DNA from: Ruminiclostridium papyrosolvens DSM 2782 | GTDB taxonomy: Bacteria; Bacillota; Clostridia; Acetivibrionales; DSM-1351 | Assembly: GCF_029318685.1 (NCBI RefSeq) | Contig: NZ_CP119677.1 | Coordinates: 682,001-746,000 of the forward strand | Reading direction: 5' to 3' | Length of the DNA stretch: 64,000 nucleotides | Shown: positions 1-64,000 of the stretch, one piece after another | Position numbering within the stretch: the stretch's first letter is position 1 | Layout: each line of letters begins with the position of its first letter | Notes under the pieces: generated by a model | Databases searched by the model: none | What the model was told of the DNA's origin: nothing | Seen by the model: only the letters and a program-made list of their open reading frames with translations | Made by a program: the position numbers and the translations under genes

Positions 1-224
1 ATAATATCCATTGTGTTTTTGACTGGAATATTGTTATCGGCGGTGAAATGAGTGAATACATTGATAGATATTGGTCTGAAATTAAGTCACGGCTAGATGA
101 TTTGACAGATTATAACGATGAGTCTACATCTTATGTGAAGATTAGTGACTTGGGTGTATTTGGACCTGCGGTAGGTGCGGCATTGACACAGAATGACAGA
201 TTCCTTAATTTTGATTATGAATAA
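1..224 (+). CDS. ROK family protein, C-terminal end (partial)
   Basis: This is an open frame entering from the left edge and ending at TAA 222-224; about 73 residues are visible. It shows the late ROK-family pattern: a buried strand IVIGGEMSE near the start of the visible part, then a helix, then FGPAVGAAL just before the C-terminus. ROK proteins are either sugar kinases (glucokinase type) or NagC/XylR-type repressors with an extra N-terminal helix-turn-helix. The diagnostic N-terminal part lies outside the window, so the two cannot be told apart. A repressor would fit the sugar operon that begins 276 bp downstream, but that is inference. Family confidence is moderate because only the tail is seen. 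Confidence 0.7.
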   Translation, partial: NIHCVFDWNIVIGGEMSEYIDRYWSEIKSRLDDLTDYNDESTSYVKISDLGVFGPAVGAALTQNDRFLNFDYE

Positions 225-251
225 ATAGTACATGAAAAGGAACTAAATATT

Positions 252-286
252 GAACTGCTCACTCACTATTTTAAAGTGAGCGGTTC
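252..286 (+). terminator. Possible terminator hairpin after the ROK gene
   Basis: A 12-bp stem (252-263 with 275-286, one G-T wobble) encloses an 11-nt loop, 28 bp after the ROK stop. The only T run (TTTTT near 302) is about 15 nt further on, so this is a weak intrinsic terminator at best. Confidence 0.4.
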
Positions 287-431
287 TCTGATAAGCATAC
301 CCTTTTTGATTGTTAGTCTTTAAACTCACATCTGAATTTATCATTTTTATTTTAAATAACCCATTTATTTAACACCGTAAAATAACGTAGAATATTTTAA
401 CTAGACTTAATTTTATAGTTTTGCAAAAGTG

Positions 432-460
432 TTGACGATTCAATAATAATCTTCTATTAT
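432..460 (+). promoter_or_regulatory. Sigma-A-type promoter for the isomerase operon
   Basis: TTGACG (432-437) and TATTAT (455-460) are separated by 17 bp, upstream of the AGGAGG ribosome site (488-493) and ATG 501. A second TATAAT at 461-466 has a 23-bp spacing and is a less likely -10. The match is by consensus only. Confidence 0.5.
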
Positions 461-500
461 TATAATAGATATAACAAAACGAAAATCAGGAGGTAGCGAT

Positions 501-1460
501 ATGAAAACTAGCATTAGCACTGAGTTGGTTGATCTACATCATCAAGCTCCTAACCGCAATCGACGTGAAAGCAAATACTATTGGGATGAGCTTTATTCAC
601 ACATTAGTGCGGCAGGATTTACATCTATTGAAATTCCATATGAACCTAAATGGGATTTTGGGGGCAGATCAGGTATTCCGCTCACTTTACGTTCTATAAC
701 AACTAAGTTTGAAACTGTAGACAACTATATACGTACACTGAATTCTTATGGCATTGATGGTATAGTAAGTGTTCATCTTGACCCTACTATTTTCTGTTCA
801 GGAAATATGCAGATGTATTTTGGAGCCTTTTCCCACTTTGCTACAGATGCTATCACTTTTGCAAAAGAGGCAAATGCAGAGGTTGTTACATTAACTGCTA
901 CACCTTCCTACTATGCTGTTTCTTCACTGTGTGGTAAGGATCAAGCATTTGACATTTTTGAGGAAGAATTTCTTAATAAAACAGCGGAAGCTATTGATTC
1001 ACTCGCTGATATTGCTGAAAAGGCGGGTATTAAGTTATGCGTTAAAAATGAGTATTGGGGCTTGCTCCGTGGAGATAAAATCGTATCATTCCTTAAAAGA
1101 TTAAAGAAACAAGTTTACCTGGATATTGATACAGCAAATATACAAATAGCCGGTGTGGATGTACCTTCTTTTATATATAAAAATATAGATAAGATTGGAA
1201 TTGTACATTTTACTGATACTTCTTTTGTAGATTGTGAAGAAGCTTATAAGCAGCCGCTTCCTGAATTCCCATCCCAAAATGCAACGAAGGTATTTCGTGA
1301 TATAGGACAGGGGAATGTAGATTTTCAGGCAATATACGCTGCATTAAAAGATGTTAATTATGGCGGGTGCATTGTCTATAATTGCAGACATTCGTATAAT
1401 TCCTGTCGTTCACTTTTAAGAACACGCTACTATATCAAGAATACGCTTGGTGAAAAATAA
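501..1460 (+). CDS. Sugar phosphate isomerase/epimerase-like TIM-barrel protein (1 of 3)
   Basis: A 319-residue protein of the xylose-isomerase-like (AP endonuclease 2) TIM-barrel family, which binds a divalent metal and isomerises, epimerises or eliminates on sugar-like substrates. The usual late-barrel metal pattern is visible: a Glu in LCVKNEYWG, an Asp in YLDIDTAN, a His in IVHFTDTSF, and the closing GQGNVDFQAIYAAL segment. No signal peptide is present, so it is cytoplasmic. ATG 501 follows AGGAGGTAGCGAT. It is the first gene of a tight + strand operon with two further members of the same fold and a Gfo/Idh/MocA dehydrogenase. That combination is known from 3-keto-glycoside and inositol metabolism. 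The exact reaction cannot be read from sequence. Confidence 0.8.
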   Translation: MKTSISTELVDLHHQAPNRNRRESKYYWDELYSHISAAGFTSIEIPYEPKWDFGGRSGIPLTLRSITTKFETVDNYIRTLNSYGIDGIVSVHLDPTIFCSGNMQMYFGAFSHFATDAITFAKEANAEVVTLTATPSYYAVSSLCGKDQAFDIFEEEFLNKTAEAIDSLADIAEKAGIKLCVKNEYWGLLRGDKIVSFLKRLKKQVYLDIDTANIQIAGVDVPSFIYKNIDKIGIVHFTDTSFVDCEEAYKQPLPEFPSQNATKVFRDIGQGNVDFQAIYAALKDVNYGGCIVYNCRHSYNSCRSLLRTRYYIKNTLGEK

Positions 1461-1474
1461 AGGGAGGTTGTCAC

Positions 1475-2395
1475 ATGTCAAATATAAAGCTTTCTCATAT
1501 GAGTCATTGGAAAACAATACCTTATAAGAAAATTAACAATTTTAGAGATTTTTATTATGAGGATAAAAGTAATGTGCCATACTACATGGACTGGGATAAA
1601 ATTCTACGCTATCATGCGGCAACAGGATATGAGGGAATAGAACTGGCACCGTGGGATTTATCAGAAATACTTGGTTTGTTCCATACGCCAAAGGAATATG
1701 TTGATTTTGCAGCTGGCTATGGTATTAGCGTCAGCGGTATGTTCCACGGAGCGGATAATTCATTTATTGCTGATAAATATGACGAAGTCCTTCAAGCTGG
1801 CAAGTCAGCCATTGATACGTGCAAAGCATTCGGAGGCAAGCATTTGAATATGTGTCCTGCAAATAACTACTACGGTGTTGGTCCTCTTGATGATGAGGCA
1901 CTGAAAAATGCTGCCAAGGTAATAACAGATATCGGACGTTATGCGGTAGACAATGGTATACAAATTGGTCTACATAATGAGTTTTTCTGTGCAGTTAATA
2001 AAGAAAACCATCATAAGTTTATTGAAATGACAGATCCTCGATATGTGTTTTATTGCTTAGATACAGCGCAGATAGCAATTTTGGGAGATGACCTTCTTAA
2101 ATTCTATGATACCTATCATGAACGCATCTGTACATTCCACCTGAAAGATACTGCTTCCATAGCAGTTCCGGATGAGATTCGATACGACAAGGACGTGGAA
2201 ATACGAGATGATGGTTGGAGATGGTTTTGGGAGCCAGGCGAAGGAGTGCTTGATTTTGATGGACTCTGGAAGCTGCTTAAGAAGTATAATTTTAAGGGTT
2301 GGGTAACTATTGAAGATGACGGAACACCGGATTTATTGGCATCCATGGCATTATCCAGTTATTTTGTAAAGCATGAGTTAGGGAAAATTTATTAG
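1475..2395 (+). CDS. Sugar phosphate isomerase/epimerase-like TIM-barrel protein (2 of 3)
   Basis: A 306-residue cytoplasmic TIM-barrel protein of the xylose-isomerase-like family, starting 14 bp after the previous stop behind GGGAGG. Putative metal ligands lie in GLHNEFF, FYCLDTAQIA and CTFHLKDTA, and the barrel closes with the EGVLDFDGLWKLLKK and WVTIEDDG strands, where the last Glu is a typical ligand. It is clearly diverged from its neighbours at 501 and 2411, so the three are not a recent triplication and probably act on successive intermediates or form a complex. Substrate unknown. Confidence 0.8.
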   Translation: MSNIKLSHMSHWKTIPYKKINNFRDFYYEDKSNVPYYMDWDKILRYHAATGYEGIELAPWDLSEILGLFHTPKEYVDFAAGYGISVSGMFHGADNSFIADKYDEVLQAGKSAIDTCKAFGGKHLNMCPANNYYGVGPLDDEALKNAAKVITDIGRYAVDNGIQIGLHNEFFCAVNKENHHKFIEMTDPRYVFYCLDTAQIAILGDDLLKFYDTYHERICTFHLKDTASIAVPDEIRYDKDVEIRDDGWRWFWEPGEGVLDFDGLWKLLKKYNFKGWVTIEDDGTPDLLASMALSSYFVKHELGKIY

Positions 2396-2410
2396 GAGGG
2401 GGATTTCAAA

Positions 2411-3400
2411 ATGAGCAGACTATTAACACTTATGACATGCCAGTGGGCAGATATGAGTATGGAAGTTATGTGTCAAAAGGCAAAAGAAATGGGGTACGAA
2501 GGACTTGAACTTGCGACCTGGGGCGAACACTTAGATGTAAAGCGTGCTGCGGAAGATGATGGGTATGTGGAAGAGATAAAAGCTGTTTTAAAGAAGTATA
2601 ATTTAAAATGTGAAGCACTTGCCACACATATTATTGGACAATGCGTTGGAGATTACAATGACCCGAGATTGAACAACTTTGCACCGGTAGAGTTGGCTGA
2701 TAAACCAGATGAAATCAGAGCATGGGCTGTTAAAACCATGAAATATTCCGCAATTGCTGCTAAGAAGCTCGGCTGCTATGTAGTGACAGGATTTGTAGGC
2801 TCACCTATATGGAAATATTTATATTCATTTCCTCAGACTAGTGAAGCAATTATAGAAAAGGGATTTCAGGAGATATATGATCTTTGGACACCAATTCTTG
2901 ATGTATTTGTAGAGAATGGGATTAAGTTCGCTTTAGAAGTTCATCCAGGTGAGATTGCCTTTGATTACTATTCTACAAAAAGGCTGCTCGAAAAATTTAG
3001 TGACAGACCGGAGTTTGGCTTGAACTTTGATCCGAGCCATCTTATATGGCAGGGAATAACACCACATGTATTCCTTAAGGATTTTATAGACAAGGTATTT
3101 CATGTCCATATGAAGGATGCGGCGGTTACTTTGGATGGTAGAAGTGGACTACTGGGTTCTCATATTGATTTTGGCGATTTGAGAAGAGGCTGGAATTTCC
3201 GCTCACTTGGACATGGAGATGTAAACTTTGAGGAAATTATCCGTGTATTAAATGCTTATAATTATCAGGGTCCTCTTTCGGTAGAATGGGAAGATAGTGG
3301 CATGGAACGTGAATATGGTGCGAAGGAAGCAGCTGAGTTTGTTAAAAAGATTGATTTCAAGGCTTCTGATTTCAAATTTGATAATGCTATTTCAAATTAA
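2411..3400 (+). CDS. Sugar phosphate isomerase/epimerase-like TIM-barrel protein (3 of 3)
   Basis: A 329-residue member of the same fold, 15 bp after the previous stop and behind a strong GGAGGGGGA site. It is the most complete of the three. It has EVHPGEIAFD, LNFDPSHLIWQG and FHVHMKDA as likely metal and substrate segments, the GHGDVNFEEIIRVLNAY loop, and the final strand LSVEWEDSGMEREYG. This layout resembles the family members paired with Gfo/Idh/MocA dehydrogenases in inositol and 3-keto-sugar pathways. It is probably cytoplasmic and metal dependent. The specific activity is not inferable. Confidence 0.82.
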   Translation: MSRLLTLMTCQWADMSMEVMCQKAKEMGYEGLELATWGEHLDVKRAAEDDGYVEEIKAVLKKYNLKCEALATHIIGQCVGDYNDPRLNNFAPVELADKPDEIRAWAVKTMKYSAIAAKKLGCYVVTGFVGSPIWKYLYSFPQTSEAIIEKGFQEIYDLWTPILDVFVENGIKFALEVHPGEIAFDYYSTKRLLEKFSDRPEFGLNFDPSHLIWQGITPHVFLKDFIDKVFHVHMKDAAVTLDGRSGLLGSHIDFGDLRRGWNFRSLGHGDVNFEEIIRVLNAYNYQGPLSVEWEDSGMEREYGAKEAAEFVKKIDFKASDFKFDNAISN

Positions 3401-3425
3401 CCCATAGAGAAAGGAGCGCACAATT

Positions 3426-4577
3426 ATGGACAGAAAGTTGCGTTATGGAATGGTAGGCGGTGGACCCGGTGCTTTTATAGGGGCAGTTCACAGAAAAGCT
3501 ATTGCATTGGAAGAAAATGCAGTTCTGACAGCAGGGTGCTTTAGTTCAAAACTGGAAAAGAATCTTGAATGTGGAAATGCTTATAATATTGAAAAAGACC
3601 GTGTTTATGCTGACTACAAAGTGATGGCAGAAGAAGAAGGCAAACGAAAGGACAAAATTGATTTTGTCTGTGTAGTAACTCCGAATTCAACTCACTATGA
3701 AATTTGTAAAGCATTTTTGCTAGCAGGGATAAATGTATTATGTGAAAAGCCGCTGTGCTTTACCATTGAACAGGCAAAAGAATTATCGGCACTTACAAAA
3801 GAAAAAAATCTGTATTTCGGTGTTTGTTATACCTATTCGGGATATCCAATGGTAAAACTGGCGAAAAAACTGGTTGAGGATGGAGAAATAGGCAATGTTA
3901 TAAATGTAAATGCTGAATATTTGCAAGATTGGCTTATTGATGAAATAGGCGGCGGTGATCAGAGTACAACTAAATTGTCGGTGTGGCGTACTGATCCTGA
4001 GAAATCTGGCATTTCCAATTGTGTTGGTGATATTGGCACACATATTGAAAATACCGTTGCTTACATTACTGGACTGCATCCTAAGAAAGTATCAGCTGTG
4101 CTGGATAGCTATGGGATGGAACTTGACTTAAATGCGAATATGCTTGTGGAATACGAAAATGGAGTTCATGGTGTGTATAGCTGCTCTCAAGTTTGTGCCG
4201 GGCATTTGAATGGTCTGGCAGTACGGATATTTGGAAGCAAAGGAGCTATTGAATGGGTACAAGAAGATCCGAACTACTTACGTGTGACTAAAAAGGGGCA
4301 GCCAGTACAGATTTATCACCGCGGTACCGGTTATGTGACAGGAAGAGCGGCAGAGCTGAATCATATTCCATCGGGGCATCCTGAAGGACTTGTATTTGCT
4401 GTAGCAAATATCTATCATTCATTTATGAATGCTATTTGTAATAAGCTTGATGGTAAAGAAAATACAAAAGACGATCTGGATTTTCCAAGTGTAGACGATG
4501 GTGTGGAAGGCGTTTGCTTTGTACATGCATCTGTTAAAAGCAGCCAAAATCATGCTGCATGGACAGAACTGCTTTAA
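3426..4577 (+). CDS. Gfo/Idh/MocA family oxidoreductase
   Basis: A 383-residue NAD(P)-dependent dehydrogenase. The N-terminal Rossmann fold opens with GMVGGGPGAFIG, the family EKP motif appears as CEKPLCFT, and the catalytic Asp/His pair sits in VGDIGTHIENT. Enzymes of this family oxidise a sugar or inositol hydroxyl to a ketone, or the reverse. ATG 3426 follows AAAGGAG, 25 bp after the third isomerase, and a strong terminator closes the operon. With the barrel enzymes it suggests a route through a 3-keto-sugar or keto-inositol intermediate. This is inference from family pairings, not a demonstrated pathway. Confidence 0.88.
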   Translation: MDRKLRYGMVGGGPGAFIGAVHRKAIALEENAVLTAGCFSSKLEKNLECGNAYNIEKDRVYADYKVMAEEEGKRKDKIDFVCVVTPNSTHYEICKAFLLAGINVLCEKPLCFTIEQAKELSALTKEKNLYFGVCYTYSGYPMVKLAKKLVEDGEIGNVINVNAEYLQDWLIDEIGGGDQSTTKLSVWRTDPEKSGISNCVGDIGTHIENTVAYITGLHPKKVSAVLDSYGMELDLNANMLVEYENGVHGVYSCSQVCAGHLNGLAVRIFGSKGAIEWVQEDPNYLRVTKKGQPVQIYHRGTGYVTGRAAELNHIPSGHPEGLVFAVANIYHSFMNAICNKLDGKENTKDDLDFPSVDDGVEGVCFVHASVKSSQNHAAWTELL

Positions 4578-4629
4578 TGGCAGGGTCTAGGCAGTAATAA
4601 TATATTATATACCTCTCTAAGTGGAAAAA

Positions 4630-4665
4630 ACACTGCCTTATTTCTGATAATGGCAGTGTTTTTTT
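4630..4665. terminator. Bidirectional intrinsic terminator
   Basis: An 8-bp perfect stem, ACACTGCC (4630-4637) with GGCAGTGT (4652-4659), is followed by T runs on the + strand and preceded by an A run, giving a U tract on the - strand as well. It separates the convergent Gfo/Idh/MocA gene and acpS. Confidence 0.85.
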
Positions 4666-4681
4666 GTTTAAAATGTGATAA

Positions 4682-5059
4682 TTATTTACTCAAAGCAGTA
4701 GCAAAGGCAATTGCATATTCAGTATCATAAGATAAAGAAATTAAAATGCTGTTAATGCTTTTTTGTTCTGCAATGTTTTTAGCATTACCATGTAGAGTAA
4801 CAATTGGCTGACCGACTTCATTTTCAAGAATTTCGATTTCATTTAACCGTATTGCATTACCGTCTGCGGAAAATGTTTTAAACACTGCTTCTTTTCCCGC
4901 AAACCGTGTGGCAAAGCTATACAATGGAATCTGGCGAGAGCAGATTAAATCTAATTCCCGTAAAGTAAACGTCTTTTTTATAAAAGGATCCGATAAATCT
5001 GAAACGGCATGCTCAATATTGCTAATCTTCAAGATGTCTGTCCCTATTCCTATTATCAT
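4682..5059 (-). CDS. acpS: Holo-[acyl-carrier-protein] synthase
   Basis: A 125-residue AcpS-type 4'-phosphopantetheinyl transferase, which moves phosphopantetheine from CoA to the serine of an acyl carrier protein. The family N-terminus MIIGIGTDI carries the Mg-binding Asp8, and FATRFAGKEAVFK carries Glu57. The frame is open for a further 38 codons upstream, but ATG 5059 gives the standard AcpS length and N-terminus and follows AAGGAA. The gene starts 1 bp after the stop of the TetR gene (5061), so the two are co-transcribed. It lies near an atypical acyl carrier protein (7691), which suggests an accessory, cluster-dedicated transferase rather than the housekeeping copy. Confidence 0.9.
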   Translation of the reverse strand: MIIGIGTDILKISNIEHAVSDLSDPFIKKTFTLRELDLICSRQIPLYSFATRFAGKEAVFKTFSADGNAIRLNEIEILENEVGQPIVTLHGNAKNIAEQKSINSILISLSYDTEYAIAFATALSK

Positions 5060-5060
5060 G

Positions 5061-5741
5061 TTAAGTTCCTTCGGGTAGCTCCATTTTCGTGTCAAAATCA
5101 GACGAAGACAATTTTTTATAGGTAAGGTAATTGGCTCCAACACGCATGGTATTAAGCAAATTGATAATTTCATGTATAGATAAAAAATTATCGTCTTCTG
5201 ATTCCAACCAGGTGCGTGCAGAAAGAAAATGAAGTTCTACAAAAATTTTTGTAAAGTGGGAACGCAGCCAGTCATGTGGCATTCCGTCTCCATCCATCAT
5301 ATTATTAATTTCATCATTTAAAATGACTTTCAACTTTTTTACAAAGTAAGTATCTCCGTGTTTTGGATCTAAAAGTACTAGTATTGCCTTTTTGTGCGTT
5401 TTGCAAAAATCAAACCAAGTTAACAATGACTTCGGTGGAGCGTAATCGAATTTATCCTCAAACAACTCAGGAGGGAAAGAGGTGGAAAGCTTTTTTGGAA
5501 GCAGTGAATACCGATGACGGATATCATCCAGCAAAGGAGTTTGGATTTGCTCCATTAAATCATAAATATCATTAAAGTACAGATAAAATGTACCCCTTGC
5601 AATGTTGGCACAATCACAGAGCTCTTTCACAGAAATTTTATCCCATCTTTTGGTGTGAATTAAATCTAAGAAAGTATTAATAATTTTTTCATTTGTCTGT
5701 TCAGATTTTGAAATCTTACCTGAGCCTGCAATTATGGACAC
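5061..5741 (-). CDS. TetR/AcrR family transcriptional regulator
   Basis: A 226-residue TetR-type regulator. The N-terminal helix-turn-helix is ISVKELCDCANIARGTFYLYF, followed by NDIYDLMEQ. The rest is a helical ligand-binding domain typical of the AcrR-like group. The frame is open to an ATG at 5792, but GTG 5741 sits 7 nt after AAGGAG and is the better start. It is divergent from the CocE-type hydrolase operon (5922) and co-transcribed with acpS. A repeated GTGTTC-type dyad in the intergenic region is a candidate operator. The ligand is probably an intermediate of the local pathway; that is inference. Confidence 0.85.
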   Translation of the reverse strand: MSIIAGSGKISKSEQTNEKIINTFLDLIHTKRWDKISVKELCDCANIARGTFYLYFNDIYDLMEQIQTPLLDDIRHRYSLLPKKLSTSFPPELFEDKFDYAPPKSLLTWFDFCKTHKKAILVLLDPKHGDTYFVKKLKVILNDEINNMMDGDGMPHDWLRSHFTKIFVELHFLSARTWLESEDDNFLSIHEIINLLNTMRVGANYLTYKKLSSSDFDTKMELPEGT

Positions 5742-5758
5742 AATGTTTCTCCTTTTTT

Positions 5759-5809
5759 GAACACTTTTTATCGTAGTGTATAAATTAAACAAAAAGAAAA
5801 AAAGTGTTC
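5759..5809. promoter_or_regulatory. Inverted repeat between the TetR gene and the hydrolase operon
   Basis: GAACACTTTTT (5759-5769) is repeated as its exact reverse complement AAAAAGTGTTC (5799-5809), with 29 bp between arms. It lies in the divergent region and in the leader of the TetR gene. It could be a pair of operator half-sites or a leader hairpin. Confidence 0.4.
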
Positions 5810-5921
5810 TGTTGTGTAAAAATTAATTAATATAAACTTGTTTTAAAGGGTTTTATAAATAAATTATACAATACTAATTTTGCTTAATCAAGTTGCAGGA
5901 AATAATAGGGGGGACTATATT

Positions 5922-7664
5922 TTGTCGGAAAAAGGAAGAATTTTAAAAACTGTGGATATGTCAGGGGAACAGGTTGAAATCTATATGACAAAAATGATGA
6001 CACCATGTACTCCGGAAGAATATCAGGCGATGTCGGTGGATGAACGAGAATATGCTAAAATTCAGCCACCGCTCAATCAAAGAACATATATGCCGGAAGA
6101 CGGTATTATATGTATGCAGGACGTACCTGTAAAAATGCGCGACGGTGTAACTATTTATGTGGACATTTATAAACCAGAGTCGGAAGGAAAATATCCATTA
6201 ATTATCTCATGGAGTTTCTATGGGAAAAGGCCATTTGATGGACAATCCGAGTGGCAGATTATGGGGGTTCCACCTCAGACTGTATCAAATATGTCGAAGT
6301 TTGAAAGTCCGGATCCGGGCTATTGGTGCCGCCGAGGTTACGCCGTGGCAAATGTTGATCCGAGAGGAATTGGTCACTCTGACGGTGATTTTGTGCAGTT
6401 TGGAACACAGGACGGAAAAGATGGCTACGACTTTATAGAATGGGCAGCAGAGCAGTCATGGTGTAATGGCAGAACTGCTCTTTCAGGAAATAGCTGTGTT
6501 GCAATGACACAGTGGAGAATAGCATCACAGCAGCCACCGCATCTGGCTTGTATGGCACCATGGGAATCAACCACGGATATGTACAGGGAGTCACTCTGTG
6601 AGGGCGGCATTCCGGCACATTCTTTTGTAAGGCTGGTAATGAAAGAAGCATGTGGGCCAAATTACATGGACAGTACACCGGATAATTTTGAAAAATATCC
6701 ATTTATAAATTGTGCTTATTGGAAGGACAAGGATCCAATGTGGGACAAGGTAACAATTCCTGTATATCAGACAGCTTGTTGGAACCATTTCCATCTTAGA
6801 GGTTCCATCAATGCATTCCGTAAATGTAAATCTCGTAAGAAATGGCTTCGTGTGCATAGAAACTTTGAGTGGCCGGATGCTTACAGCAATGAAAACCTTG
6901 AGGAATTGGATAAATTCTTTGCTCGGTACTTAAAGCTGGAGAGAAATGGCTGGGAGTTGACACCCAAGATAAGAATTGAAGTTCAGGACACAGATGAATT
7001 CAATTATATGACAAACAGACCTGAGGAAAGCTTCCCGTTAAAACGTACAGAGTATAAAAAGTTATATCTGGATGCAAATGACATGTCCATGAAGGATAAG
7101 CCTGTAAATAACGAAGCAAGTGTATCATACGACAGCGAAACAGGAGAAGTTACTTTTGATTACTGCTTTGATGAGGATACAGAATTAACAGGTTACATGA
7201 AACTCAGATTATATGTTGCTGCAGAAAGCTATAACGATATGGATTTGTTTATTAATATACAGAAATTGAGCACTGATGGTAAATTCCTTCCAGTAACAAT
7301 ATTTGGAGAGCCTCACCCTGGAGTATGGGGTAAGATGAGGGTATCACGCCGTAAGCTGGATGAAAAATTATCTACGGATTATTGCCCGGTTCAGGCACAT
7401 ACCTGTGATGAAAAGCTGGAGCCAGGCGAGATTGTGCCGGTAGATATTGAAATTGCTCCTACAAGCCGCTTCTGGCACAAAGGACAGCAAATCAGGGTTC
7501 AGGTAGCAGGACGATATATCCGTAATGATTGGTTCGAGCCATTGATGTGGGATACGGATAATAAGGGAAACCATATCATTTATACCGGAGGCGGGCATGA
7601 GTCATACCTGCAAATACCTGTGATTCCACCAAGATTTCAGGATGGAGATATTATTATCCGTTAA
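5922..7664 (+). CDS. CocE/NonD-type hydrolase (X-Pro dipeptidyl-peptidase S15 family)
   Basis: A 580-residue alpha/beta hydrolase. Its core shows VPVKMRDGVTIYVDIYKP (entry strands), VDPRGIGHSDGDF and the nucleophile elbow SGNSCVAM (Ser191). The C-terminal jelly roll typical of S15/CocE enzymes includes GEIVPVDIEIAPTSRFWHKG. Such proteins cleave esters or amides rather than true X-Pro peptides when found in catabolic operons. The start is TTG 5922, 7 nt after the G-rich site 5907-5914; the upstream TTG 5880 has no ribosome site. There is no signal peptide, so it is cytoplasmic. It heads the operon running to 18344 and may release an acyl group from the substrate. The acyl donor is unknown. Confidence 0.85.
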   Translation: MSEKGRILKTVDMSGEQVEIYMTKMMTPCTPEEYQAMSVDEREYAKIQPPLNQRTYMPEDGIICMQDVPVKMRDGVTIYVDIYKPESEGKYPLIISWSFYGKRPFDGQSEWQIMGVPPQTVSNMSKFESPDPGYWCRRGYAVANVDPRGIGHSDGDFVQFGTQDGKDGYDFIEWAAEQSWCNGRTALSGNSCVAMTQWRIASQQPPHLACMAPWESTTDMYRESLCEGGIPAHSFVRLVMKEACGPNYMDSTPDNFEKYPFINCAYWKDKDPMWDKVTIPVYQTACWNHFHLRGSINAFRKCKSRKKWLRVHRNFEWPDAYSNENLEELDKFFARYLKLERNGWELTPKIRIEVQDTDEFNYMTNRPEESFPLKRTEYKKLYLDANDMSMKDKPVNNEASVSYDSETGEVTFDYCFDEDTELTGYMKLRLYVAAESYNDMDLFINIQKLSTDGKFLPVTIFGEPHPGVWGKMRVSRRKLDEKLSTDYCPVQAHTCDEKLEPGEIVPVDIEIAPTSRFWHKGQQIRVQVAGRYIRNDWFEPLMWDTDNKGNHIIYTGGGHESYLQIPVIPPRFQDGDIIIR

Positions 7665-7690
7665 TTAAATAAACAGAAAGGAAGATAAAA

Positions 7691-7930
7691 ATGAAAGAAA
7701 AAGTATTACAAAAAATAATTGAAAGAGCAAGCGAAATATGGGCAGTTGATGCATCAACATTAAATTGTGATACGCAATTTGCAGATATGAATCCTAAATC
7801 AACGCATTATTCACAGATTACCACCTATTTGGAAGATGAATTTGATATAGAAGTTCCGTATATAAATTTTAAACGATGCAAAACACTTGGTGAAGCAGCT
7901 GATTATGTTGTTGAGTTATTAGAAGAATAG
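7691..7930 (+). CDS. Atypical acyl carrier protein
   Basis: A 79-residue acidic helical protein. The helix-2/3 region YLEDEFDIEVP and the end KTLGEAADYVVELL match the ACP fold. Where typical ACPs have Asp-Ser-Leu, this one has Lys36-Ser37-Thr38, so Ser37 is the likely phosphopantetheine site but the flanking recognition residues are changed. It follows AAAGGA, 26 bp after the hydrolase, and precedes the phosphotransacylase. With acpS at 4682 it could carry an acyl intermediate as a thioester for the nearby reductases and transacylase. That role is inferred; ACPs in catabolic operons are otherwise known mainly from citrate lyase and malonate decarboxylase, whose other subunits are absent here. 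Confidence 0.75.
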   Translation: MKEKVLQKIIERASEIWAVDASTLNCDTQFADMNPKSTHYSQITTYLEDEFDIEVPYINFKRCKTLGEAADYVVELLEE

Positions 7931-8011
7931 GGACAATTAAGTAGTTAATATGGGAGTTCCGGTGGTGAGTATTTAGCTGGAACTCTACTTCTTTAGCAGG
8001 AGGTTTATAGT

Positions 8012-9013
8012 ATGAATGATTTCCTAAAAAAAATGACAGATAAGGCAAAAGAAAATCCAAAGATAATAGCTTTTCCAGAGGCTACAAATGTTGATATTCT
8101 GAGAACTGCTCAGCAAGTGGTAATAACTGGCATAGGGTTCCCGATGATGATTGGAAACAAAGAAATTATAGAGCAGATTGCTGATAAAAACGGCGTATCT
8201 ACGAATGGTTTTCAATATTTTGATTTTAATGATGAAGAGGTACGTCAATTGCTGGCAGAAGAATATACTGGTAAGTTTTCAGATTTTTCTGCCAAGACAG
8301 TTGCAAGGAAAGCAAAAGATCCGGTACGCTGCGCAATGTTTCTTCTGAAACTTAATAAGGTGGATTGCACTGCGGCTGGAAAAGAGTATTCCACAGGAGA
8401 TGTTATTTTTGAAGCAATGAGTATTGTAGGACTGCAAGAAGGCGTAGAAAGTGTGTCAAGTCTTGGTATTGCAGATATTCCGGGATTTAACGGGTCGGAA
8501 GGCACGATGCTTGGATTGGCTGATTGTGCAATTACAGCACAGCCAGATGCAAAGGATCTGGCTGGTATTGCTATTGCTTCGGCAGATACGGCGAAGGCAC
8601 TGCTTGGATGGGAGCCAAGGGTTGCAATGCTATCATTTTCAACCTGCGGAAGTGCCGAGCATGAAAGTCTTGAAACAGTACGTGAATCAGTAGAACTTGT
8701 CCATAAGCTGAGACCTGAAATAAAGGTGGATGGTGAATTCCAGCTGGATTCTGCAATCATTCCCGGAGTTGCAGAAAAAAAAGTAAAAAGAGACAGTGAA
8801 GTAGCCGGTAAGGCCAATATTGTTATTTTTCCAAACCTGCATGCAGGAAACATCGGAGTAAAAATGATTCAAATATTTGGACATGCAAATGCGTATGGCC
8901 CGGTACTTCAGGGATTTGCTAAGCCAGTGTGTGACTTCTCCAGAAGTGCCCCGGTAGAAGAAATGTTGGGAAATGTTGCAATGTTGGTAATTCGTGCAGC
9001 AGGGGGTAGATAA
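8012..9013 (+). CDS. Phosphate acetyl/butyryltransferase family protein
   Basis: A 333-residue phosphotransacylase (Pta/Ptb family), converting an acyl thioester plus phosphate to acyl phosphate. The N-terminus IIAFPEATNVDILR and the C-terminal half, with ANIVIFPNLHAGNIGVKM and YGPVLQGFAKPVCDFSRS, are characteristic of the family. Start ATG 8012 follows GCAGGAGG. It lies 4 bp (counting from its stop) before butyrate kinase, the classic ptb-buk order that yields ATP from an acyl thioester. Pta and Ptb members are hard to separate by eye; the buk partner favours a C4 or branched acyl. With an ACP immediately upstream, acyl-ACP rather than acyl-CoA could be the substrate (speculative). Confidence 0.9.
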   Translation: MNDFLKKMTDKAKENPKIIAFPEATNVDILRTAQQVVITGIGFPMMIGNKEIIEQIADKNGVSTNGFQYFDFNDEEVRQLLAEEYTGKFSDFSAKTVARKAKDPVRCAMFLLKLNKVDCTAAGKEYSTGDVIFEAMSIVGLQEGVESVSSLGIADIPGFNGSEGTMLGLADCAITAQPDAKDLAGIAIASADTAKALLGWEPRVAMLSFSTCGSAEHESLETVRESVELVHKLRPEIKVDGEFQLDSAIIPGVAEKKVKRDSEVAGKANIVIFPNLHAGNIGVKMIQIFGHANAYGPVLQGFAKPVCDFSRSAPVEEMLGNVAMLVIRAAGGR

Positions 9014-9016
9014 GTT

Positions 9017-10129
9017 ATGAGTATACATAAAATTTTTACAATCAACCCGGGTTCAACATCAACTAAAATAGCATTGTTTGAAGGAAAAAAAACTGTATAT
9101 TCAAAAAATGTCAGTCATGATGCGGCTTATCTGGCAAAGTTTGATTCCATATCAAGCCAGTTGCCGTACCGCAAGGAAATGATTGAAGGATTGCTGCGTG
9201 AGGATGGAATTGATTTAAACGGAGTGGATGCATTTGTTGGACGAGGCGGAGGCTTACTTGCTATGGAGGGAGGCACCTACGAAATTGATGAGCTGGTGCT
9301 TGAACACTCTTCTAAAGGAGCAAACGGAGTACAGCATCCGGCTATGCTGGGGCCGCAGATAGCAAATGAATTTGCCGCTATATATAAAGCAAAAGCTTAT
9401 GTTGTAAATCCTCCTGATGTAGATGAATTGCAGGATCTTGCGAGAATGACAGGTATAAAAGGAGTTTACCGTATAATACATCTTCATGCATTGAATCTGA
9501 AGGAGACAGCGATACGCCATGCAGAAAGTATGGGAAGAAAATATGACGAATGTAATTTTATAGTGTGCCATATTGGAGGAGGAATTTCTATATCCGCCCA
9601 CAGAAACGGAAAGATGGTAGACGGATATGATATCGTAGGCGGCGAAGGCCCAATGGCACCTACAAGATGCGGAAGTGTCGCTATTGCAGATTTACTGAAT
9701 TATTGCAAAGGTAAGGATTTAAAAGAAGTCAAGCAACTATGTACTAAGAGCGGCGGGTTTGTCAGTCATATGGGAATATCAGACGCAATAGAACTTACCG
9801 AAAGAGCAAAGCAGGGGGATAAATATGCAGAGGTACTCTGGAATACTATGATTTATCAGATTGAAAAGTGTATTGGTTCTATGGCAACAGTTCTGCATGG
9901 AAAAGTTGACGGTATTCTTCTAAGTGGAGGAATGGTTTATAGTGATGACCTCGTAATGCAAATAAAGGAAACATGTAACTGGATTGCACCGGTAACTGCA
10001 TACCCGGGAGAATTTGAAATGGAAGCAATGGCAGCGGGAGCAATCAGAGTACTGGATGGTATAGAAGAAGCAAAAAAATATAAAGGTATATCCTGTTTTC
10101 AGGGATTCGAATTTGAACAGCACAGTTAG
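9017..10129 (+). CDS. buk: Butyrate kinase
   Basis: A 370-residue acetokinase-family enzyme, converting acyl phosphate plus ADP to acid plus ATP. Visible motifs are the phosphate-binding FTINPGSTSTKIALF at the N-terminus, the central NFIVCHIGGGISISAHRNGK, and GEGPMAPTRCGS, all typical of Buk rather than acetate kinase, as is the roughly 370-residue length. It is translationally close to the phosphotransacylase (3-bp gap). Together they form an ATP-yielding end step for whatever carboxylic acid the cluster produces. Branched-chain and other short acids are accepted by characterised members, so butyrate itself is not assured. Confidence 0.93.
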   Translation: MSIHKIFTINPGSTSTKIALFEGKKTVYSKNVSHDAAYLAKFDSISSQLPYRKEMIEGLLREDGIDLNGVDAFVGRGGGLLAMEGGTYEIDELVLEHSSKGANGVQHPAMLGPQIANEFAAIYKAKAYVVNPPDVDELQDLARMTGIKGVYRIIHLHALNLKETAIRHAESMGRKYDECNFIVCHIGGGISISAHRNGKMVDGYDIVGGEGPMAPTRCGSVAIADLLNYCKGKDLKEVKQLCTKSGGFVSHMGISDAIELTERAKQGDKYAEVLWNTMIYQIEKCIGSMATVLHGKVDGILLSGGMVYSDDLVMQIKETCNWIAPVTAYPGEFEMEAMAAGAIRVLDGIEEAKKYKGISCFQGFEFEQHS

Positions 10130-10141
10130 GAGGAAGATAAT

Positions 10142-11287
10142 ATGGGTTTTAACTTTTTTGTACAAAGCAATATTAGATTCGGCAGAGGCGTTTCAGAAGA
10201 ATTGCCTCAAATCATATGTGGATATGGTATGAAAAATGTCATGGTCGTATATGATCAGGGAGTAAAAGCAGCAGGGATTTCAGAAAAGGTGTTGGAACAG
10301 GTAAATAAAGCAGGAGTAAAAGTAACAATATTTGATAAAGTAATTCCAAACCCCACCAACGAAATAGTAGAAGAGGCAGCAGTCATCGCAAAAAAGGCAG
10401 AAATTGATGGATTCGTTGCAGTTGGAGGAGGAAGCAGTATTGATCTTGCAAAAGCTATCAATGTATTGATGACAAATCCGGGTTCAATCGGGCAGTACGG
10501 CGGAGTTGGGATGGTAAAAAATCCTGTGCTTCCATTGATTGCAATTCCTACAACAGCCGGGACTTCCAGTGAAATTACAAATGTAAGTGCATTGATTGAC
10601 ACAGAAAAAGTTATTAAATATGTTGTAATTGATAATAATATTACGCCTTCTGATGTTATTGCAGATCCTGAATTTACGGTAACTATGCCTGCATCTGTTA
10701 CAGCAGCGACAGGAATGGATGCAATTACACATGCAGTAGAGAGTTATATTTCCAATATGGCAACACCATTGTCAGAATACAATTCACTAAAAGGCTTGCA
10801 GATTATATACAACAATCTTTCTAAGGCGGTAAAGAACGGCAATGATATGGATGCAAGAGAACAAATGATGCTAGGATGCATAATCACCGGATTTGCCTTT
10901 TCCAATGCAAATCTTGGATTGGTGCATGCAATAGCACACACCTTGAGTGCACATTTCAAACTGGCACATGGTATGGCAAATGCAACTGTTCTTCCGTATG
11001 TAATGGAATTTAATGCTGAGAGCTGTCCTGAAAAAATGGTGGAACTGGCAAAAGCAATAGGACTTGCAACCAGTGGAAATATTCATAGCGACAAATACCT
11101 GCTATCAAAGGAATTGTTGAAGCTGACTAAGGATTTAGAGATCAAAACCTTATCTGAACAGGGTATCAAAGAAGAAGATCTTGAAATGCTGGCCGGAGAT
11201 GTATTACATGAACCGGTACTTAACTTTAATCCCCGTCAGAATGTGACAAAGGAAAATGTAATGGACATCTTGCGCAAGGCATTTTAA
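10142..11287 (+). CDS. Iron-containing alcohol dehydrogenase
   Basis: A 381-residue group III alcohol dehydrogenase. The N-terminal NAD-binding half contains FVAVGGGSSIDLAKAI, and the metal-binding half contains GMDAITHAVE and the LVHAIAHTLSAHFKLAHGMAN segment, whose histidines and the preceding Asp bind Fe2+. Start ATG 10142 follows TTAGGAGG, 12 bp after buk. Such enzymes interconvert aldehydes or ketones and alcohols with NAD(P)H. In this operon it could oxidise an alcohol side chain or reduce the lactaldehyde or glycolaldehyde made by the class II aldolase at 22025. It is cytoplasmic; the substrate is not inferable. Confidence 0.92.
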   Translation: MGFNFFVQSNIRFGRGVSEELPQIICGYGMKNVMVVYDQGVKAAGISEKVLEQVNKAGVKVTIFDKVIPNPTNEIVEEAAVIAKKAEIDGFVAVGGGSSIDLAKAINVLMTNPGSIGQYGGVGMVKNPVLPLIAIPTTAGTSSEITNVSALIDTEKVIKYVVIDNNITPSDVIADPEFTVTMPASVTAATGMDAITHAVESYISNMATPLSEYNSLKGLQIIYNNLSKAVKNGNDMDAREQMMLGCIITGFAFSNANLGLVHAIAHTLSAHFKLAHGMANATVLPYVMEFNAESCPEKMVELAKAIGLATSGNIHSDKYLLSKELLKLTKDLEIKTLSEQGIKEEDLEMLAGDVLHEPVLNFNPRQNVTKENVMDILRKAF

Positions 11288-11308
11288 GTATGGAGCGGAG
11301 GGGAATAA

Positions 11309-12478
11309 TTGAAAAAAGCAGAAAAAAGTAAAATTATTATAGCAATTGTTGCAATATCTTTTATTCAAGGTCTGCAGTACAGTGTATCCCCTGTTCTGGG
11401 GCAGATACAGGAGCATTATAAGAATATAAATGTTAGTCTTGTACAAATGCTGATTACAGCTCCGGCATTGTTGGCGATGCTTGTTGCTTTAATTTCAGGT
11501 GGACTGGTAGTGAAGGTAAGTAAAAAGAAACTGCTGATTTTTGCAAGTATAACTTCAGGTATAGCAGGCTTCCTGCCGCTTTTGTCAGACAGCTTTGGAC
11601 TGCTGTTTTTTTCCAGAATCTTTTACGGAGTTAGTCTAGGGCTAGCATGTACATTGAATACGGCAGTAGTAGCAGAATTCTTCGAAGGAAATGAAAGAGT
11701 TTCTGTTATGGGGATACAGGCGGCAAGTATCGGTACAGGTATGGTGGTCATTACCACATTGGGAGGAAGGCTTGGCGAACTTGGATTTCAGGCATCCTAC
11801 TTCACTAACATTATTGGATTTCTTAGTTTTATTGCTATTGCATTATGTTTGCCGGATACCGGTAAAACACAAGTTACTCAGACTGATAAAATCCGTTTGA
11901 ACAAAGATGTCTTCATAATATCTATTTTCGGAATGCTGGAGTTTTTGTTTCTGATTACTTTTACAACAAATATTTCAATGCATATAAGTGGTGAACTGAC
12001 TGGTAATTCTACTGTTTCAGGAATTCTGATAGGAATTTTTTCAGGGGCACAGATTGTCATGGGGCTTATTCTTGGACTCGTGACAAAGGTAACCAGAAAG
12101 TATACTTTACCAGTAGCAATGCTAAGTTTCAGCATAGGTGGGATTTTTTTGATATGTTTTCCTGACAACTTTGTGTTGCTTATAATTGGAGCACTATTCT
12201 GTGGATTTTCGCAGGGAATGTTTATACCGCAGGCAATGTGTGATGTTGCCAATGCAGTAAACCCGGTGGCAACCACTATGGCATCCGCATGCTTTACCTG
12301 CTTCATGAGTCTTGGTCAACTAATTTCTCCGACGGTTTTGAATACGGCATCAAAATTAATATTCGGAAATGTCACTACCTCACATGCATACTTGATTTCA
12401 TCAATCGGCATGGTTGCTGCTGCAGGAATTGTCATTATGATGAAGGTAGGAAAAAAACAGGAGAAACAGCTACAGTGA
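11309..12478 (+). CDS. MFS transporter
   Basis: A 389-residue major facilitator with about 12 membrane helices. The N-half has the substrate-loop-like segment GGLVVKVSKKKLLIF after helix 2, and the C-half repeats the arrangement (LGLVTKVTRKYTLPVAML). It begins at TTG 11309 behind GGAGGGGAA; no better in-frame start is present. It sits mid-operon between the dehydrogenase and a small membrane protein, so it likely imports the cluster substrate or exports an end product. It is a short MFS (about 390 residues), the size of multidrug or aromatic-acid carriers rather than sugar porters. Confidence 0.88.
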   Translation: MKKAEKSKIIIAIVAISFIQGLQYSVSPVLGQIQEHYKNINVSLVQMLITAPALLAMLVALISGGLVVKVSKKKLLIFASITSGIAGFLPLLSDSFGLLFFSRIFYGVSLGLACTLNTAVVAEFFEGNERVSVMGIQAASIGTGMVVITTLGGRLGELGFQASYFTNIIGFLSFIAIALCLPDTGKTQVTQTDKIRLNKDVFIISIFGMLEFLFLITFTTNISMHISGELTGNSTVSGILIGIFSGAQIVMGLILGLVTKVTRKYTLPVAMLSFSIGGIFLICFPDNFVLLIIGALFCGFSQGMFIPQAMCDVANAVNPVATTMASACFTCFMSLGQLISPTVLNTASKLIFGNVTTSHAYLISSIGMVAAAGIVIMMKVGKKQEKQLQ

Positions 12479-12523
12479 TATATAAACAAATTACTGAGGG
12501 AATATGTTATTTTGGGGGTAAAG

Positions 12524-13174
12524 ATGAAAAAGGGAGATTTTATTTGGGGAGCAGTTATTCTGCTGATTTCAGTATTAATGATAGTACCTGTAACCCATGA
12601 AATTTTTGTTTCGGCAACTACAAGTCATCCGTACATTATGGGATTTGTCAAATTTGCTATTATGGCAACCATGGGAGAACTGCTGGCAATCAGAATTATT
12701 TCGGGAAGCTGGAAGAAAAGCAGTGGTATGTTTTACAAAGCAGCGGTATGGGGAATAGTAGGTCTGATGATAGTCCTAATGTTCAGTGTATATTCAAATG
12801 GAGTAGCTGCTGCTGAAAAAGCTGGATATTTATTTGCATTCCAGGGTGGTTTGGGAACTCTTGTAAACGCTCTGTATGTAAGTGTGATACTAAATTTTAC
12901 ATTCGGACCAATGTTTATGGCAGCTCACAGAGTATCTGATACGTATATCGACATGAGAGTTGAGGGAAACAAAGTATCTGTTGGCGAATGCATTGAGAAA
13001 ATTGATTGGAAGGGTTTTATAAAATTTGTTGTGTTTAAAACAATTCCTTTGTTTTGGATACCGGCTCATACCATCACATTTCTCTTGCCCGGACAGTACA
13101 GAGTGCTATGGGCCGCCTACCTTTCAATTGCACTTGGAATAATACTTTCATACGCACGAAGGAAAAAGTCATAA
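12524..13174 (+). CDS. Polytopic membrane protein (possibly Mpv17/PMP22-like)
   Basis: A 216-residue integral membrane protein with about five to six hydrophobic segments. The C-terminal part (IDWKGFIKFVVFKTIPLFWIP, then LLPGQYRVLWAAYLSIALG) is reminiscent of bacterial proteins annotated as Mpv17/PMP22-like. The frame opens at TTG 12512, but ATG 12524 lies 5 nt after GGGGG and starts MKKGDF. It is co-directional and closely spaced with the MFS gene, so it may be a second transport or membrane component of the pathway. Function is not known; the family link is from remembered pattern only. Confidence 0.6.
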   Translation: MKKGDFIWGAVILLISVLMIVPVTHEIFVSATTSHPYIMGFVKFAIMATMGELLAIRIISGSWKKSSGMFYKAAVWGIVGLMIVLMFSVYSNGVAAAEKAGYLFAFQGGLGTLVNALYVSVILNFTFGPMFMAAHRVSDTYIDMRVEGNKVSVGECIEKIDWKGFIKFVVFKTIPLFWIPAHTITFLLPGQYRVLWAAYLSIALGIILSYARRKKS

Positions 13175-13252
13175 ATCAAATAATTCAAGATAATATTTCA
13201 GAAGCTTGAGGGATAAGGTCAGTCTTATAATATTTATTTGGAGGTTTTTAGA

Positions 13253-14308
13253 ATGAAGAAAATGCTAGCGTTATGTACACCAATATCGGAAAAACAGATG
13301 GAATTTATTAAGGAACATTGTGATGTTACCATTTGTGGAGAATTAAAACACGGAAAAGGCAAGGTAACAGAAGCACAGACAAAAGAAGAGTGTATGGGAA
13401 ATGAAATTATTGTTCTTGGTGATGAAGTTGCCGGCGGGGACACCATTACAGCCTGGGCAGAAGCAGGAATGAAATTTATGGGAGTTGCTAAAGGGACACC
13501 GGCAACTGTTGACTATGAAGCAATTGCAAAGGCAGGTTTGGAATTATCCTATACCCCGGGAAGAAATCGTGTAGCAGTAGCGGAGTTCAATTTCGGACTT
13601 ATGCTGGCAGCGGCAAGAAAAATTACGTTAAGCAGTACCGGACTTCAAAAGGGAGAGCATCTGGGGGAACCGGTTAAAGATATTTATGATGTACCGGATG
13701 TAAAAAATGTAATATGGGGACCACTGGATGAAAATCATCCGTTTACAGATTACGGAATTGGGTTTGAGTTATTCGGTAAGAAACTGGGTGTAGCCGGATA
13801 TGGGGCAATTGGAAGAGAAGTTGCTGTCAGAGCAAAAGCTTTTGGCATGGAAATTCTGGCTTATGATCCATATTTACCTGCAGAAAAAATTGAAGCTGAT
13901 GGAGCAAGAGCCGTTGACCTCGATACAATGCTAAAAGAAAGTGATATGGTAAGTATACATCTGCCAGTGCTTCCATCCACAATGGGAATGGTTAATAAGG
14001 ACTGGTTCTCAAAAATGAAACCGACAGCGTATTTAATTAATACAGCAAGAGCGGCAGTTATTGACCAGAAAGATTTGATTGAGGCACTCAGTAATGGCGT
14101 GATTGGTGGAGCGGCAATTGATGTATATTGGAAAGAACCTGTTCCGGCTAATCATCCGTTGCTTTCTATGAGAAATGTAGTATTGACTCCACATATGGCA
14201 GGGCTTACTACTGATGTTGATAACTGGTCAGGTACAATGATGGCTGAGGAAATTATTGCTTATCTAAAGGGTGAACCAAGAAAATATATATGGAAAATTA
14301 AAAAATAG
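13253..14308 (+). CDS. D-2-hydroxyacid dehydrogenase family protein
   Basis: A 351-residue NAD-dependent D-isomer-specific 2-hydroxyacid dehydrogenase (phosphoglycerate-dehydrogenase-like). The nucleotide fold has LGVAGYGAIGREVA. The catalytic triad is visible as Arg in LINTARAAVID, Glu in DVYWKEPVP and His in LTPHMAG. The start is ATG 13253 behind TTGGAGG; the upstream in-frame TTG is rejected. There is no ACT or other regulatory domain, so it is probably catabolic rather than serine biosynthetic. It may interconvert a 2-keto and a 2-hydroxy acid derived from the substrate. Confidence 0.88.
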   Translation: MKKMLALCTPISEKQMEFIKEHCDVTICGELKHGKGKVTEAQTKEECMGNEIIVLGDEVAGGDTITAWAEAGMKFMGVAKGTPATVDYEAIAKAGLELSYTPGRNRVAVAEFNFGLMLAAARKITLSSTGLQKGEHLGEPVKDIYDVPDVKNVIWGPLDENHPFTDYGIGFELFGKKLGVAGYGAIGREVAVRAKAFGMEILAYDPYLPAEKIEADGARAVDLDTMLKESDMVSIHLPVLPSTMGMVNKDWFSKMKPTAYLINTARAAVIDQKDLIEALSNGVIGGAAIDVYWKEPVPANHPLLSMRNVVLTPHMAGLTTDVDNWSGTMMAEEIIAYLKGEPRKYIWKIKK

Positions 14309-14361
14309 TAAGGTATCGCCAAGGGAGAGAACCAGAGTTATGGAGCGAAAAGGAGAAAAGT

Positions 14362-16335
14362 ATGGCAAATTGTATTTATCATAAGGGAAAAGAAAAGTAT
14401 CCAAATCTTTTTTTGCCGATCCGTATAGGTAATATCAGATTAAAAAACAGAATTATTGGTGCTCCCACAAGCCCAAGTATGATTACAGCAGAGGGACATT
14501 TTACACCTGAAATGATTGCTTATCTGGAAGAAAAAGCAATTGGTGGTGTCAGTGTAGTTACTTACGGAGAAGCAATTGTACATTCCGCAACAGGAAAATC
14601 GCATAATAAACAGCTTCAGCTAGATTCATTTGGAGTAAAACAAGGCATGGCACAAGCGGCAAGGTCAATTCATAACGCCGGAGCCTATGCAAATATTCAA
14701 CTGTCACATGGCGGAAAATATGGTGGACTTGCAAGCGTCGGAGGTGATCACAACTGCTGTGATGTGGCATACGGACCTAGTCATGAGATGACACCTATGG
14801 GTGAAGTCCAGGAGATGCCAAAGGAACTGATTATGGAAATCGTTGAATCATATAAGACAGGAGCAAAGCTTTGCAAAGACTGTGGGTTTGATATGGTTCA
14901 GGTACATGCGGCACATGGATGGATATTTTCACAGTTTTTATCACCTGTGTTGAATAGTAGAACGGATGAATTCGGAGGTTCACTTGAAAATAGGGCGAGA
15001 TTCCTACTTATGGTACTTGATGCTGTAAGAGAAGGGGTTGGACCAAAATTCCCAATTGAAATCAGACTGTCAGGGGATGACTTGACAGATATCGGCTTGG
15101 GGTTGGAAGACTGTATTAGAGTTGCTCAAATGGTAGATGATAAAGTGGATTTATTCAATATCTCGTGCGGAAATCATGAAGATCCGGATGTTTTTTGCAG
15201 AACACATCCGTCAGCTTTTTATCCAAGGGGAGTAAATGTTTATCTGGCAGCTGAAATTAAAAAGCACGTAAAAACACCGGTTGCGTGTGTCGGCTCCTTA
15301 AATGATCCTGCGCAGATGGAGGAAATCATAGCAGAAGGTCAGGCTGATATTGTGGAAATAGGTCGTGCATTACTGGCTGACCCATATCTTCCAAAGAAAG
15401 CCTTGGAAGGAAATGCAGACGATATTACACCATGTCTGCGTTGTTATGAGTGCTTTGGGGAAACGGCTAAAAGTGAAACTGTTAAGTGTACAGTAAATCC
15501 AACGATGGGACAGCAGCTGCAGGAAAAGTATCCGAGAAGAACCCCAGAACGTAAAAAGAAGGTTTTAATAGCCGGAGGTGGCCCCGCGGGTATGCAGGCA
15601 GCTATCACAGCAGCTGCACGCGGTCATGAGGTTATACTGGCAGAAAAGTCAGAAAAACTGGGAGGGAATCTTCATCCGGCCGGCGCACCGTATTTCAAAA
15701 AGGACATCATTGATTTTTGCAATGTACTGATAAACAGAGTTGAAAAAGCAGGGGTGAAGGTTGTTCTTAATACCGAAGTTACGGAAGACTATATAAAGGA
15801 AGTATCTCCTGATGCTTTATTCGTTGCTGTTGGTTCTAATGAGCTGAGACCGCCCATTAAGGGAATAGATTTGCCACATGTCATTATGGCTGTTGATGCG
15901 GAACTTCATCCAGAAAAACTTGGTAAAAAAGTAGCTATTATGGGTGGCGGCCTTGTGGGAAGTGAAGCGGCAGTTTCGTTTAATCATGAAGGAAAGAAAT
16001 GTACAATCATTGAAATGAAGGGCGTTATAGCAGAGGAAGTAAACAGCTTTTATCGTGGAGGTCTTATGGTAGAAGTTGAGAAGAGTGCAGATATTTATGT
16101 AAATACAAAAGTAAAAGAAATTGTACCTGAAGGTGTGTTGTGTGAACGAAATGGAGAAGAATTTATCATAGCAGCCGATTCTGTAGTTTGTGCACTGGGT
16201 TTTCGTGCACCTTATGATAAAGTAGATGCTTTGTGCAGTCTGGTAGATGAATACTATATTATCGGTGATTGCAAAAATGTAGGGCAAATATATCATGCGA
16301 TAAACAGTGCTTACTATGCAGCACAACTGATTTAG
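14362..16335 (+). CDS. 2-enoate-reductase-like NADH:flavin oxidoreductase (1 of 2)
   Basis: A 657-residue Old Yellow Enzyme plus FAD-reductase fusion, in the 2-enoate reductase/2,4-dienoyl-CoA reductase/Bai family. Residues about 1-360 form the FMN TIM barrel (entry SPSMITAEGHFT, then LSHGGKYGG, HAAHGWIFSQFLSP, NSRTDEFGGS). An iron-sulfur ligand set follows as C-x2-C-x2-C-x11-C (CLRCYEC...KCTVNP). The C-terminal part has FAD and NAD folds (VLIAGGGPAGMQAA and VAIMGGGLVGSEAA). Enzymes of this type reduce activated C=C bonds anaerobically. It is a diverged tandem paralogue of the next gene. Start ATG 14362 follows AAAGGAG. Confidence 0.92.
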   Translation: MANCIYHKGKEKYPNLFLPIRIGNIRLKNRIIGAPTSPSMITAEGHFTPEMIAYLEEKAIGGVSVVTYGEAIVHSATGKSHNKQLQLDSFGVKQGMAQAARSIHNAGAYANIQLSHGGKYGGLASVGGDHNCCDVAYGPSHEMTPMGEVQEMPKELIMEIVESYKTGAKLCKDCGFDMVQVHAAHGWIFSQFLSPVLNSRTDEFGGSLENRARFLLMVLDAVREGVGPKFPIEIRLSGDDLTDIGLGLEDCIRVAQMVDDKVDLFNISCGNHEDPDVFCRTHPSAFYPRGVNVYLAAEIKKHVKTPVACVGSLNDPAQMEEIIAEGQADIVEIGRALLADPYLPKKALEGNADDITPCLRCYECFGETAKSETVKCTVNPTMGQQLQEKYPRRTPERKKKVLIAGGGPAGMQAAITAAARGHEVILAEKSEKLGGNLHPAGAPYFKKDIIDFCNVLINRVEKAGVKVVLNTEVTEDYIKEVSPDALFVAVGSNELRPPIKGIDLPHVIMAVDAELHPEKLGKKVAIMGGGLVGSEAAVSFNHEGKKCTIIEMKGVIAEEVNSFYRGGLMVEVEKSADIYVNTKVKEIVPEGVLCERNGEEFIIAADSVVCALGFRAPYDKVDALCSLVDEYYIIGDCKNVGQIYHAINSAYYAAQLI

Positions 16336-16382
16336 CACTGATAGTTGAACATCAACCGAATGAACAAAAGGGGGATGTAAAG

Positions 16383-18344
16383 ATGAAGAGTATTACAAAA
16401 TATTCAAATCTTTTTAAGCCAATTACTATTGGTAACTTACTATTTAAAAACAGAATTTTTTCAGCACCTACGTCATTGAATTGGGGAGCAGTTGATGGCA
16501 ATCTTACTCCCGAGACAATAGCATACTATGAGTTAAAGGCAAGGGGCGGTGCAGCCGTTGTGACGATGGGAGAAAGTATTGTACATACTCTTACAGGAAA
16601 ATCACATGACCGTCAGATTGAATTAGATAACCCAACTTCTCTTGTTGGATTATCTCAATTGGCCAAGGCTATTAAAAGACACGGCGCAGTTCCAAGTGCA
16701 GAGCTGTCTCACGGCGGAAAATGGGGAGGGCTTATCAGCATGGCAGGCAGCTTGAAAGCTGACAGGGTTGCCTATGGACCAAGTGCAGAAATGACAGAAG
16801 CTGGTGAAGTGAAGGAAATGCCTGAGAAACTGTTGCTAGAGATTATTGAATCATTTGGAAAGGGTGCAGCAGTACTGAAACGCGCAGGATTTGAAATGTG
16901 CATGGTTCATGCAGGGCATGGATGGTTCTTCGGACAGTTTTTATCACCCAAAACAAATCACCGTACTGACCGGTTTGGCGGAAGCTTTGAAAATAGAGCA
17001 AGAGTACTTGTCATGGCATTGGAATCTATCCGAAGGAATGTAGGACCCGGATTTCCTATTGAAGTACGTATGAGCGGGGATGAGTTTATAAGCGGCGGTA
17101 TTACTGCTGAAGAAGGAATAAAGCTTGCGAAGACGATTGAAGGTAAATGTGATTTGATAAATGTGTCAGCCGGAATGCATGAAAATCTTGAGTTGTATAT
17201 CAGAACCCATCCAACGCAGTTCGCAGAAAAAGGGCCCAATGTTTATCTGGCAGAAGCAATCAGAAAAGAAGTAAAAATTCCTGTTTCAACAGTAGGAGCA
17301 ATTGTGGATCCGGAAATGATGGAAGAAATAATTGCATCAGGTAAAGCTGACATTGTTGAGTTAGGCAGACCATTACTGGCTGATCCTTATCTACCAAATA
17401 AGCTGCGTGAGGGTAAAGAAAAGGAAATTACGAAGTGTCTCCGGTGCATGGGATGCTTCGGAGAATCATTAAAGACAGAGACAACTTCTTGTACGGTTAA
17501 TCCCGTCATTGGGAATGAATTTAATGAGTGGATAGCAAAAAGTCAGCCGACTACTCCAAAAAAGGTTATGATTATTGGCGGAGGCCCCGGAGGAATGAAG
17601 GCCGCTATCACAGCGGCAGAACGGGGGCACGATGTAGTGTTGTATGAAAAGTCCGATACATTGGGAGGCGCACTTAAATTTGCAAAATATGTAGACTTCA
17701 AGTATGGATTATATGAATTCAAAGAAGTATTGGAGTATCTGTTGAAAAAAAGTACTGTTTGTATTCATATGAATACAGAAGCAACTACTGAAACTGTAGA
17801 ATCAGAAAATCCGGATGTATTATTGCTTGCAGTTGGTGCATCCCCAATACTTCCATGTATAAAGGGAATTGACGGAAAAAATGTTAAGTTGGCAGAAGAT
17901 GTATATGGAAACGAAAATCAAGTTGGTGAAACTGTAGTAATTCTCGGAGGCGGATTGGTTGGCTGTGAAACAGCGGCGCATTTGGCGAGAAGAGGGAAAA
18001 AAGTAACGATTGTAGAAATGAGACAGGATATAGCATTAGATTCAGAAGTATTCTACCGTACTGCTATGAAAGTTGATTTGAGCAGAAATAATGTAAAAGT
18101 TATAACTAATGCTATAGGCTTGGCAGTAAATGAAGTTGGACTTGTCATTAAAACTCAGGACGGAAATGAAAAGCTGATAAAAGCAGAAACTGTCATTAGT
18201 GCAGCCGGGTATCGTGCAGACCATGTGCTTTTTCAAGAAATGAGCAACGCAGCTCCGGTTGTACAGATAATTGGAGATTGCAGAAGACCGGGTAAAGTTA
18301 CTAATGCAGTATCGGATGGATATTATATAGCACTTGATATATGA
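16383..18344 (+). CDS. 2-enoate-reductase-like NADH:flavin oxidoreductase (2 of 2)
   Basis: A 653-residue paralogue of the preceding protein with the same architecture. FMN barrel segments are LSHGGKWGG, HAGHGWFFGQFLSP and NHRTDRFGGS. The iron-sulfur set is the same C-x2-C-x2-C-x11-C spacing (CLRCMGC...SCTVNP), followed by FAD (VMIIGGGPGGMKAA) and NAD (VVILGGGLVGCETAA) folds. ATG 16383 behind GGGGGATGTAAAG is chosen although the frame is open 38 codons further into the previous gene. Two such reductases in series suggest two different double bonds, or forward and reverse halves of a pathway as with the BaiCD/BaiH pair of bile-acid dehydroxylation. The substrate here is unknown. Confidence 0.92.
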   Translation: MKSITKYSNLFKPITIGNLLFKNRIFSAPTSLNWGAVDGNLTPETIAYYELKARGGAAVVTMGESIVHTLTGKSHDRQIELDNPTSLVGLSQLAKAIKRHGAVPSAELSHGGKWGGLISMAGSLKADRVAYGPSAEMTEAGEVKEMPEKLLLEIIESFGKGAAVLKRAGFEMCMVHAGHGWFFGQFLSPKTNHRTDRFGGSFENRARVLVMALESIRRNVGPGFPIEVRMSGDEFISGGITAEEGIKLAKTIEGKCDLINVSAGMHENLELYIRTHPTQFAEKGPNVYLAEAIRKEVKIPVSTVGAIVDPEMMEEIIASGKADIVELGRPLLADPYLPNKLREGKEKEITKCLRCMGCFGESLKTETTSCTVNPVIGNEFNEWIAKSQPTTPKKVMIIGGGPGGMKAAITAAERGHDVVLYEKSDTLGGALKFAKYVDFKYGLYEFKEVLEYLLKKSTVCIHMNTEATTETVESENPDVLLLAVGASPILPCIKGIDGKNVKLAEDVYGNENQVGETVVILGGGLVGCETAAHLARRGKKVTIVEMRQDIALDSEVFYRTAMKVDLSRNNVKVITNAIGLAVNEVGLVIKTQDGNEKLIKAETVISAAGYRADHVLFQEMSNAAPVVQIIGDCRRPGKVTNAVSDGYYIALDI

Positions 18345-18359
18345 AAGAATGTTAAAAGA

Positions 18360-18393
18360 AAAGTTCCTGCATATAGATTCGCGGGAACTTTTT
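18360..18393. terminator. Bidirectional terminator
   Basis: An 11-bp stem, AAAGTTCCTGC (18360-18370) with GCGGGAACTTT (18381-18391, one G-T pair), is followed by a T run on + and preceded by an A run. It sits between the convergent reductase gene and the FGGY kinase gene. Confidence 0.8.
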
Positions 18394-18413
18394 ATTTGGG
18401 AATATTTAGAAAA

Positions 18414-19970
18414 CTATCTAGTCAATTTGGATATGGTTTCCTTCAACTGCTTCAGGTCAGAATCAAGATGCTTATACATATCGATATAAAGGGGATACAT
18501 TTGGTCATATGCATCAGTCCATTCTTTTATTGGCTGAATAATTTCTTTTACAGTTACTAGTTTTTCCATGCTATTTGTAATATCTGGGAATACTCCTACG
18601 GCTTGTCCTGCTATCAGTGTATCACCAAAAGGAACATCGCCCGATTTTTCATCAAGAATGTGTACGGGAATATTAAGCATAGAGGCTTTTATCTGAGACC
18701 AGATACGATTCTTTGAACCGCCTCCCGTGATGCGCAGCGAATCAACCTTGGCACCGGTTTCTTTAATTGTAGATATGACATGTCGCAGTGCAAATGCAGT
18801 TCCTTCTAATACGGAACGGATTATTTCTTTTCTCTCAGTATCTAAAGATAATCCGATAAACATTCCTCGTGCATATGAATTCCAAAGTGGTGCACGTTCA
18901 CCCATAAGATAAGGAAAGAACATTACTCCTTTGCTTCCGGCACAGGATTCCTTTGCAAGTTGTTTCATATATTCGTAAACATCTAAATCATGCTCATTTG
19001 CAAAGTCTTTTTCTGCTTTTCCAAAAGTATCCAGGTACCACTTTAGGGCTGCACCGGTTGTACTGAGTGGAGCATCAAATATATATGGCATACCGGAAAT
19101 AGGACAGGGCTTTGTTACAAGAGGAAGATCAGTAGCGCTTGGAATATTATGGCCAACGAACACAAGGGAAGAAGTACCCGAGGATTCTCCGGCTTCTCCC
19201 AGCCTGCTAAGTCCCATTGCATACATTGAGGCTAATGCATCACTGGCACCTGCTATAACGGGGATGCCACTGACTAAACCTGTCTGTGCAGCAGCGGCAG
19301 ATGTTACGTTACCAATGACATCAGTGACTGCCTGAGGCTGTGGCAATAAAGAATTTAGATCGGCACCAATTGTACGTGATACTTCATCAGACCACTTTAA
19401 AGTATTAATGTCAAGGCACTGTGTGCGGGAAGCCTGATCAATATCCATCGTGATTTTTCCAGTCAGTTTGTAGTTGATATATGAACTTGCCTGAACAATC
19501 TGGTAGGTTTTATGGAACAGTTCCGGTTCATTTTTTTTATACCATAGTATTTTATTTGGAAGAAAAACAGTATCCGGCTGTCCGCCAATAATGGATACAT
19601 AACGTTTATACCCGATTTCATTTATAATATACTGCAATTCAGAAGAGGAACGGCTATCCATCCAGATGATTGCGTTACGTAAAGGATTTCCGGCCTTATC
19701 AAGTGGAAGTAGAGTAACTGTCTGTGAACTTACTGAGATACCACGGATACGTTTTACAATATCCTTTCCTGCTTTTTCTGTAATTTCAGACAAAATCTCT
19801 GTGGTATTCTTCCACCACACATCTGCGTCCTGTTCCACCATACCGGTGCCCGGAAATATTAAAGCATTCTGCCTTGATGCAGAAGCAGTAACATTCCCGT
19901 TTTGGTCCATAATGATTCCTTTTACATTTGTAGTACCAAGGTCAATTCCTAATAAGTAGTTTTCCGTCAT
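18414..19970 (-). CDS. FGGY-family carbohydrate kinase (xylulokinase-like)
   Basis: A 518-residue FGGY kinase, which uses ATP to phosphorylate a ketose, polyol or sugar acid. The N-terminal phosphate loop is LLGIDLGTTNVKGIIMD; an IIWMDSRSS substrate segment follows; the C-terminal ATPase core has LRITGGGSKNRIWSQ and the preceding FFPYLMGERAP. It is closest in feel to xylulokinase/gluconate-kinase-type members, but the substrate cannot be named. It is transcribed toward the reductase genes and divergently from the PRD regulator at 20162. With the class II aldolase at 22025 it would form the kinase-aldolase half of a sugar pathway. Confidence 0.9.
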   Translation of the reverse strand: MTENYLLGIDLGTTNVKGIIMDQNGNVTASASRQNALIFPGTGMVEQDADVWWKNTTEILSEITEKAGKDIVKRIRGISVSSQTVTLLPLDKAGNPLRNAIIWMDSRSSSELQYIINEIGYKRYVSIIGGQPDTVFLPNKILWYKKNEPELFHKTYQIVQASSYINYKLTGKITMDIDQASRTQCLDINTLKWSDEVSRTIGADLNSLLPQPQAVTDVIGNVTSAAAAQTGLVSGIPVIAGASDALASMYAMGLSRLGEAGESSGTSSLVFVGHNIPSATDLPLVTKPCPISGMPYIFDAPLSTTGAALKWYLDTFGKAEKDFANEHDLDVYEYMKQLAKESCAGSKGVMFFPYLMGERAPLWNSYARGMFIGLSLDTERKEIIRSVLEGTAFALRHVISTIKETGAKVDSLRITGGGSKNRIWSQIKASMLNIPVHILDEKSGDVPFGDTLIAGQAVGVFPDITNSMEKLVTVKEIIQPIKEWTDAYDQMYPLYIDMYKHLDSDLKQLKETISKLTR

Positions 19971-20116
19971 GTATGTTTCCCTCCATTTTTAATCTTAATT
20001 TTATGCTAACAAAAAAAATATATTATCTCAAAATGCAGTTTGCCGCTATTAAGAGGAAAAGAAATGTTGAATTGAACAGAAAGCACGTATCTGTTAAATA
20101 TATAAAAAAGCGCTTA

Positions 20117-20125
20117 TGCTATACT
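20117..20125 (+). promoter_or_regulatory. Extended -10 promoter for the PRD regulator
   Basis: TGCTATACT (20117-20125) is an extended -10 match (TGn plus TATACT), 37 bp before the regulator start. No good -35 is seen, as is allowed for extended -10 promoters. Confidence 0.4.
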
Positions 20126-20161
20126 TAATATTATCAAATGAGGGAAAGGTGCAGTGATAAA

Positions 20162-21721
20162 ATGGGGGCATTTACATTGAGCATAAGACAGCGAAAACTA
20201 CTTCGCATTTTGAACTCTGCTCATGGCATTTGTACAGGAAATGAATTATCCGGTAAGCTAGGAATTTCGGAAAGAACAGTGAGAAATGACATCAGTGAAA
20301 TAAATCATATGCTGGAACCTTATAGGATATATATTAAAGCTATACACGGAAAAGGATATTTCCTCAAAATTGGTAACAGAAGAGTTTTTCTCGAGTTGAT
20401 TGCAGAAAAAGATAATCTGCTGACAAAAGAAGATAGAATAAAAACACTGCTCCTGAAGCTTATAAAAGGAAATGAATGCATGGATCTGCGCGAGTTAGAG
20501 GATGAAATGTATATCAGCAAGACAACGCTGGAAAATGACTTGAAGATAATAAAAAAACGAATCATGGAAAGCAGGCCTTATCTTGAACTAGTAAGAAATG
20601 GTTATTATGTCAGGCTGGCCGATGACGAAATCAAGAAAAGAAGTATTTTAATTCAATTGTATTGTGAAAATTGGGATTATGATTCAAAAGATGGCATTGT
20701 ACTGGAAGAAAATTTGATTAGTAAGGAGATTTTAAATCAGATTCATATTGTTTTAGAACAGGTTTTGAAAGAGTATAAACTGGAAATAGATGATTATGGG
20801 CTGGTTTATTTAATCATTTCGGTTGCCATAGCATATTTAAGGATTCTGGACGGACACAGATTAAAGAACGTTGATAATATTTGTGAGGAGTTAATAATTC
20901 AAGAAGCATCTGCAGAGATTTGGGAAAAGCTGAACAAACAGTGGCAGTTGGATATTGAGCCTTTGGAATATATATGGCTTGGATGTATTCTAAAACAGTT
21001 AACGGTATTGTGTATCATGGATTATGAAAGTATATTGGAAAAAGTAGAGAAAAAGAGTATTTTTCTGGCATCAACAGTTCTTAATGATATTCAGCAGGAT
21101 TATGATCTGGAATTTTGCAATAATAAAAGGCTTTTTGCCGGAATGGCACTCCATATACAGGCGTTGCTTCATAATATGATTTCATATCACACTCAAAATA
21201 AATATCTGCTGGATGAGATTAGAATTAAGAACCCGTTTTTGGCAGATATTGCATATGATTTGTGTGACAGACTGCAACAAATCTGCAAATTAAATCTTGG
21301 AAAAGAAGAAGAAGATTATCTGTTGCCATTGCTGCTTTCTGTACAAAGGGATTGGCTGCAAAAGTTAAGAGGAGATGGGATAAAAGTAGCAATTGTAAGT
21401 CATCTGAATTCAGACCTGAACTGCTACTTTACCAATAAAATGCAAGAAATTTTCGGGAAGCGTATAAACTTAAATGGGCCTTATCCAATTTATAAAAGAG
21501 AAGCAATTGATGAAATTCAGCCATCATTGATACTTACAACAGTGCAGATGGATGACTTTCAATATTTTTCAGTACCGGTAATTACTGTTTCTCCTTTGGT
21601 TAACGAAGAAGATCGAAAGAAAATAGAGCTATGTTTAAACGAAATTGAGACTCTGCTATTATACACAAGATCAAAAAAATTTGAATCATGCAGAAAGGTT
21701 GAAGATACTGATGAACAGTAA
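20162..21721 (+). CDS. PRD-domain transcriptional regulator (BglG/MtlR-like)
   Basis: A 519-residue PTS-controlled regulator. The N-terminal HTH (ELSGKLGISERTVRNDISEIN) is followed by a second HTH (LEDEMYISKTTLENDLKII), two PRD-like helical domains, and a C-terminal EIIB-like fold starting near KVAIVSHLNSDLNCYF. No EIIA-like domain follows. In the first PRD the usual conserved His position seems to be replaced (LIISVAIAYLR), while ALHIQALLHNM is retained in the second. Such proteins are activators tuned by phosphorylation from HPr and EIIB proteins. No PTS transporter lies in the window. ATG 20162 is preferred; ATG 20138 is also in frame. It probably controls the kinase and aldolase genes beside it. 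Confidence 0.82.
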   Translation: MGAFTLSIRQRKLLRILNSAHGICTGNELSGKLGISERTVRNDISEINHMLEPYRIYIKAIHGKGYFLKIGNRRVFLELIAEKDNLLTKEDRIKTLLLKLIKGNECMDLRELEDEMYISKTTLENDLKIIKKRIMESRPYLELVRNGYYVRLADDEIKKRSILIQLYCENWDYDSKDGIVLEENLISKEILNQIHIVLEQVLKEYKLEIDDYGLVYLIISVAIAYLRILDGHRLKNVDNICEELIIQEASAEIWEKLNKQWQLDIEPLEYIWLGCILKQLTVLCIMDYESILEKVEKKSIFLASTVLNDIQQDYDLEFCNNKRLFAGMALHIQALLHNMISYHTQNKYLLDEIRIKNPFLADIAYDLCDRLQQICKLNLGKEEEDYLLPLLLSVQRDWLQKLRGDGIKVAIVSHLNSDLNCYFTNKMQEIFGKRINLNGPYPIYKREAIDEIQPSLILTTVQMDDFQYFSVPVITVSPLVNEEDRKKIELCLNEIETLLLYTRSKKFESCRKVEDTDEQ

Positions 21722-22024
21722 AATTATATTTTTAGTTATGGATGGTACGTCGAAACAATCAAGAGTCTAAGGAAAAATTATTTTAAAACTAGGTTTACTA
21801 TAATACTGCAGATATAAACATATTATATTAAAACGTTAATATTGAACATAAAAAAAGAAACTGTCATGTCAATACCAGATATAAGCCATTATACTTATCT
21901 TAAAGATAGAAAAGGGAAATTATTCAGAAAATGAAAAGGGTTTTGTAATTATAGCAGAAACACTTTTTAAGGAAATGAGACTGGATAGTTGCAACAATAA
22001 GAGTAATGGAAAGGATGAATAATC
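21722..22024. other. Intergenic region before the aldolase gene
   Basis: About 300 bp of AT-rich DNA. Only an AAGGATG ribosome site just before ATG 22025 is clear; I see no terminator, RNA motif or gene remnant I can support. Confidence 0.5.
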
Positions 22025-22663
22025 ATGAAATATGAAAAAATCAGAAAACAGGTATTGGATGCAATTTTAGAAGCGGTAGATATGGGACTGATTAAAGGAA
22101 CATCCGGCAATATTGCAGTGAAAGATGATGAAGAAGATGTTGTAGCAATTACCCCAAGTGGCATAGCATATAAAACAATGAAAGTTGAGGATATTGCAAT
22201 TGTTGATATGAATGGAAAATGGCTGGATGGCCCATATAAACCATCATCAGAAGCTCCTATGCACACAGCAGTGCTAAGAGCAAGAAAAGATATGAAAGCG
22301 ACCGTACATACTCATGGAATGTATGCAACAATTATGGCAATGTATGACAACGATTTACTGCCAACAACTCCACCACAAGCGGAATTTGCGCCAGTAAAAA
22401 TTGTTCCTTTTACAATGCCGGGAAGTAATGACCTTGCACAGAAAGTTGTAGATACACTGGGAGATGGAAGAGCGGTACTATTAAAGAACCATGGAATGTT
22501 CTGCTGTGGTAAAGATATTAAGTCTGCTATGGCAGCAACAGTATATACAGAAGAGATGGCGACTACTGCATATTATGCAAAGTTGATAGGAATATTCAAA
22601 CCATTGCCTGAAGAAGCAATTCAAAAAATGAAGGAATTAATTGCTGCAGATCAAGCGGTTTAA
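22025..22663 (+). CDS. Class II aldolase/adducin family protein (fuculose-phosphate aldolase-like)
   Basis: A 212-residue zinc-dependent class II aldolase or L-ribulose-5-phosphate 4-epimerase family member. It has GLIKGTSGNIAVK at the N-terminus, SSEAPMHTAVL (catalytic Glu region), the zinc-binding VHTHG and the later LLKNHGMFCCG histidine. Length and layout fit L-fuculose-phosphate-type aldolases, which release DHAP plus an aldehyde. It stands apart, 300 bp after the PRD regulator and 150 bp before the HPr-like gene. It likely acts after the FGGY kinase at 18414, and its aldehyde product could feed the iron alcohol dehydrogenase at 10142. Confidence 0.88.
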   Translation: MKYEKIRKQVLDAILEAVDMGLIKGTSGNIAVKDDEEDVVAITPSGIAYKTMKVEDIAIVDMNGKWLDGPYKPSSEAPMHTAVLRARKDMKATVHTHGMYATIMAMYDNDLLPTTPPQAEFAPVKIVPFTMPGSNDLAQKVVDTLGDGRAVLLKNHGMFCCGKDIKSAMAATVYTEEMATTAYYAKLIGIFKPLPEEAIQKMKELIAADQAV

Positions 22664-22815
22664 TGTATTAATAGCTTGGTTATTTCATTTAAAGGGACTT
22701 CAGGCAAGTCTGAAGTTTAATAAGGCCAACGGGATGGAAGTTTATACATTATGTTTTATATAAGAAATTTATTTATATCTGAATTAGGGTATATTTAGAA
22801 AAGGGGGAAAAACAT

Positions 22816-23049
22816 ATGATTAAATCAATTAAGATAAAAAACATTGAAGACATTGAGAAAGTAAACCGTATTGTATGCAAATATCCATTTGATGTATGGA
22901 TACATGGTAAGAGTGGTATGGCTGATGCCAAATCTATTCTGGGAATGTTTATATTAAAGCTGGATGAACCATTAACCATGGTTGTTCCGGATGATGCCGC
23001 TACTGATAAATTGTTCAAGGAACTTGAAGATTATCTGCATTATAATTAG
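22816..23049 (+). CDS. HPr-like protein lacking the phosphorylatable His
   Basis: A 77-residue protein with the HPr fold pattern. The HPr Ser46 region is kept (DAKSILGMFILKL), as is the C-terminal helix (ATDKLFKELEDYL). The usual Gly-Leu-His-Ala-Arg active-site segment is replaced by an Ile-Glu-Asp-Ile-Glu stretch, so it cannot act as an EI-to-EII phosphocarrier. Loss of His15 with retention of Ser46 recalls Bacillus Crh, a CcpA co-regulator, and similar His-less proteins occur in Clostridia. ATG 22816 follows AAAGGGGG. Co-localised with a PRD regulator and aldolase, it may be a regulatory input. Function is inferred. Confidence 0.75.
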   Translation: MIKSIKIKNIEDIEKVNRIVCKYPFDVWIHGKSGMADAKSILGMFILKLDEPLTMVVPDDAATDKLFKELEDYLHYN

Positions 23050-23133
23050 AAATATCATGCTCAATAGTGCTTACTAGTACCATGAATTGCTAGAGAATTA
23101 ACTTTACTTGAAAGTATCTGAATAATGTTGGGC

Positions 23134-23178
23134 AAAATCTCCTCCGGACAATAGTTTAATTGTAAAGAGGAGATTTTT
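23134..23178 (+). terminator. Intrinsic terminator after the HPr-like gene
   Basis: An 11-bp stem, AAAATCTCCTC (23134-23144) with GAGGAGATTTT (23167-23177), has an inner ACAAT/ATTGT pairing and a T tract. It marks the right end of the catabolic island. The 180 bp from here to 23357 hold nothing else recognisable. Confidence 0.8.
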
Positions 23179-23357
23179 GATATATATTACAATTTGTAGT
23201 ATAACCATTACGCCTTATGCTCGTATTGTTTGCAATTGCCTGATATTCCATTTCACAGCATTAGTCTGTATAATAATATGGCTACATACCAGTTTAAAAC
23301 TACGAAAGTTATTTATGGACTGTTTGTCGTAATTTGTTGTTGCAAAGGAGAGATATT

Positions 23358-23840
23358 ATGAAGGTTGCGGTGTTTCACGGGAGTCCCCGAAAGGGTAATA
23401 CCTATAAGGCTACAAAAATCTTTTTAGATGAGTTGACAAAATACAAAGATGTTCAATACACCGAGTTTTTTCTTCCTGAAGCCATGCCGGAGTTTTGCAC
23501 TGGGTGTCAACTTTGCCTTGGCAACCCGTATGAAAAATGTCCTCATTCAAAATACGTAACTCCAATTTTGAACACAATAATTAATTCTGATGCACTGATA
23601 TTTACCACTCCTCATTTTGGCGCTTGCAGCATGTCATCTTGTATGAAAAACTTATTGGACCATCTGGACTTTTTGACAATGAATATTGCTCCCAGAGCCG
23701 AGCTGTTTAAAAAGAAAGTATTTATTATTACGACAGGTGCAGGTTCTATTGCAGCCATAAAACCAATTAAGAAATATATATTATCATGCCAGACAAGAGT
23801 ACCCATATATTTCTACGATTTTCATGTATCACATGTTTAA
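23358..23840 (+). CDS. NADPH-dependent FMN reductase/flavodoxin-fold protein, apparently shortened
   Basis: A 160-residue flavodoxin-like fold. It has the FMN phosphate loop FHGSPRKGNTYKA and the FCTGCQLCLG Cys segment common in clostridial iron-sulfur flavoprotein relatives, then DALIFTTPHFG and MKNLLDHLDF. Relatives usually continue some 30-60 residues beyond the point where this one stops (PIYFYDFHVSHV), so the C-terminal helix is probably lost. The adjacent decayed ABC gene supports local erosion. ATG 23358 follows AAAGGAG, so translation may still occur. Confidence in fold is high; in function, low. Confidence 0.65.
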   Translation: MKVAVFHGSPRKGNTYKATKIFLDELTKYKDVQYTEFFLPEAMPEFCTGCQLCLGNPYEKCPHSKYVTPILNTIINSDALIFTTPHFGACSMSSCMKNLLDHLDFLTMNIAPRAELFKKKVFIITTGAGSIAAIKPIKKYILSCQTRVPIYFYDFHVSHV

Positions 23841-23960
23841 GTTTATATTAAGGAAATACGTTGGTATAGGCAAATATCCATATACATCGGGCATTCTTTA
23901 ACCGGAGTGTCTTTTCTTATGTCCAGATTCAGAAAGAAGTTGGTATATTTGATTTTCATT

Positions 23961-24379
23961 ATGGTGGAAATTTATAACCGTAAAAGAACTCATGCCGGTA
24001 ATGGATGTAAAAAATATGATAATTACCAGGGGGATTTATTCGTTTTATGCAACTAATATGGTGAAAGGAGTTGATAAAATTAATGCTCTTGAGGTAATAC
24101 AATTTTTTGCTAAAATTAAGAAAGTGTAACATTTGCGAAGGAACTGGAACTTGATTTATTAAAAAAATCAACAGTCTTTCACTGGGACAGCAGAGAAAAC
24201 TTCAGCTTGTTATAGCAACCATTGGAGAACCAGAAATTCTTGTATTAGACGAGCCAACAGCTGGTCTGGATCACAAGGTTGTATGTGCATTGCTGTTGCT
24301 TACATTTTACCTCACAGTTAATATAATATTAGGCCTATATGTGTTTCGGAGACAAGATGAGCTGAATTACAGCGAATGA
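23961..24379 (+). pseudogene. Decayed ABC transporter (ATPase and permease remnant)
   Basis: The open stretch 24155-24379 reads LSLGQQRKLQLVIA then ILVLDEPTAGLD, the ABC signature and Walker B/D-loop. It then switches within a few residues to a hydrophobic segment LLLLTFYLTVNIILGLYVF and ends like an ABC-2 permease tail. This indicates an internal deletion fusing ATPase and permease. Upstream, another frame open to TAA at 24129 (ending VIQFFAKIKKV) reads like an earlier piece of the same gene, separated by frameshift. Walker A is absent. No intact start or ribosome site remains. Confidence 0.65.
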
Positions 24380-24413
24380 ATAAATGGTATATGGGAGTGG
24401 AAAGGAGATATAT

Positions 24414-24890
24414 ATGAAAAAGAAGACGTCTTTGATTGTACTAATAATTTTTATCGTCCTTGCAATATTAGTAGGTTTTGTTCTTGTTAATAAGGGTGAT
24501 GGTCCTGTTGCCGGTATGATATTGGCAGATAAAGTTTTGGATGATATACATAAATATAACAGTGCTGAAGAGAAACAAGGCAAAGAAATCTACCTTGTAG
24601 TATCAAAAGAATATAATAAATTTGAGGAAGACTATAAAACCAGCATTCCGGAATCTGAAAATTTATATTCAACCATCCACATTGTAGAATGTCCTAAAGG
24701 TTCTGAGTTTACGGGAAAATGGCTGAAACATGACGAGGTCATAAAAGAGGATGTAGTAACCTTGACTACGGATTCTGAAGGCGTAGTTTCATTTATGCTT
24801 GATGGTGATAATGTAAGTAGAGGCGGTTATAGTTTTGAATTATATGAAGGAGACAGAAAGATATTTGAAAAGACATTTTCTGTAGAATGA
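24414..24890 (+). CDS. Membrane-anchored protein of unknown function in a sigma-factor operon
   Basis: A 158-residue protein with one N-terminal membrane segment (LIVLIIFIVLAILVGFVLV, residues about 6-24) and an outside domain of about 130 residues. A Lys-rich start precedes the helix and there is no lipobox. ATG 24414 follows AAAGGAG; an in-frame ATG at 24384 lacks a site. The gene overlaps the ECF sigma gene by 4 bp (ATGA), so the two are translationally coupled. It could sense an envelope signal for the sigma factor or be its target. I do not recognise the domain. Confidence 0.7.
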   Translation: MKKKTSLIVLIIFIVLAILVGFVLVNKGDGPVAGMILADKVLDDIHKYNSAEEKQGKEIYLVVSKEYNKFEEDYKTSIPESENLYSTIHIVECPKGSEFTGKWLKHDEVIKEDVVTLTTDSEGVVSFMLDGDNVSRGGYSFELYEGDRKIFEKTFSVE

Positions 24891-25459
24891 GTATGAAGAT
24901 GAGGATAAACGAGGTAAAAAAGAAAGAGTATTTTACTGAACAATATGACCAATGCTTTGATTATGTTTACTCATATATCTATGCCAGAACAGCAGGAAAT
25001 AGACAAATGACTGAGGATATTGTAGAAGAGACTTTTTCTGCTGCATGGCTATCTCTTGATCGGTTTAATAATAGAAGTTCATTTCGAACATGGCTCTGCT
25101 CAATAGCGAAAAATAAGCTTAGAGAAAGTTATCGTAAAGCGATTAGTAGTGAAAAGTATGAGATTCTAGATAATGACAGCTATATTGAATATGAGAGTAG
25201 CTTTGATCTGGAACAGTTTGAACTTGACAAAGAGAAGCGCCAGTGTGTACAAAATGCTCTTAATGAAATAAATCCCCTTTACAGATACGTGCTTATATTG
25301 AAATATGTGGATGATATAAGTGTAAAAGAAATTGCTAAAGATCTAGAAAAATCGGTTAAGAGCGTGGACGGCATACTTCAACGGGCAAAAATTGCTTTTA
25401 AAAAAGTGTATTTGAATATGAAAGGGTATGATAAAAATCATGGACGACAGAGAAGTTGA
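24887..25459 (+). CDS. RNA polymerase ECF sigma factor
   Basis: A 190-residue sigma-70-family extracytoplasmic-function factor. Region 2 runs from YDQCFDYVYSYIYAR through EDIVEETFSAAWLSLDRF and SFRTWLCSIAKNKLRE. Region 4 is ALNEINPLYRYVLILKYVDD followed by SVKEIAKDLEKSVKSVDGILQRA. It overlaps the upstream membrane-protein gene by 4 bp and the downstream small membrane protein by 32 bp, an arrangement typical for sigma/anti-sigma pairs. It likely autoregulates this operon. Confidence 0.9.
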   Translation: MSMKMRINEVKKKEYFTEQYDQCFDYVYSYIYARTAGNRQMTEDIVEETFSAAWLSLDRFNNRSSFRTWLCSIAKNKLRESYRKAISSEKYEILDNDSYIEYESSFDLEQFELDKEKRQCVQNALNEINPLYRYVLILKYVDDISVKEIAKDLEKSVKSVDGILQRAKIAFKKVYLNMKGYDKNHGRQRS

Positions 25460-25694
25460 AAAGCTTATTAAATCACTGGATACTGAAGTGACACCACCTG
25501 AAGGGGTGAAAGAAAAAATTTTATTGAAAGTAATTTTAGAAAATAAAAAAGAGCTCGTTTTGACATCTTTTGAAAGATTTATTTTTGAAAAGCCGTTAAG
25601 ATTTGCATGTGTTATATCTGTAAGCGTATCTGGAGTTTTGTGGATGGTTTTAGGTAGTAGTTTTTCAAAATTGCTAATTGGTATTATGGGATAG
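25428..25694 (+). CDS. Small membrane protein, putative anti-sigma factor
   Basis: An 88-residue protein with a charged N-terminal cytoplasmic part (DDREVEKLIKSLDTEVTPPEGVKEKIL) and one C-terminal membrane helix (ACVISVSVSGVLWMVLGSS). The layout and position directly after, and overlapping, the ECF sigma gene suggest a membrane-tethered anti-sigma factor. No ZAS zinc motif is seen. An alternative start is ATG 25440. The family was not recognised; the role is inferred from context. Confidence 0.6.
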   Translation: MIKIMDDREVEKLIKSLDTEVTPPEGVKEKILLKVILENKKELVLTSFERFIFEKPLRFACVISVSVSGVLWMVLGSSFSKLLIGIMG

Positions 25695-25708
25695 GTGGTG
25701 AAATCTAT

Positions 25709-26290
25709 ATGAATATTTTATTTCAATCAATATTTACTCCGCTTGGGGTTTTTAATAATAATTATGTGAAAAATAGGCTTCAGACATCAATGATTATAGT
25801 ACTTTCTACTGCGATTTTAGAAACGATATTTGCTCCAATTGCGTACTTCTGTACTTATAGGAATAGGTATGAAATTAATTTGGATATTAGTAGTATGTTC
25901 CTTAGGCTGGTCGTTGTAATCATCACATGGGTTGTTGTATGTACAGTTTTCTGGCTGTTGTCTAAATATTTTCACAAAAAAATAAGCTTTAGACAGACAG
26001 CATCTATATGGGGGCTAAGTTATATACCAAATTTTTTATGTATCATTTTATATAATATCCTATTGATAAAACCAAAGATTTACAATGGAAGTGGATTTTC
26101 AACCTTTATTATCAGTTCACTTTTTATAATGTTTCTTATCTGGAAGGCGATATATTACTTTATGTACATGCGATCTGTACTTAATACTACATTACGTGAG
26201 ATTGTTATTATTACGGTGGTATCAGCATTTTTATTTATTTCATTGATAATGCTAGAGTTTATGGTTGGGGTACAAGTACCTGTTTTATAG
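25709..26290 (+). CDS. YIP1-family-like membrane protein
   Basis: A 193-residue polytopic protein with five hydrophobic segments. The N-terminus FQSIFTPLGVF, and a middle with KYFHKKISFRQTASIWGLSYIP, are typical of bacterial YIP1-domain proteins. It is 14 bp after the putative anti-sigma gene with a GGTGGTG site, and the operon ends at a strong terminator (26375). It may be an envelope-stress output of the sigma module. Function unknown. Confidence 0.65.
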   Translation: MNILFQSIFTPLGVFNNNYVKNRLQTSMIIVLSTAILETIFAPIAYFCTYRNRYEINLDISSMFLRLVVVIITWVVVCTVFWLLSKYFHKKISFRQTASIWGLSYIPNFLCIILYNILLIKPKIYNGSGFSTFIISSLFIMFLIWKAIYYFMYMRSVLNTTLREIVIITVVSAFLFISLIMLEFMVGVQVPVL

Positions 26291-26374
26291 ATATTATTGG
26301 TACATTTATGAGAAAGCATATTTGATGGTAAAAAATTATTTAATCAGATTTAATCGAACATATTTAAAATTTGA

Positions 26375-26406
26375 AAAACCGTGCCAAAAATAGTTGGCAC
26401 GGTTTT
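26375..26406 (+). terminator. Intrinsic terminator of the sigma-factor operon
   Basis: A 12-bp perfect stem, AAAACCGTGCCA (26375-26386) with TGGCACGGTTTT (26395-26406), encloses an 8-nt loop. Confidence 0.85.
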
Positions 26407-26758
26407 CATATGCAAATATTGACTGTGCCAGAGATAGTACCTCACTGTTATTGTAGCATATAGCAAGGTACCTCTCTGCTTTCAAATCAATTGGGAACTA
26501 GCAGAGCATTGCCATGAAGAAGTATGAGGATTATGATAGAGTGAGGCGGGTGTCTCTAAATGAGCAGTGATTGATTTCCATATTGATGTTATTTCAGGAC
26601 ACCGATATAATATTTTTGAGGGTAATAGAATTGACAATCTGTGATTATTTTAAAGGAAAAGGGTTTTTTCGCTACAGTTTATCTAAGAGCAGCGGTATAC
26701 CATGAGCAGCACTGGCGAATATCTGTTCAGGGATTCTTATATTTTGAGAGGCATTGAT
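26407..26758. other. Intergenic region, no gene recognised
   Basis: About 350 bp. TTGACA at 26631 lacks a good -10 at proper spacing. GAGAGG just before GTG 26759 is the ribosome site for the next gene. Short broken frames in the first half do not match anything I know. Confidence 0.4.
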
Positions 26759-27259
26759 GTGAAGAATTTAGTAATAATAAATGGTACAATGGGTGTTGGT
26801 AAAACAGCTACGTGCAGAGAACTACAAAAAATCCTGCCACTAAATATTTTTCTCGATGGTGACTGGTGCTGGGATATGACTCCATTTACGGTTACTGAGG
26901 AAACAAAAGCAATGGTAATGGATAACATAAGCTATTTGCTCAACAATTTTATTCGTTGTTCAGAATATGAAAATATAATTTTTTGCTGGGTTATGCACGA
27001 GCAGTGGATAATTGATGAGCTTCTTTCAAGACTTGATCTGGGTAGTTGTACAGCAAAAATCTTTTCTTTAACAGCAGACTGTGAAGCATTAAAAAGTAGG
27101 CTGAACAAAGATGTAGCTAACGGAATAAGAACCAAAGACATAATTCAAAGAAGTATCAGCAGAATTAAAAAGTATGATTGCTTAAATTCAGAGAAAATTG
27201 ATGTTAGTAAAATATCTCCTAAACAAGCAGCGGAGGCTGTTTCAGCAAGAATACTATAA
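26759..27259 (+). CDS. P-loop nucleotide kinase-like protein
   Basis: A 166-residue P-loop protein. The Walker A loop GTMGVGKTATCREL is near the N-terminus, FLDGDWCWDM follows as the acceptor/Asp region, and the tail has SLTADCEALKSRLNKD with an RTKDIIQRSISRI lid-like helix. This is the shape of small adenylylsulfate/shikimate-kinase-like or chloramphenicol-phosphotransferase-like enzymes whose substrate is unassigned. I place the start at GTG 26759, behind GAGAGG, so the protein begins MKNLVIING as relatives do; ATG 26702 is open but lacks a site. It precedes a DinB-like gene by 22 bp and may be co-transcribed. Confidence 0.7.
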   Translation: MKNLVIINGTMGVGKTATCRELQKILPLNIFLDGDWCWDMTPFTVTEETKAMVMDNISYLLNNFIRCSEYENIIFCWVMHEQWIIDELLSRLDLGSCTAKIFSLTADCEALKSRLNKDVANGIRTKDIIQRSISRIKKYDCLNSEKIDVSKISPKQAAEAVSARIL

Positions 27260-27281
27260 TCTGAAAAAAAGGAGAATAAAA

Positions 27282-27821
27282 ATGGGAAGACCAACAACAA
27301 AAACAGATTTGATTAATGCAGCGACAATTAATTACGATAATATGAATGTTTTGATTTCTAAATTAACAGAAACAGAACTTTCAACACCTTTTGATTTTTC
27401 AGAAGATGAAAAAAAGACAGAAGCTCACTGGAAAAGAGATAAGAATCTTCGAGATATCCTAATTCATCTCTATGAATGGCATCAACTTTTATTGACTTGG
27501 ATACAGGCAAATGAAAATGGAGAAAACAAATCATTTATTCCGGAACCGTATAATTGGAAAACATATGGCGATATGAATGTTGAATTTTGGAGAAAACATC
27601 AAAGTACATCATTGGAACAAGCGGGAGAATTGCTTAAAAAAACTCATAAGGATGTGTTAAGTTTGGCAGAGACTTTTTCTAATGAAGAATTATTTTCAAA
27701 AGGTGTATATAAATGGGTTGGCGGAAGTACATTAGGATCTTATTTTGTAAGTGCTACAGCAAGTCATTATGAATGGGCTATGAAAAAAATGAAAGCACAT
27801 ATGAAAAACTGTAAGAAATAA
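27282..27821 (+). CDS. ClbS/DfsB-family four-helix-bundle protein
   Basis: A 179-residue DinB-like bundle of the ClbS/DfsB family. The family opening GRPTTKTDLINAA, then KNLRDILIHLYEWHQLLLTW (His-bearing helix), PEPYNWKTYGDMN and the closing SHYEWAMKKMKAH are all visible. ClbS of colibactin producers hydrolyses the cyclopropane warhead and protects DNA; most family members are uncharacterised. ATG 27282 follows AAAGGAG; the frame is open upstream into the P-loop gene. No colibactin-type synthesis genes are in the window, so a general detoxification or self-protection role is only possible. Confidence 0.8.
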   Translation: MGRPTTKTDLINAATINYDNMNVLISKLTETELSTPFDFSEDEKKTEAHWKRDKNLRDILIHLYEWHQLLLTWIQANENGENKSFIPEPYNWKTYGDMNVEFWRKHQSTSLEQAGELLKKTHKDVLSLAETFSNEELFSKGVYKWVGGSTLGSYFVSATASHYEWAMKKMKAHMKNCKK

Positions 27822-27958
27822 TATGATTATCGTAAGGTTGGCTAAAAAGCTTTCAGGTAAAAGGGTTATTGAAGTGATGATTGAAAATACGGAGTATTAG
27901 ATATTTGGAAGCGAGCTGATGCATATTAATATACTGCTATTGAAAGGTTTGGGCAATT

Positions 27959-28729
27959 ATGATGTTGAAAAAACCGATTATTATTTATTATTTTTCAGGG
28001 ACAGGAAATACACTTCTTGTTGCAAGAAAAATAAAAGAGGTTTTTGAAAAACAAAAATACCTTGTTACATTAAGAAAAATATCTGTATCTGGAACTATTG
28101 AATTGGAAAATGACTACCATTTGGGAATAGTGGTTCCGGTTGCAATACAATCAACTTTTCCAATAGTGTGGGACTTTATTGACAGACTGCCTGAAGGGAA
28201 TATGAGACAAGTATTTTTTGCAGATACCATGGAAGTTTTTTCAGGTGGAATTGTAGGACCCATGAAAAAATCTCTGGAAGCAAAGGGATACAGGTGTATA
28301 GGGGCATGTGAATTTAAAATGGCAACCAGTATGCAAACAACGGGAAAAAAGGCTGAAATAGGGAAAGTGAAAAATAAAATTGCTTTGCTCAAGGTAGAAG
28401 ATTATGTGCAGTCACTCGTTGATGGAAGAGCTAAATGGCGACGAATACCAGGTTTATCGGATGCAATGAGGTATATATCTAAGGGACGTTCAATATGGAT
28501 AAAAACCAGTGAAAGAATAGGGATAGATTATGCCTTATGCACAAAATGCAGGATGTGCGAAAAATTCTGTCCTGTAAATGCGATTCAATTAACGAATCAA
28601 CATATGAAAATCCAACATAAGCAGTGTATCTCTTGTATGAGGTGTGTAAATTACTGTCCTCAAAATGCATTTACTTTAGGTGAAAAACATGTGATTCAAA
28701 AAAAGGTTACTAAAATAAATGAATTATAA
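27959..28729 (+). CDS. EFR1-family flavodoxin-ferredoxin protein
   Basis: A 256-residue fusion. An N-terminal flavodoxin fold has YYFSGTGNTLLVARKI and a phosphate-binding loop. The C-terminal part has two 4Fe-4S clusters, CTKCRMCEKFCPVNAI and CISCMRCVNYCPQNAF. This is the EFR1 ferrodoxin architecture common in Clostridia, thought to shuttle electrons with FMN and two cubane clusters. It is monocistronic, starting at ATG 27959 (ATG 27962 is also possible). It is cytoplasmic. Confidence 0.9.
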   Translation: MMLKKPIIIYYFSGTGNTLLVARKIKEVFEKQKYLVTLRKISVSGTIELENDYHLGIVVPVAIQSTFPIVWDFIDRLPEGNMRQVFFADTMEVFSGGIVGPMKKSLEAKGYRCIGACEFKMATSMQTTGKKAEIGKVKNKIALLKVEDYVQSLVDGRAKWRRIPGLSDAMRYISKGRSIWIKTSERIGIDYALCTKCRMCEKFCPVNAIQLTNQHMKIQHKQCISCMRCVNYCPQNAFTLGEKHVIQKKVTKINEL

Positions 28730-29113
28730 TGAAAAAATGGAATAAATGGCATGGAGCGCCTCGGTAAAATCTTCAATAATATAATTTTTCATAGTGCTTT
28801 TATCACGCTTTGCTGTTAATTTATAATTTTACCACAATTCTACATAGCTAAAATTTTATTATGCTGCATTAAAAATTTTTATGAATTGAAAATAAAGGAT
28901 TTACCAGTGTAAATGGAAGTGGTACACTTTAAGTACCAATATATGGTAAATAGCTAAAGGAAATATAGGAAAGCAAGTGCATGGTTAAACATGGAATTAA
29001 TGCAGGTAGAAATGAAATTAATTCTTTGAGAGTTTAAGAATCCAAAATCAAACATACTTAAGTGTTTAGTAACCGAAAACAGTAAAAAAAGTAATTTGGA
29101 GGAGATAAACTAT
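28730..29113. other. Intergenic region before the esterase gene
   Basis: About 380 bp of very AT-rich DNA. Only GGTAC-n7-GTACC near 28920 and the GGAGGAG site before 29114 stand out. No gene remnant or terminator with a T tract is recognised. Confidence 0.45.
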
Positions 29114-30022
29114 ATGAAAGCCAGAAAGAGGAGTACACTTATATTTATTATTATGGTTTTCTTTATAATGAGTGGATGTGGTCAAAAAAGTGTCAATATA
29201 TCATCAACAGAAACATCAGCAACTATTAATAACACTAAGGTTGATTCGAAACGATTCACAAAAATCTCTTTTTCAAGTAAGGCTCTAGAAAAAGAAATGA
29301 AAATCAATATTTATTTGCCCAAAGGATATAGTCACAAGAACAAATATCCGGTACTTTATTTAATCCATGGATACACGGGGAACGAGGATGCATGGTTTCC
29401 GGGGCTTAAGGTAGAAAAGAAGGCAGATGAGCTAATAGATAAAAAAAAGATAGTGCCCTTAATCATTGTTGCGCCACAAATAGATAATAGCTATGGAATA
29501 AATTCTGCAAAAAATACAAGCAATCAACAGCTTCATTTTAATACGGGTATGTATGAAGATTATCTCTATAAGGAATTAGTACCATTTATTGATAAAACCT
29601 ATAGCACTATTTCTTCAAGAAAAGGACGATATATTGGAGGAGTATCAATGGGTGGTTGGGTAGCCTTACATATGGCATTTACTCATGTGGATATGTTTAG
29701 TAAAGTTGGTGGTCATAGTCCTGCAATTTTTTTAGATGGTTATACAGGAGCACCCGTGCCTTTTTTGTATCCAACTGAAAAACTAAGAAATGAGAGAGAT
29801 CCAATTAGAGTAGCTCAAAACAAAGATCTTACCAGCTTAAAGGTATATCTGGATTGTGGCGCTCAAGATAGTTACCGGTTTTTTGAGGGGTGTGATAAGC
29901 TGAACAAGATATTACAATCTAAAGGTGTGGATTCAGAATATTACTTTAATCAAGGAAAACATGATGGGGCATATTGGGAGGCAAATATAGAAAAATATCT
30001 TACGTTTTATGCGGCACCTTAA
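29114..30022 (+). CDS. Esterase-family lipoprotein (PF00756-like, feruloyl-esterase fold)
   Basis: A 302-residue secreted alpha/beta hydrolase. An N-terminal signal ends in a lipobox (FIMSGC, Cys about 22), followed by a Ser/Thr linker and an esterase D/antigen-85-like domain. PVLYLIHGYTGNEDAW carries the oxyanion-hole His-Gly, the nucleophile elbow is GGVSMGGWVA, and a late GKHDGAYWEANI supplies the catalytic His. Such enzymes in cellulolytic clostridia remove acetyl or feruloyl groups from xylan; as a lipoprotein it would act at the outer membrane face. ATG 29114 follows GGAGGAG. Just downstream lies an IS66 remnant. Confidence 0.85.
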   Translation: MKARKRSTLIFIIMVFFIMSGCGQKSVNISSTETSATINNTKVDSKRFTKISFSSKALEKEMKINIYLPKGYSHKNKYPVLYLIHGYTGNEDAWFPGLKVEKKADELIDKKKIVPLIIVAPQIDNSYGINSAKNTSNQQLHFNTGMYEDYLYKELVPFIDKTYSTISSRKGRYIGGVSMGGWVALHMAFTHVDMFSKVGGHSPAIFLDGYTGAPVPFLYPTEKLRNERDPIRVAQNKDLTSLKVYLDCGAQDSYRFFEGCDKLNKILQSKGVDSEYYFNQGKHDGAYWEANIEKYLTFYAAP

Positions 30023-30044
30023 AATAATTTGTACGGAATTACTG

Positions 30045-30233
30045 TTAAGAGTCTATGCTCAAAGGACCAGAAATAGCATCTTTCAGATTTTTCTTAATAG
30101 TATCATACATTGGTTCGAGCCATTCATGACTTGGACGTATAATCAAATTGGCCAGAGTAGCTCCGGAGAGTTTCACTCCTTGGTTGGCCCAGTCTTTCGC
30201 CTGTCTGTATAAAGGCATTCCATTTGCATATTT
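30045..30233 (-). pseudogene. IS66-family transposase fragment
   Basis: Read on the reverse strand, the open stretch gives NGMPLYRQAKDWANQ, GVKLSGATLANLIIR, PSHEWLEPMYDTIKKN and a stop at 30045. This is the central part of IS66 transposases (the PLYRQ and RPSHEWLEP region). Only about 60 codons remain, with no start and no visible terminal repeats, so it is a relic of an insertion. It lies against the end of the esterase gene, hinting at past rearrangement here. Confidence 0.75.
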
Positions 30234-30276
30234 TTAATATATTACAAAGATTATTTATGTTTTGTGAGGTGATTTA

Positions 30277-30756
30277 ATGTTACAGTATGTAATGTTTATA
30301 ATTAATAGTGGAAAATTTGCAAGTAACAACATGGCTCATATTTTTGAAGATTATACATGGTGGATTGGTCTTGTAAAAAAAGTTCTTAAGAAGGCAGAAA
30401 CATTTGAAATGAGGCTGTGGTCTGACGATGTGGAAGCCATCGAATCAGGATTGAAGTATGGTACAAAAGTAAATAATAAAGAAACTGAAGAAATTGTTTT
30501 TCAAGGGAAAGTTACAAATGATTTTGAAATTGAAGTACAGGAAGATTTCATGTCCAGAGAAGGCTATATTAAATGGTTTACTCTTAACTTATACCGAGGT
30601 GAAAAGCTATTATTTTCAAGTGGACATTATGGAGATGAAACATTAGTTTTTGATTTATCAGAAGAAGAGGCTCACCGAATCCAAGAGTGGGCGAAGCAGT
30701 ACCCAGTTATAAAAAGAGTAGATGTTTATAATGAAACTATCAGGACCAAATTTTAG
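30277..30756 (+). CDS. Hypothetical protein
   Basis: A 159-residue soluble, mostly alpha/beta protein with no signal or membrane segment. It contains a Trp-rich IFEDYTWWIGLVKKVLKKAETFEMRLW segment and an acidic tail region (FDLSEEEAHRIQEWAKQYP). I do not recognise the family. ATG 30277 follows GTGAGGTG. It stands alone between the IS66 relic and the phasin-like gene; codon use looks normal, so it is probably a real gene. Confidence 0.6.
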   Translation: MLQYVMFIINSGKFASNNMAHIFEDYTWWIGLVKKVLKKAETFEMRLWSDDVEAIESGLKYGTKVNNKETEEIVFQGKVTNDFEIEVQEDFMSREGYIKWFTLNLYRGEKLLFSSGHYGDETLVFDLSEEEAHRIQEWAKQYPVIKRVDVYNETIRTKF

Positions 30757-30980
30757 TGAAATAAAATCATTAAAAATTAAGCATTTTTATATAGATGATA
30801 TATAATGAGAGAAAGATAACAGCCAGTGTTGTGTTGAAAATTTGGTCTTGGATATAATAATACATCCATAATAGCGTGAAATGGAGAATGATTTTAAGTC
30901 TGCTACAAATACTAAAAAACAATGCTTTTGATTCCATAAATTTGGCAGTAAGGATATTAACTTAATGAGGAGGAATGTTT

Positions 30981-31313
30981 ATGACTAATTTATTTGAAAA
31001 ATCATTACATTTAGGGTTGGGGGCTTTTTTATATTCAAGAGAAAAGGTGGAAGAGCTGGTAGAAGAGCTGGTAAACAAGGGTGAAATAGCCAAAAAAGAT
31101 GCACGTCAGTATACAAGTGAACTGATTAAAAAAGGGGAACAAGAAAGAGATGAAATTAAGAAACTGATTGGAAATGAGGTTGCTAAAGCAATGAATCAGT
31201 TGAACGTAGCAAAGAAAGAGGATATTGTTACAAAAGATGAAATCGGCAGAATTGTAAGAGAGCAAATAACACAAGTGCTTGTAGAACAGGGAATTGCCAA
31301 AAAAGAGGACTAA
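30981..31313 (+). CDS. Phasin-like (PhaF/PhaR-type) coiled-coil protein
   Basis: A 110-residue highly charged, helical protein. A short hydrophobic start (EKSLHLGLGAFLYSREKVEELV) precedes a long Lys/Glu heptad region with RQYTSELIKKGEQERDEIK. This is the pattern of small phasin-family or polyhydroxyalkanoate-regulator-like proteins seen next to ABC1 kinases in Firmicutes. The internal ATG 30981, 8 nt after GAGGAGG, is chosen over ATG 30975, which abuts the site. It likely forms a unit with the ABC1 kinase 50 bp downstream. Confidence 0.7.
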   Translation: MTNLFEKSLHLGLGAFLYSREKVEELVEELVNKGEIAKKDARQYTSELIKKGEQERDEIKKLIGNEVAKAMNQLNVAKKEDIVTKDEIGRIVREQITQVLVEQGIAKKED

Positions 31314-31362
31314 TAATGACATAAGAGGTCAGAAAAACGGGGAAGGGTAGGATAGAAATAAA

Positions 31363-33051
31363 ATGGTGATGAAAAAGAAGATACACATTAGAAGATACAG
31401 GCAAATCATAACAGTGTTTAGTAAACATGGTTTTGGATTATTACTGGATCAGCTTGGAATCTTTGCTCATCTTAATCTCGAAAAGAGTATCCGCAATACA
31501 AAGATAGAGCCCGGTACCTCCAAACTTTCAAAAGGAGAAAGGCTGCGATTAAGTTTGGAGGAGCTGGGGCCTACCTTTGTTAAGCTGGGGCAAATCCTTA
31601 GCACAAGAGCGGATATTTTCCCTGTTGAGGTTGTTGAAGAATTAAAAAAATTACAGGATTCTGTACAGCCATTTTCCTTTTCAGAAGTGAAGGCTGTTAT
31701 TGAAGAGGACTTTGGAGATCAATTAAAAGATATTTACAAAGAGTTTGATGAAAAGCCCATAGCAGCAGCCTCCATATCACAGGTTCATCGGGCAAAAATG
31801 AATTCCGGTAAGCAAGTAGCCGTTAAAGTACAGCGACCGGGCATAGAACAAACAATTCATGAAGACTTGAATATTTTAAAGGACTTAGCGCATTTTATCG
31901 ACCACCATACCCAATATGGGAGTTTGTATGATTGCAGCGGTATGGTAATGGACTTTGAAAATGTAATACAAAATGAACTGGATTTCACAAAAGAGGCTGA
32001 AAATCTTGATATCTTCAAAAAGAATTTTTCAAAAGATAAAGGTGTAAAAGTCCCGGAGGTTAAATGGATTTATACAACCAAACGTGTGTTGACCATGGAT
32101 TACATTAAAGGCATTCGGGTTGATGACGGCAAAACGCTCGAAGCAAATGACATAGATACATGGCAGCTGGCTAACAGGCTTGCCACATCTTTGTGCAACC
32201 AGATACTTAGGGACGGCTTTTTTCATGCTGACCCACACCCCGGAAATATTCAAGTGTTGCCGGAAGGAACCATTGTATTTCTGGACTTGGGTATGGTGGG
32301 CTCCTTGAATGATACGCGTAAAAAAATGATTTCGAACTTTTTTATAGGTGTTACTTCAAGAGATAGCACTATGGTAGTGAAATCCATTGTTGACATGGAA
32401 ACAATGCCTAAGCGTAGTAATATGAAAAAATTTGAAAAAGATGTAAATAGAATTATCGAAAAATATTTGACTATGCCAATGAATGAGATAAAGGTTGAAG
32501 AATTGCTCTCTGAGATTCTTAATATTGCATTTTTAAACCATATAAAAATTCCGCGGGAGTTTGTATTACTGAGTAAAACACTTGTAACTCTTCAGGGTCT
32601 GCTGCAAAGTCTGGCTCCTGACCTCAATGCTCTTGTGGTGGCAAAGCCTATAGCTAAAAAACTGGTTTCACAATCCATTTCGACAGAAGAAATCGGGAGA
32701 GAAATAAGAAGAAACCTATGGAATTACAAGGAGTTGTTCAATGTAATTCCTTCTGCCTTACTGGATATTTTAGGCAAGCTGGAAGAGGATGACTTTTCCG
32801 TGCAATTTGAAATTAAAGATATTCATAATATACAAAAACGGTTTGAAAGAGCTTTTAACAGGATTTCCTTTAGTATGGTACTGTTAGCTGTCAGCATCAT
32901 TATTGCAGGAATTATTATAGGCTCCGGGTTAAGTGCCAATTCAGGTGGCGAAATGTATGCGTTGAACCTGATGGTGCTAAAAACCGGTCTGGGGTTGGCA
33001 GGGATTATCATTGTGGGGCTGGCTGTTTCAATGTTTAAATCAAGACGATGA
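31363..33051 (+). CDS. AarF/UbiB-family (ABC1) atypical kinase
   Basis: A 562-residue ABC1/ADCK/UbiB protein. Family landmarks: LSLEELGPTFVKLGQILSTR (the KxGQ segment), AAASISQVHRAKM (Ala-rich nucleotide loop), VAVKVQRPG (Lys), the ENELDFTKEAEN region, FFHADPHPGNI (catalytic loop) and IVFLDLGMVG (Asp-Leu-Gly). Two C-terminal membrane helices anchor it. In quinone-making bacteria these proteins support ubiquinone synthesis; clostridia generally lack quinones, so the role here is probably lipid or isoprenoid handling. It is paired with the phasin-like gene upstream. ATG 31363 is used; the ribosome site is weak. Confidence 0.9.
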   Translation: MVMKKKIHIRRYRQIITVFSKHGFGLLLDQLGIFAHLNLEKSIRNTKIEPGTSKLSKGERLRLSLEELGPTFVKLGQILSTRADIFPVEVVEELKKLQDSVQPFSFSEVKAVIEEDFGDQLKDIYKEFDEKPIAAASISQVHRAKMNSGKQVAVKVQRPGIEQTIHEDLNILKDLAHFIDHHTQYGSLYDCSGMVMDFENVIQNELDFTKEAENLDIFKKNFSKDKGVKVPEVKWIYTTKRVLTMDYIKGIRVDDGKTLEANDIDTWQLANRLATSLCNQILRDGFFHADPHPGNIQVLPEGTIVFLDLGMVGSLNDTRKKMISNFFIGVTSRDSTMVVKSIVDMETMPKRSNMKKFEKDVNRIIEKYLTMPMNEIKVEELLSEILNIAFLNHIKIPREFVLLSKTLVTLQGLLQSLAPDLNALVVAKPIAKKLVSQSISTEEIGREIRRNLWNYKELFNVIPSALLDILGKLEEDDFSVQFEIKDIHNIQKRFERAFNRISFSMVLLAVSIIIAGIIIGSGLSANSGGEMYALNLMVLKTGLGLAGIIIVGLAVSMFKSRR

Positions 33052-33249
33052 GAACAGCAGTAATTTGAAAGGCAAAAAAGAAGTAAATACACTTGTTATT
33101 GTTATGTGGTTTTCCCGTCCATAAAAGAGTTTCTGAGAAAGCACTTCCTACATTTCTATTATACTATAAAATTAAAATTGGTCATATTCAGGTCATAAAG
33201 CCAATGTAAACTCCCTTATATAAGAAAGATATAAGGGGGTATTAATCAT

Positions 33250-34338
33250 ATGCAGTTAGCATGGAAAGAAATGAAACATTATAAAAAAAATTATATTTTG
33301 ATAGAGTGCACTATTATTCTTATGATATTTATGGTGATATTTTTATCAGGCCTTACCAATGGATTGGGAAGGGCAGTAAGTGCAGCAATTGAAAATAGTA
33401 ATGCTGATTTTTTTGCAATTAGTGAAGATGCACAAAATGTGATTGCTGCATCCAGCCTGACACAAAAGCAGGTAAATGAATTGATTAAACACAAAAGTGG
33501 AGCAGTGTCACCACTTAACATTCAACGTGCCTATGTGAAGCAAAAGAACAGCACAGAAAAATTGGATATTACTTATCTGGCAATTGATACAGGTTCTTTT
33601 TTAAGTCCTGAGGTGACAGATGGAGCGAAATTAAGCAGCGGAGAACATGAAATCGTTCTTAACGATACTTATAAGGAAGATGGAATTAGTGTTGGTGATG
33701 TGGTTGAGGATACAGCTTCCGGAATACAGCTGACCGTAGTAGGCTTTACAAAAGGTGCTTTTTATGGTCATGTATCAGCCGGATATATTTCATTTGATAC
33801 ATTCAACAATATCAGAAAAAGCAGTAACCCAAATTATGTTCTAGCTTATAACGTGGTTGCTATACAGGGGCAGGCACAAGGAGGACTTAATGTGTCCGGA
33901 GTAAACATTGTTAATAAGGACACCATCGTCAATAACTTGCCGGGATATGAGGCAGAGCAGACCACTATTCAGATGATTATTTGGGTTCTGATTGTGATTA
34001 CCGGTGCGATTCTTGGAGTATTTTTCTATATTCTTACAATTCAAAAGCAAAAGCAGTTTGGTGTTATGAAAGCCATTGGAATGAAGACAAAACAGATTGC
34101 AGGGGTTCTGATATCTCAAATTATGGCATTGTCTGTTACAGGTGTAATATTTGGAACACTGTTAGCCTATGGCCTGTCCAAGGTTTTGCCAAGCAATATG
34201 CCGTTTTTCTTTCAAGGAAAGGATGCACTGGTTATATCCATGGCATTTGTGGCAATTTCGGTATTTGGAGGAATTTTATCTATATTTAGAGTAGGTCAGG
34301 TAGATCCAATCATAACTATTGGAGGAAATGAACAATGA
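33250..34338 (+). CDS. ABC transporter permease (FtsX/MacB type)
   Basis: A 362-residue permease with one N-terminal membrane helix (ILIECTIILMIFMVIFLSG), a large extracellular domain of about 200 residues, and three C-terminal helices ending in an FtsX core (QKQKQFGVMKAIGMKTKQIA). This four-helix MacB/DevC-like design serves export or mechanotransmission rather than import. It overlaps the ATPase gene by 4 bp, and the two are followed by a response regulator and a histidine kinase, a common antimicrobial-response module. Start ATG 33250 follows ATAAGGGGG. Confidence 0.9.
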   Translation: MQLAWKEMKHYKKNYILIECTIILMIFMVIFLSGLTNGLGRAVSAAIENSNADFFAISEDAQNVIAASSLTQKQVNELIKHKSGAVSPLNIQRAYVKQKNSTEKLDITYLAIDTGSFLSPEVTDGAKLSSGEHEIVLNDTYKEDGISVGDVVEDTASGIQLTVVGFTKGAFYGHVSAGYISFDTFNNIRKSSNPNYVLAYNVVAIQGQAQGGLNVSGVNIVNKDTIVNNLPGYEAEQTTIQMIIWVLIVITGAILGVFFYILTIQKQKQFGVMKAIGMKTKQIAGVLISQIMALSVTGVIFGTLLAYGLSKVLPSNMPFFFQGKDALVISMAFVAISVFGGILSIFRVGQVDPIITIGGNEQ

Positions 34339-35003
34339 ATAAATATGCAATACAGCTGAAAAATATATCCAAAGCTTATCAGGATGGAGAACAGAATAAA
34401 ATCGTTCTAAATAATATATCTCTGGATGTAAGACCGGGGGAATTTGTAGCAATTGTTGGCCCATCTGGAAGTGGAAAAAGCACATTGTTATCTATCGCAG
34501 GTGCATTACTGTCAGCGGATAAAGGTGACATAATCATAGGAAATCAGACCATATTGGAGAAAAAACAATGGAATGAGTTTCGTCGCAGGCGTGTGGGCTT
34601 CATCTTCCAAAATCATCAGCTTCTTCCCTATCTGAAGGTGTATGATCAGTTGTTTCTGAACACTAAAAAGACATCTGAGAAGAAGACCCTTGCAGAAGAA
34701 ATATTAAATGAACTAGAATTGATAGATATGAAGAAAAGATATCCGGAAGGTTTATCAGGTGGAGAAAAACAGCGTGTAGCAATTGCTAGGGCATTTATGA
34801 ATGAGCCAGATGTAATTCTGGCAGATGAGCCTACAGCCAGTCTTGATAAGATAAGGGGGCGTGCTGTTATTGAATTGATTGCAAAAGAAGTGAAGAAGAG
34901 GAAAAAGGCAGCGATTATGGTTACACATGATGAGCGTATCTTAGATCTGGTTGATACTATTTATCAACTGGAGGATGGTGTGCTTATAAAGATAATGAAG
35001 TAG
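34335..35003 (+). CDS. ABC transporter ATP-binding protein (LolD/MacB type)
   Basis: A 222-residue ATPase with Walker A GPSGSGKSTLL, Q-loop FIFQNHQLLPYL, signature LSGGEKQRVAIARA, Walker B VILADEPTASLD and H-loop VTHDE. It belongs to the LolD/FtsE-like group that partners MacB-type permeases. It overlaps the permease gene by ATGA, and its stop lies 8 bp before the response-regulator gene. Confidence 0.93.
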   Translation: MNKYAIQLKNISKAYQDGEQNKIVLNNISLDVRPGEFVAIVGPSGSGKSTLLSIAGALLSADKGDIIIGNQTILEKKQWNEFRRRRVGFIFQNHQLLPYLKVYDQLFLNTKKTSEKKTLAEEILNELELIDMKKRYPEGLSGGEKQRVAIARAFMNEPDVILADEPTASLDKIRGRAVIELIAKEVKKRKKAAIMVTHDERILDLVDTIYQLEDGVLIKIMK

Positions 35004-35010
35004 AGGAGCT

Positions 35011-35685
35011 ATGATGATGTTCTCCATACTTGTGGTAGAAGATGACGAAACTTTAAATAAACTTATGTGCATCAAATTAAAGCAGGAGAATTTTAAGACA
35101 TTTTCTGCTTTTGATGGTGCACAAGCACTTGGAATTTTAGATCAGGAATATATTGATTTAATTATTAGTGATATCATGATGCCTAAAATAGATGGGTATG
35201 AGTTAACAAAAGAACTGAGGGATGCGTCATATGCACAACCGATTCTTATGGTAACAGCAAAAGATCAGCTGGAGGATATGGAACAGGGATTTCGTGCTGG
35301 AACAGATGACTACATGATTAAGCCGATTAACTTAAAAGAAATGATATTGCGTGTAAATGCACTTCTTCGGAGATCAAAGATTGCCAATGAAAAAAGGCTT
35401 ATAGTTGGAAAGACTGTACTTGATTATAGTCAAATGACGATTTATATCGGAGGTCAAGAATTCGAGATTCCGCCAAAGGAATTTTATCTGCTGTTTTTAT
35501 TACTGAGCAATCCCAATAAGATTTTTACCAGATTAGAAATCTTAGATGAAATATGGGGAATGGACAGCGAGGTAGATGAGAGAACGGTGGATTCACATAT
35601 TAAGAAGCTTCGGAGAAAATTTGAAAATTGTATGGATTTTGAAATTATCACAATCCGTGGACTTGGATATAAGGCAAAATACTAG
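35011..35685 (+). CDS. OmpR-family response regulator
   Basis: A 224-residue two-component regulator. The receiver domain has acidic VVEDDE, phospho-acceptor Asp in LIISDIMMPKIDGYE, Thr-equivalent in MVTAKD and Lys in YMIKPI. The C-terminal winged helix has RLEILDEIWGM and RTVDSHIKKLRRK. Three tandem ATGs (35011, 35014, 35017) follow AGGAG; the third has the best spacing. It is followed 15 bp later by its sensor kinase and likely controls the ABC transporter of the same operon. Confidence 0.93.
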   Translation: MMMFSILVVEDDETLNKLMCIKLKQENFKTFSAFDGAQALGILDQEYIDLIISDIMMPKIDGYELTKELRDASYAQPILMVTAKDQLEDMEQGFRAGTDDYMIKPINLKEMILRVNALLRRSKIANEKRLIVGKTVLDYSQMTIYIGGQEFEIPPKEFYLLFLLLSNPNKIFTRLEILDEIWGMDSEVDERTVDSHIKKLRRKFENCMDFEIITIRGLGYKAKY

Positions 35686-35700
35686 GAAAGAAGGAGTCAC

Positions 35701-36789
35701 ATGGAAGAATCGCAAAGAGATAAGAAAAAATACAGGCTACATTTACGAACACATATTGCATTTTCTTCTATTATTACTTTGTGCTTAGCATGTATTGTTT
35801 CATGTGGGATTATTTTATTAGGAACGAGACTGTTATATCAAGGACCGTTAACAATTTTTTTATTAATCGTTCTGTGTCTGTTAGTATGTACTTTATCTAT
35901 GGTGATTGGAGGAAGCCTGTTATTCTTTGTAACAGGCCATCTTTCAAAGCCTATAGAAGCATTGAGCAAGACGGTAAATATGATTGCAAAGGGAGACTTT
36001 TCGGCCAGAGTGGAACGAAAGGAACAACGAAATGATAAATTTGAATATGCTAATGAATTAGATGAATTAGAAGCCAATGTGAATAAGATGGCAATGGAGT
36101 TAAATGGCATGGACTACATGAGAAAGGACTTCATGAGCAATGTATCCCATGAGGTAAAGACTCCGGTAGCTGCAATAACTGGATTTTCAGAGATACTGAT
36201 GGATGGAAAGCTAGATAAACAGGAGCAGGAGGAGTATCTTCAACTAATCAATAATGAATCCAGAAGATTATCCGTTTTGTGCGAAAACATGCTTCAGATG
36301 TCCAGATTAGACTATCAGGAGATTGTAGCAAAGAAAAACAAAGTTCGTATAGACGAGCAGATTAGAAAATGTATTATTCTTTTGACGCAAAAGTGGTATG
36401 AGATGGACATTAGCTTTGATTTAGAGATGGATGCAGTGACAGTAGAAAGTGATGCCTCTCTTCTTATGCAACTGTGGACTAATCTTATCGATAATGCGAT
36501 TAAGTATTCGGATATGAAGCCGTATATAAAAATCCGCGTAAAAAAAGAGGATGGACAACTGTTAGTCAGGATTGAAGATGACGGTATCGGAATTCCAAAG
36601 GAAAAACTGCCAAAAATCTATGACAAGTTTTATCAGTGTGATGAATCGCATAAGAAACATGGAAATGGATTGGGACTGTCAATTGTAAAACGTATATTGG
36701 AGCTACTGCATGGGACAATCAGTTATGAGAGTGAAGAGGATGAAGGGACAGTGGTTTTCGTTACCATACCGATAGATTTAAAATCATAA
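35701..36789 (+). CDS. Sensor histidine kinase
   Basis: A 362-residue kinase. Two N-terminal membrane helices (residues about 19-43 and 49-76) are separated by a very short outside loop, followed by a HAMP linker. The H-box is MSNVSHEVKTPVAAI, the N-box NLIDNAIKYS, and the G-boxes DDGIGIPKEKLPKIYD and GNGLGLSIVKRILE. The near absence of an extracellular sensor domain is typical of intramembrane-sensing kinases coupled to ABC transporters. The operon ends at the terminator at 36812. Confidence 0.93.
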   Translation: MEESQRDKKKYRLHLRTHIAFSSIITLCLACIVSCGIILLGTRLLYQGPLTIFLLIVLCLLVCTLSMVIGGSLLFFVTGHLSKPIEALSKTVNMIAKGDFSARVERKEQRNDKFEYANELDELEANVNKMAMELNGMDYMRKDFMSNVSHEVKTPVAAITGFSEILMDGKLDKQEQEEYLQLINNESRRLSVLCENMLQMSRLDYQEIVAKKNKVRIDEQIRKCIILLTQKWYEMDISFDLEMDAVTVESDASLLMQLWTNLIDNAIKYSDMKPYIKIRVKKEDGQLLVRIEDDGIGIPKEKLPKIYDKFYQCDESHKKHGNGLGLSIVKRILELLHGTISYESEEDEGTVVFVTIPIDLKS

Positions 36790-36811
36790 TTAATTGTATT
36801 TAATATGAGAG

Positions 36812-36846
36812 AAAGGTATTCCACAAAATAGATGGAATACCTTTTT
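36812..36846 (+). terminator. Terminator of the ABC/two-component operon
   Basis: A 12-bp stem, AAAGGTATTCCA (36812-36823) with TGGAATACCTTT (36833-36844), is followed by T residues. Confidence 0.85.
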
Positions 36847-37045
36847 GATGATGGTGCTATTAAGAGAACAACCGTCCAAGTGCTGTAAGGCTGTATTAAT
36901 GAGTGATTCGCCAACTTTCTACGATATAAACGATTTTGACAGTTAATATTATCTCATATATAATATTAGAAATATGCGTGCTTTTTTAAGAGAGTCTAGG
37001 TAAAAAATGGTAAATTGTAGCTGTTTATGTACATGGTAAACTTGC

Positions 37046-38590
37046 TTGAAGGGGAGAGATAGTATAATTAAACGTAAATATATATTTATTATGACCTTGT
37101 TTACTAGCATTGTTTTTTTTATTATTGTCTCCTACTTCGTATTATCTATTAATAAGGTTAGCGATATTTATTTGAATAATACACAGGAAACCATACTTAG
37201 GATGAGAAAGGACTTTCTGAAATATACGGTCAATAATCTTATTACTCAAATTGATAATAAAATAAAAATTAAAACTGCATACATTGACAAATTAGTTACA
37301 AATACTTCTGTTATTATTAATTTAAAAATGTCAATGAGTAATGAGGAATTTCATGATTTCTATCTCAACTTTTTTGAGAGCAATACTGATTATAATTTTT
37401 GGACTGTACTTCTATGGGATGCAAAAGAGAATAAAGTAATGTATGATCCGCAAAATGTTTCTGGTAAATCATGGGATATAACTCTGGGTAATATCCAAGC
37501 TAAATTAGCATCTTACAAAATTGTTCATCATGGGAGTCAGACCGCTGTTTATGGAATCAGTAAAAATTATGTTAATGAAATAGTAAAAGCTGAGATGGCT
37601 GAAGCAATTAGAGATACCAGATTCAATGACGATTCTTATATGTGGGTAAATGAGATTTTAAACTATAATGGCGGAAAAAACTATGCAATCAGAAGAGTTC
37701 ATCCAAATCTTCCTGAAACAGAGGGGATGTATCTTTCTACCGATATGACTGATATGAAAGGGAATTTGCCCTATTTAAAGGAACTGCAGGGAATCAATAA
37801 AAACGGAGAACTATTTTTTTCTTACTATTTTAAAGAATTAGAGCAGGATACTGTTTCAGAAAAACTAACTTATGCAAAGTTATATAAACGATTTAATTGG
37901 GTCATAGCCATGGGAACTTATGAAAAAGATTTAAATGCTTCTATCAAGCAAACGAATGAGGAAAGTAAAAAACTTGTTTCCAAGCTTATGTTGAATTCAG
38001 TACTTTTGTTTATTTTTATACTATTACTGAGTTATTCTTTAATCATGTTAATCGAAAAATTATATAGTCGTCATTCGAAAAAAATCTTGGAATCTGAAAT
38101 TAATCAGGATTTACTTACAAAGGCTGATAGTAGAAGAAGCGGAACTAAAAGCCTCAGTGATGCATTTAAGGACTATAAGCAAAAGGGACATAATTCTGCT
38201 GTTATGATGTTTGATTTGGATTATTTCAAGCACATCAATGACACTTATGGACATGCCACCGGAGATAAGGCCTTGATTGAAACTGTAAATGCTATTTCAC
38301 ATATAATAAGAAGTTCTGATAAATTGATTCGGTGGGGCGGAGATGAATTTATTATCATTATATTCGGCTTGCAGGAAAAAAATGCAATCAAATATGGCGA
38401 ATCAATTTTATCAGTAGTATCAACTGTGAAGATAAAAATGGATACGGATGAAATTACGCCATCTTTATCCATAGGAGTTTCATATTTTAAAGAAACAGAT
38501 ACGGACTATACGGATGTGCTTAAACGTGTGGACGAGGCAGTGTACAAATCAAAGTCCAATGGCCGGAATCAAGTAAATCAAGTGTTGTAA
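37046..38590 (+). CDS. dCache-GGDEF diguanylate cyclase
   Basis: A roughly 510-residue membrane diguanylate cyclase, making c-di-GMP from GTP. One N-terminal helix (FIMTLFTSIVFFIIVSYFV), an extracytoplasmic dCache-like sensor (residues about 45-310, ending VIAMGTYEKDLN), a second helix (LLFIFILLLSYSLIMLI), and a C-terminal GGDEF domain with MMFDLDYFKHINDTYGHATGDKAL and RWGGDEFI are visible. An intact inhibitory site RSSD lies five residues before GGDEF, so it is probably active and feedback controlled. The start is uncertain: TTG 37046 has no ribosome site, whereas AGGGGAG at 37050-37056 is correctly spaced for ATA 37064 or ATT 37067. Confidence 0.88.
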   Translation: MKGRDSIIKRKYIFIMTLFTSIVFFIIVSYFVLSINKVSDIYLNNTQETILRMRKDFLKYTVNNLITQIDNKIKIKTAYIDKLVTNTSVIINLKMSMSNEEFHDFYLNFFESNTDYNFWTVLLWDAKENKVMYDPQNVSGKSWDITLGNIQAKLASYKIVHHGSQTAVYGISKNYVNEIVKAEMAEAIRDTRFNDDSYMWVNEILNYNGGKNYAIRRVHPNLPETEGMYLSTDMTDMKGNLPYLKELQGINKNGELFFSYYFKELEQDTVSEKLTYAKLYKRFNWVIAMGTYEKDLNASIKQTNEESKKLVSKLMLNSVLLFIFILLLSYSLIMLIEKLYSRHSKKILESEINQDLLTKADSRRSGTKSLSDAFKDYKQKGHNSAVMMFDLDYFKHINDTYGHATGDKALIETVNAISHIIRSSDKLIRWGGDEFIIIIFGLQEKNAIKYGESILSVVSTVKIKMDTDEITPSLSIGVSYFKETDTDYTDVLKRVDEAVYKSKSNGRNQVNQVL

Positions 38591-38592
38591 AA

Positions 38593-38909
38593 AAAGGGCT
38601 GTTGCAAAACAAAACTTAGTTTTTATCTTTTCTTGCCGTACGGGAGTATAAATTGTATCAATGGAAGCTTGGTTAAAGATATTTGCATATGTTTGTCGGC
38701 GAACATGGATATTTTACCGGAACCCCTACACGATGTAGGGGTTAGCAAAACAATGAATCATGGACGATGAATGTGAGCGACGGTAAAATATCTAATGATG
38801 AGCCGCCAGAAACATCTGCAAATATCTTGGAAGCAATCATTGATACAATTTTATAAGGGAGTACAGGTATTAAAACAAAAAAGCTTTCTAGTTTTACAAC
38901 AACCCCTTT
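38593..38909. repeat. Long imperfect palindromic element (MITE-like)
   Basis: The segment is an inverted repeat over almost its whole 317 bp. The left end, GGGCTGTTGCAAAAC (38596-38610), matches the right end, GTTTTACAACAACCCC (38891-38906). Inner blocks such as ATTGTATCAATG, AGATATTTGCA and ATATTTTACCG recur in opposite orientation. At its centre a perfect 10-bp hairpin, AACCCCTACA/TGTAGGGGTT (38721-38743), has loop CGA. It has no coding capacity and follows the cyclase stop closely, so it may also end that transcript. Such elements are usually non-autonomous transposons or folded repeat RNAs. Confidence 0.7.
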
Positions 38910-39110
38910 CTATAAAATGAACACCCTGCATTATGGTAAAATAAGTACATTCATCCGATATTTTGGGTAAGGTTAATTAATGGCATATTATGTAATGTTT
39001 AGAATAATTTATTTTTGCCAATCTAAACAGATATTCTCTCATTTTTGTGCATCAAAAGAGAGGACAAATATTGCAGTAAAGATATAATTTATTTATAAGG
39101 GGTTGGATTG

Positions 39111-39968
39111 ATGGAATGGATTGAGCGCTTGAATAGTGCTATAAATTATATTGAGGAACACTTGGCTGATGATATTGATTATGAGCAGGTTGCAAAGGTT
39201 GCTTGCTGCTCAACGTATCATTTTCAGAGAATGTTTGCGTATATGGCGGATGTGCCACTTTCTGAATATATACGCCGCAGACGCATGACAATGGCTGCGG
39301 TAGATTTGCAGAGCTGCCAAGAGAAAATATCAGATGTCGCACTTAAATATGGGTATGATTCACCTACGGCATTTAACCGCGCTTTTCAGGGTGTTCATGG
39401 AGTTGCACCATCACTTGTAAAGGCAGGTGGCGTTTCTCTTAAATCATTTTCTCCAATCAGCTTCAAAATTACCATAAAAGGTGCTGTGGAAATGGATTAC
39501 AGAATTGAAAAGAGAGATGCCTTTAGAATTGTAGGTATTGCGGAACCACTACAAAATGAGATTGAAAAGAACTTTGAAATTGTGCCACAGATGTGGCAAA
39601 AAGCTTCTGTGAATGGAATGATTCAAAAACTGATAAGCATGATGAATAGTGAACCTATGGGACTTCTTGGTGTAAGTGCCTGCAATGATATGGACAGTTG
39701 GCGATACTTTATTGCTGTTGCCAGTACACAATCAATTGATAATACTCTGGAAGAATATACTGTGCCTCCGTCAACGTGGGCTGTATTTTCAGGTGAGGGT
39801 ACCGCTCAAACCGTACAGGAATTAGAGAAAAGGATTGTGACAGAATGGTTGCCAACATCCGGATATGAGTATGCAAATGCTCCTGACATTGAAGTATACT
39901 TATCGGCTGACCCGGTGAATACAAAATATGAAGTATGGATTCCTGTTGTAAAAAAAGGAGAACTGTAA
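39111..39968 (+). CDS. AraC-family regulator with GyrI-like effector domain
   Basis: A 285-residue regulator. The N-terminal AraC double HTH begins ALNYIEEHL-like (AINYIEEHLADDIDYEQVAK) and includes CCSTYHFQRMFAYMADVPLSEYIRRRRM and YGYDSPTAFNRAFQGVHGVAP. The C-terminal half is a GyrI-like/SOUL-type ligand domain (YRIEKRDAFRIVGIAEPL to DIEVYLSADP). ATG 39111 lies 8 nt after AAGGGG. It is directly abutted by the next gene (TAA then ATG), so it is the first gene of a four-gene + strand group. Ligand unknown, possibly a hydrophobic drug-like molecule as for other GyrI-like proteins. Confidence 0.9.
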   Translation: MEWIERLNSAINYIEEHLADDIDYEQVAKVACCSTYHFQRMFAYMADVPLSEYIRRRRMTMAAVDLQSCQEKISDVALKYGYDSPTAFNRAFQGVHGVAPSLVKAGGVSLKSFSPISFKITIKGAVEMDYRIEKRDAFRIVGIAEPLQNEIEKNFEIVPQMWQKASVNGMIQKLISMMNSEPMGLLGVSACNDMDSWRYFIAVASTQSIDNTLEEYTVPPSTWAVFSGEGTAQTVQELEKRIVTEWLPTSGYEYANAPDIEVYLSADPVNTKYEVWIPVVKKGEL

Positions 39969-40424
39969 ATGGTACATTTAGTATATTGTGATGACAAGGA
40001 AAAAGTATTGGATAAAATTTTGAACGGCTTCAAAACGATGGTTGTTCGTGGAGCAGCGGGAAGGAAAATTCCGCATAGCAGAGTTTTTGAGGGTGAAACA
40101 CTTTATTTTATGCAAAAAGGCAGTGCCAGAATCTCTGCAAAAGCAACGGTAAAAAGTGTTCATAACCTTGTTAAACTGTCGGAGGAAGAAATTGTTAAAA
40201 CGCTTGAGGACAACCAAGAAAAGCTCAATCTTTCTCAAAAACAAAAAGAGCGTTGGCATAGAAAATGTTTATGCTTAGTGGAATTTGAAGGCGTAGAGCC
40301 TATTGTGCCATTGAACTTTGAACATCAAGGGAATATGGATGATTGGCTTATTATTGAGAAAATTGAGGATGTTGTTGTTGGGACAAGTATTCCGTACAAC
40401 TATGATAATTCTAAATTTAAATAA
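39969..40424 (+). CDS. Small ASCH/PUA-like protein, hypothetical
   Basis: A 151-residue protein starting directly on the base after the AraC-type stop codon, so it is translationally coupled. It begins VHLVYCDDKEKVLDKIL, has TMVVRGAAGRKIPHSRVFEGETLYF near residue 25 and a beta-rich middle (SARISAKATVKSV), a pattern suggestive of an ASCH/PUA-like RNA- or nucleotide-binding fold. No signal peptide. I do not firmly recognise the family; the coupling points to a function under or with the regulator. Confidence 0.55.
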   Translation: MVHLVYCDDKEKVLDKILNGFKTMVVRGAAGRKIPHSRVFEGETLYFMQKGSARISAKATVKSVHNLVKLSEEEIVKTLEDNQEKLNLSQKQKERWHRKCLCLVEFEGVEPIVPLNFEHQGNMDDWLIIEKIEDVVVGTSIPYNYDNSKFK

Positions 40425-40477
40425 AGAGTTTAGTGTTACCTCTTAACAGCAATTACAGTTTTGGTGGAGGCGAAAGC

Positions 40478-40861
40478 ATGAGATATCTTACAAAAGAGTG
40501 GTATGACCTTTGCCAGCGTACAGGGCTTCACTTTGGGATGAGAGCACATAAGGGTGCCGGGCAGAAAGATGAAGCTTTATATCTGCGGCTTTATAAAAGG
40601 AAAGAACAACAATTTATAAAAAAAGAGAACGAAATATACAATGTGGACCCGCGCTTTATGCTTGATGTTGATGGTTCGGTTTTTATTCCTGCTGATAAAT
40701 TCCTCAGTGATGATGAAATTTGTGATGAAGATAAAATAGTGTATGAAATGCCATCTGAAGAAAAAGAACGTATTTATAAACTAATTGAAAAGTACGATTC
40801 ACGAGGACCTTTTGATGTAAATGAATGCAGAATTAAATTCAGTTTTATCACTACAATATAA
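40478..40861 (+). CDS. DUF4085-like protein, probably truncated
   Basis: A 127-residue protein starting MRYLTKEWYDLCQRTGLHFGM, the opening I associate with DUF4085 proteins of Firmicutes, which are about twice this length. The frame ends at IKFSFITTI shortly after an RGPFDVNE segment near the middle of typical members, so the C-terminal half seems lost at the junction with the P1 peptidase gene. ATG 40478 follows GGTGGAGG; an in-frame start at 40433 lacks a site. Function unknown. Confidence 0.55.
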   Translation: MRYLTKEWYDLCQRTGLHFGMRAHKGAGQKDEALYLRLYKRKEQQFIKKENEIYNVDPRFMLDVDGSVFIPADKFLSDDEICDEDKIVYEMPSEEKERIYKLIEKYDSRGPFDVNECRIKFSFITTI

Positions 40862-40872
40862 GGGTGAGAAAA

Positions 40873-41817
40873 TTGATTAAAGGCAATTACCAAGAAGTGA
40901 AACCAATACCCGTTGGAGGACTTACCGACGTTCCCGGTATCCTAGTGGGAAATGCTGAGGATAAAAGCGGTCGTACAGGATGTACGGTTATTCTCTGCCC
41001 CCATGGAGCAGTCCCCGGTGTAGACGTAAGTGGAGGCAGCCCCGGTACACAGAACACAGATATCATTCGGCCGGGTGCCTCAGAATATCCTGTATATGGT
41101 GTCTTGCTCACTGGTGGAAGTTTTTTTGGACTTCCTGCTTCTGGTGGGGTTATGCGTTGGATTGTTGAAAATAAAATTGACGATGTGCCGTTAGTTCCGG
41201 CAGCGGTTATATTTGATCTCCTTTATGCAAAAGGCGTAAAGCCGCCAGATGCTGACATGGCATATGCAGCCTGCCAGGCCGCAAATACAGGTCCGGTGAT
41301 TGAAGGAAATGTGGGTGCTGGAGCAGGAGCGACAATCGGAAAGATTTACGGTACTCCTATGAAAGGTGGACTTGGTACTGCCTCAATACAAATTCCCGGC
41401 GGTCCTGTGGTCGCAGCTTTGGCAGTGGTCAATGCACTAGGAGATATATGGAATCAAGGACGTATTATTGTTGGAGCCCTGAATTCAGAAAAAAAGTTTA
41501 TTAATCAGACTCGAGCTATGATGGAAGGTATTCCAACTCAGCTTTATTACATGAATACTACAATAGCTGTAGTAGCTACTACGGAGCGGCTAACAAAGGC
41601 GGAAGCCAACCGGGTTGCAAAACTTGCCAATGATGGAATGGCCCGTGCAATATCTCCCAATAATACTCAGTGGGACGGTGATACAATTTTCTGCCTTTCA
41701 CTGGGAACGCACACAAGTAAAATGTCTAGGGATGCTGTGGTTACACAAGTTGGTACTGCTGCTGCCTTGGCACTTGAGAATGCCATAATACGAGGTGCGC
41801 TGGCAGCACAACCGTAG
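40873..41817 (+). CDS. P1 family peptidase (DmpA/S58-like)
   Basis: A roughly 315-residue N-terminal-nucleophile hydrolase of the DmpA/BapA (S58) family, which self-cleaves and removes N-terminal residues or opens beta-peptides. Family segments are GLTDVPGILVGNA at the start, GCTVILCPHGAVPGVDVSGG, LLTGGSFFGLPASGGVMRW, GNVGAGAGATIGK, and the auto-cleavage-like region before NTTIAVVATT. The start is either GTG 40864 or, better spaced from AAGGG, TTG 40873. There is no signal peptide. It converges on feoB. Confidence 0.88.
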   Translation: MIKGNYQEVKPIPVGGLTDVPGILVGNAEDKSGRTGCTVILCPHGAVPGVDVSGGSPGTQNTDIIRPGASEYPVYGVLLTGGSFFGLPASGGVMRWIVENKIDDVPLVPAAVIFDLLYAKGVKPPDADMAYAACQAANTGPVIEGNVGAGAGATIGKIYGTPMKGGLGTASIQIPGGPVVAALAVVNALGDIWNQGRIIVGALNSEKKFINQTRAMMEGIPTQLYYMNTTIAVVATTERLTKAEANRVAKLANDGMARAISPNNTQWDGDTIFCLSLGTHTSKMSRDAVVTQVGTAAALALENAIIRGALAAQP

Positions 41818-41870
41818 TCGCTCAGGATTTGTCATGGTAAAGATATTTATTCTCATAAATAGTATTTGTT

Positions 41871-44021
41871 CTATACCAATCCAAACAGACGAACGACATT
41901 TGCTACAACAAAGCATACAATAATACCCGCTACTGTTGGTATAGCAAAAGATGCAAGTGTCCATTTCAGGCTTTGGGTTTCTTTTCTTATTGTCCACAAA
42001 GTTGTACCGCATGGGAAATGCATAAGCGAAAACAGCATTACGCAAATACCTGTAAGCCAAGTCCACCCATGCGCAACAAAAATCTGTTTTAAATCTGATA
42101 GTTGTTCTAATTCAGCCATTGAGCCGGATGCCATATAGCTCATTATAAGTATAGGTATAACTATTTCGTTTGCCGGTAGTCCAAGTACAAAAGCCATTAG
42201 TATATACCCGTCCATTCCCAAGAGCTTTCCAAAGGGATTAAGAAAATTGGCACCATGTGCCAGAAGACTTATATCTCCAATAGTAATATTAGCCATTATC
42301 CAGATAACCAATCCTGCTGGCGCGGCAACAGCAACAGCACGGCCAAGAACAAATAAGGTTCTATCAAAGACTGATCGAATTATAATACGTCCAACCTGTG
42401 GTTTCCTATATGGGGGCAGCTCCAGAGTAAAAGATGATGGAAGACCTTTTAGTATTGTTCTGGAAAGTATCTTTGATACAAGTAGTGTCATTGAGATACC
42501 AATTAAAACTATTCCGGTAAGAGCCAAAGTAGAAGCAACAGACCCAAAGGCACCTCCTACGGTTCCACCAACAAAAATAGTGCCAATAGCTATGAGCGTC
42601 GGAAAACGGCCATTGCATGGAACAAAAACATTAGTCAAAATTGCTATCATGCGCTCCCGAGGAGAATCAATAATTCTACATCCTATTACACCGGCAGCAT
42701 TACACCCAAACCCCATACACATAGATAGAGCCTGTTTACCGTGAGTACATGCTTTCTTGAAGAAGTTATCCATATTGAATGCAACTCTCGGAAGGTATCC
42801 TAAATCTTCCAAAAGGGTAAACAAAGGGAAAAATATAGCCATGGGAGGCAACATAACAGATACAACCCAAGCTAATGTACGGTACATTCCAAGTACCAGT
42901 ATTCCATGCAACCATACGGGTGAGCCTGCCCACATAAAGAATAATGTGAGTTTTTCCTCAATCCAAAAAAGAAAATCAGCAATTAAGCCTGATGGAACAT
43001 TTGCTCCTGCTATAGTAAGCCAAAAAATAACAGCTAGCAAACCTAACATTATTGGAATACCAAAAATTCTGGAAGTCAGAATGCTATCGATATTTCGGTC
43101 TGTTTGATTGTATTTCGTATTATCATAACTAACTGTTTTCCTGCTTATATCTTCAGCGGTGGTTACAATCTGAGAAACAATTTTATCCCTTAACTGGTTA
43201 GCTTCAATATCATTATCAACTAAATGTATTTTTGCTTTTATAAGAAGCTCCTGTAACTCTGTATTATCCATAAGGTTAAACCCAAGATACCTGTCCAGTG
43301 ATTTTAACAGGGTGGAGTCACCATCCATAAGCTTTAGAGCAGCCCAACGGCTGTTAATTTTTCCGTCAACTAGTTCCCCTATTTTTGGCTGGACGATATT
43401 TATTGCTTCTTCAACTACTGCATCATATTTAAACTGTATAGGATTACTGGATATATGATTGTCAGCTACCTTATATACCGCATCCATTAACTCATTAAGG
43501 CCTTTATTGCTACGGGCATTCGTAGGTATAACCGGTACACCCAGAAGCTTAGAAAGTTTACCATAATCAATTTTTATTTTCTTTCTGTTTGCTTCATCAA
43601 TTAAGTTTACACACACTACAACCTTGTCTGTAATCTCAAGAGTTTGCAGTACTAAATTCATATTCCTTTCCAGACAAGTGGCATCTGTTACGACAACCGT
43701 TGCATCAGGCATACCAAAGCATACGAAATCTCTTGCCACTTCTTCTTCAGCAGAATTAGCCATTAATGAATATGTACCGGGTATGTCTACCATTATAAAA
43801 GTTTTGTCTTTATGTATATATTTTCCTCGGGCATTTGAAACTGTCTTCCCCGGCCAGTTTCCCGTGTGCTGATTAAGCCCTGTTAAGCCGTTAAATACAG
43901 TACTTTTTCCTACATTAGGATTACCGGCTAGGGCAATTACCTTATCATCTGAATGTACTCGTTCAAAATTAAGTTCATTTACAAGTACACCTGTACCAGT
44001 TGATTGTTTTGTTAAACCCAT
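41871..44021 (-). CDS. feoB: Ferrous iron transport protein B
   Basis: A 716-residue inner-membrane Fe2+ transporter with an N-terminal GTPase. It shows G1 AGNPNVGKST, G3 DIPGTYSL and G4 NLIDE, then a helical GDI-like spacer, then a membrane domain with two Gate repeats (for instance FPLFTLLEDLGYLPRVAF and the later GLPANEIVIPILIM). The conserved Cys-containing segment CMGFGCNAAGV is present. Start ATG 44021 follows GGGGAGG. It lies 47 bp after feoA in the usual order. Confidence 0.96.
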   Translation of the reverse strand: MGLTKQSTGTGVLVNELNFERVHSDDKVIALAGNPNVGKSTVFNGLTGLNQHTGNWPGKTVSNARGKYIHKDKTFIMVDIPGTYSLMANSAEEEVARDFVCFGMPDATVVVTDATCLERNMNLVLQTLEITDKVVVCVNLIDEANRKKIKIDYGKLSKLLGVPVIPTNARSNKGLNELMDAVYKVADNHISSNPIQFKYDAVVEEAINIVQPKIGELVDGKINSRWAALKLMDGDSTLLKSLDRYLGFNLMDNTELQELLIKAKIHLVDNDIEANQLRDKIVSQIVTTAEDISRKTVSYDNTKYNQTDRNIDSILTSRIFGIPIMLGLLAVIFWLTIAGANVPSGLIADFLFWIEEKLTLFFMWAGSPVWLHGILVLGMYRTLAWVVSVMLPPMAIFFPLFTLLEDLGYLPRVAFNMDNFFKKACTHGKQALSMCMGFGCNAAGVIGCRIIDSPRERMIAILTNVFVPCNGRFPTLIAIGTIFVGGTVGGAFGSVASTLALTGIVLIGISMTLLVSKILSRTILKGLPSSFTLELPPYRKPQVGRIIIRSVFDRTLFVLGRAVAVAAPAGLVIWIMANITIGDISLLAHGANFLNPFGKLLGMDGYILMAFVLGLPANEIVIPILIMSYMASGSMAELEQLSDLKQIFVAHGWTWLTGICVMLFSLMHFPCGTTLWTIRKETQSLKWTLASFAIPTVAGIIVCFVVANVVRLFGLV

Positions 44022-44068
44022 AAAAACCTCCCCATTCCTATAGTTATTGGATTAAGTAATTTTCATGG

Positions 44069-44308
44069 TTATAAAGTTTCTACAATTATTTTGGATGCTT
44101 CTTCAGAGCGAAGGGCTATTATAGCGCCCCGAATGTCATATGCAATTGGATCTCCGGAAGGGCTTTTTTGGAGAGCCTCAACTTCTGTATCTGCAATAAG
44201 CCCTAAATCTAGCATTCTTCTTCTGGTGGGGCCATCAGACATAAGTGCTTTAACTTTCCCTTTCTTGCCTAAGGGTAAATAATTAAGTTGTATAAAATTA
44301 TCGCTCAT
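44069..44308 (-). CDS. feoA: Ferrous iron transport protein A
   Basis: A 79-residue SH3-like protein (LPLGKKGKVKALMSDGPTRRRMLDLGLIADTEVEALQKSP), the cytoplasmic partner of FeoB. ATG 44308 follows AGGAGG. It is first in the feoAB operon. Its upstream region holds no clear Fur box; an imperfect dyad GTTAACCCTTA/TAAGTTAGC at 44336-44358 is the only candidate operator. Confidence 0.93.
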   Translation of the reverse strand: MSDNFIQLNYLPLGKKGKVKALMSDGPTRRRMLDLGLIADTEVEALQKSPSGDPIAYDIRGAIIALRSEEASKIIVETL

Positions 44309-44514
44309 AAACCATTCCTCCTGTGATTTGATTATGTTAACCCTTAATTCTAAGTTAGCCGAGAGTAAAACTTTTTCCCTACACTAACATATGTAAAATA
44401 GAATTAAAGTGTTCCGCATATCTTAACAAATTTAAAAAAATTTGCCGTAGATACAATAAGGAGGTTGGGCGAAGGGACAAGAAAAAAAGAATGGAGTTGA
44501 TATTTTGACTTTCC

Positions 44515-45375
44515 TCAAATAATATTCTTAATGCCTTCACAGATTCTTTTTGCTACGATAGGATTGTTCATTGTATACAGATGTATTCCATCCACATCGT
44601 TTACCAACAAATCAATAACCTGACTGAGAGCATATGACATTCCTGCATCAAAAAGTGCTGTCGGTTCATTTTCATATCTGTTGATTATTTTTCTGAATCT
44701 GTTTGGAAGTGATGCTCCGCACAAATTTACTATTCTTTCTATTTGAGCTTTGTTGATAACAGGCATTATTCCGGCTGTTACTGGTACATTTATTCCTGCT
44801 ATTCTGCAATTTTCTATAAATGAATAGAAAAACTCATTTTCAAAGAATAATTGTGAAATAAGGAAATCAGAGCCTGCATCAACTTTTCCTTTTAAATGGC
44901 TTATTTCTGAAATTCTATTTTTGGATTCCGGGTGGCATTCAGGGTAACAAGCACCCGCTATACAGAAATTAGCCGACTTATTCAAATATCCGGTTAATTC
45001 GGAAGCATACTGAAAATCACTCTTTTCCAACACATTTGGATTTTTATCCCCTCGGAGAGCTAAAATGTTCTCAATACCATTTTCACTAAGTATAGAAATA
45101 AAGCTGTCAATCTCTTGTTTTGTATAGCCGGAACATGTAAGATGCACCAAGGTTTCTATACCATACTGATGCTTGATTTTCTTGGCAATTTCAATTGTCT
45201 TGTTGTTATTGGAGCTTCCGCCTGCGCCAAAAGTAACGCTTATAAAGTCTGGGCTTAGTTTGCTCAATATAGCAAGAGTCTCATCTATATCTTTTAGCTC
45301 AGAATCCCTTTTAGGGGGGAATATTTCGAATGACAACACAGGCTTCTTCTTTGCAAAAATTTCTTGTATTCTCAT
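44515..45375 (-). CDS. metF: Methylenetetrahydrofolate reductase
   Basis: A 286-residue FAD TIM-barrel enzyme reducing methylene-THF to methyl-THF for methionine synthesis or the Wood-Ljungdahl methyl branch. Signature parts are PVLSFEIFPPKRDSE at the N-terminus, FISVTFGAGGSS, LVHLTCSGYTKQEI, ENILALRGDKNPN, FLISQLFFENEFF and VTAGIMPVINKAQIERI. Start ATG 45375 follows AGGAGA. It is monocistronic; no S-box or other methionine riboswitch is apparent in the short upstream region. Confidence 0.95.
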   Translation of the reverse strand: MRIQEIFAKKKPVLSFEIFPPKRDSELKDIDETLAILSKLSPDFISVTFGAGGSSNNNKTIEIAKKIKHQYGIETLVHLTCSGYTKQEIDSFISILSENGIENILALRGDKNPNVLEKSDFQYASELTGYLNKSANFCIAGACYPECHPESKNRISEISHLKGKVDAGSDFLISQLFFENEFFYSFIENCRIAGINVPVTAGIMPVINKAQIERIVNLCGASLPNRFRKIINRYENEPTALFDAGMSYALSQVIDLLVNDVDGIHLYTMNNPIVAKRICEGIKNII

Positions 45376-45553
45376 AAATCAATCTCCTATTTGTACTTAT
45401 AAATATACTGCCATATAAAGATTATCAAGAATTTTTTTATTATGCTTAATTTATATAGTTATGAATTGTGTATGACTAATATAACTAATTAGTGCAATTT
45501 ATTTGATTATAACATAAATGTACAACACATAATATAGATACAGACAATTAATA

Positions 45554-46144
45554 TCAGGCAACTTTGCCTCTTTCAGAGCTGCTTTTATTTTTAATGTTTT
45601 CATAGAAATTGTCTGTTGCAGGATAACATCCCGGGCAGGCTTTTCTAATTTTCTCTAAAACGTAGTCACCATTTGCGGGATTATATAAATATTGAAACTG
45701 TTCCTTGATTATCTTGATATCAGCTACACCATGATGACTTGCACTTAGAACCGATTCCAGCATGTTTAAATAGCAAATTATTATCCATCGAAGTTCGGAA
45801 CTTTCCTCAACTGTCAATTTTCTTTCGTATTCTTTACTTACTTCCGGGTTCACTGACAATAGTTTTCTGATTTTTCTGCAAAGTTCCGTCTCATTTTCAT
45901 TAAAAACAATTTCTTCCTGATTAATGAGACTTCTTGCCTGTTTCTCATCAAATTTTTCCACATACTTTCTGGCAAGACTGGACTTCCGATTATTACTTAG
46001 GTTTGTACTCCACTGCATTACAAGCTCCAAGGCCTTTTCACGTCTTGAACGTTCATGGTCCTTTCTGATAGTGTACAATGCTGTTACGGCACTTATTATT
46101 ATTGCCGTAATACTTATCAATATTGTCATTACAGATATCCACAT
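45554..46144 (-). CDS. Membrane-anchored protein, DUF4760-like
   Basis: A 196-residue protein with one N-terminal membrane helix (WISVMTILISITAIIISAVTA), then a cytoplasmic helical domain starting LYTIRKDHERSRREKALELV and ending in a Cys-containing CPGCYPATDNFYEN tail. This is the architecture of DUF4760-type proteins of unknown role. ATG 46144 behind GTAGGAG is chosen over the open start at 46189. No operon partner. Confidence 0.6.
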   Translation of the reverse strand: MWISVMTILISITAIIISAVTALYTIRKDHERSRREKALELVMQWSTNLSNNRKSSLARKYVEKFDEKQARSLINQEEIVFNENETELCRKIRKLLSVNPEVSKEYERKLTVEESSELRWIIICYLNMLESVLSASHHGVADIKIIKEQFQYLYNPANGDYVLEKIRKACPGCYPATDNFYENIKNKSSSERGKVA

Positions 46145-46292
46145 ATGTAGTTCTCCTACTTTACCTTTTATCGAATACAGATTTGACAATATTATAACAC
46201 AGTTTGAAATTTATCCCAATAAAGTATTAAAGTTAAATTTATTATTAATTTTACTTGTATTATTTGATAAAATAATATCTGATTTAAAATAC

Positions 46293-46330
46293 AAGCCCCC
46301 AAGAAAGCAAATTAACTTTCTTGAAGGCTT
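46293..46330 (-). terminator. Terminator of the beta-helix protein gene
   Basis: Stem AAGCC...AAGAAAG (46293-46308) pairs with CTTTCTT...GGCTT (46317-46330) with a small internal mismatch. On the reverse strand it follows the stop at 46361 and is followed by a T-rich stretch. Confidence 0.6.
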
Positions 46331-46360
46331 AGTTATTTCAATATCGGCTATGTGTCTATA

Positions 46361-47413
46361 TTATTGAAAAGTAGTTCCTGTAAAATCAACATTTGGGAAA
46401 AGTTTAGGATCAAATGAGCTGTTATTTTTAAATTTACAGTTAGTGAATTTAATGCCATCAGATAAATTTACCGCTAAAACATCACTTGAAGTATTATCAG
46501 ATATCTCACATTTGTCGTATGTAATATTTGTTGAAGAGCTGATATCAATCAAACTAAAGTTCTCACACTTTCTGATTATACTATTGGTAAATGCGAAATT
46601 TTTGCAATTATATATAGTCATTGCTCCATATGTACACTCTTCAATGGTGGAGTCGGTAAGCTTTAAGTTCTCAGAATTATTAGCTATAATTCCATAGGTT
46701 CCGCATCCGTATAAAATGCTCTTTGATATATCTACATCCTTTGATGAATCAAAGTTAAATACACCTCCTACACACTCACCCTTTTCTATGGTATGTCCGG
46801 CTTTAATATTCTTTACAGATATTTTTCTGGAGTTTTTAAATGTCAGAACATTTGCGTATCTTGGCTCGACAACTAATTCAACGGGTTTATCCCCCAAACC
46901 TTCCAACGTAAGATTATTAATTCCATTGAGTATTAATTCGTTACCATCGTATACACTTTCCCAGTATATATTTGCATTTTTGGATTTTGGATTCAAGTCT
47001 GAAATATCATAAGTTCCCGGTTTCAACTTAATATGTTTATTAGGACCAAGTGCGTCAAACAGTTCAGTAACATTGGAAACCGTTACTTCTTTGGCTTTTG
47101 AATCAGGCTGTAATCCTATATAAACACTCTTTGATTTTCCATCCCAGCTAACATCTTTTCCAAGGGCCTTACTTATAGCTGCAACGGGTAAATATGTAAC
47201 TCCCTTTGAAATAAAAGGCTGAATATCTTTACCGTTAGTGTCCTTTGGTTGGAAAAGAGCTCCATCCACATAGATTTTAATGTTATCATAAATTACTGAC
47301 AGCTTACTTTCCACAGGTGCTGCAAAAACTGTTACACCTAATGTAAATGCTCCTATGATTACTGAAAATATTACTCCTGAAAAAAACCCTTTAAGCCTAT
47401 CTTTGTTTTTCAT
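46361..47413 (-). CDS. Secreted protein: copper-amine-oxidase-N-like domain plus right-handed beta-helix
   Basis: A 350-residue exported protein. The signal segment is FFSGVIFSVIIGAFTLGVTVFAAP. Next is a copper-amine-oxidase N-terminal-like domain (IKIYVDGALFQPKDTNG, GVTYLPVAAISKALGKDVSWD), a wall-associated module in Clostridia despite its name. From about residue 105 a parallel beta-helix runs to the end, with repeated rungs such as NLTLEGL, NLKLTDSTIEECTYGAMTIYNC and ITYDKCEISDNT. Such helices bind or cleave polysaccharides; no pectate-lyase catalytic motif is obvious. ATG 47413 behind GGAGGTG is chosen over the open start at 47464. Confidence 0.75.
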   Translation of the reverse strand: MKNKDRLKGFFSGVIFSVIIGAFTLGVTVFAAPVESKLSVIYDNIKIYVDGALFQPKDTNGKDIQPFISKGVTYLPVAAISKALGKDVSWDGKSKSVYIGLQPDSKAKEVTVSNVTELFDALGPNKHIKLKPGTYDISDLNPKSKNANIYWESVYDGNELILNGINNLTLEGLGDKPVELVVEPRYANVLTFKNSRKISVKNIKAGHTIEKGECVGGVFNFDSSKDVDISKSILYGCGTYGIIANNSENLKLTDSTIEECTYGAMTIYNCKNFAFTNSIIRKCENFSLIDISSSTNITYDKCEISDNTSSDVLAVNLSDGIKFTNCKFKNNSSFDPKLFPNVDFTGTTFQ

Positions 47414-47506
47414 GGTACACCTCCGTAATTTAATGTTTATATCCATTCTACCATATAATAGCAAATTGGGGTAATAATAAAACCGAGCATATGAGCTGAA
47501 CTTTTG

Positions 47507-50146
47507 CTAGAAAATTACTTTTCCTAACAAGAATGATTTATACAATGCCAAGTCCATAGCATCGACACTCCCGTCATTGTTTACATCAGCATTCTGAATT
47601 GTAGTGTCTCCGTTTAAAAGAGCTTTCTTAATCAATGCAAAGTCTATAGCATCTCTTTCTCCATCACCGTTGACATCTCCGAGAGTACCACCACAAATAA
47701 CTGGTGCTTGTTCATCAAGAAAAGCTGACATCCATGCCAGTGGAGCATTCCAATTTGTATATATTTCATTTGTTGACCAAGACTCGATATTATCCACAAA
47801 GCATTTTTCTGAAGCTATTTCACCCGGTTGCCAACCTAAGCTCTTAACCCATGGATCCTGTAAACTTGAGTTAGGCCCGCCTGACATACATCCGGCAGGA
47901 GGATGTGGGAAGGAGTTATCTGCCTGATATGCCCAAAAACAGTGATGTGGATTTTCAAGGGGGTTATCGCCATAACCTGTTACATAACTCTGAACATTGG
48001 GGTTACGTCCAAGTATATAGTCCATTGCTGTTATTGCACCGTTGATGTATTTTTTGTGTGTTGAAGCATAGCCACTGAATAAATAAGCATATGACATTAC
48101 AATTGCATTATTGACGACAAATGAATTTGATCCCCATGGGTATCCGATTAATGTATCAGATACTTGTTTTTCTTCTATAGGTACTCCATAGCCCTGAGTC
48201 TGTTCAATTGATATGAACTTGTCAGCAGCAGCTATGATATTAGCTTTGGCTTTAGCTACATCGGTTGCAGGCAGACCATTAGGAGCAAGAGCGAGAGTTA
48301 TTGTTCCCATGCCGGCAGTATTATCCCCGTCAAAACATCCTGTAGGTCCTATGAGTCCCATCTCCTCTCCGCCTGTCAATTCAGAAGGTTCCTGAAGATA
48401 GTGAGGCGAGCTCTTTATGTAATCAAGATATTTTTGAGAACCTGTAGTGACATAAAGCTCGCAAGCAGCCCAGTAGAAATCATCCTTAAGATAGTTTTCA
48501 CCATAAGCTCCAATAGCAGCGTAGCCATTCGAAGGAGCATATACGTCAGGATGTGCAACAGCTGAATTCCATGCGGTTTCGGAAGCAGATAAGCACTTAG
48601 CTGCGAAATGAGCATCATACTGCTTCCAGAGACGTGAACCCTGTGCTGCTATTGCAGCAAGATTCAAGGTAGCAGCTGTGGTTGGAGGTTGTAAGTAACG
48701 CTTCGTAGTATCCTGATCGGGACGTATAGCAAGGTCTTGCCAACGCACATCCCCGGCTTTGTGATGAACCATACCGGCCAGAGCATTTCCTGTTGGTACT
48801 TGCATGTTCAATAAGGCATTCAAATTATAACGAGCTTCATCAAGAATATCCGGGAAGCCATTTCCGCTTTCCGGAATGTTTAATGAACCGTCTTTAAACG
48901 GGGTAACTGAAGTGTCACCCAAGTAAAGTGCCCGTTCATATGAATTCATAAGAGTCCAGGTAGAGATACCTCCATTAACCACGTATTTGCCAAAGTCTCC
49001 TGCATCATACCAACCACCTGTTACATCCAGTTTGTAGTTTGCACTGTAATTTTTTGCTGGGTCCGGATACAGTACGTCAGGGTAATGTCCTGCGGGGCGA
49101 GTCCATTGTTCATCATCTGCGTATGGCATAGTTATTGGTATACCGCTTCTGTGATGATAAAAATATTTTATGGAGTCATATTTCATTTTGGAATATATAT
49201 CGTTACCAATATTAAAAGGCATACTTTCATTGTTAGCCGGATTAGTGGCAGTCTTAACCACAGGAACATCTGTTACTATCTTATAGCCTGTACCGGATGT
49301 TCTGTAATTTGAGAAATCAATAATATGAACATTGTCACCTGACGCATGGTCATATCCCTTAACAGTTGATTTCCCTGCAAAGACTACTGTACCTTTTTGA
49401 TTAACTAACTGCCAGTTGATGGGAGTTGCTGAGCTTGTCAATACTGTTGCAAGCTTAGCGAAATTCGGATAGAATCCTTCTTGATTTAAACGGACAACAT
49501 TTGTCGGCTCTGTTGCAGTCTTTGGATATCCTGTAAACTGTGGGTCCTTAATATACATGTCGTCAAAAGTAAATGTTAATGGCTTGAAAATACCGGTATA
49601 TTCGGAGGGAGCCATACTTCTATCAGGGGCAAGGTGAAAAGCAAATTCAACTTTACTCCTGTCTCCCTTTTTCTGAGTAAATGTCTGAGTTACAGTTGTT
49701 GGCTTATTTGCACTCAATTGCAGGAAATTCCACTGTTGATCCAGATTCCAGTACTCATCATAGGGAGTGCTTTGATCACCTATTTTAGGATAGATTAGAC
49801 AATCTCTATCAGCGGTTACAGTGAACTGTACAGTGTAAGTATGCCCCTGTATCAATGTGAGTCCTCTGTGAAGGAGCTGAACATCCCATCTTTCCCCGGT
49901 TGCTGCATTACCAATCTTTGAAAGTGTTATTTTTAACTTACCGTCTTCTGTAATTTTGTAATCAGCTGTTGCAGGGTAAGCTTCAACTACACGCCAAGGA
50001 AAGCTTATTCCGTTGTCAAAGGTGTGATTTTTAATCAAGTCTCCTGCACCTTCATACTCGAATGAATACACTGGTGCTGCAATTGTAGGTAGGATAAGCA
50101 CTATTGCCATAAGCATACAAATTTTCCTTACTAACCTTTTTTTCAT
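47507..50146 (-). CDS. Cellulosomal GH9 cellulase (CBM4-like/Ig/GH9/dockerin)
   Basis: An 879-residue secreted cellulase. After the signal peptide comes a CBM4/9-like domain (about 30-185), an Ig-like domain (about 205-290), the GH9 (alpha/alpha)6 barrel (about 310-805) and a type I dockerin. The GH9 Asp pair is in GGWYDAGDFGKY, and the acid Glu is in WSTNEIYTNWNAPLAW. HHCFWAY and HPPAGCMSGGPN are also family landmarks. The dockerin repeats are DVNGDGERDAIDFALIKKAL and DVNNDGSVDAMDLALYKSFL, with Ala-Ile and Ala-Met at the cohesin-contact positions. The layout matches the Cel9E/CbhA group of processive cellulases. ATG 50146 follows GGAGG. It is a solitary gene, not in a cip-cel cluster. Confidence 0.95.
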   Translation of the reverse strand: MKKRLVRKICMLMAIVLILPTIAAPVYSFEYEGAGDLIKNHTFDNGISFPWRVVEAYPATADYKITEDGKLKITLSKIGNAATGERWDVQLLHRGLTLIQGHTYTVQFTVTADRDCLIYPKIGDQSTPYDEYWNLDQQWNFLQLSANKPTTVTQTFTQKKGDRSKVEFAFHLAPDRSMAPSEYTGIFKPLTFTFDDMYIKDPQFTGYPKTATEPTNVVRLNQEGFYPNFAKLATVLTSSATPINWQLVNQKGTVVFAGKSTVKGYDHASGDNVHIIDFSNYRTSGTGYKIVTDVPVVKTATNPANNESMPFNIGNDIYSKMKYDSIKYFYHHRSGIPITMPYADDEQWTRPAGHYPDVLYPDPAKNYSANYKLDVTGGWYDAGDFGKYVVNGGISTWTLMNSYERALYLGDTSVTPFKDGSLNIPESGNGFPDILDEARYNLNALLNMQVPTGNALAGMVHHKAGDVRWQDLAIRPDQDTTKRYLQPPTTAATLNLAAIAAQGSRLWKQYDAHFAAKCLSASETAWNSAVAHPDVYAPSNGYAAIGAYGENYLKDDFYWAACELYVTTGSQKYLDYIKSSPHYLQEPSELTGGEEMGLIGPTGCFDGDNTAGMGTITLALAPNGLPATDVAKAKANIIAAADKFISIEQTQGYGVPIEEKQVSDTLIGYPWGSNSFVVNNAIVMSYAYLFSGYASTHKKYINGAITAMDYILGRNPNVQSYVTGYGDNPLENPHHCFWAYQADNSFPHPPAGCMSGGPNSSLQDPWVKSLGWQPGEIASEKCFVDNIESWSTNEIYTNWNAPLAWMSAFLDEQAPVICGGTLGDVNGDGERDAIDFALIKKALLNGDTTIQNADVNNDGSVDAMDLALYKSFLLGKVIF

Positions 50147-50953
50147 ATTTACCTCCAAGTTAAAAAATTTATTTTTTAAGCACATTAAACAAAAACTTGC
50201 TTCATGTAAGCATTAAAAAAGCTAGCATAAATATGTTTTTGGTATTCAAAAACAGGCCACTGGAAAAATTGGTTTTAAATATTAGGAGTATAAGTTAAAT
50301 CAGGATTTTATGTAGCAACTATTGACCATCCTTTAGTGGTGACGGTTCTTAATTATAATAACATTTTACCATAATTGTTGCATTTATAGTAAAAATTGTA
50401 ATTTGGTATTATCTTTAAACGAGTATTTTCTCTAGTTCACTGTTAAACTATTTTGAAAAGATTATTATCAAAAAATATCACAGTAAATTAATAAAAAAAT
50501 AGTTGATAACTGGTAAAATGGGGAATATAATCAATAATATAAATAAAACTGGAAATATGTTATTGTAAGTTAGGGTATGCTGTTGATACCCTTGTTTTTA
50601 CGCTTATGAACGTTACCTGAGATACAAGGGATATCCCAAAACTGTTGCAATTAACGCAGCTATTGAGATAGCAAGAATAATTACAAGTTCTGTTTATAAA
50701 TACATACTGTTGCATCGTATTTTATCTGTCTGCGGTACATACTAAGCAAATACTGCATATCTATAGAAAATCTTTTGACTTGAAGGACATTACCGAGGTT
50801 AATTCCTTCTAAGGAAAGCCAATCCCTCCTCATGTATTACTGAACCATAAGGGCTATTTTTTCTTGAGTAATGAGTTACATTACTCACAATTTGACGTAA
50901 CAAAAAAAGAATAAAGTTGTTACAGGATGAGTTAAGTCGGACGTGAGACTCCA
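50147..50953. other. Long intergenic region upstream of the cellulase and the chorismatase-like gene
   Basis: About 800 bp. An open stretch near 50610-50745 (reading YPKTVAINAAIEIAR) faintly recalls NusB, but it has no start or full domain. The rest is AT-rich without clear promoters. The cellulase regulatory sites should lie here; I cannot point to a convincing operator. Confidence 0.4.
50865..50887. other. Perfect 9-bp hairpin
   Basis: TGAGTAATG (50865-50873) pairs with CATTACTCA (50879-50887) across a 5-nt loop, about 190 bp before the chorismatase-like gene. There is no T tract after it, so it is a possible operator or mRNA leader structure rather than a terminator. Confidence 0.4.
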
Positions 50954-51064
50954 ATGAGTTTTACTGAGGAAAGAGCTGCATTGTATCAGGAAATGCGCAG
51001 AAAAGGTTTGGGATATACGACAGTAAAGCAGAACCGTGTATTTAAACTGCCTGAGCTAATATAA
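50954..51064 (+). CDS. Possible 36-residue small ORF
   Basis: ATG 50954 to TAA 51064 encodes a charged peptide (MSFTEERAALYQEMRRKG then LGYTTVKQNRVFKLPELI) ending 16 bp before the chorismatase-like gene. No ribosome site is evident. It may be a leader peptide, a gene remnant or chance. Confidence 0.2.
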   Translation: MSFTEERAALYQEMRRKGLGYTTVKQNRVFKLPELI

Positions 51065-51080
51065 TTATTAGGAGGAAAAT

Positions 51081-52244
51081 ATGATAATAGAGATTAAAGA
51101 ATCAAATGAAAACTATAGTCTGAGCGTAAAATCAGTTGACGCAAAGCAGGTTTTTATTACGATTGCAAATCAAAGTAAAGACCAAGACATACTGAAGACT
51201 GCTTCACTGCTATACAAAAAGGTCTATAAGATATTAACCAAGTATAACATAACAGTATTTCATGAAAGGTTTTTCGGAACAGGCAAGTATTATGATGATG
51301 TTCAGAAAATAAGGGCCGAGGAACTAAAACTGAATACTCAGAACCAATGTTTCAGTTATATTGAAGGTTCTCCTTATTGGGGTGAAGGAGTCTCAGGAAT
51401 TAACATACATGGTTTTATTTTATGTAATGAAGAAATAGAGGATGTTGAGTTTAACGGAATAGTCTGCGGAAAGCTGTATAAGACTGACGCTGTGGACTAT
51501 ATGTTAGTACATACCGTTCATGGAAATAAAGAAAGTGACTACTACGGACAGACATATGAGATGTTCCAATCAATGATTAAGGTACTTGGAAAATACGATT
51601 TTGAGCTGAAAAATGTTATAAGGACATGGATATATTTGAATAATATTCTATTGCAATACGATGAGTTCAATAAAGCCCGTACAAGGATATTCCTAGAAAA
51701 CGGGTTATGGTCTGACTCTGTAGCTGTTGATAAAACAGAAGAAATATATATGCCTGCAAGCACAGGTATCAGCTGTGGCAATCCACATGGTCTGACTGTA
51801 ATCTCGGATATTCTGGCTGTAAAAACAAAAGATATCGAAAAGTTCAAGTACTCAAGTGAATCAGGCAAAGCTCAGAAGTCTGCAATGCGTTACGGTTCTG
51901 CTTTTTCAAGGGCTATTGTGCTGGATAATAAGACAAGCAAATATGTTTATTTATCAGGTACGGCATCAATAGATGATTTGGGGAATACAGTGTATCTTGA
52001 CGATATAGGCTTGCAGATAGATAAGACATATTCCGTGATTGATGCCTTGTTGGATGTAAGCTCAATGAAATTAAATAACATGGTTGAAGGAACGGTATTC
52101 TTAAAAAAAGCAGAGTATGTAGATGCATTCATTGAATACTGCAAAAGTCGGAATATTGAACTGCCTGCACTGATTACGGTTGCTGACGTGTGCAGGGATA
52201 ATCTGCTGTTTGAAATGGATGGAACCTTTGCAGGAGGAAAATAG
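51081..52244 (+). CDS. Chorismatase-like RidA-fold protein (FkbO/Hyg5/XanB2-type)
   Basis: A 387-residue cytoplasmic protein with the two-domain RidA/YjgF-like layout of chorismatases. The first half ends in VIRTWIYLNNILLQYDEFNKAR. The second half has MRYGSAFSRAIVLDN, YVYLSGTASIDDLGNTVYLDD, MVEGTVFLKKAEY and LPALITVADVCRDNLLFEMDG. Characterised members convert chorismate to 3- or 4-hydroxybenzoate or dihydroxycyclohexadiene carboxylate plus pyruvate, starting points for quinone-like or polyketide products. ATG 51081 follows AGGAGG. It is unlinked to other aromatic genes in the window. The assignment is by remembered motifs; a plain RidA-like deaminase is the alternative. Confidence 0.65.
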   Translation: MIIEIKESNENYSLSVKSVDAKQVFITIANQSKDQDILKTASLLYKKVYKILTKYNITVFHERFFGTGKYYDDVQKIRAEELKLNTQNQCFSYIEGSPYWGEGVSGINIHGFILCNEEIEDVEFNGIVCGKLYKTDAVDYMLVHTVHGNKESDYYGQTYEMFQSMIKVLGKYDFELKNVIRTWIYLNNILLQYDEFNKARTRIFLENGLWSDSVAVDKTEEIYMPASTGISCGNPHGLTVISDILAVKTKDIEKFKYSSESGKAQKSAMRYGSAFSRAIVLDNKTSKYVYLSGTASIDDLGNTVYLDDIGLQIDKTYSVIDALLDVSSMKLNNMVEGTVFLKKAEYVDAFIEYCKSRNIELPALITVADVCRDNLLFEMDGTFAGGK

Positions 52245-52377
52245 TTGTTTATGCTAGGCAAAAGAATGCATTACCAAAAACCAAAGGGAACAATGTTTTA
52301 TGAGGATAGCGACTAGTGTCAAAAAAATCTAAAGCTTGAAACTGTAAATTACATAACTTAATAAATAAGGAGTTATT

Positions 52378-54654
52378 ATGAAAAAATTTATTTCAATAAT
52401 TGTATTAATCTGTTTAATGATTGGGCTATTTCCACCAAATTGTTTTGCCGGAGAACCAGTTGTTACTCCCCAATTAATTATTATTAATGTAAATGGCGAA
52501 AATGTCTCTGTGTTGTCAGTTAAGATAAAAAATGAACAATACTTGAAGTTGCGAGATATAGCGTATTATGCAAATGGCAGTGACAGACAATTCAATATTA
52601 GCGAAGTCAAGAAAAAAGCAATTGTTAATATTTATTCAAATACTCCCTATAAGTCTATAGGAAACCAAGCTTCTTTAAAAAACAACAAACCACAAAAAGC
52701 GTTACTTTTTAAAGGAAAGTATTTTCTTGATGAAAAAGCTACTAAAATTAATTCATATTACGTAGGTAATGAAATGTATGTTAAACCGGCAGAGCTCGGA
52801 AAGCTGTTGAACTTTATAGTAACCTCCGGCAAAAAAACAGGGCAATATTACATTAATACTAATCATAGTGCAATTACTAAGAAAATTGGTGTAGAGACTG
52901 CAATGACCTACGGCGATATGAAACAGAGTGACAAGAATAGTCCGTGGGTTGGATATGACTATAGTGGGAGGAAAGTACTGGGATGGCACCAATTATGGCC
53001 TGGAGATGTGAGATTATTTTTAGATTTCGGCTCAGGACCTGTTTTAGTGTGCTATAAGGTTATTGTTTCAAATGGTCGTTTCTACTTTTTAGATGATAAG
53101 CTTGTTTACAAAAAAGAGATTAATGGTGTGAAGATACCATTAGAAGCAGATGGTGGTATATCTGCAAGGCGCTTAGAACAGATTCTGGGCAGTTACTATG
53201 AAACTTTTCTTAAAGAAAGTGTATATCTTACTATTAACCTTGGTATGCCGGCAAAGCAGAAAAATGATAAAAATATAACATATAAAATATCAAGCAATAA
53301 GAGCTCAGTATTTTTAGGGGTATTAGAAAAGTCACAAATTATTCCTAGTTTGACACCAACACCCGAAATGGCTAAGAAATTTATTTATACCAGTTCCGAT
53401 GCCAAAGTTGCGTTTGCTGACGAGACAGGCATGGTTTATGGAATTGGACCGGGAACTTGCACAATCTCTATTGGGCTAGAGGGACGTAGTGATATTCCGG
53501 TAAAGACAATTAAAGTTTCAGTTAATGGAGATGCAGCTCTGGCAAAGAAGTCAACAGGGTTTATCTGTTTTGACTATTATGATAATGATGTGGCAAATGT
53601 ATTTCAGGAACCTACAATACAAGCTATGCATCAAGATGGGGCTCAGTGGGTTAGCTACATAAATACCTTAAGCTATACAAATGAAAATCCAATACGTATT
53701 GACGGTGTCAGTAACAAAAATACTAATATAATGCGAGAAATTAGAAAAAACGAGTTTGGGGCTTTTGTCAAGGCAGCAAAAATTAGAGGTATGAAGGTAG
53801 CTGCTCAAACTCAAATAATGTATGATGAATTACTAAAGGATTGGATGTCTAATGAAGCAAAAAGTAATGAGGCTCTATTTTATGAGGAGTCTGCAAAATT
53901 CTGGGCGTATTTTGGCTCTTTACTAAAAAACAATGCCCAAAAATGGATTTCTGACCCTAATAATGTTGAAGCAAATAAGTTTTGGGATGAATGGTTTGCG
54001 CAATATGAAAAAAATATCTTGGAATATGCCAATTGGTGTGAAGAATACAAGGTTGATTTGCTAATAATAGGTGAATATCAATCAAATCCCTTTTATAGTA
54101 TTGGCGGTGGGCGTATGGAAAAACTGATTAAAGATATCAGGAATGTGTATTCTGGTAAAATAGGAGCTGTTTGCACGTATACAACCCAATGGGATGAAGT
54201 AGATAAAATGTCATTTGCAGGTCAACTAGACTATATTAATGTAGTACTTCAAGAACCTTATAGCACCAAGGAAAATCCTACAATAGAGGAATATCAACGA
54301 GAAATAGAGCCAATCCTTACGGGAAAAATAGAAACTTTATATAAAAAATATCAGAAAAAAATTATTATTACTTCTTCTTACAAGAGCGCACAGAACCAAG
54401 GAAATAAGGAGTGGTTTGAACCTTGCACTGTGCAGACTAATATTAAACAAGATTTTTTGCTGCAAGCCAGAATGTACGAAGGGCTGTTTCGAGCACTGCA
54501 AAACAAAACATGGGTTGAGTCTGTATGGGCAAATGGATATAATTGGGTAGAAAATTTCGAACATGCAGACGGACGTTTAAATGCTATTGATAAAGGCCAG
54601 TCTGTACGAAATAAACCTGCAGCGAAAGTATTTTTGAAATGGAGTAATAAATAA
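52378..54654 (+). CDS. Secreted multidomain protein with putative glycoside-hydrolase TIM barrel
   Basis: A 758-residue exported protein: signal peptide (residues 1-24), two copper-amine-oxidase-N-like segments (about 30-160), a second beta domain around KVLGWHQLWPGDVRLFLDFG, a Big_2-like Ig module (VAFADETGMVYGIGPGTCTIS, about 330-385) and a C-terminal domain of about 350 residues. The last part looks like a glycosidase barrel: MHQDGAQWVSYIN, KIRGMKVAAQTQIMYDE, VDLLIIGEYQSNPF (Glu candidate), IDYINVVLQEPYS-like strand (LDYINVVLQEPYS) and WANGYNWVENFEH, reminiscent of GH113-type or unclassified barrels. It has no dockerin, so it is free or wall bound. A terminator follows at 54751. Confidence 0.7.
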   Translation: MKKFISIIVLICLMIGLFPPNCFAGEPVVTPQLIIINVNGENVSVLSVKIKNEQYLKLRDIAYYANGSDRQFNISEVKKKAIVNIYSNTPYKSIGNQASLKNNKPQKALLFKGKYFLDEKATKINSYYVGNEMYVKPAELGKLLNFIVTSGKKTGQYYINTNHSAITKKIGVETAMTYGDMKQSDKNSPWVGYDYSGRKVLGWHQLWPGDVRLFLDFGSGPVLVCYKVIVSNGRFYFLDDKLVYKKEINGVKIPLEADGGISARRLEQILGSYYETFLKESVYLTINLGMPAKQKNDKNITYKISSNKSSVFLGVLEKSQIIPSLTPTPEMAKKFIYTSSDAKVAFADETGMVYGIGPGTCTISIGLEGRSDIPVKTIKVSVNGDAALAKKSTGFICFDYYDNDVANVFQEPTIQAMHQDGAQWVSYINTLSYTNENPIRIDGVSNKNTNIMREIRKNEFGAFVKAAKIRGMKVAAQTQIMYDELLKDWMSNEAKSNEALFYEESAKFWAYFGSLLKNNAQKWISDPNNVEANKFWDEWFAQYEKNILEYANWCEEYKVDLLIIGEYQSNPFYSIGGGRMEKLIKDIRNVYSGKIGAVCTYTTQWDEVDKMSFAGQLDYINVVLQEPYSTKENPTIEEYQREIEPILTGKIETLYKKYQKKIIITSSYKSAQNQGNKEWFEPCTVQTNIKQDFLLQARMYEGLFRALQNKTWVESVWANGYNWVENFEHADGRLNAIDKGQSVRNKPAAKVFLKWSNK

Positions 54655-54750
54655 TTACATCGCAAGAAAAATATATGAGCGCATGAATTACCAACCCACA
54701 CCCTGATAATTGAAGAAAATGGAATAATATGGTAAAATTTAATTAATTAA

Positions 54751-54788
54751 CCCTCAAAGGTCGGATTTATGCTTTGAGGGAAATTTTT
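54751..54788 (+). terminator. Intrinsic terminator
   Basis: A 9-bp perfect stem, CCCTCAAAG (54751-54759) with CTTTGAGGG (54772-54780), is followed by a T run at 54784-54788. Confidence 0.8.
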
Positions 54789-54829
54789 ATTAATAAGTTT
54801 TTTCTAATGAAAAATGAGGAGGTTAATTT

Positions 54830-57800
54830 ATGAAAAAAGGCAACTGTGGATTTTGCCGTAAACTTGCAGCTTTTCTGGTGTTGGTGCTGATTTTTCAGTC
54901 CTGTGGATTTGTTCGGGCAGCGTCAACTGATACTGTGAATGTGGATTTTAATAACATTTTACGGCCCGTGAATCATAGTAACTTTGGCTACATTCTCACA
55001 CCTAACTATGATATACCGGATAGCAGGATGAAAATGCTTGGACCCATTCTTAACCGAGAGACCATCCCAGTCCAGACCTTCCAAGGAGTAGGTGATTTGG
55101 ATGGTACATGTTTTAACAACGAAAACAGTCAGCTTCAGAGGTGCTTGGAGGCATATCAAAGGGCAAAGGCAAACGGATTGAAGTGGTACTTCCTTCTTGG
55201 ACTTAATCCGTCGTGGACAGCACCTAACGGCACTCCGGGAGGTGGTGCTCCTACAAATCAGGCTTGGTTTAAGCAGTATGTAAAAGATGTGCTTCAGTAT
55301 TTAAAGGACAATGGAGCGACGCCGGACTTTGCAGACCTTACAAACGAGTATTGGACAGGCCGTGAAGCTACATTCAAAGGCAATTGGGAAGCCGTAAGGG
55401 AAGTTTATCCGGACTATATACCTATAGTCGGCCCCGGTGCAGTAGGTTATTCAGGGATAGCGGATTTTTACATACCGTTTTCCAGTCAAAACCAAATGGA
55501 TTTGGAAGGACCTTGCTGGCATGAATACTGGGAAGGCAGTACATATGCGTCATATACTCAGACAAATAAATGGAAGGATCCCATAGTAAGCCTTCAGACA
55601 AAATATCCTGAAACCAACGGCAAGTATGTGGTATGGGAGGAAAACAACTCTTGGTCAACGTCGGCTGTTGATTGGACACGAAGTATGGCCAATGTAGTGC
55701 GCTCAGGAATCACCCAGAATATTAAGGGCTGTATCAAATCAGGCAACTGGAATGGCATGAGCGATATATTGACAACAACTGTCAGAAACAGTCAACAAAA
55801 TGGAGCTGTCAGGACGCCCATATGGTGGGTATATTACATGTTCTCTCAGTTGTCGGGACACTATGCGGGAGTTTCAACGAGTACAGGGGATGATATTACA
55901 GCTTGTGCCAGCAGAGACACTGATGAATGCAAGGTTATCATCGCAAAAAGCACAACCGCAGGTACCATAAATGTAAACCTGAACAATCAGCCTTACAGCG
56001 GGAAGGACGTAAGGATAGACCTATATAAAATTACTTCAAGTGAAAATAACGGTCTGACATACCAATCCAGTATTACACCTTCTTCAACTTCCAACATAAG
56101 CTTTTCAATAAACAATGCGGCAGCCAATGATTCATGGCTGGTGGTTTTGAAAAAGGTTGATTCTGCTCCAAACTTTTTCCACCCAATGACTCCTGACGAT
56201 GGGGAAGTTACTACAACAGCACCGACACTTACCTGGTCGGCAGCTCAAGGTGCTGCCAGTTATACGGTGAAAGTATCTGTAAACAAGGATTTGTCCGACC
56301 CTGTCATCAACCAATCGGGCATTGCCGATACCAACTACACGGTTGCAGCACCTTTAACTGAAGGCCAAAAGTATTACTGGAATGTTACCGCAGTAAATTC
56401 CGGCGGAAGTCGAACAGTCTCAAACGATGCCGTTTATTCTTTTATAGCCGGTGCAAATGCCGGTGTACCCGGACAATTCGGACCTTACCTGCCGTCACGG
56501 AATGCACCTAATGAATCAGTTACACCAAAATTTTTGTGGTCAAGAGCATATAACGCAAGCTCTTATCGTTTGGTAGTTTCCAAAAACAGTGACCTTTCAT
56601 CTCCGGTAATAAATAAATCAGGAATTACAACTATAACAGGTACAAATGAATTTGGCCCTAATACGGCATCAACTTATACTCCTACTACAGCATTGGAAAA
56701 CAATACTACATATTATTGGAGGGTATACGCCCTAAATGCAAATGGAGAGAGACCAATAAACGGGCCTATACAATATTTCACTACAAAGACTGCAGGAAAT
56801 TCGCCTGTAAGCTTCAGCCTGTCTGCTCCTGCAAACGGAATAACAGGTGTTTCAGACAGAGCGGTACTTTCGTGGACGCCTTCCGGGAATGCCTTCTTCT
56901 ACAAGCTTGAGGTGTCTTCAAATGCAGACATGTCTAACCCTGTAATTCTGAGGGACAGGATGATATATAACAAATATACCGTAGAGCCCAATCTACTGAA
57001 TCCTGATACCAAGTATTACTGGAGAGTTACAGCATATACAAAAAATCTGGCAAACTCCACGGCATCTTCCAGTGGTATATGGTCATTCACAACAGAGAAT
57101 AAGCCATGCTCGCCATTGCTATATGCCCACCAGCCCGATAATAACAGTATAAAGCTTTGGTTCAGGCTCTCAAAAGGGGCAACTTCATACAATATCAAAT
57201 ACGGTACGGAACCAGGTGTGTACACTAATACAATAAAAGGCGTTACTGCAAGCCCATACACCGTTTCAGAACTTAAAAGCGGAACAAAGTATTACTTTGC
57301 AGTAACTGCAGTCAATGAAAACGGTGAAAGCTCCATATGGAACGAAAGACCTGAAATTACCGGGGGGACTGCCATTCCCAACCCTGACTCCAGGTCGGCA
57401 TTTGCGCAGATTGAAGGAGAAAGCTTCGATAAGCAATCGGGAGTTCAAACAGAAACCTGTTCCGAGGGAGGAGAAGATATCGGGTACATAGAGAACGGAG
57501 ATTACGCTGTTTACAGTAACATTGACTTTGGGAATGGTGCTGAAAAATTTCAGGCAAGAGCAGCGAGTAACTCAAGCGGAGGAAACATCGAGATTCATCT
57601 CGACAGCATCAACGGTACCTTAATAGGAACATGTCCTATTACCGGAACGGGAGATTGGCAGACTTATGCAGATACATCCTGTAGTATCAGCGGTGTGAGT
57701 GGGAAGCATGAGGTATATCTGAAGTTTACAGGAGGAAACGGGTACTTATTCAACTTAAACTGGTTCAAATTTACCCCAATAACTGTAATTGTCGGAGACC

Positions 57801-58000
57801 TCAATGGAGATTCCGGTGTAGATGCAACTGACTATGCACTGATGAAAAAGTATTTGCTTGGATTAATTACGGATTTGCCTGTAGAAAATGGTCTTACGGC
57901 AGCTGATCTAAATGGTGACGGTGTGATTAACGCCATTGATTTATCACTATTCAAGAAATATCTGCTGGGTATTATTGAGGAATTACCTTATACAGGCTAA
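54830..58000 (+). CDS. Cellulosomal glycosidase-like protein (clan-A barrel, FnIII repeats, CBM6, dockerin)
   Basis: A 1056-residue secreted protein. After the signal peptide (ends near FVRAAS) comes a TIM-barrel hydrolase resembling GH39/GH79-type clan A enzymes. The acid/base candidate is Glu173 in FADLTNEYWTGR and the nucleophile candidate is Glu270 or Glu271 in YVVWEENNSWS. Four FnIII-like modules follow (about 450-545, 550-660, 665-770, 775-855; KYYWNVTAVN, TYYWRVYALN, KYYWRVTAYT, KYYFAVTAVN), then a CBM6 (about 865-975) and a dockerin (DLNGDSGVDATDYALMKKYL, DLNGDGVINAIDLSLFKKYL). ATG 54830 follows GAGGAGG. A hemicellulose target is likely; the exact GH family is unsure. Confidence 0.85.
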   Translation: MKKGNCGFCRKLAAFLVLVLIFQSCGFVRAASTDTVNVDFNNILRPVNHSNFGYILTPNYDIPDSRMKMLGPILNRETIPVQTFQGVGDLDGTCFNNENSQLQRCLEAYQRAKANGLKWYFLLGLNPSWTAPNGTPGGGAPTNQAWFKQYVKDVLQYLKDNGATPDFADLTNEYWTGREATFKGNWEAVREVYPDYIPIVGPGAVGYSGIADFYIPFSSQNQMDLEGPCWHEYWEGSTYASYTQTNKWKDPIVSLQTKYPETNGKYVVWEENNSWSTSAVDWTRSMANVVRSGITQNIKGCIKSGNWNGMSDILTTTVRNSQQNGAVRTPIWWVYYMFSQLSGHYAGVSTSTGDDITACASRDTDECKVIIAKSTTAGTINVNLNNQPYSGKDVRIDLYKITSSENNGLTYQSSITPSSTSNISFSINNAAANDSWLVVLKKVDSAPNFFHPMTPDDGEVTTTAPTLTWSAAQGAASYTVKVSVNKDLSDPVINQSGIADTNYTVAAPLTEGQKYYWNVTAVNSGGSRTVSNDAVYSFIAGANAGVPGQFGPYLPSRNAPNESVTPKFLWSRAYNASSYRLVVSKNSDLSSPVINKSGITTITGTNEFGPNTASTYTPTTALENNTTYYWRVYALNANGERPINGPIQYFTTKTAGNSPVSFSLSAPANGITGVSDRAVLSWTPSGNAFFYKLEVSSNADMSNPVILRDRMIYNKYTVEPNLLNPDTKYYWRVTAYTKNLANSTASSSGIWSFTTENKPCSPLLYAHQPDNNSIKLWFRLSKGATSYNIKYGTEPGVYTNTIKGVTASPYTVSELKSGTKYYFAVTAVNENGESSIWNERPEITGGTAIPNPDSRSAFAQIEGESFDKQSGVQTETCSEGGEDIGYIENGDYAVYSNIDFGNGAEKFQARAASNSSGGNIEIHLDSINGTLIGTCPITGTGDWQTYADTSCSISGVSGKHEVYLKFTGGNGYLFNLNWFKFTPITVIVGDLNGDSGVDATDYALMKKYLLGLITDLPVENGLTAADLNGDGVINAIDLSLFKKYLLGIIEELPYTG

Positions 58001-58049
58001 GGATGTATAATTTATAGCCGTTTTTCTACGGAAGTAGATAGCCTAGTGC

Positions 58050-58095
58050 AAAAGCAGCCATCTAAACAGAATAATCTGTTTAGATGGCTGCTTTT
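58050..58095. terminator. Strong bidirectional terminator
   Basis: A 21-bp perfect stem (58050-58070 with 58075-58095) and a 4-nt ATAA loop, with A and T runs at the ends, separates the convergent dockerin genes at 58000 and 58113. Confidence 0.9.
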
Positions 58096-58112
58096 GGTTG
58101 AACCTATTTATA

Positions 58113-60728
58113 TTATAAATCAGTTTTAATTCCAAGCACTACTTGTTTCAAAATCGCAAAATCAATTGCGTTTATATCTCCGCTATCATCAACATCAGCT
58201 GCTTCTAGCTGTTCTGCGGGTAAATTATCAAGTTCACCCATTAATATCTTTTTCACAAAGACCAAATCAATTGCATTAATTTCTCCATCACCATTTACAT
58301 CACCTTTTTGTAAGGTTTGAGCAGGATTACTGTCTATTTGAAGCAAATATGCCTCAAGTTGTGAAAGCTGTTCAGCAGTAAGCTGTGATGTTTTACCATG
58401 TTTGTCATTTGCATTCTTTGTTGTCAGTACTTCATGGAGTGTTGCCGCAGAACCATCATGCAGGTATGGGGCAGTTCTCCACAATTCCTTAAGCGGTGGG
58501 GTATAATACATTCCATCGGGGTCTAGAATATCTTTTGTACCAACATCATGAGCTTTCAAATCAGTATACATTTCTCCGGAGTGACAGTAAGAACATTTTG
58601 TCTCACTGCTTTCAAAAATAGCTTTTCCGGCAGCAGCATCTTTTGTCATTGTACCTTTATTCGAGTATGGGTCAGCTTCCTCAGAGAGGCTCTTGATATA
58701 AGCAGTTACATCATCAAGCTCTTGCTGGGTTGGCTCTTTAAACTTTATGTATTTGAAACCTGCTTTTATGCCAACATGTGCATCATCTCTTACTCCACGC
58801 CACATAGCAGGAGGTGTATCAAAAACATACAACATTGACTTAGTGTTTTTAGTATTGCCGATACCGTCATTTGGCATGTCCCAGTTAAGTCCGTCGGCTC
58901 TGCCGTCAGGATGACAGGAGGCACAACTGAGCCATTTTTGTGTGGTGGTTGATGCATCGTAGAATATACGTTCACCACTTCTAACCTGACTTTCTTGGGG
59001 TTGTATACCCAGTTTTGCCGTGCTTTTCAATACACTACCGAAGGTATCTATAAGATATACTTCTCCTGCAAAATATGCGCCTACGGCTACAGTTTTACCA
59101 TCCGGTGATAGGGATATTCCTCTTGGTCCCTGACCGGGTAGCTCAATCTCTTTTAACAGACCTGCTCCCCATAAAGCTCCAAGATCATATTTCAGACCAC
59201 TTTTTTTTGTGGGGTCGGCTTTAATTTGTAACCAGATATCTGAATATGGTTTGTCGAAGCCCGATTTTGAACGGAATAGTAAGGAATAATTGCTTGTCGA
59301 ACCTCCGGAACCAGCTTTTGATATTTTCCATTGCTGGCTCAAGCTTGTACTACTGCTGTTTGTTACTATACCGGCATTGTTACTGGTAGAAGCAGAACTA
59401 ACATCCATGTATTTCTGACTGGATTTCACTTGAAGCTTGTAGTAACCGTTTCCTGCATCAATTAATTTCCATTTCTGATTATCTGAAGAACTCTGGTCCC
59501 ATTCCACTACAGCCGAATTATCTCCGGTAGCGCCTGCATTGTCCAGTGCTTTGTTTGTTCCCCTGTTAATAATTGAATAATACCCGTCAGAACCGGCCAC
59601 TAACTTATACTGCTGGTTGTTGTTACCCACATCATCCCATTGTACCAGCTGAGTGTTGTTAGCAGAATTACCGTTAGGTACATCAAGGGCTTTTCCACTA
59701 TTTCTGTTTACTATCTTATAGTAAGAACTAGAATCAATTTCAGAACTGTCACCGCCGTTTAAATTTCCTGCTAAAAGCTGATGTAGACCATTCAAATCAA
59801 CTCTCAGCACTTGATGAGTTCCTGACACACTGACCCACATGGTTTTACTGTCTGCTGATATTGCCAGTCCCCAAGGGTCTGCTGCTCCTTCCATTGTTCT
59901 GTCCAAAAGGAAGGTAGTATATATTTGTTTGGTTGCTATATCAATAATAGTAACTGCATTTGTCATTACCCATCCTCTTGTTATCTGGGTAGTAGGAAGG
60001 GATGTTTTTCCGAAGGTGTGAAGCACGTACGCCCACTTACCGTCAGGTGAACATTTAATGCCTCTTACATTTGATGAACCCTGTGGAAGCACAATATTTG
60101 CAACTTCACTGGAGGTTTTCATATCGATAAAGGTAACTGATGCGGCATACTTAGCTTCGGAGGCATTTCCTGAAGGCAGGGCATGTCCGACTATTGCATA
60201 TTTGCCGTCAACAGTACTGTCCATTAAGTAGGGATAATCTTTAACAGAGATATTTTTTTCAACATTGCCTGAGGACAAATCAACTACAGATACTTTTTTC
60301 AAGCCGTAATCAGATACAACGAGTTTATCCTCTACTACTTTTACTCCAAGAGGTTTAGACCCTGTTGAAAACCTTCTTTTTACTTCTCCGGAAGCCGGAT
60401 TTACTTCGGCAACAGTACCTGCTCCGTACTCACAAACATATATATTTTCATTTCCATTCCATGCAAGAGCTTTAGGCTGTCCATCCAACTGAATAACCTT
60501 TTGAACTTCACCGTCGGATGCCTTCAATATTTCAATCTGTGCTTTAGTTGAATCTGATACCGCTATCATGCTGCCATCAGGGGAATATACAGTATCAAAA
60601 GGTGAAAAATATGTATTGTCAGCCGAATAGCCAATATTACTATCAGGAAACAGGAAGCTCACTACAGTAATGACTATTGCTATGCAAAGAATCATGGGAA
60701 TTAATTTTTTATTTGTATACCGATTCAT
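58113..60728 (-). CDS. Dockerin-bearing beta-propeller/ricin/diheme cytochrome c fusion
   Basis: An 871-residue exported protein. After a membrane/signal segment (LIPMILCIAIVITVVSFLF) comes an YncE/40-residue-repeat propeller (YSPDGSMIAVSDSTKAQ, VSDYGLKKVSVVDLSSG). A ricin-type CBM13 is inserted at about 335-475 (QQYKL, QKWKL, QQWKI repeats). A further propeller blade leads into a cytochrome c peroxidase/MauG-like domain with two heme sites, CASCH at residue 602 and CSYCH at residue 712, plus TAPYLHDGSAATLHEV. It ends in a type I dockerin (809-871; two NAID repeats). ATG 60728 follows GGGAG. It is last in the CcmF-HzsA-like operon, 41 bp after its neighbour. It would attach a redox protein to the cellulosome. 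Confidence 0.9.
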   Translation of the reverse strand: MNRYTNKKLIPMILCIAIVITVVSFLFPDSNIGYSADNTYFSPFDTVYSPDGSMIAVSDSTKAQIEILKASDGEVQKVIQLDGQPKALAWNGNENIYVCEYGAGTVAEVNPASGEVKRRFSTGSKPLGVKVVEDKLVVSDYGLKKVSVVDLSSGNVEKNISVKDYPYLMDSTVDGKYAIVGHALPSGNASEAKYAASVTFIDMKTSSEVANIVLPQGSSNVRGIKCSPDGKWAYVLHTFGKTSLPTTQITRGWVMTNAVTIIDIATKQIYTTFLLDRTMEGAADPWGLAISADSKTMWVSVSGTHQVLRVDLNGLHQLLAGNLNGGDSSEIDSSSYYKIVNRNSGKALDVPNGNSANNTQLVQWDDVGNNNQQYKLVAGSDGYYSIINRGTNKALDNAGATGDNSAVVEWDQSSSDNQKWKLIDAGNGYYKLQVKSSQKYMDVSSASTSNNAGIVTNSSSTSLSQQWKISKAGSGGSTSNYSLLFRSKSGFDKPYSDIWLQIKADPTKKSGLKYDLGALWGAGLLKEIELPGQGPRGISLSPDGKTVAVGAYFAGEVYLIDTFGSVLKSTAKLGIQPQESQVRSGERIFYDASTTTQKWLSCASCHPDGRADGLNWDMPNDGIGNTKNTKSMLYVFDTPPAMWRGVRDDAHVGIKAGFKYIKFKEPTQQELDDVTAYIKSLSEEADPYSNKGTMTKDAAAGKAIFESSETKCSYCHSGEMYTDLKAHDVGTKDILDPDGMYYTPPLKELWRTAPYLHDGSAATLHEVLTTKNANDKHGKTSQLTAEQLSQLEAYLLQIDSNPAQTLQKGDVNGDGEINAIDLVFVKKILMGELDNLPAEQLEAADVDDSGDINAIDFAILKQVVLGIKTDL

Positions 60729-60769
60729 TTTTTTTAACACTCCCATCTATATTATTTTAGCCAAGGGAT

Positions 60770-62884
60770 TTAATTCAGAGATGGCTCGACCTGCTCTCCT
60801 CTTAACTGGGCATCTGTATTCTTATAGTCTCCAAAGAATGGTGCAATTCCCGAATCCATCCATATTGTAAATGAGTGAAGCTCGCTTGGAGTAAGATTAC
60901 CATGTCCCGTCTTTAACTTTTGATATAACTTTGATGCTCTGGAACCGAACTTGCCCGGTTCAGTTCGAGGATAGACATGATCCCAGTTAGCACCTTTATA
61001 CATTACATCAAATAGCGCAACATATGGCTTCAGATTTTTATACGAACTAAACCATTTGGTTTGGGAATCCAGGTTTCCCTTTCTAAGGTCAGGGACCTGA
61101 GAGCCATTGTGACATGAGATACATTTTTTATCCAAAATAGGCTGAATAAGCCTTGGAAAACTCATTGGCCTTGCGCCTTGGGATGCATCAGGTGTAATTG
61201 TTGAAGGTGTTCTCCTTAGTGCTAAGGGAACACTTTGCGGATTCTCTGCTGCTTTACGGGCAGGTTCGTGACAACCCTGACATAACAGCCGGTTTTGTCC
61301 CGGGACAAGGAAGGTATCAGATCTCATAGTCTGAACGGCAGTTCCGTCTTGATCAACAGCCTGGAAAAAAACAGGTTTTCCGGGTGACAAATAGAAGGAT
61401 GCACTACCATCTTCCTCGACCGGTACTGAGCCTAATAGCCCTCTGGTATTTCTACCGGCCCATGAACTTTCAGTTCCTTCATAGCTTACTATTGGGTCTG
61501 TTGCCAGAGGTGTGGTCTTTGGATACACCTGCCAGATACGCAGTTCTTTAATCTTTGTTCCGGATGGGAATGGAAGCAGTGTATCATAAATATTCATTAT
61601 AGATACAACTCCATCAGGAGCTTGTCCCGTTGGTATAGCTGAGCCCGGAATACTGTTGGGTACAGTACGTGGGCGAAGTGGCATAGGACCGTAACAAGAA
61701 AAATTAGGATCGCTGTACAGCATTGTCTTGTTTCCTTTAGTATCTATAGCATATATTCCATATCGCTTGTTTGCGCCATTACTGTTGGCATTGGGATCAT
61801 AGATACACAGAAAATAGTCTTCGCTTAAAGGATATGGAGTTCCGTATTTCTGATCGGTTGTGGTGCCGGTTTCAGTTTCCGGATATTTTGCATCAGGTGT
61901 AATTTTTGTAATAGTGGAAAGGTTGTCATCATCTTCAACATCCGGGTCAATAACAATTAGAGGCCCATAGTTTTGAGCATGATGAGGAGCGGCTGTCGCA
62001 ACATATTTGTTGGAATTCGGTATTGCTCTTAATGAATTCTGCATCATAGGAACGTTTTTCCACCATTCATCCCCGGAGTTAGGGTAATTTAGCGTAATAG
62101 CTCTCGCATCAAGACCGTCGGGAGTGGTTATCCATGCAGAATGAGGATGAGTGGCACCTCTGTCCACGTAGTCCCAACGAGTGTAAACAATCATACCGTT
62201 GTTATCAACACAGGGACTCCATTCATTAGTTTCATGGTAACTTATGCATCTTATATTGCTCCCGTCTGCATTCATTGTATGCAGATTAAAGGTGGGAACC
62301 GTACGCTGATGACAACGTCCGTATCCGCCTCTTCTTTCTGATATAAATACAATCCTTCCGTCGGGAAGCCAGCGAGGATCAAAATCATTTACACTCCCGT
62401 CGGTAAGCTGTGTGAGATTTGTCCCGTCCACATTTACCTTGAAAATGTGGTAAGTAGTGTTTTGATTCCAAACGCCGTAGGAATTTTGAGCATCTGTGTA
62501 GGCGAATACAATTTCCTTTGCATCGTAACTCACATCAAAGGAATAGAAGGCTCCTCCTGTAAGCTTCTTTCCTGCGTAACGCCCATTTTTGCAGATAGAA
62601 TTCTGTAAAACATCGGTTACGGTGGGATTGCCTGAAAAGGCATTGTTCAGAATATACAGTCCACCACCTTTTACTCCTGTAAATCCGAAGTTTCCATCAA
62701 TCATATGGTTCTCAACACCTGAATATGGCTGATGTTTAGTAAAAACGATTTTGTCAAAGTTAAACTCTGACTTTTTAAGATCAACACTTCCCGAAAATAC
62801 AACAGAAATCTGAGTAGCCAATAAAACTGCGGTTATTAACATAACTGCAATAATCTTGAGAGATAGTTTTGATGCTTTTGTCAT
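60770..62884 (-). CDS. Secreted diheme c-type cytochrome with TolB/HzsA-like propeller
   Basis: A 704-residue exported protein with a signal segment (LKIIAVMLITAVLLATQISVVFSG). A TolB/WD-like propeller follows (DFDPRWLPDGRIVFISERRGG). The C-terminal part resembles the hydrazine synthase alpha-subunit family (SFYLSPGKPVFFQAVDQDG, AVQTMRSDTFLVPGQNRLLCQGCH). Heme sites are CQGCH at residue 535 and CISCH at residue 588. There is no dockerin. ATG 62884 lies 7 nt after AGGAGG and 2 bp after the CcmF-like stop, so expression is coupled. True hydrazine synthase needs its beta-gamma partner, which is not visible here, so another electron-transfer role is likely. The propeller-cytochrome pair (this and the next gene) may act together outside the cell. 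Confidence 0.85.
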   Translation of the reverse strand: MTKASKLSLKIIAVMLITAVLLATQISVVFSGSVDLKKSEFNFDKIVFTKHQPYSGVENHMIDGNFGFTGVKGGGLYILNNAFSGNPTVTDVLQNSICKNGRYAGKKLTGGAFYSFDVSYDAKEIVFAYTDAQNSYGVWNQNTTYHIFKVNVDGTNLTQLTDGSVNDFDPRWLPDGRIVFISERRGGYGRCHQRTVPTFNLHTMNADGSNIRCISYHETNEWSPCVDNNGMIVYTRWDYVDRGATHPHSAWITTPDGLDARAITLNYPNSGDEWWKNVPMMQNSLRAIPNSNKYVATAAPHHAQNYGPLIVIDPDVEDDDNLSTITKITPDAKYPETETGTTTDQKYGTPYPLSEDYFLCIYDPNANSNGANKRYGIYAIDTKGNKTMLYSDPNFSCYGPMPLRPRTVPNSIPGSAIPTGQAPDGVVSIMNIYDTLLPFPSGTKIKELRIWQVYPKTTPLATDPIVSYEGTESSWAGRNTRGLLGSVPVEEDGSASFYLSPGKPVFFQAVDQDGTAVQTMRSDTFLVPGQNRLLCQGCHEPARKAAENPQSVPLALRRTPSTITPDASQGARPMSFPRLIQPILDKKCISCHNGSQVPDLRKGNLDSQTKWFSSYKNLKPYVALFDVMYKGANWDHVYPRTEPGKFGSRASKLYQKLKTGHGNLTPSELHSFTIWMDSGIAPFFGDYKNTDAQLRGEQVEPSLN

Positions 62885-62886
62885 TT

Positions 62887-64000
62887 TCAAACCTCCTGTT
62901 CTAAATTATTTTTTATTACTATTTTTGTTTTTTTATTTTCAAAAACGTAATACAGAATCGTGAATACAATCAATAAAATGCTTCCGGCCCATACAAGGTT
63001 AACCCATTTTACTACCTTAACTTTTAAGGATATATTGTCCTTCTCGTCTATACCTTCGAAAATTATGTATAAATCTTCTTTCAATCCTGATTTTATTACT
63101 GCTCTGGAGTGAGAGGTTTTCATTTTTTGATAATACGAAAGTTCCGGCTTTAACTGGAATTTTCCGGCAGGGCCACTGACCCCCAAAACGGAAACAGCGG
63201 TAGTTTTTCCTGTTTCTTCTTTCCAAAAGAGGTTTCTGTATTTCACTTCATATTCTCCGAAAACCATGGTGCTTCCCTTTTCCAGAGTCTTATCCGTAGA
63301 TTGAAGCATTCCCATGGACCCTGCAAAGCCAACTGCCATTAATATCAATGCGGCATGTAGTAATAGAACTGCCATTTTTTTCGGATTCAATATAAGCTTT
63401 TTATAGTTTATTACAACGTTTATAATCAAATTTACTGCCAGCATAGTACAAACTGCCAGAGACAATTTTGTAAGTAAGCCGTAATCAGAAAGAAATAGCA
63501 TTAGTCCCAATACTGTTAAGCCACATACGGCGCCGGGAATCAAAAGCATTTTTCTAGAAAAAATACTTGGATTAATTGAAAGAAATAAAAGCATCAGAAT
63601 ACCATATATTCCGAATACGTACTGGTAAAAACTTATGGGTGCAGCCGATGGATTTTTGATAAACAGTCCTCCAAACAAAGGGAAGGTTGTACCGCCAAAA
63701 ATTAAAACAGCTGTTATAATGCTTATTGCAGTAAACAAGTTGCCGGGTTTAATTATATTTGGAAGCAGCTTTTTAGGTGCTGCTTCACCGGAGTTATTTA
63801 TTACGTCCTTTCCATGTGCTTTTCTAATTTTGAAGTAATAGAAAATAAAAAGCAGGACCAGGGCCAGTAATACCACTCCGAAAACCACGGTGACACCACG
63901 GCTGCTGTAAGCATGTACCGATTCCAATACACCGCTTCTTGCAATGTAGGTACCCACAAGTATGGTAAATGAAGTTAAAAAAATCAAAAGAAAATTCATT
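62887..64000 (-). CDS. CcmF/CcsA-type cytochrome c maturation protein (partial)
   Basis: The visible 370 residues are the C-terminal part of a multi-helix membrane protein continuing past the right edge. The stretch FTILVGTYIARSGVLESVHAYSS matches CcmF of system I cytochrome c biogenesis (heme lyase), followed by more helices (TFPLFGGLFIKNPSAAPISFYQYVF), an extracytoplasmic beta segment (STMVFGEYEVKYRNLFWKEETG) and a last helix (VWAGSILLIVFTILYYVF), the usual CcmF tail. The WWD heme-binding region would lie upstream, out of view. It is the first gene seen in the operon with the two cytochromes and probably ligates their heme. Confidence 0.85.
   Translation of the reverse strand, partial: MNFLLIFLTSFTILVGTYIARSGVLESVHAYSSRGVTVVFGVVLLALVLLFIFYYFKIRKAHGKDVINNSGEAAPKKLLPNIIKPGNLFTAISIITAVLIFGGTTFPLFGGLFIKNPSAAPISFYQYVFGIYGILMLLFLSINPSIFSRKMLLIPGAVCGLTVLGLMLFLSDYGLLTKLSLAVCTMLAVNLIINVVINYKKLILNPKKMAVLLLHAALILMAVGFAGSMGMLQSTDKTLEKGSTMVFGEYEVKYRNLFWKEETGKTTAVSVLGVSGPAGKFQLKPELSYYQKMKTSHSRAVIKSGLKEDLYIIFEGIDEKDNISLKVKVVKWVNLVWAGSILLIVFTILYYVFENKKTKIVIKNNLEQEV

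Follow-up and report, generated by a model that had tools for sequence, protein, structure and literature searches.

A dockerin-bearing, hydrazine synthase-like cytochrome pair predicted to be targeted to the cellulosome of Ruminiclostridium papyrosolvens DSM 2782

The 64,000-nucleotide stretch of the R. papyrosolvens DSM 2782 chromosome analyzed here (the window) encodes a heme protein whose predicted targeting to the cellulosome, as proposed in a preceding sequence-only reading, is well supported by the presence of a dockerin in all nine family members with a ricin insert, the host-like character of this dockerin, and a heme lyase in the gene row. The protein is the beta-gamma half of a pair resembling hydrazine synthase (HZS), with the alpha half encoded next door (Table 1). 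The anatomy of the locus is nearly certain as read from the DNA and comprises the domains present, the four heme motifs, the order of the genes, their conservation, and the host-like dockerin. The chemistry of the complex is inferred.

Table 1. Features of the dockerin-cytochrome locus (window coordinates)
Feature	Position	Strand	Evidence or remark
HZS beta-gamma-like fusion carrying a ricin insert and a dockerin	58113..60746	-	Single uninterrupted ORF, 877 aa
HZS-beta-like propeller, main part, residues 46-330	59757..60611	-	5c2v_B match 1.2e-23; profile 7.3e-41
Ricin-type beta-trefoil (CBM13-like), residues 336-476, precedes last propeller blade	59319..59741	-	Pfam
Last propeller blade, residues 530-575	59022..59159	-	Second profile domain to 5c2v_B; AlphaFold
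HZS-gamma/CCP-MauG-like diheme domain, residues 585-805	58332..58994	-	Pfam; 5c2v_C 2.5e-21
CxxCH heme I motif, residues 608-612	58911..58925	-	10/10 rows of beta-gamma alignment
CxxCH heme II motif, residues 718-722	58581..58595	-	9/10 rows of beta-gamma alignment; G062 row stops short
Type I dockerin, residues 814-870	58137..58307	-	Pfam and dockerin comparison; each repeat has Ala-Ile as its recognition pair
HZS-alpha-like subunit, 704 aa, PD40 repeat and HZS_alpha domain, two CxxCH	60770..62884	-	Adjoins beta-gamma-like gene upstream
HZS_alpha middle domain (PF18582)	61265..61555	-	7.4e-20, 71.8 bits vs. cut-off 26.6
CxxCH heme alpha-I motif	61268..61282	-	11/11 rows of alpha alignment
CxxCH heme alpha-II motif	61109..61123	-	11/11 rows of alpha alignment
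CcmF heme lyase, C-terminal part	62887..64000	-	Whole gene (633 aa) extends beyond the window, to 64788
Long inverted repeat between convergent genes	58049..58097	.	By eye; not listed by consensus scan

The architecture described in the sequence-only reading, with a propeller, a ricin-type insert, two CxxCH motifs, and a complete type I dockerin in one frame, was borne out by the ORF and by Pfam, and one N-terminal hydrophobic stretch, seen by eye, may represent its single signal segment. A second in-frame ATG (MNRY...) at position 60728 is an alternative start, and the CxxCH motifs at residues 602 and 712 counted from there correspond to residues 608 and 718 from the upstream ATG. Pfam matches comprised RicinB_lectin_2 (residues 339-414; 6.9e-32), CCP_MauG (587-664; 4.1e-08, above the cut-off), RoxA-like_Cyt-c (747-777; 1.5e-08), and Dockerin_1 (PF00404; 814-870; 9.9e-15), the last covering both repeats with 54.9 bits against a cut-off of 22.9. 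The ricin module contains Q-x-aromatic motifs at residues 378, 424, 444, and 471 and is missing from the four non-dockerin rows of the beta-gamma alignment. An AlphaFold model based on four sequences (mean pLDDT of 49.8) was confident for the main propeller and the last blade only. The protein is under purifying selection, with NG86 dN/dS values of 0.087 to 0.106 over its whole length in four comparisons, two of which had dS > 1.

The genes for CcmF and the alpha-like and beta-gamma-like proteins (64788-58113, minus strand) look like one operon. The start codon of the alpha-like gene is an ATG chosen by homology (the ORF tool offered a TTG at 62890), the ccmF gene is the sole PF01578 match in the host genome, and no FG-GAP gene was found within the three-gene row, which sets the locus apart from the non-anammox HZS-like pairs described below. 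The sequence-only reading had overlooked the partners at 60770-62884 and 62887-64788 as well as the relationship to HZS.

The best family match of the beta-gamma-like protein was NCBIfam hydrazine_BC (3.9e-40, 137.7 bits), far under the cut-off of 1250. Homologues of the alpha, beta, and gamma subunits are all present, as seen in matches to curated families and to the solved complex 5c2v; these matches lie under the NCBIfam cut-offs and, for HZS_alpha, over the Pfam cut-off. The system shares with "Ca. Kuenenia" HZS (PDB 5C2V; chains A, B, and C) the three-subunit homology, the beta propeller, and two heme motifs each on alpha and gamma, but differs in the added ricin module and dockerin, an alpha gene that precedes beta-gamma, and the cellulolytic host. 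The beta-gamma fusion resembles that reported for Scalindua HZS (PMC12758564). An alpha homologue adjoining a fused beta-gamma homologue is the hallmark of non-anammox HZS-like pairs, reported for clades I to IV (PMC12758564) and the hzs-like genes of Phycisphaerae (PMC10732223), and is present here with alpha located upstream, as in clades I to III. The main text of PMC12758564 contains no word beginning with Clostridi- or Spirochaet-, nor Bacillota or dockerin; Bacteroidota and Bacillus are named in its beta-gamma tree.

Of the 58 genomes of the order, 8 contain the gene pair, as does one Spirochaetales MAG, always with a dockerin, and all eight HZS_alpha carriers among the 58 genomes have the dockerin-bearing pair. 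Domain order, both CxxCH motifs, and the dockerin recur in eight genomes besides R. papyrosolvens DSM 2782, namely, R. papyrosolvens C7 (G403), Pseudobacteroides cellulosolvens (G425), the Spirochaetales MAG, G400, G402, G408, G423, and G427. A second, monoheme family of dockerin-cytochromes is present in at least three genomes. The carbohydrate-binding module of the complex varies between three lineages, with ricin here, F5/8 type C in G062 and G240, and NPCBM in three Bacteroidota loci. A tree built from 14 alpha proteins requires the dockerin label to change twice, but is still compatible with a single change.

Among the nine members with the ricin insert, Pfam detected the dockerin in four, while in the remaining five it was recognized from its motif and by alignment. 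The host genome has 71 dockerin matches, and a ScaA scaffoldin with six type I cohesins is reported for R. papyrosolvens (PMC6628489). Both recognition pairs of the beta-gamma-like dockerin are Ala-Ile, as in other dockerins of the host: the first pair of 30 sampled dockerins out of 71 was AI in 9, SI in 10, AL in 6, and other in 5, and the second pair (28 read) was AI in 14, SI in 11, and other in 3. We take these positions to be the dockerin recognition residues. The beta-gamma-like proteins of P. cellulosolvens and R. papyrosolvens are 75% identical overall, but their dockerins only 29%. The P. cellulosolvens dockerin scored 119 to 199 against six others of the same genome, one of them that of the second cytochrome, and 48 to 65 against four Ruminiclostridium orthologues. 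Where compared, the enzyme core thus appears to have been kept between genera and the dockerin swapped to resemble the host's own. Within a genus, by contrast, the dockerins of orthologues match one another better than they match those of their own genomes: the R. papyrosolvens dockerin scored 176 to 260 against its orthologues and at best 162 against local ones, and that of G427 reached 269 against P. cellulosolvens. The exchange is therefore visible between genera only.

Cellulosomes are generally viewed as hydrolytic machines, supplemented with lyases and esterases. Like classical cellulosomal subunits, the beta-gamma-like protein has a host-type type I dockerin, but it carries heme motifs in place of a hydrolase, lyase, or esterase family, none of which was detected in its Pfam scan. 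The earlier statement that no cellulosomal cytochrome had been described held for the literature searched (main texts and listings). The words "cytochrome" and "heme" are missing from the main texts of a secretome and a proteome paper on two hosts (PMC6628489 and PMC6507058). A dockerin is likewise named together with a redox enzyme in the case of Geobacter genes whose products reportedly include fibronectin, dockerin, cupredoxin, and laccase parts (PMC6199725), but, as far as their description goes, they involve copper rather than heme, and Geobacter is no cellulosome host.

The traits of a c-type cytochrome are present at the gene level, in the form of CxxCH motifs and a maturation gene. A cytochrome c assembly gene (PF01578 above the cut-off) was found in 8/8 carriers of the pair versus 3/50 other genomes (P = 9e-8, with related genomes not being independent), and 11 of 13 PF01578 loci share a gene row with a dockerin-cytochrome. 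In G423, ResB and CcsA take the place of CcmF. CcmE (PF03100) occurs in 0/58 genomes of the order, and CcmF thus stands without it, which weighs against the presumed heme attachment by this route; standard system I maturation was rejected for the same reason. The unrelated second dockerin-cytochrome (about 1,000 aa, monoheme) adjoins its own CcmF; it was found solely by inspecting PF01578 neighborhoods, and the count of three genomes is therefore a lower bound and the link to CcmF biased. Its PDB matches all lie beyond residue 850 (best stretch), and a plasmid search with a 492-aa piece gave no match. PF13442 had no match in the host genome at an E value of 0.01, but this profile also misses the beta-gamma-like protein itself and is thus uninformative about other host cytochromes.

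We consider it probable that the pair represents a cellulosome-docked, HZS-like oxidoreductase that acts on a plant-wall substrate. CcmF would attach the hemes, alpha and beta-gamma would, judging from homology and synteny, assemble extracellularly as in HZS, and the dockerin would plug the resulting complex with all four hemes into the scaffoldin, with the ricin module keeping it on plant-wall glycan. There, the alpha hemes together with the gamma heme pair of CCP/MauG type could conduct a redox reaction on a wall polymer, on the aromatic groups that decorate it, or on small released products. A dockerin on heme enzymes may place redox chemistry directly on the plant fiber, with electron transfer, peroxide removal, and oxidative attack, as proposed in the sequence-only reading, all being candidate reactions. 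If true, this adds such chemistry to the cellulosomes of anaerobes whose genomes gave no LPMO_10 match. For the HZS-like family, it would provide a host that can be cultured, a secreted member amenable to purification with the cellulosome, and a place of action, so that what HZS ancestors did would become directly testable. A bolder reading, which we regard as speculative and rather unlikely as a whole, joins at least two unrelated cytochrome families (HZS-like tetraheme and 1,000-aa monoheme) into a cellulosomal redox arm, in which the HZS-like one would break or modify wall polymers through heme radicals, using neither oxygen nor copper, as an anaerobic counterpart of LPMOs, and heme lyases would have been acquired together with the cytochromes.

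Also unlikely is a scavenger of peroxide or other oxidants, with the gamma-like domain as a cytochrome c peroxidase and alpha as its electron entry, shielding both the anaerobic cell and the cellulosome at the border to oxic conditions. The CCP_MauG match and the two CxxCH motifs agree with it, as does Trp649, located at the place of gamma-His144 of HZS, where CCP/MauG proteins are reported to carry a catalytic Trp (PMC12758564). This position is, however, Ile in three Bacteroidota rows of the beta-gamma alignment, and neither the HZS-alpha partner and propeller nor the addition of carbohydrate-binding modules in three lineages is explained. MauG, di-heme cytochrome c peroxidase, and RoxA share the diheme domain and the Trp position, but the protein studied here is propeller fused, paired with HZS-alpha, and below the NCBIfam cut-offs for MauG (40.2 versus 443.85 bits) and di-heme CCP (35.8 versus 150 bits). 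The MauG/peroxidase-like domain of the sequence-only reading persists as a Pfam match; a stand-alone MauG/peroxidase identity was rejected, given the best match to an HZS beta-gamma fusion and the adjoining HZS-alpha-like gene.

An extracellular conduit, by which the cytochromes would let the cellulosome or the cell deliver electrons to minerals, humics, or partners or load them onto a small aromatic shuttle, has a low probability. Four heme motifs across two secreted-looking proteins, the second dockerin-cytochrome family, and recurrent chorismatase-like genes nearby are consistent with such a role, but each chain has two heme motifs only, no multiheme wire was seen alongside, the HZS-type fold suggests an enzyme, and the chorismatase-like genes of G402, G403, and G404 lie within apparent secondary-metabolite clusters (by eye).

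Despite the homology of all three subunits, the complex is very probably not a hydrazine synthase, and true nitrogen chemistry from NO and ammonium on the cellulosome is very improbable. Beyond the low family score, no Tyr equivalent to alpha-Tyr591, a ligand of heme alpha-I (PMC12758564), occurs in the 13 residues following the alpha-I CxxCH (CQGCHEPARKAAENPQSV), Trp649 replaces gamma-His144 (alignment to 5c2v, chain numbering offset taken from CxxCH), and the equivalent of gamma-Cys165, the third heme bond in HZS (PMC12758564), is missing because the segment separating residues 611 and 718 is devoid of Cys; the aligned position is Lys. The zinc ligand alpha-Cys303 of HZS, whose region could not be aligned confidently in the alpha-like protein, is reported as not conserved in Scalinduaceae (PMC12758564). 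Non-anammox HZS-like pairs also have Trp at the His144 place and have lost HZS residues.

Equally remote is a function in supplying electrons to lytic polysaccharide monooxygenases, as has been predicted for Cbp2D/Cbp2E of Cellvibrio japonicus, in which redox activity is likewise coupled to carbohydrate binding (PMC12542752). These proteins and TtX183 of Teredinibacter turnerae are extracellular redox proteins of cellulose degraders, as here (PMC12542752 and PMC10916295); compared by description, however, they are carbohydrate binding rather than dockerin docked, and their hosts have LPMOs. LPMO_10 (PF03067) was found in 0/58 genomes of the order, host included (the control search was positive in 1/14 genomes), which disfavors an LPMO partner, and the related TtX183 domains are reported not to donate electrons to TtAA10. 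Cbp2D/E are described as needed on insoluble cellulose, with a cellulose-cutting heterodimer proposed (PMC12542752). A chance product, a decayed gene, or an assembly join at about 58320, named in the sequence-only reading as a possible error, is ruled out in practice by the repetition of domain order, CxxCH pair, and dockerin in eight other genomes and a dN/dS of about 0.1, and nothing was found in its favor.

The chorismatase-like gene occurs in 9/10 cytochrome genomes versus 1/48 others, as detected with a model in which four of seven rows were drawn from the same genomes. It lies more than 20 kb distant or on a different contig in G400, G402, G403, G411, and G427, and in view of this distance, the secondary-metabolite clusters, and the overlapping model rows it is not claimed as a fourth partner. 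Downstream of the beta-gamma-like gene, the long inverted repeat is a possible terminator shared by the convergent genes.

The sequence-only reading had placed ricin-type, MauG-like and dockerin parts in one frame, and this holds for the whole fusion, in which Pfam identified ricin, CCP_MauG and Dockerin_1 domains (see the table). The ricin module, which is inserted ahead of the last propeller blade, gave the best PDB match of the protein (3pg0, 1e-30). The top NCBIfam match was the hydrazine synthase (HZS) beta-gamma FUSION model (3.9e-40), followed by the beta and gamma models, all far under their family cut-offs. An HZS-alpha-like gene 23 bases upstream encodes 704 aa (706 aa if a TTG start is used) with a PD40 repeat, an HZS_alpha middle domain (7.4e-20) and two CxxCH motifs, and a CcmF gene ends two bases beyond the alpha start used by homologues. 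The close spacing suggests that CcmF, alpha and beta-gamma are co-transcribed. CcmF is the sole Cytochrom_C_asm (PF01578) match in the whole 5,027,861-base genome of DSM 2782.

Features of the HZS-like locus and of related stretches (L-numbers denote DNA stretches, other coordinates the window)
Feature	Position	Remarks
beta-gamma fusion	58113-60746 (-)	single frame, 877 aa
ricin-type trefoil	beta-gamma residues 339-414	best stretch; Pfam 6.9e-32
CCP_MauG	beta-gamma residues 587-664	Pfam 4.1e-08
RoxA-like cytochrome stretch	beta-gamma residues 747-777	Pfam
Dockerin_1	beta-gamma residues 814-870	Pfam 9.9e-15
CcmF	L031:888-2789	633 aa; cut by window edge, whole in L031
genes upstream of CcmF	L031:3238-13098	
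CBM6/fn3 dockerin protein	54830-58000	
beta-gamma homologue of G062	L043:15533-17113	
second cytochrome	L056:11405-14431, L074:11110-14127, L075:11445-14495	each adjoins own CcmF
FkbO/Hyg5-chorismatase-like gene	51081-52244	6 kb from operon
FkbO/Hyg5-chorismatase-like genes	L056:8270-9319, L073:3291-4448, L075:14656-15783	adjacent to HZS-like/cytochrome genes
FkbO/Hyg5-chorismatase-like genes	L048:4695-5789, L049:2399-3541, L051:1943-3124	adjacent to HZS-like/cytochrome genes

An actual hydrazine synthase was rejected, since alpha-Tyr591, gamma-His144 and gamma-Cys165, which are listed with alpha-Cys303 among the important HZS residues in the available text of PMC12758564, are missing. No Tyr follows the alpha-I CxxCH motif in DSM 2782, gamma-Cys165 is replaced by Lys in a stretch entirely devoid of Cys, and the equivalent of gamma-His144 is Trp649, as in CCP/MauG but unlike HZS; the region of alpha-Cys303 gave no confident alignment. 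The same text describes HZS-like alpha/beta-gamma pairs with lost key residues in Planctomycetota and Desulfobacterota; the terms Clostridi-, Bacillota, Spirochaet- and dockerin are absent from its main text, and Bacteroidota and Bacillus are named in its beta-gamma tree. A broader HZS-like family acting on other substrates has been proposed (PMC10732223, available text).

HZS_alpha was found in 3 of 398 genomes sampled from the phylum, including DSM 2782, in 4 of 11 genomes of the genus and in 8 of 58 of the order. In all eight order carriers the gene is adjoined by a beta-gamma gene with two CxxCH and a dockerin, and in seven the pair is adjoined by CcmF; in genome G423 the gene row includes ResB and CcsA one gene farther along. 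A scan of genome contigs confirmed 3 of 17 candidate stretches, i.e., R. papyrosolvens C7, Pseudobacteroides cellulosolvens and a Spirochaetales MAG, whose beta-gamma protein is 50% identical and has both ricin and dockerin; no CcmF match was present within the 13 kb stretch examined. Homologues lacking dockerin or ricin occur in G062, whose protein stops after the first heme domain and misses heme II, in P. distasonis and at two Aureibacter loci (G240, cut by a contig end, was left out of this comparison). The tree of 14 alpha proteins is compatible with single or repeated dockerin gain.

Proteins pairing a dockerin with CxxCH, for which the earlier reading had proposed a search, are present in the eight order carriers and the Spirochaetales MAG, and a second, unrelated cytochrome with a dockerin occurs in three genomes. 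The latter comprises 1005 to 1016 aa with one N-terminal CxxCH and a dockerin; Ig/PKD-type domains were found in the copy scanned (G401), to which the others are 62% and 75% identical. Its first ~535 residues matched no Pfam family at E 0.01 and, in NCBIfam, cytochrome models alone, weakly (best 0.03). PF01578 exceeded the cut-off in 11 of the 58 order genomes (13 loci), and a dockerin-cytochrome lies in the same gene row at 11 of these loci, the other two being short contigs of G437. Three of the 11 carry the second cytochrome and no HZS genes; they are in G401, in G411 and in P. cellulosolvens, where this is a second locus and both families occur. PF01578 is present in 8/8 HZS_alpha carriers versus 3/50 other order genomes, and with both families pooled in 10/10 versus 1/48, related genomes not being independent in either count; since the second family was detected beside PF01578 genes, HZS_alpha, searched independently, is the unbiased part of the cytochrome-maturation link. 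CcmE was absent from all 58 genomes, and CcmF here and in the order may act as a heme lyase by itself or together with further partners. Judged by eye, L031 upstream of CcmF seems to encode a regulator of DNA-binding/substrate-binding type, siderophore-type ABC transporter components, a small GTPase and a ModD-like protein.

Between R. papyrosolvens and P. cellulosolvens, beta-gamma identity is 81% in the main propeller part, 83% in ricin, 86% in heme I and 80% in heme II, whereas the dockerins are only 29% identical. The P. cellulosolvens dockerin scored 48-65 against four Ruminiclostridium orthologues and 119-199 (at least 170 in five cases) against six further dockerins encoded in the same genome, taken from the stretches examined and including that of the second cytochrome. 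Its congener G427 showed a similar pattern (five local dockerins 183-210, orthologues outside the pair 48-80, P. cellulosolvens 269), and of the three local dockerins in G408, two (243, 209) exceeded all orthologues (62-168) and the third (151) did not. R. papyrosolvens is a weaker case, with within-genus orthologues at 176-260 and a best local score of 162 among 30 dockerins sampled, so that the plug change is seen between genera, not inside them. Selection for docking would be expected to alter the plug and conserve the enzyme, and the dockerin looks to be in use. Enzyme loading in P. cellulosolvens is reported to proceed via type II interactions (PMC4582573, available text).

The claim that no cellulosomal cytochrome has been described agrees with the literature searched, subscription papers and preprints excepted: none appears in the available text of PMC9012536, PMC5244752, PMC12246660 and PMC6199725, "cytochrome" and "heme" are absent from the main texts of papers on the secretome of R. 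papyrosolvens and the proteome of P. cellulosolvens, of two genome comparisons (one of Ruminiclostridium, one of mesophilic clostridia) and of a cellulosome survey, and nothing combining hydrazine synthase with a dockerin was found within the same limits.

Three lineages bear different kinds of carbohydrate-binding modules on the same putative complex, i.e., ricin on beta-gamma in the dockerin clade, F5/8 type C on alpha in G062 and G240, and NPCBM plus a SUMF1 domain on alpha at three Bacteroidota loci. Neighboring genes include GH3 in G062 and G240, a rhamnosidase-like gene (under cut-off) in G062, sulfatases and GH2 at one Aureibacter locus, and dockerin enzymes beside the DSM 2782 operon. 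Modules and neighbors would thus point to a glycan-side role, to no particular substrate. LPMO_10 was found in 0/58 order genomes. The closest working parallel to the predicted DSM 2782 complex is Cbp2D/Cbp2E of Cellvibrio, a pair that is required when the cellulose is insoluble and has been proposed to act as a cellulose-cutting heterodimer (PMC12542752, available text).

The neighboring dockerin protein, which also contains CBM6 and fn3 domains, has no Pfam catalytic domain above cut-off in its first ~430 residues and is possibly an undescribed glycosidase; a relative adjoins the operon in R. papyrosolvens C7. L048, L049 and L051 belong to circular records from a plasmid collection, assigned to Parabacteroides and Aureibacter, with SUMF1-fused HzsA-like proteins and a beta-gamma homologue on the same record; a Phocaeicola record matched as well, and DhaK/DhaL/LsrF genes lie near the HzsA-like locus in L048 and L051. 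Chorismatase-like genes are repeatedly found close to HZS-like and cytochrome genes, in Bacteroidota as well; within the order they occur in 9/10 cytochrome genomes versus 1/48 others, several being distant or in secondary-metabolite-type clusters.
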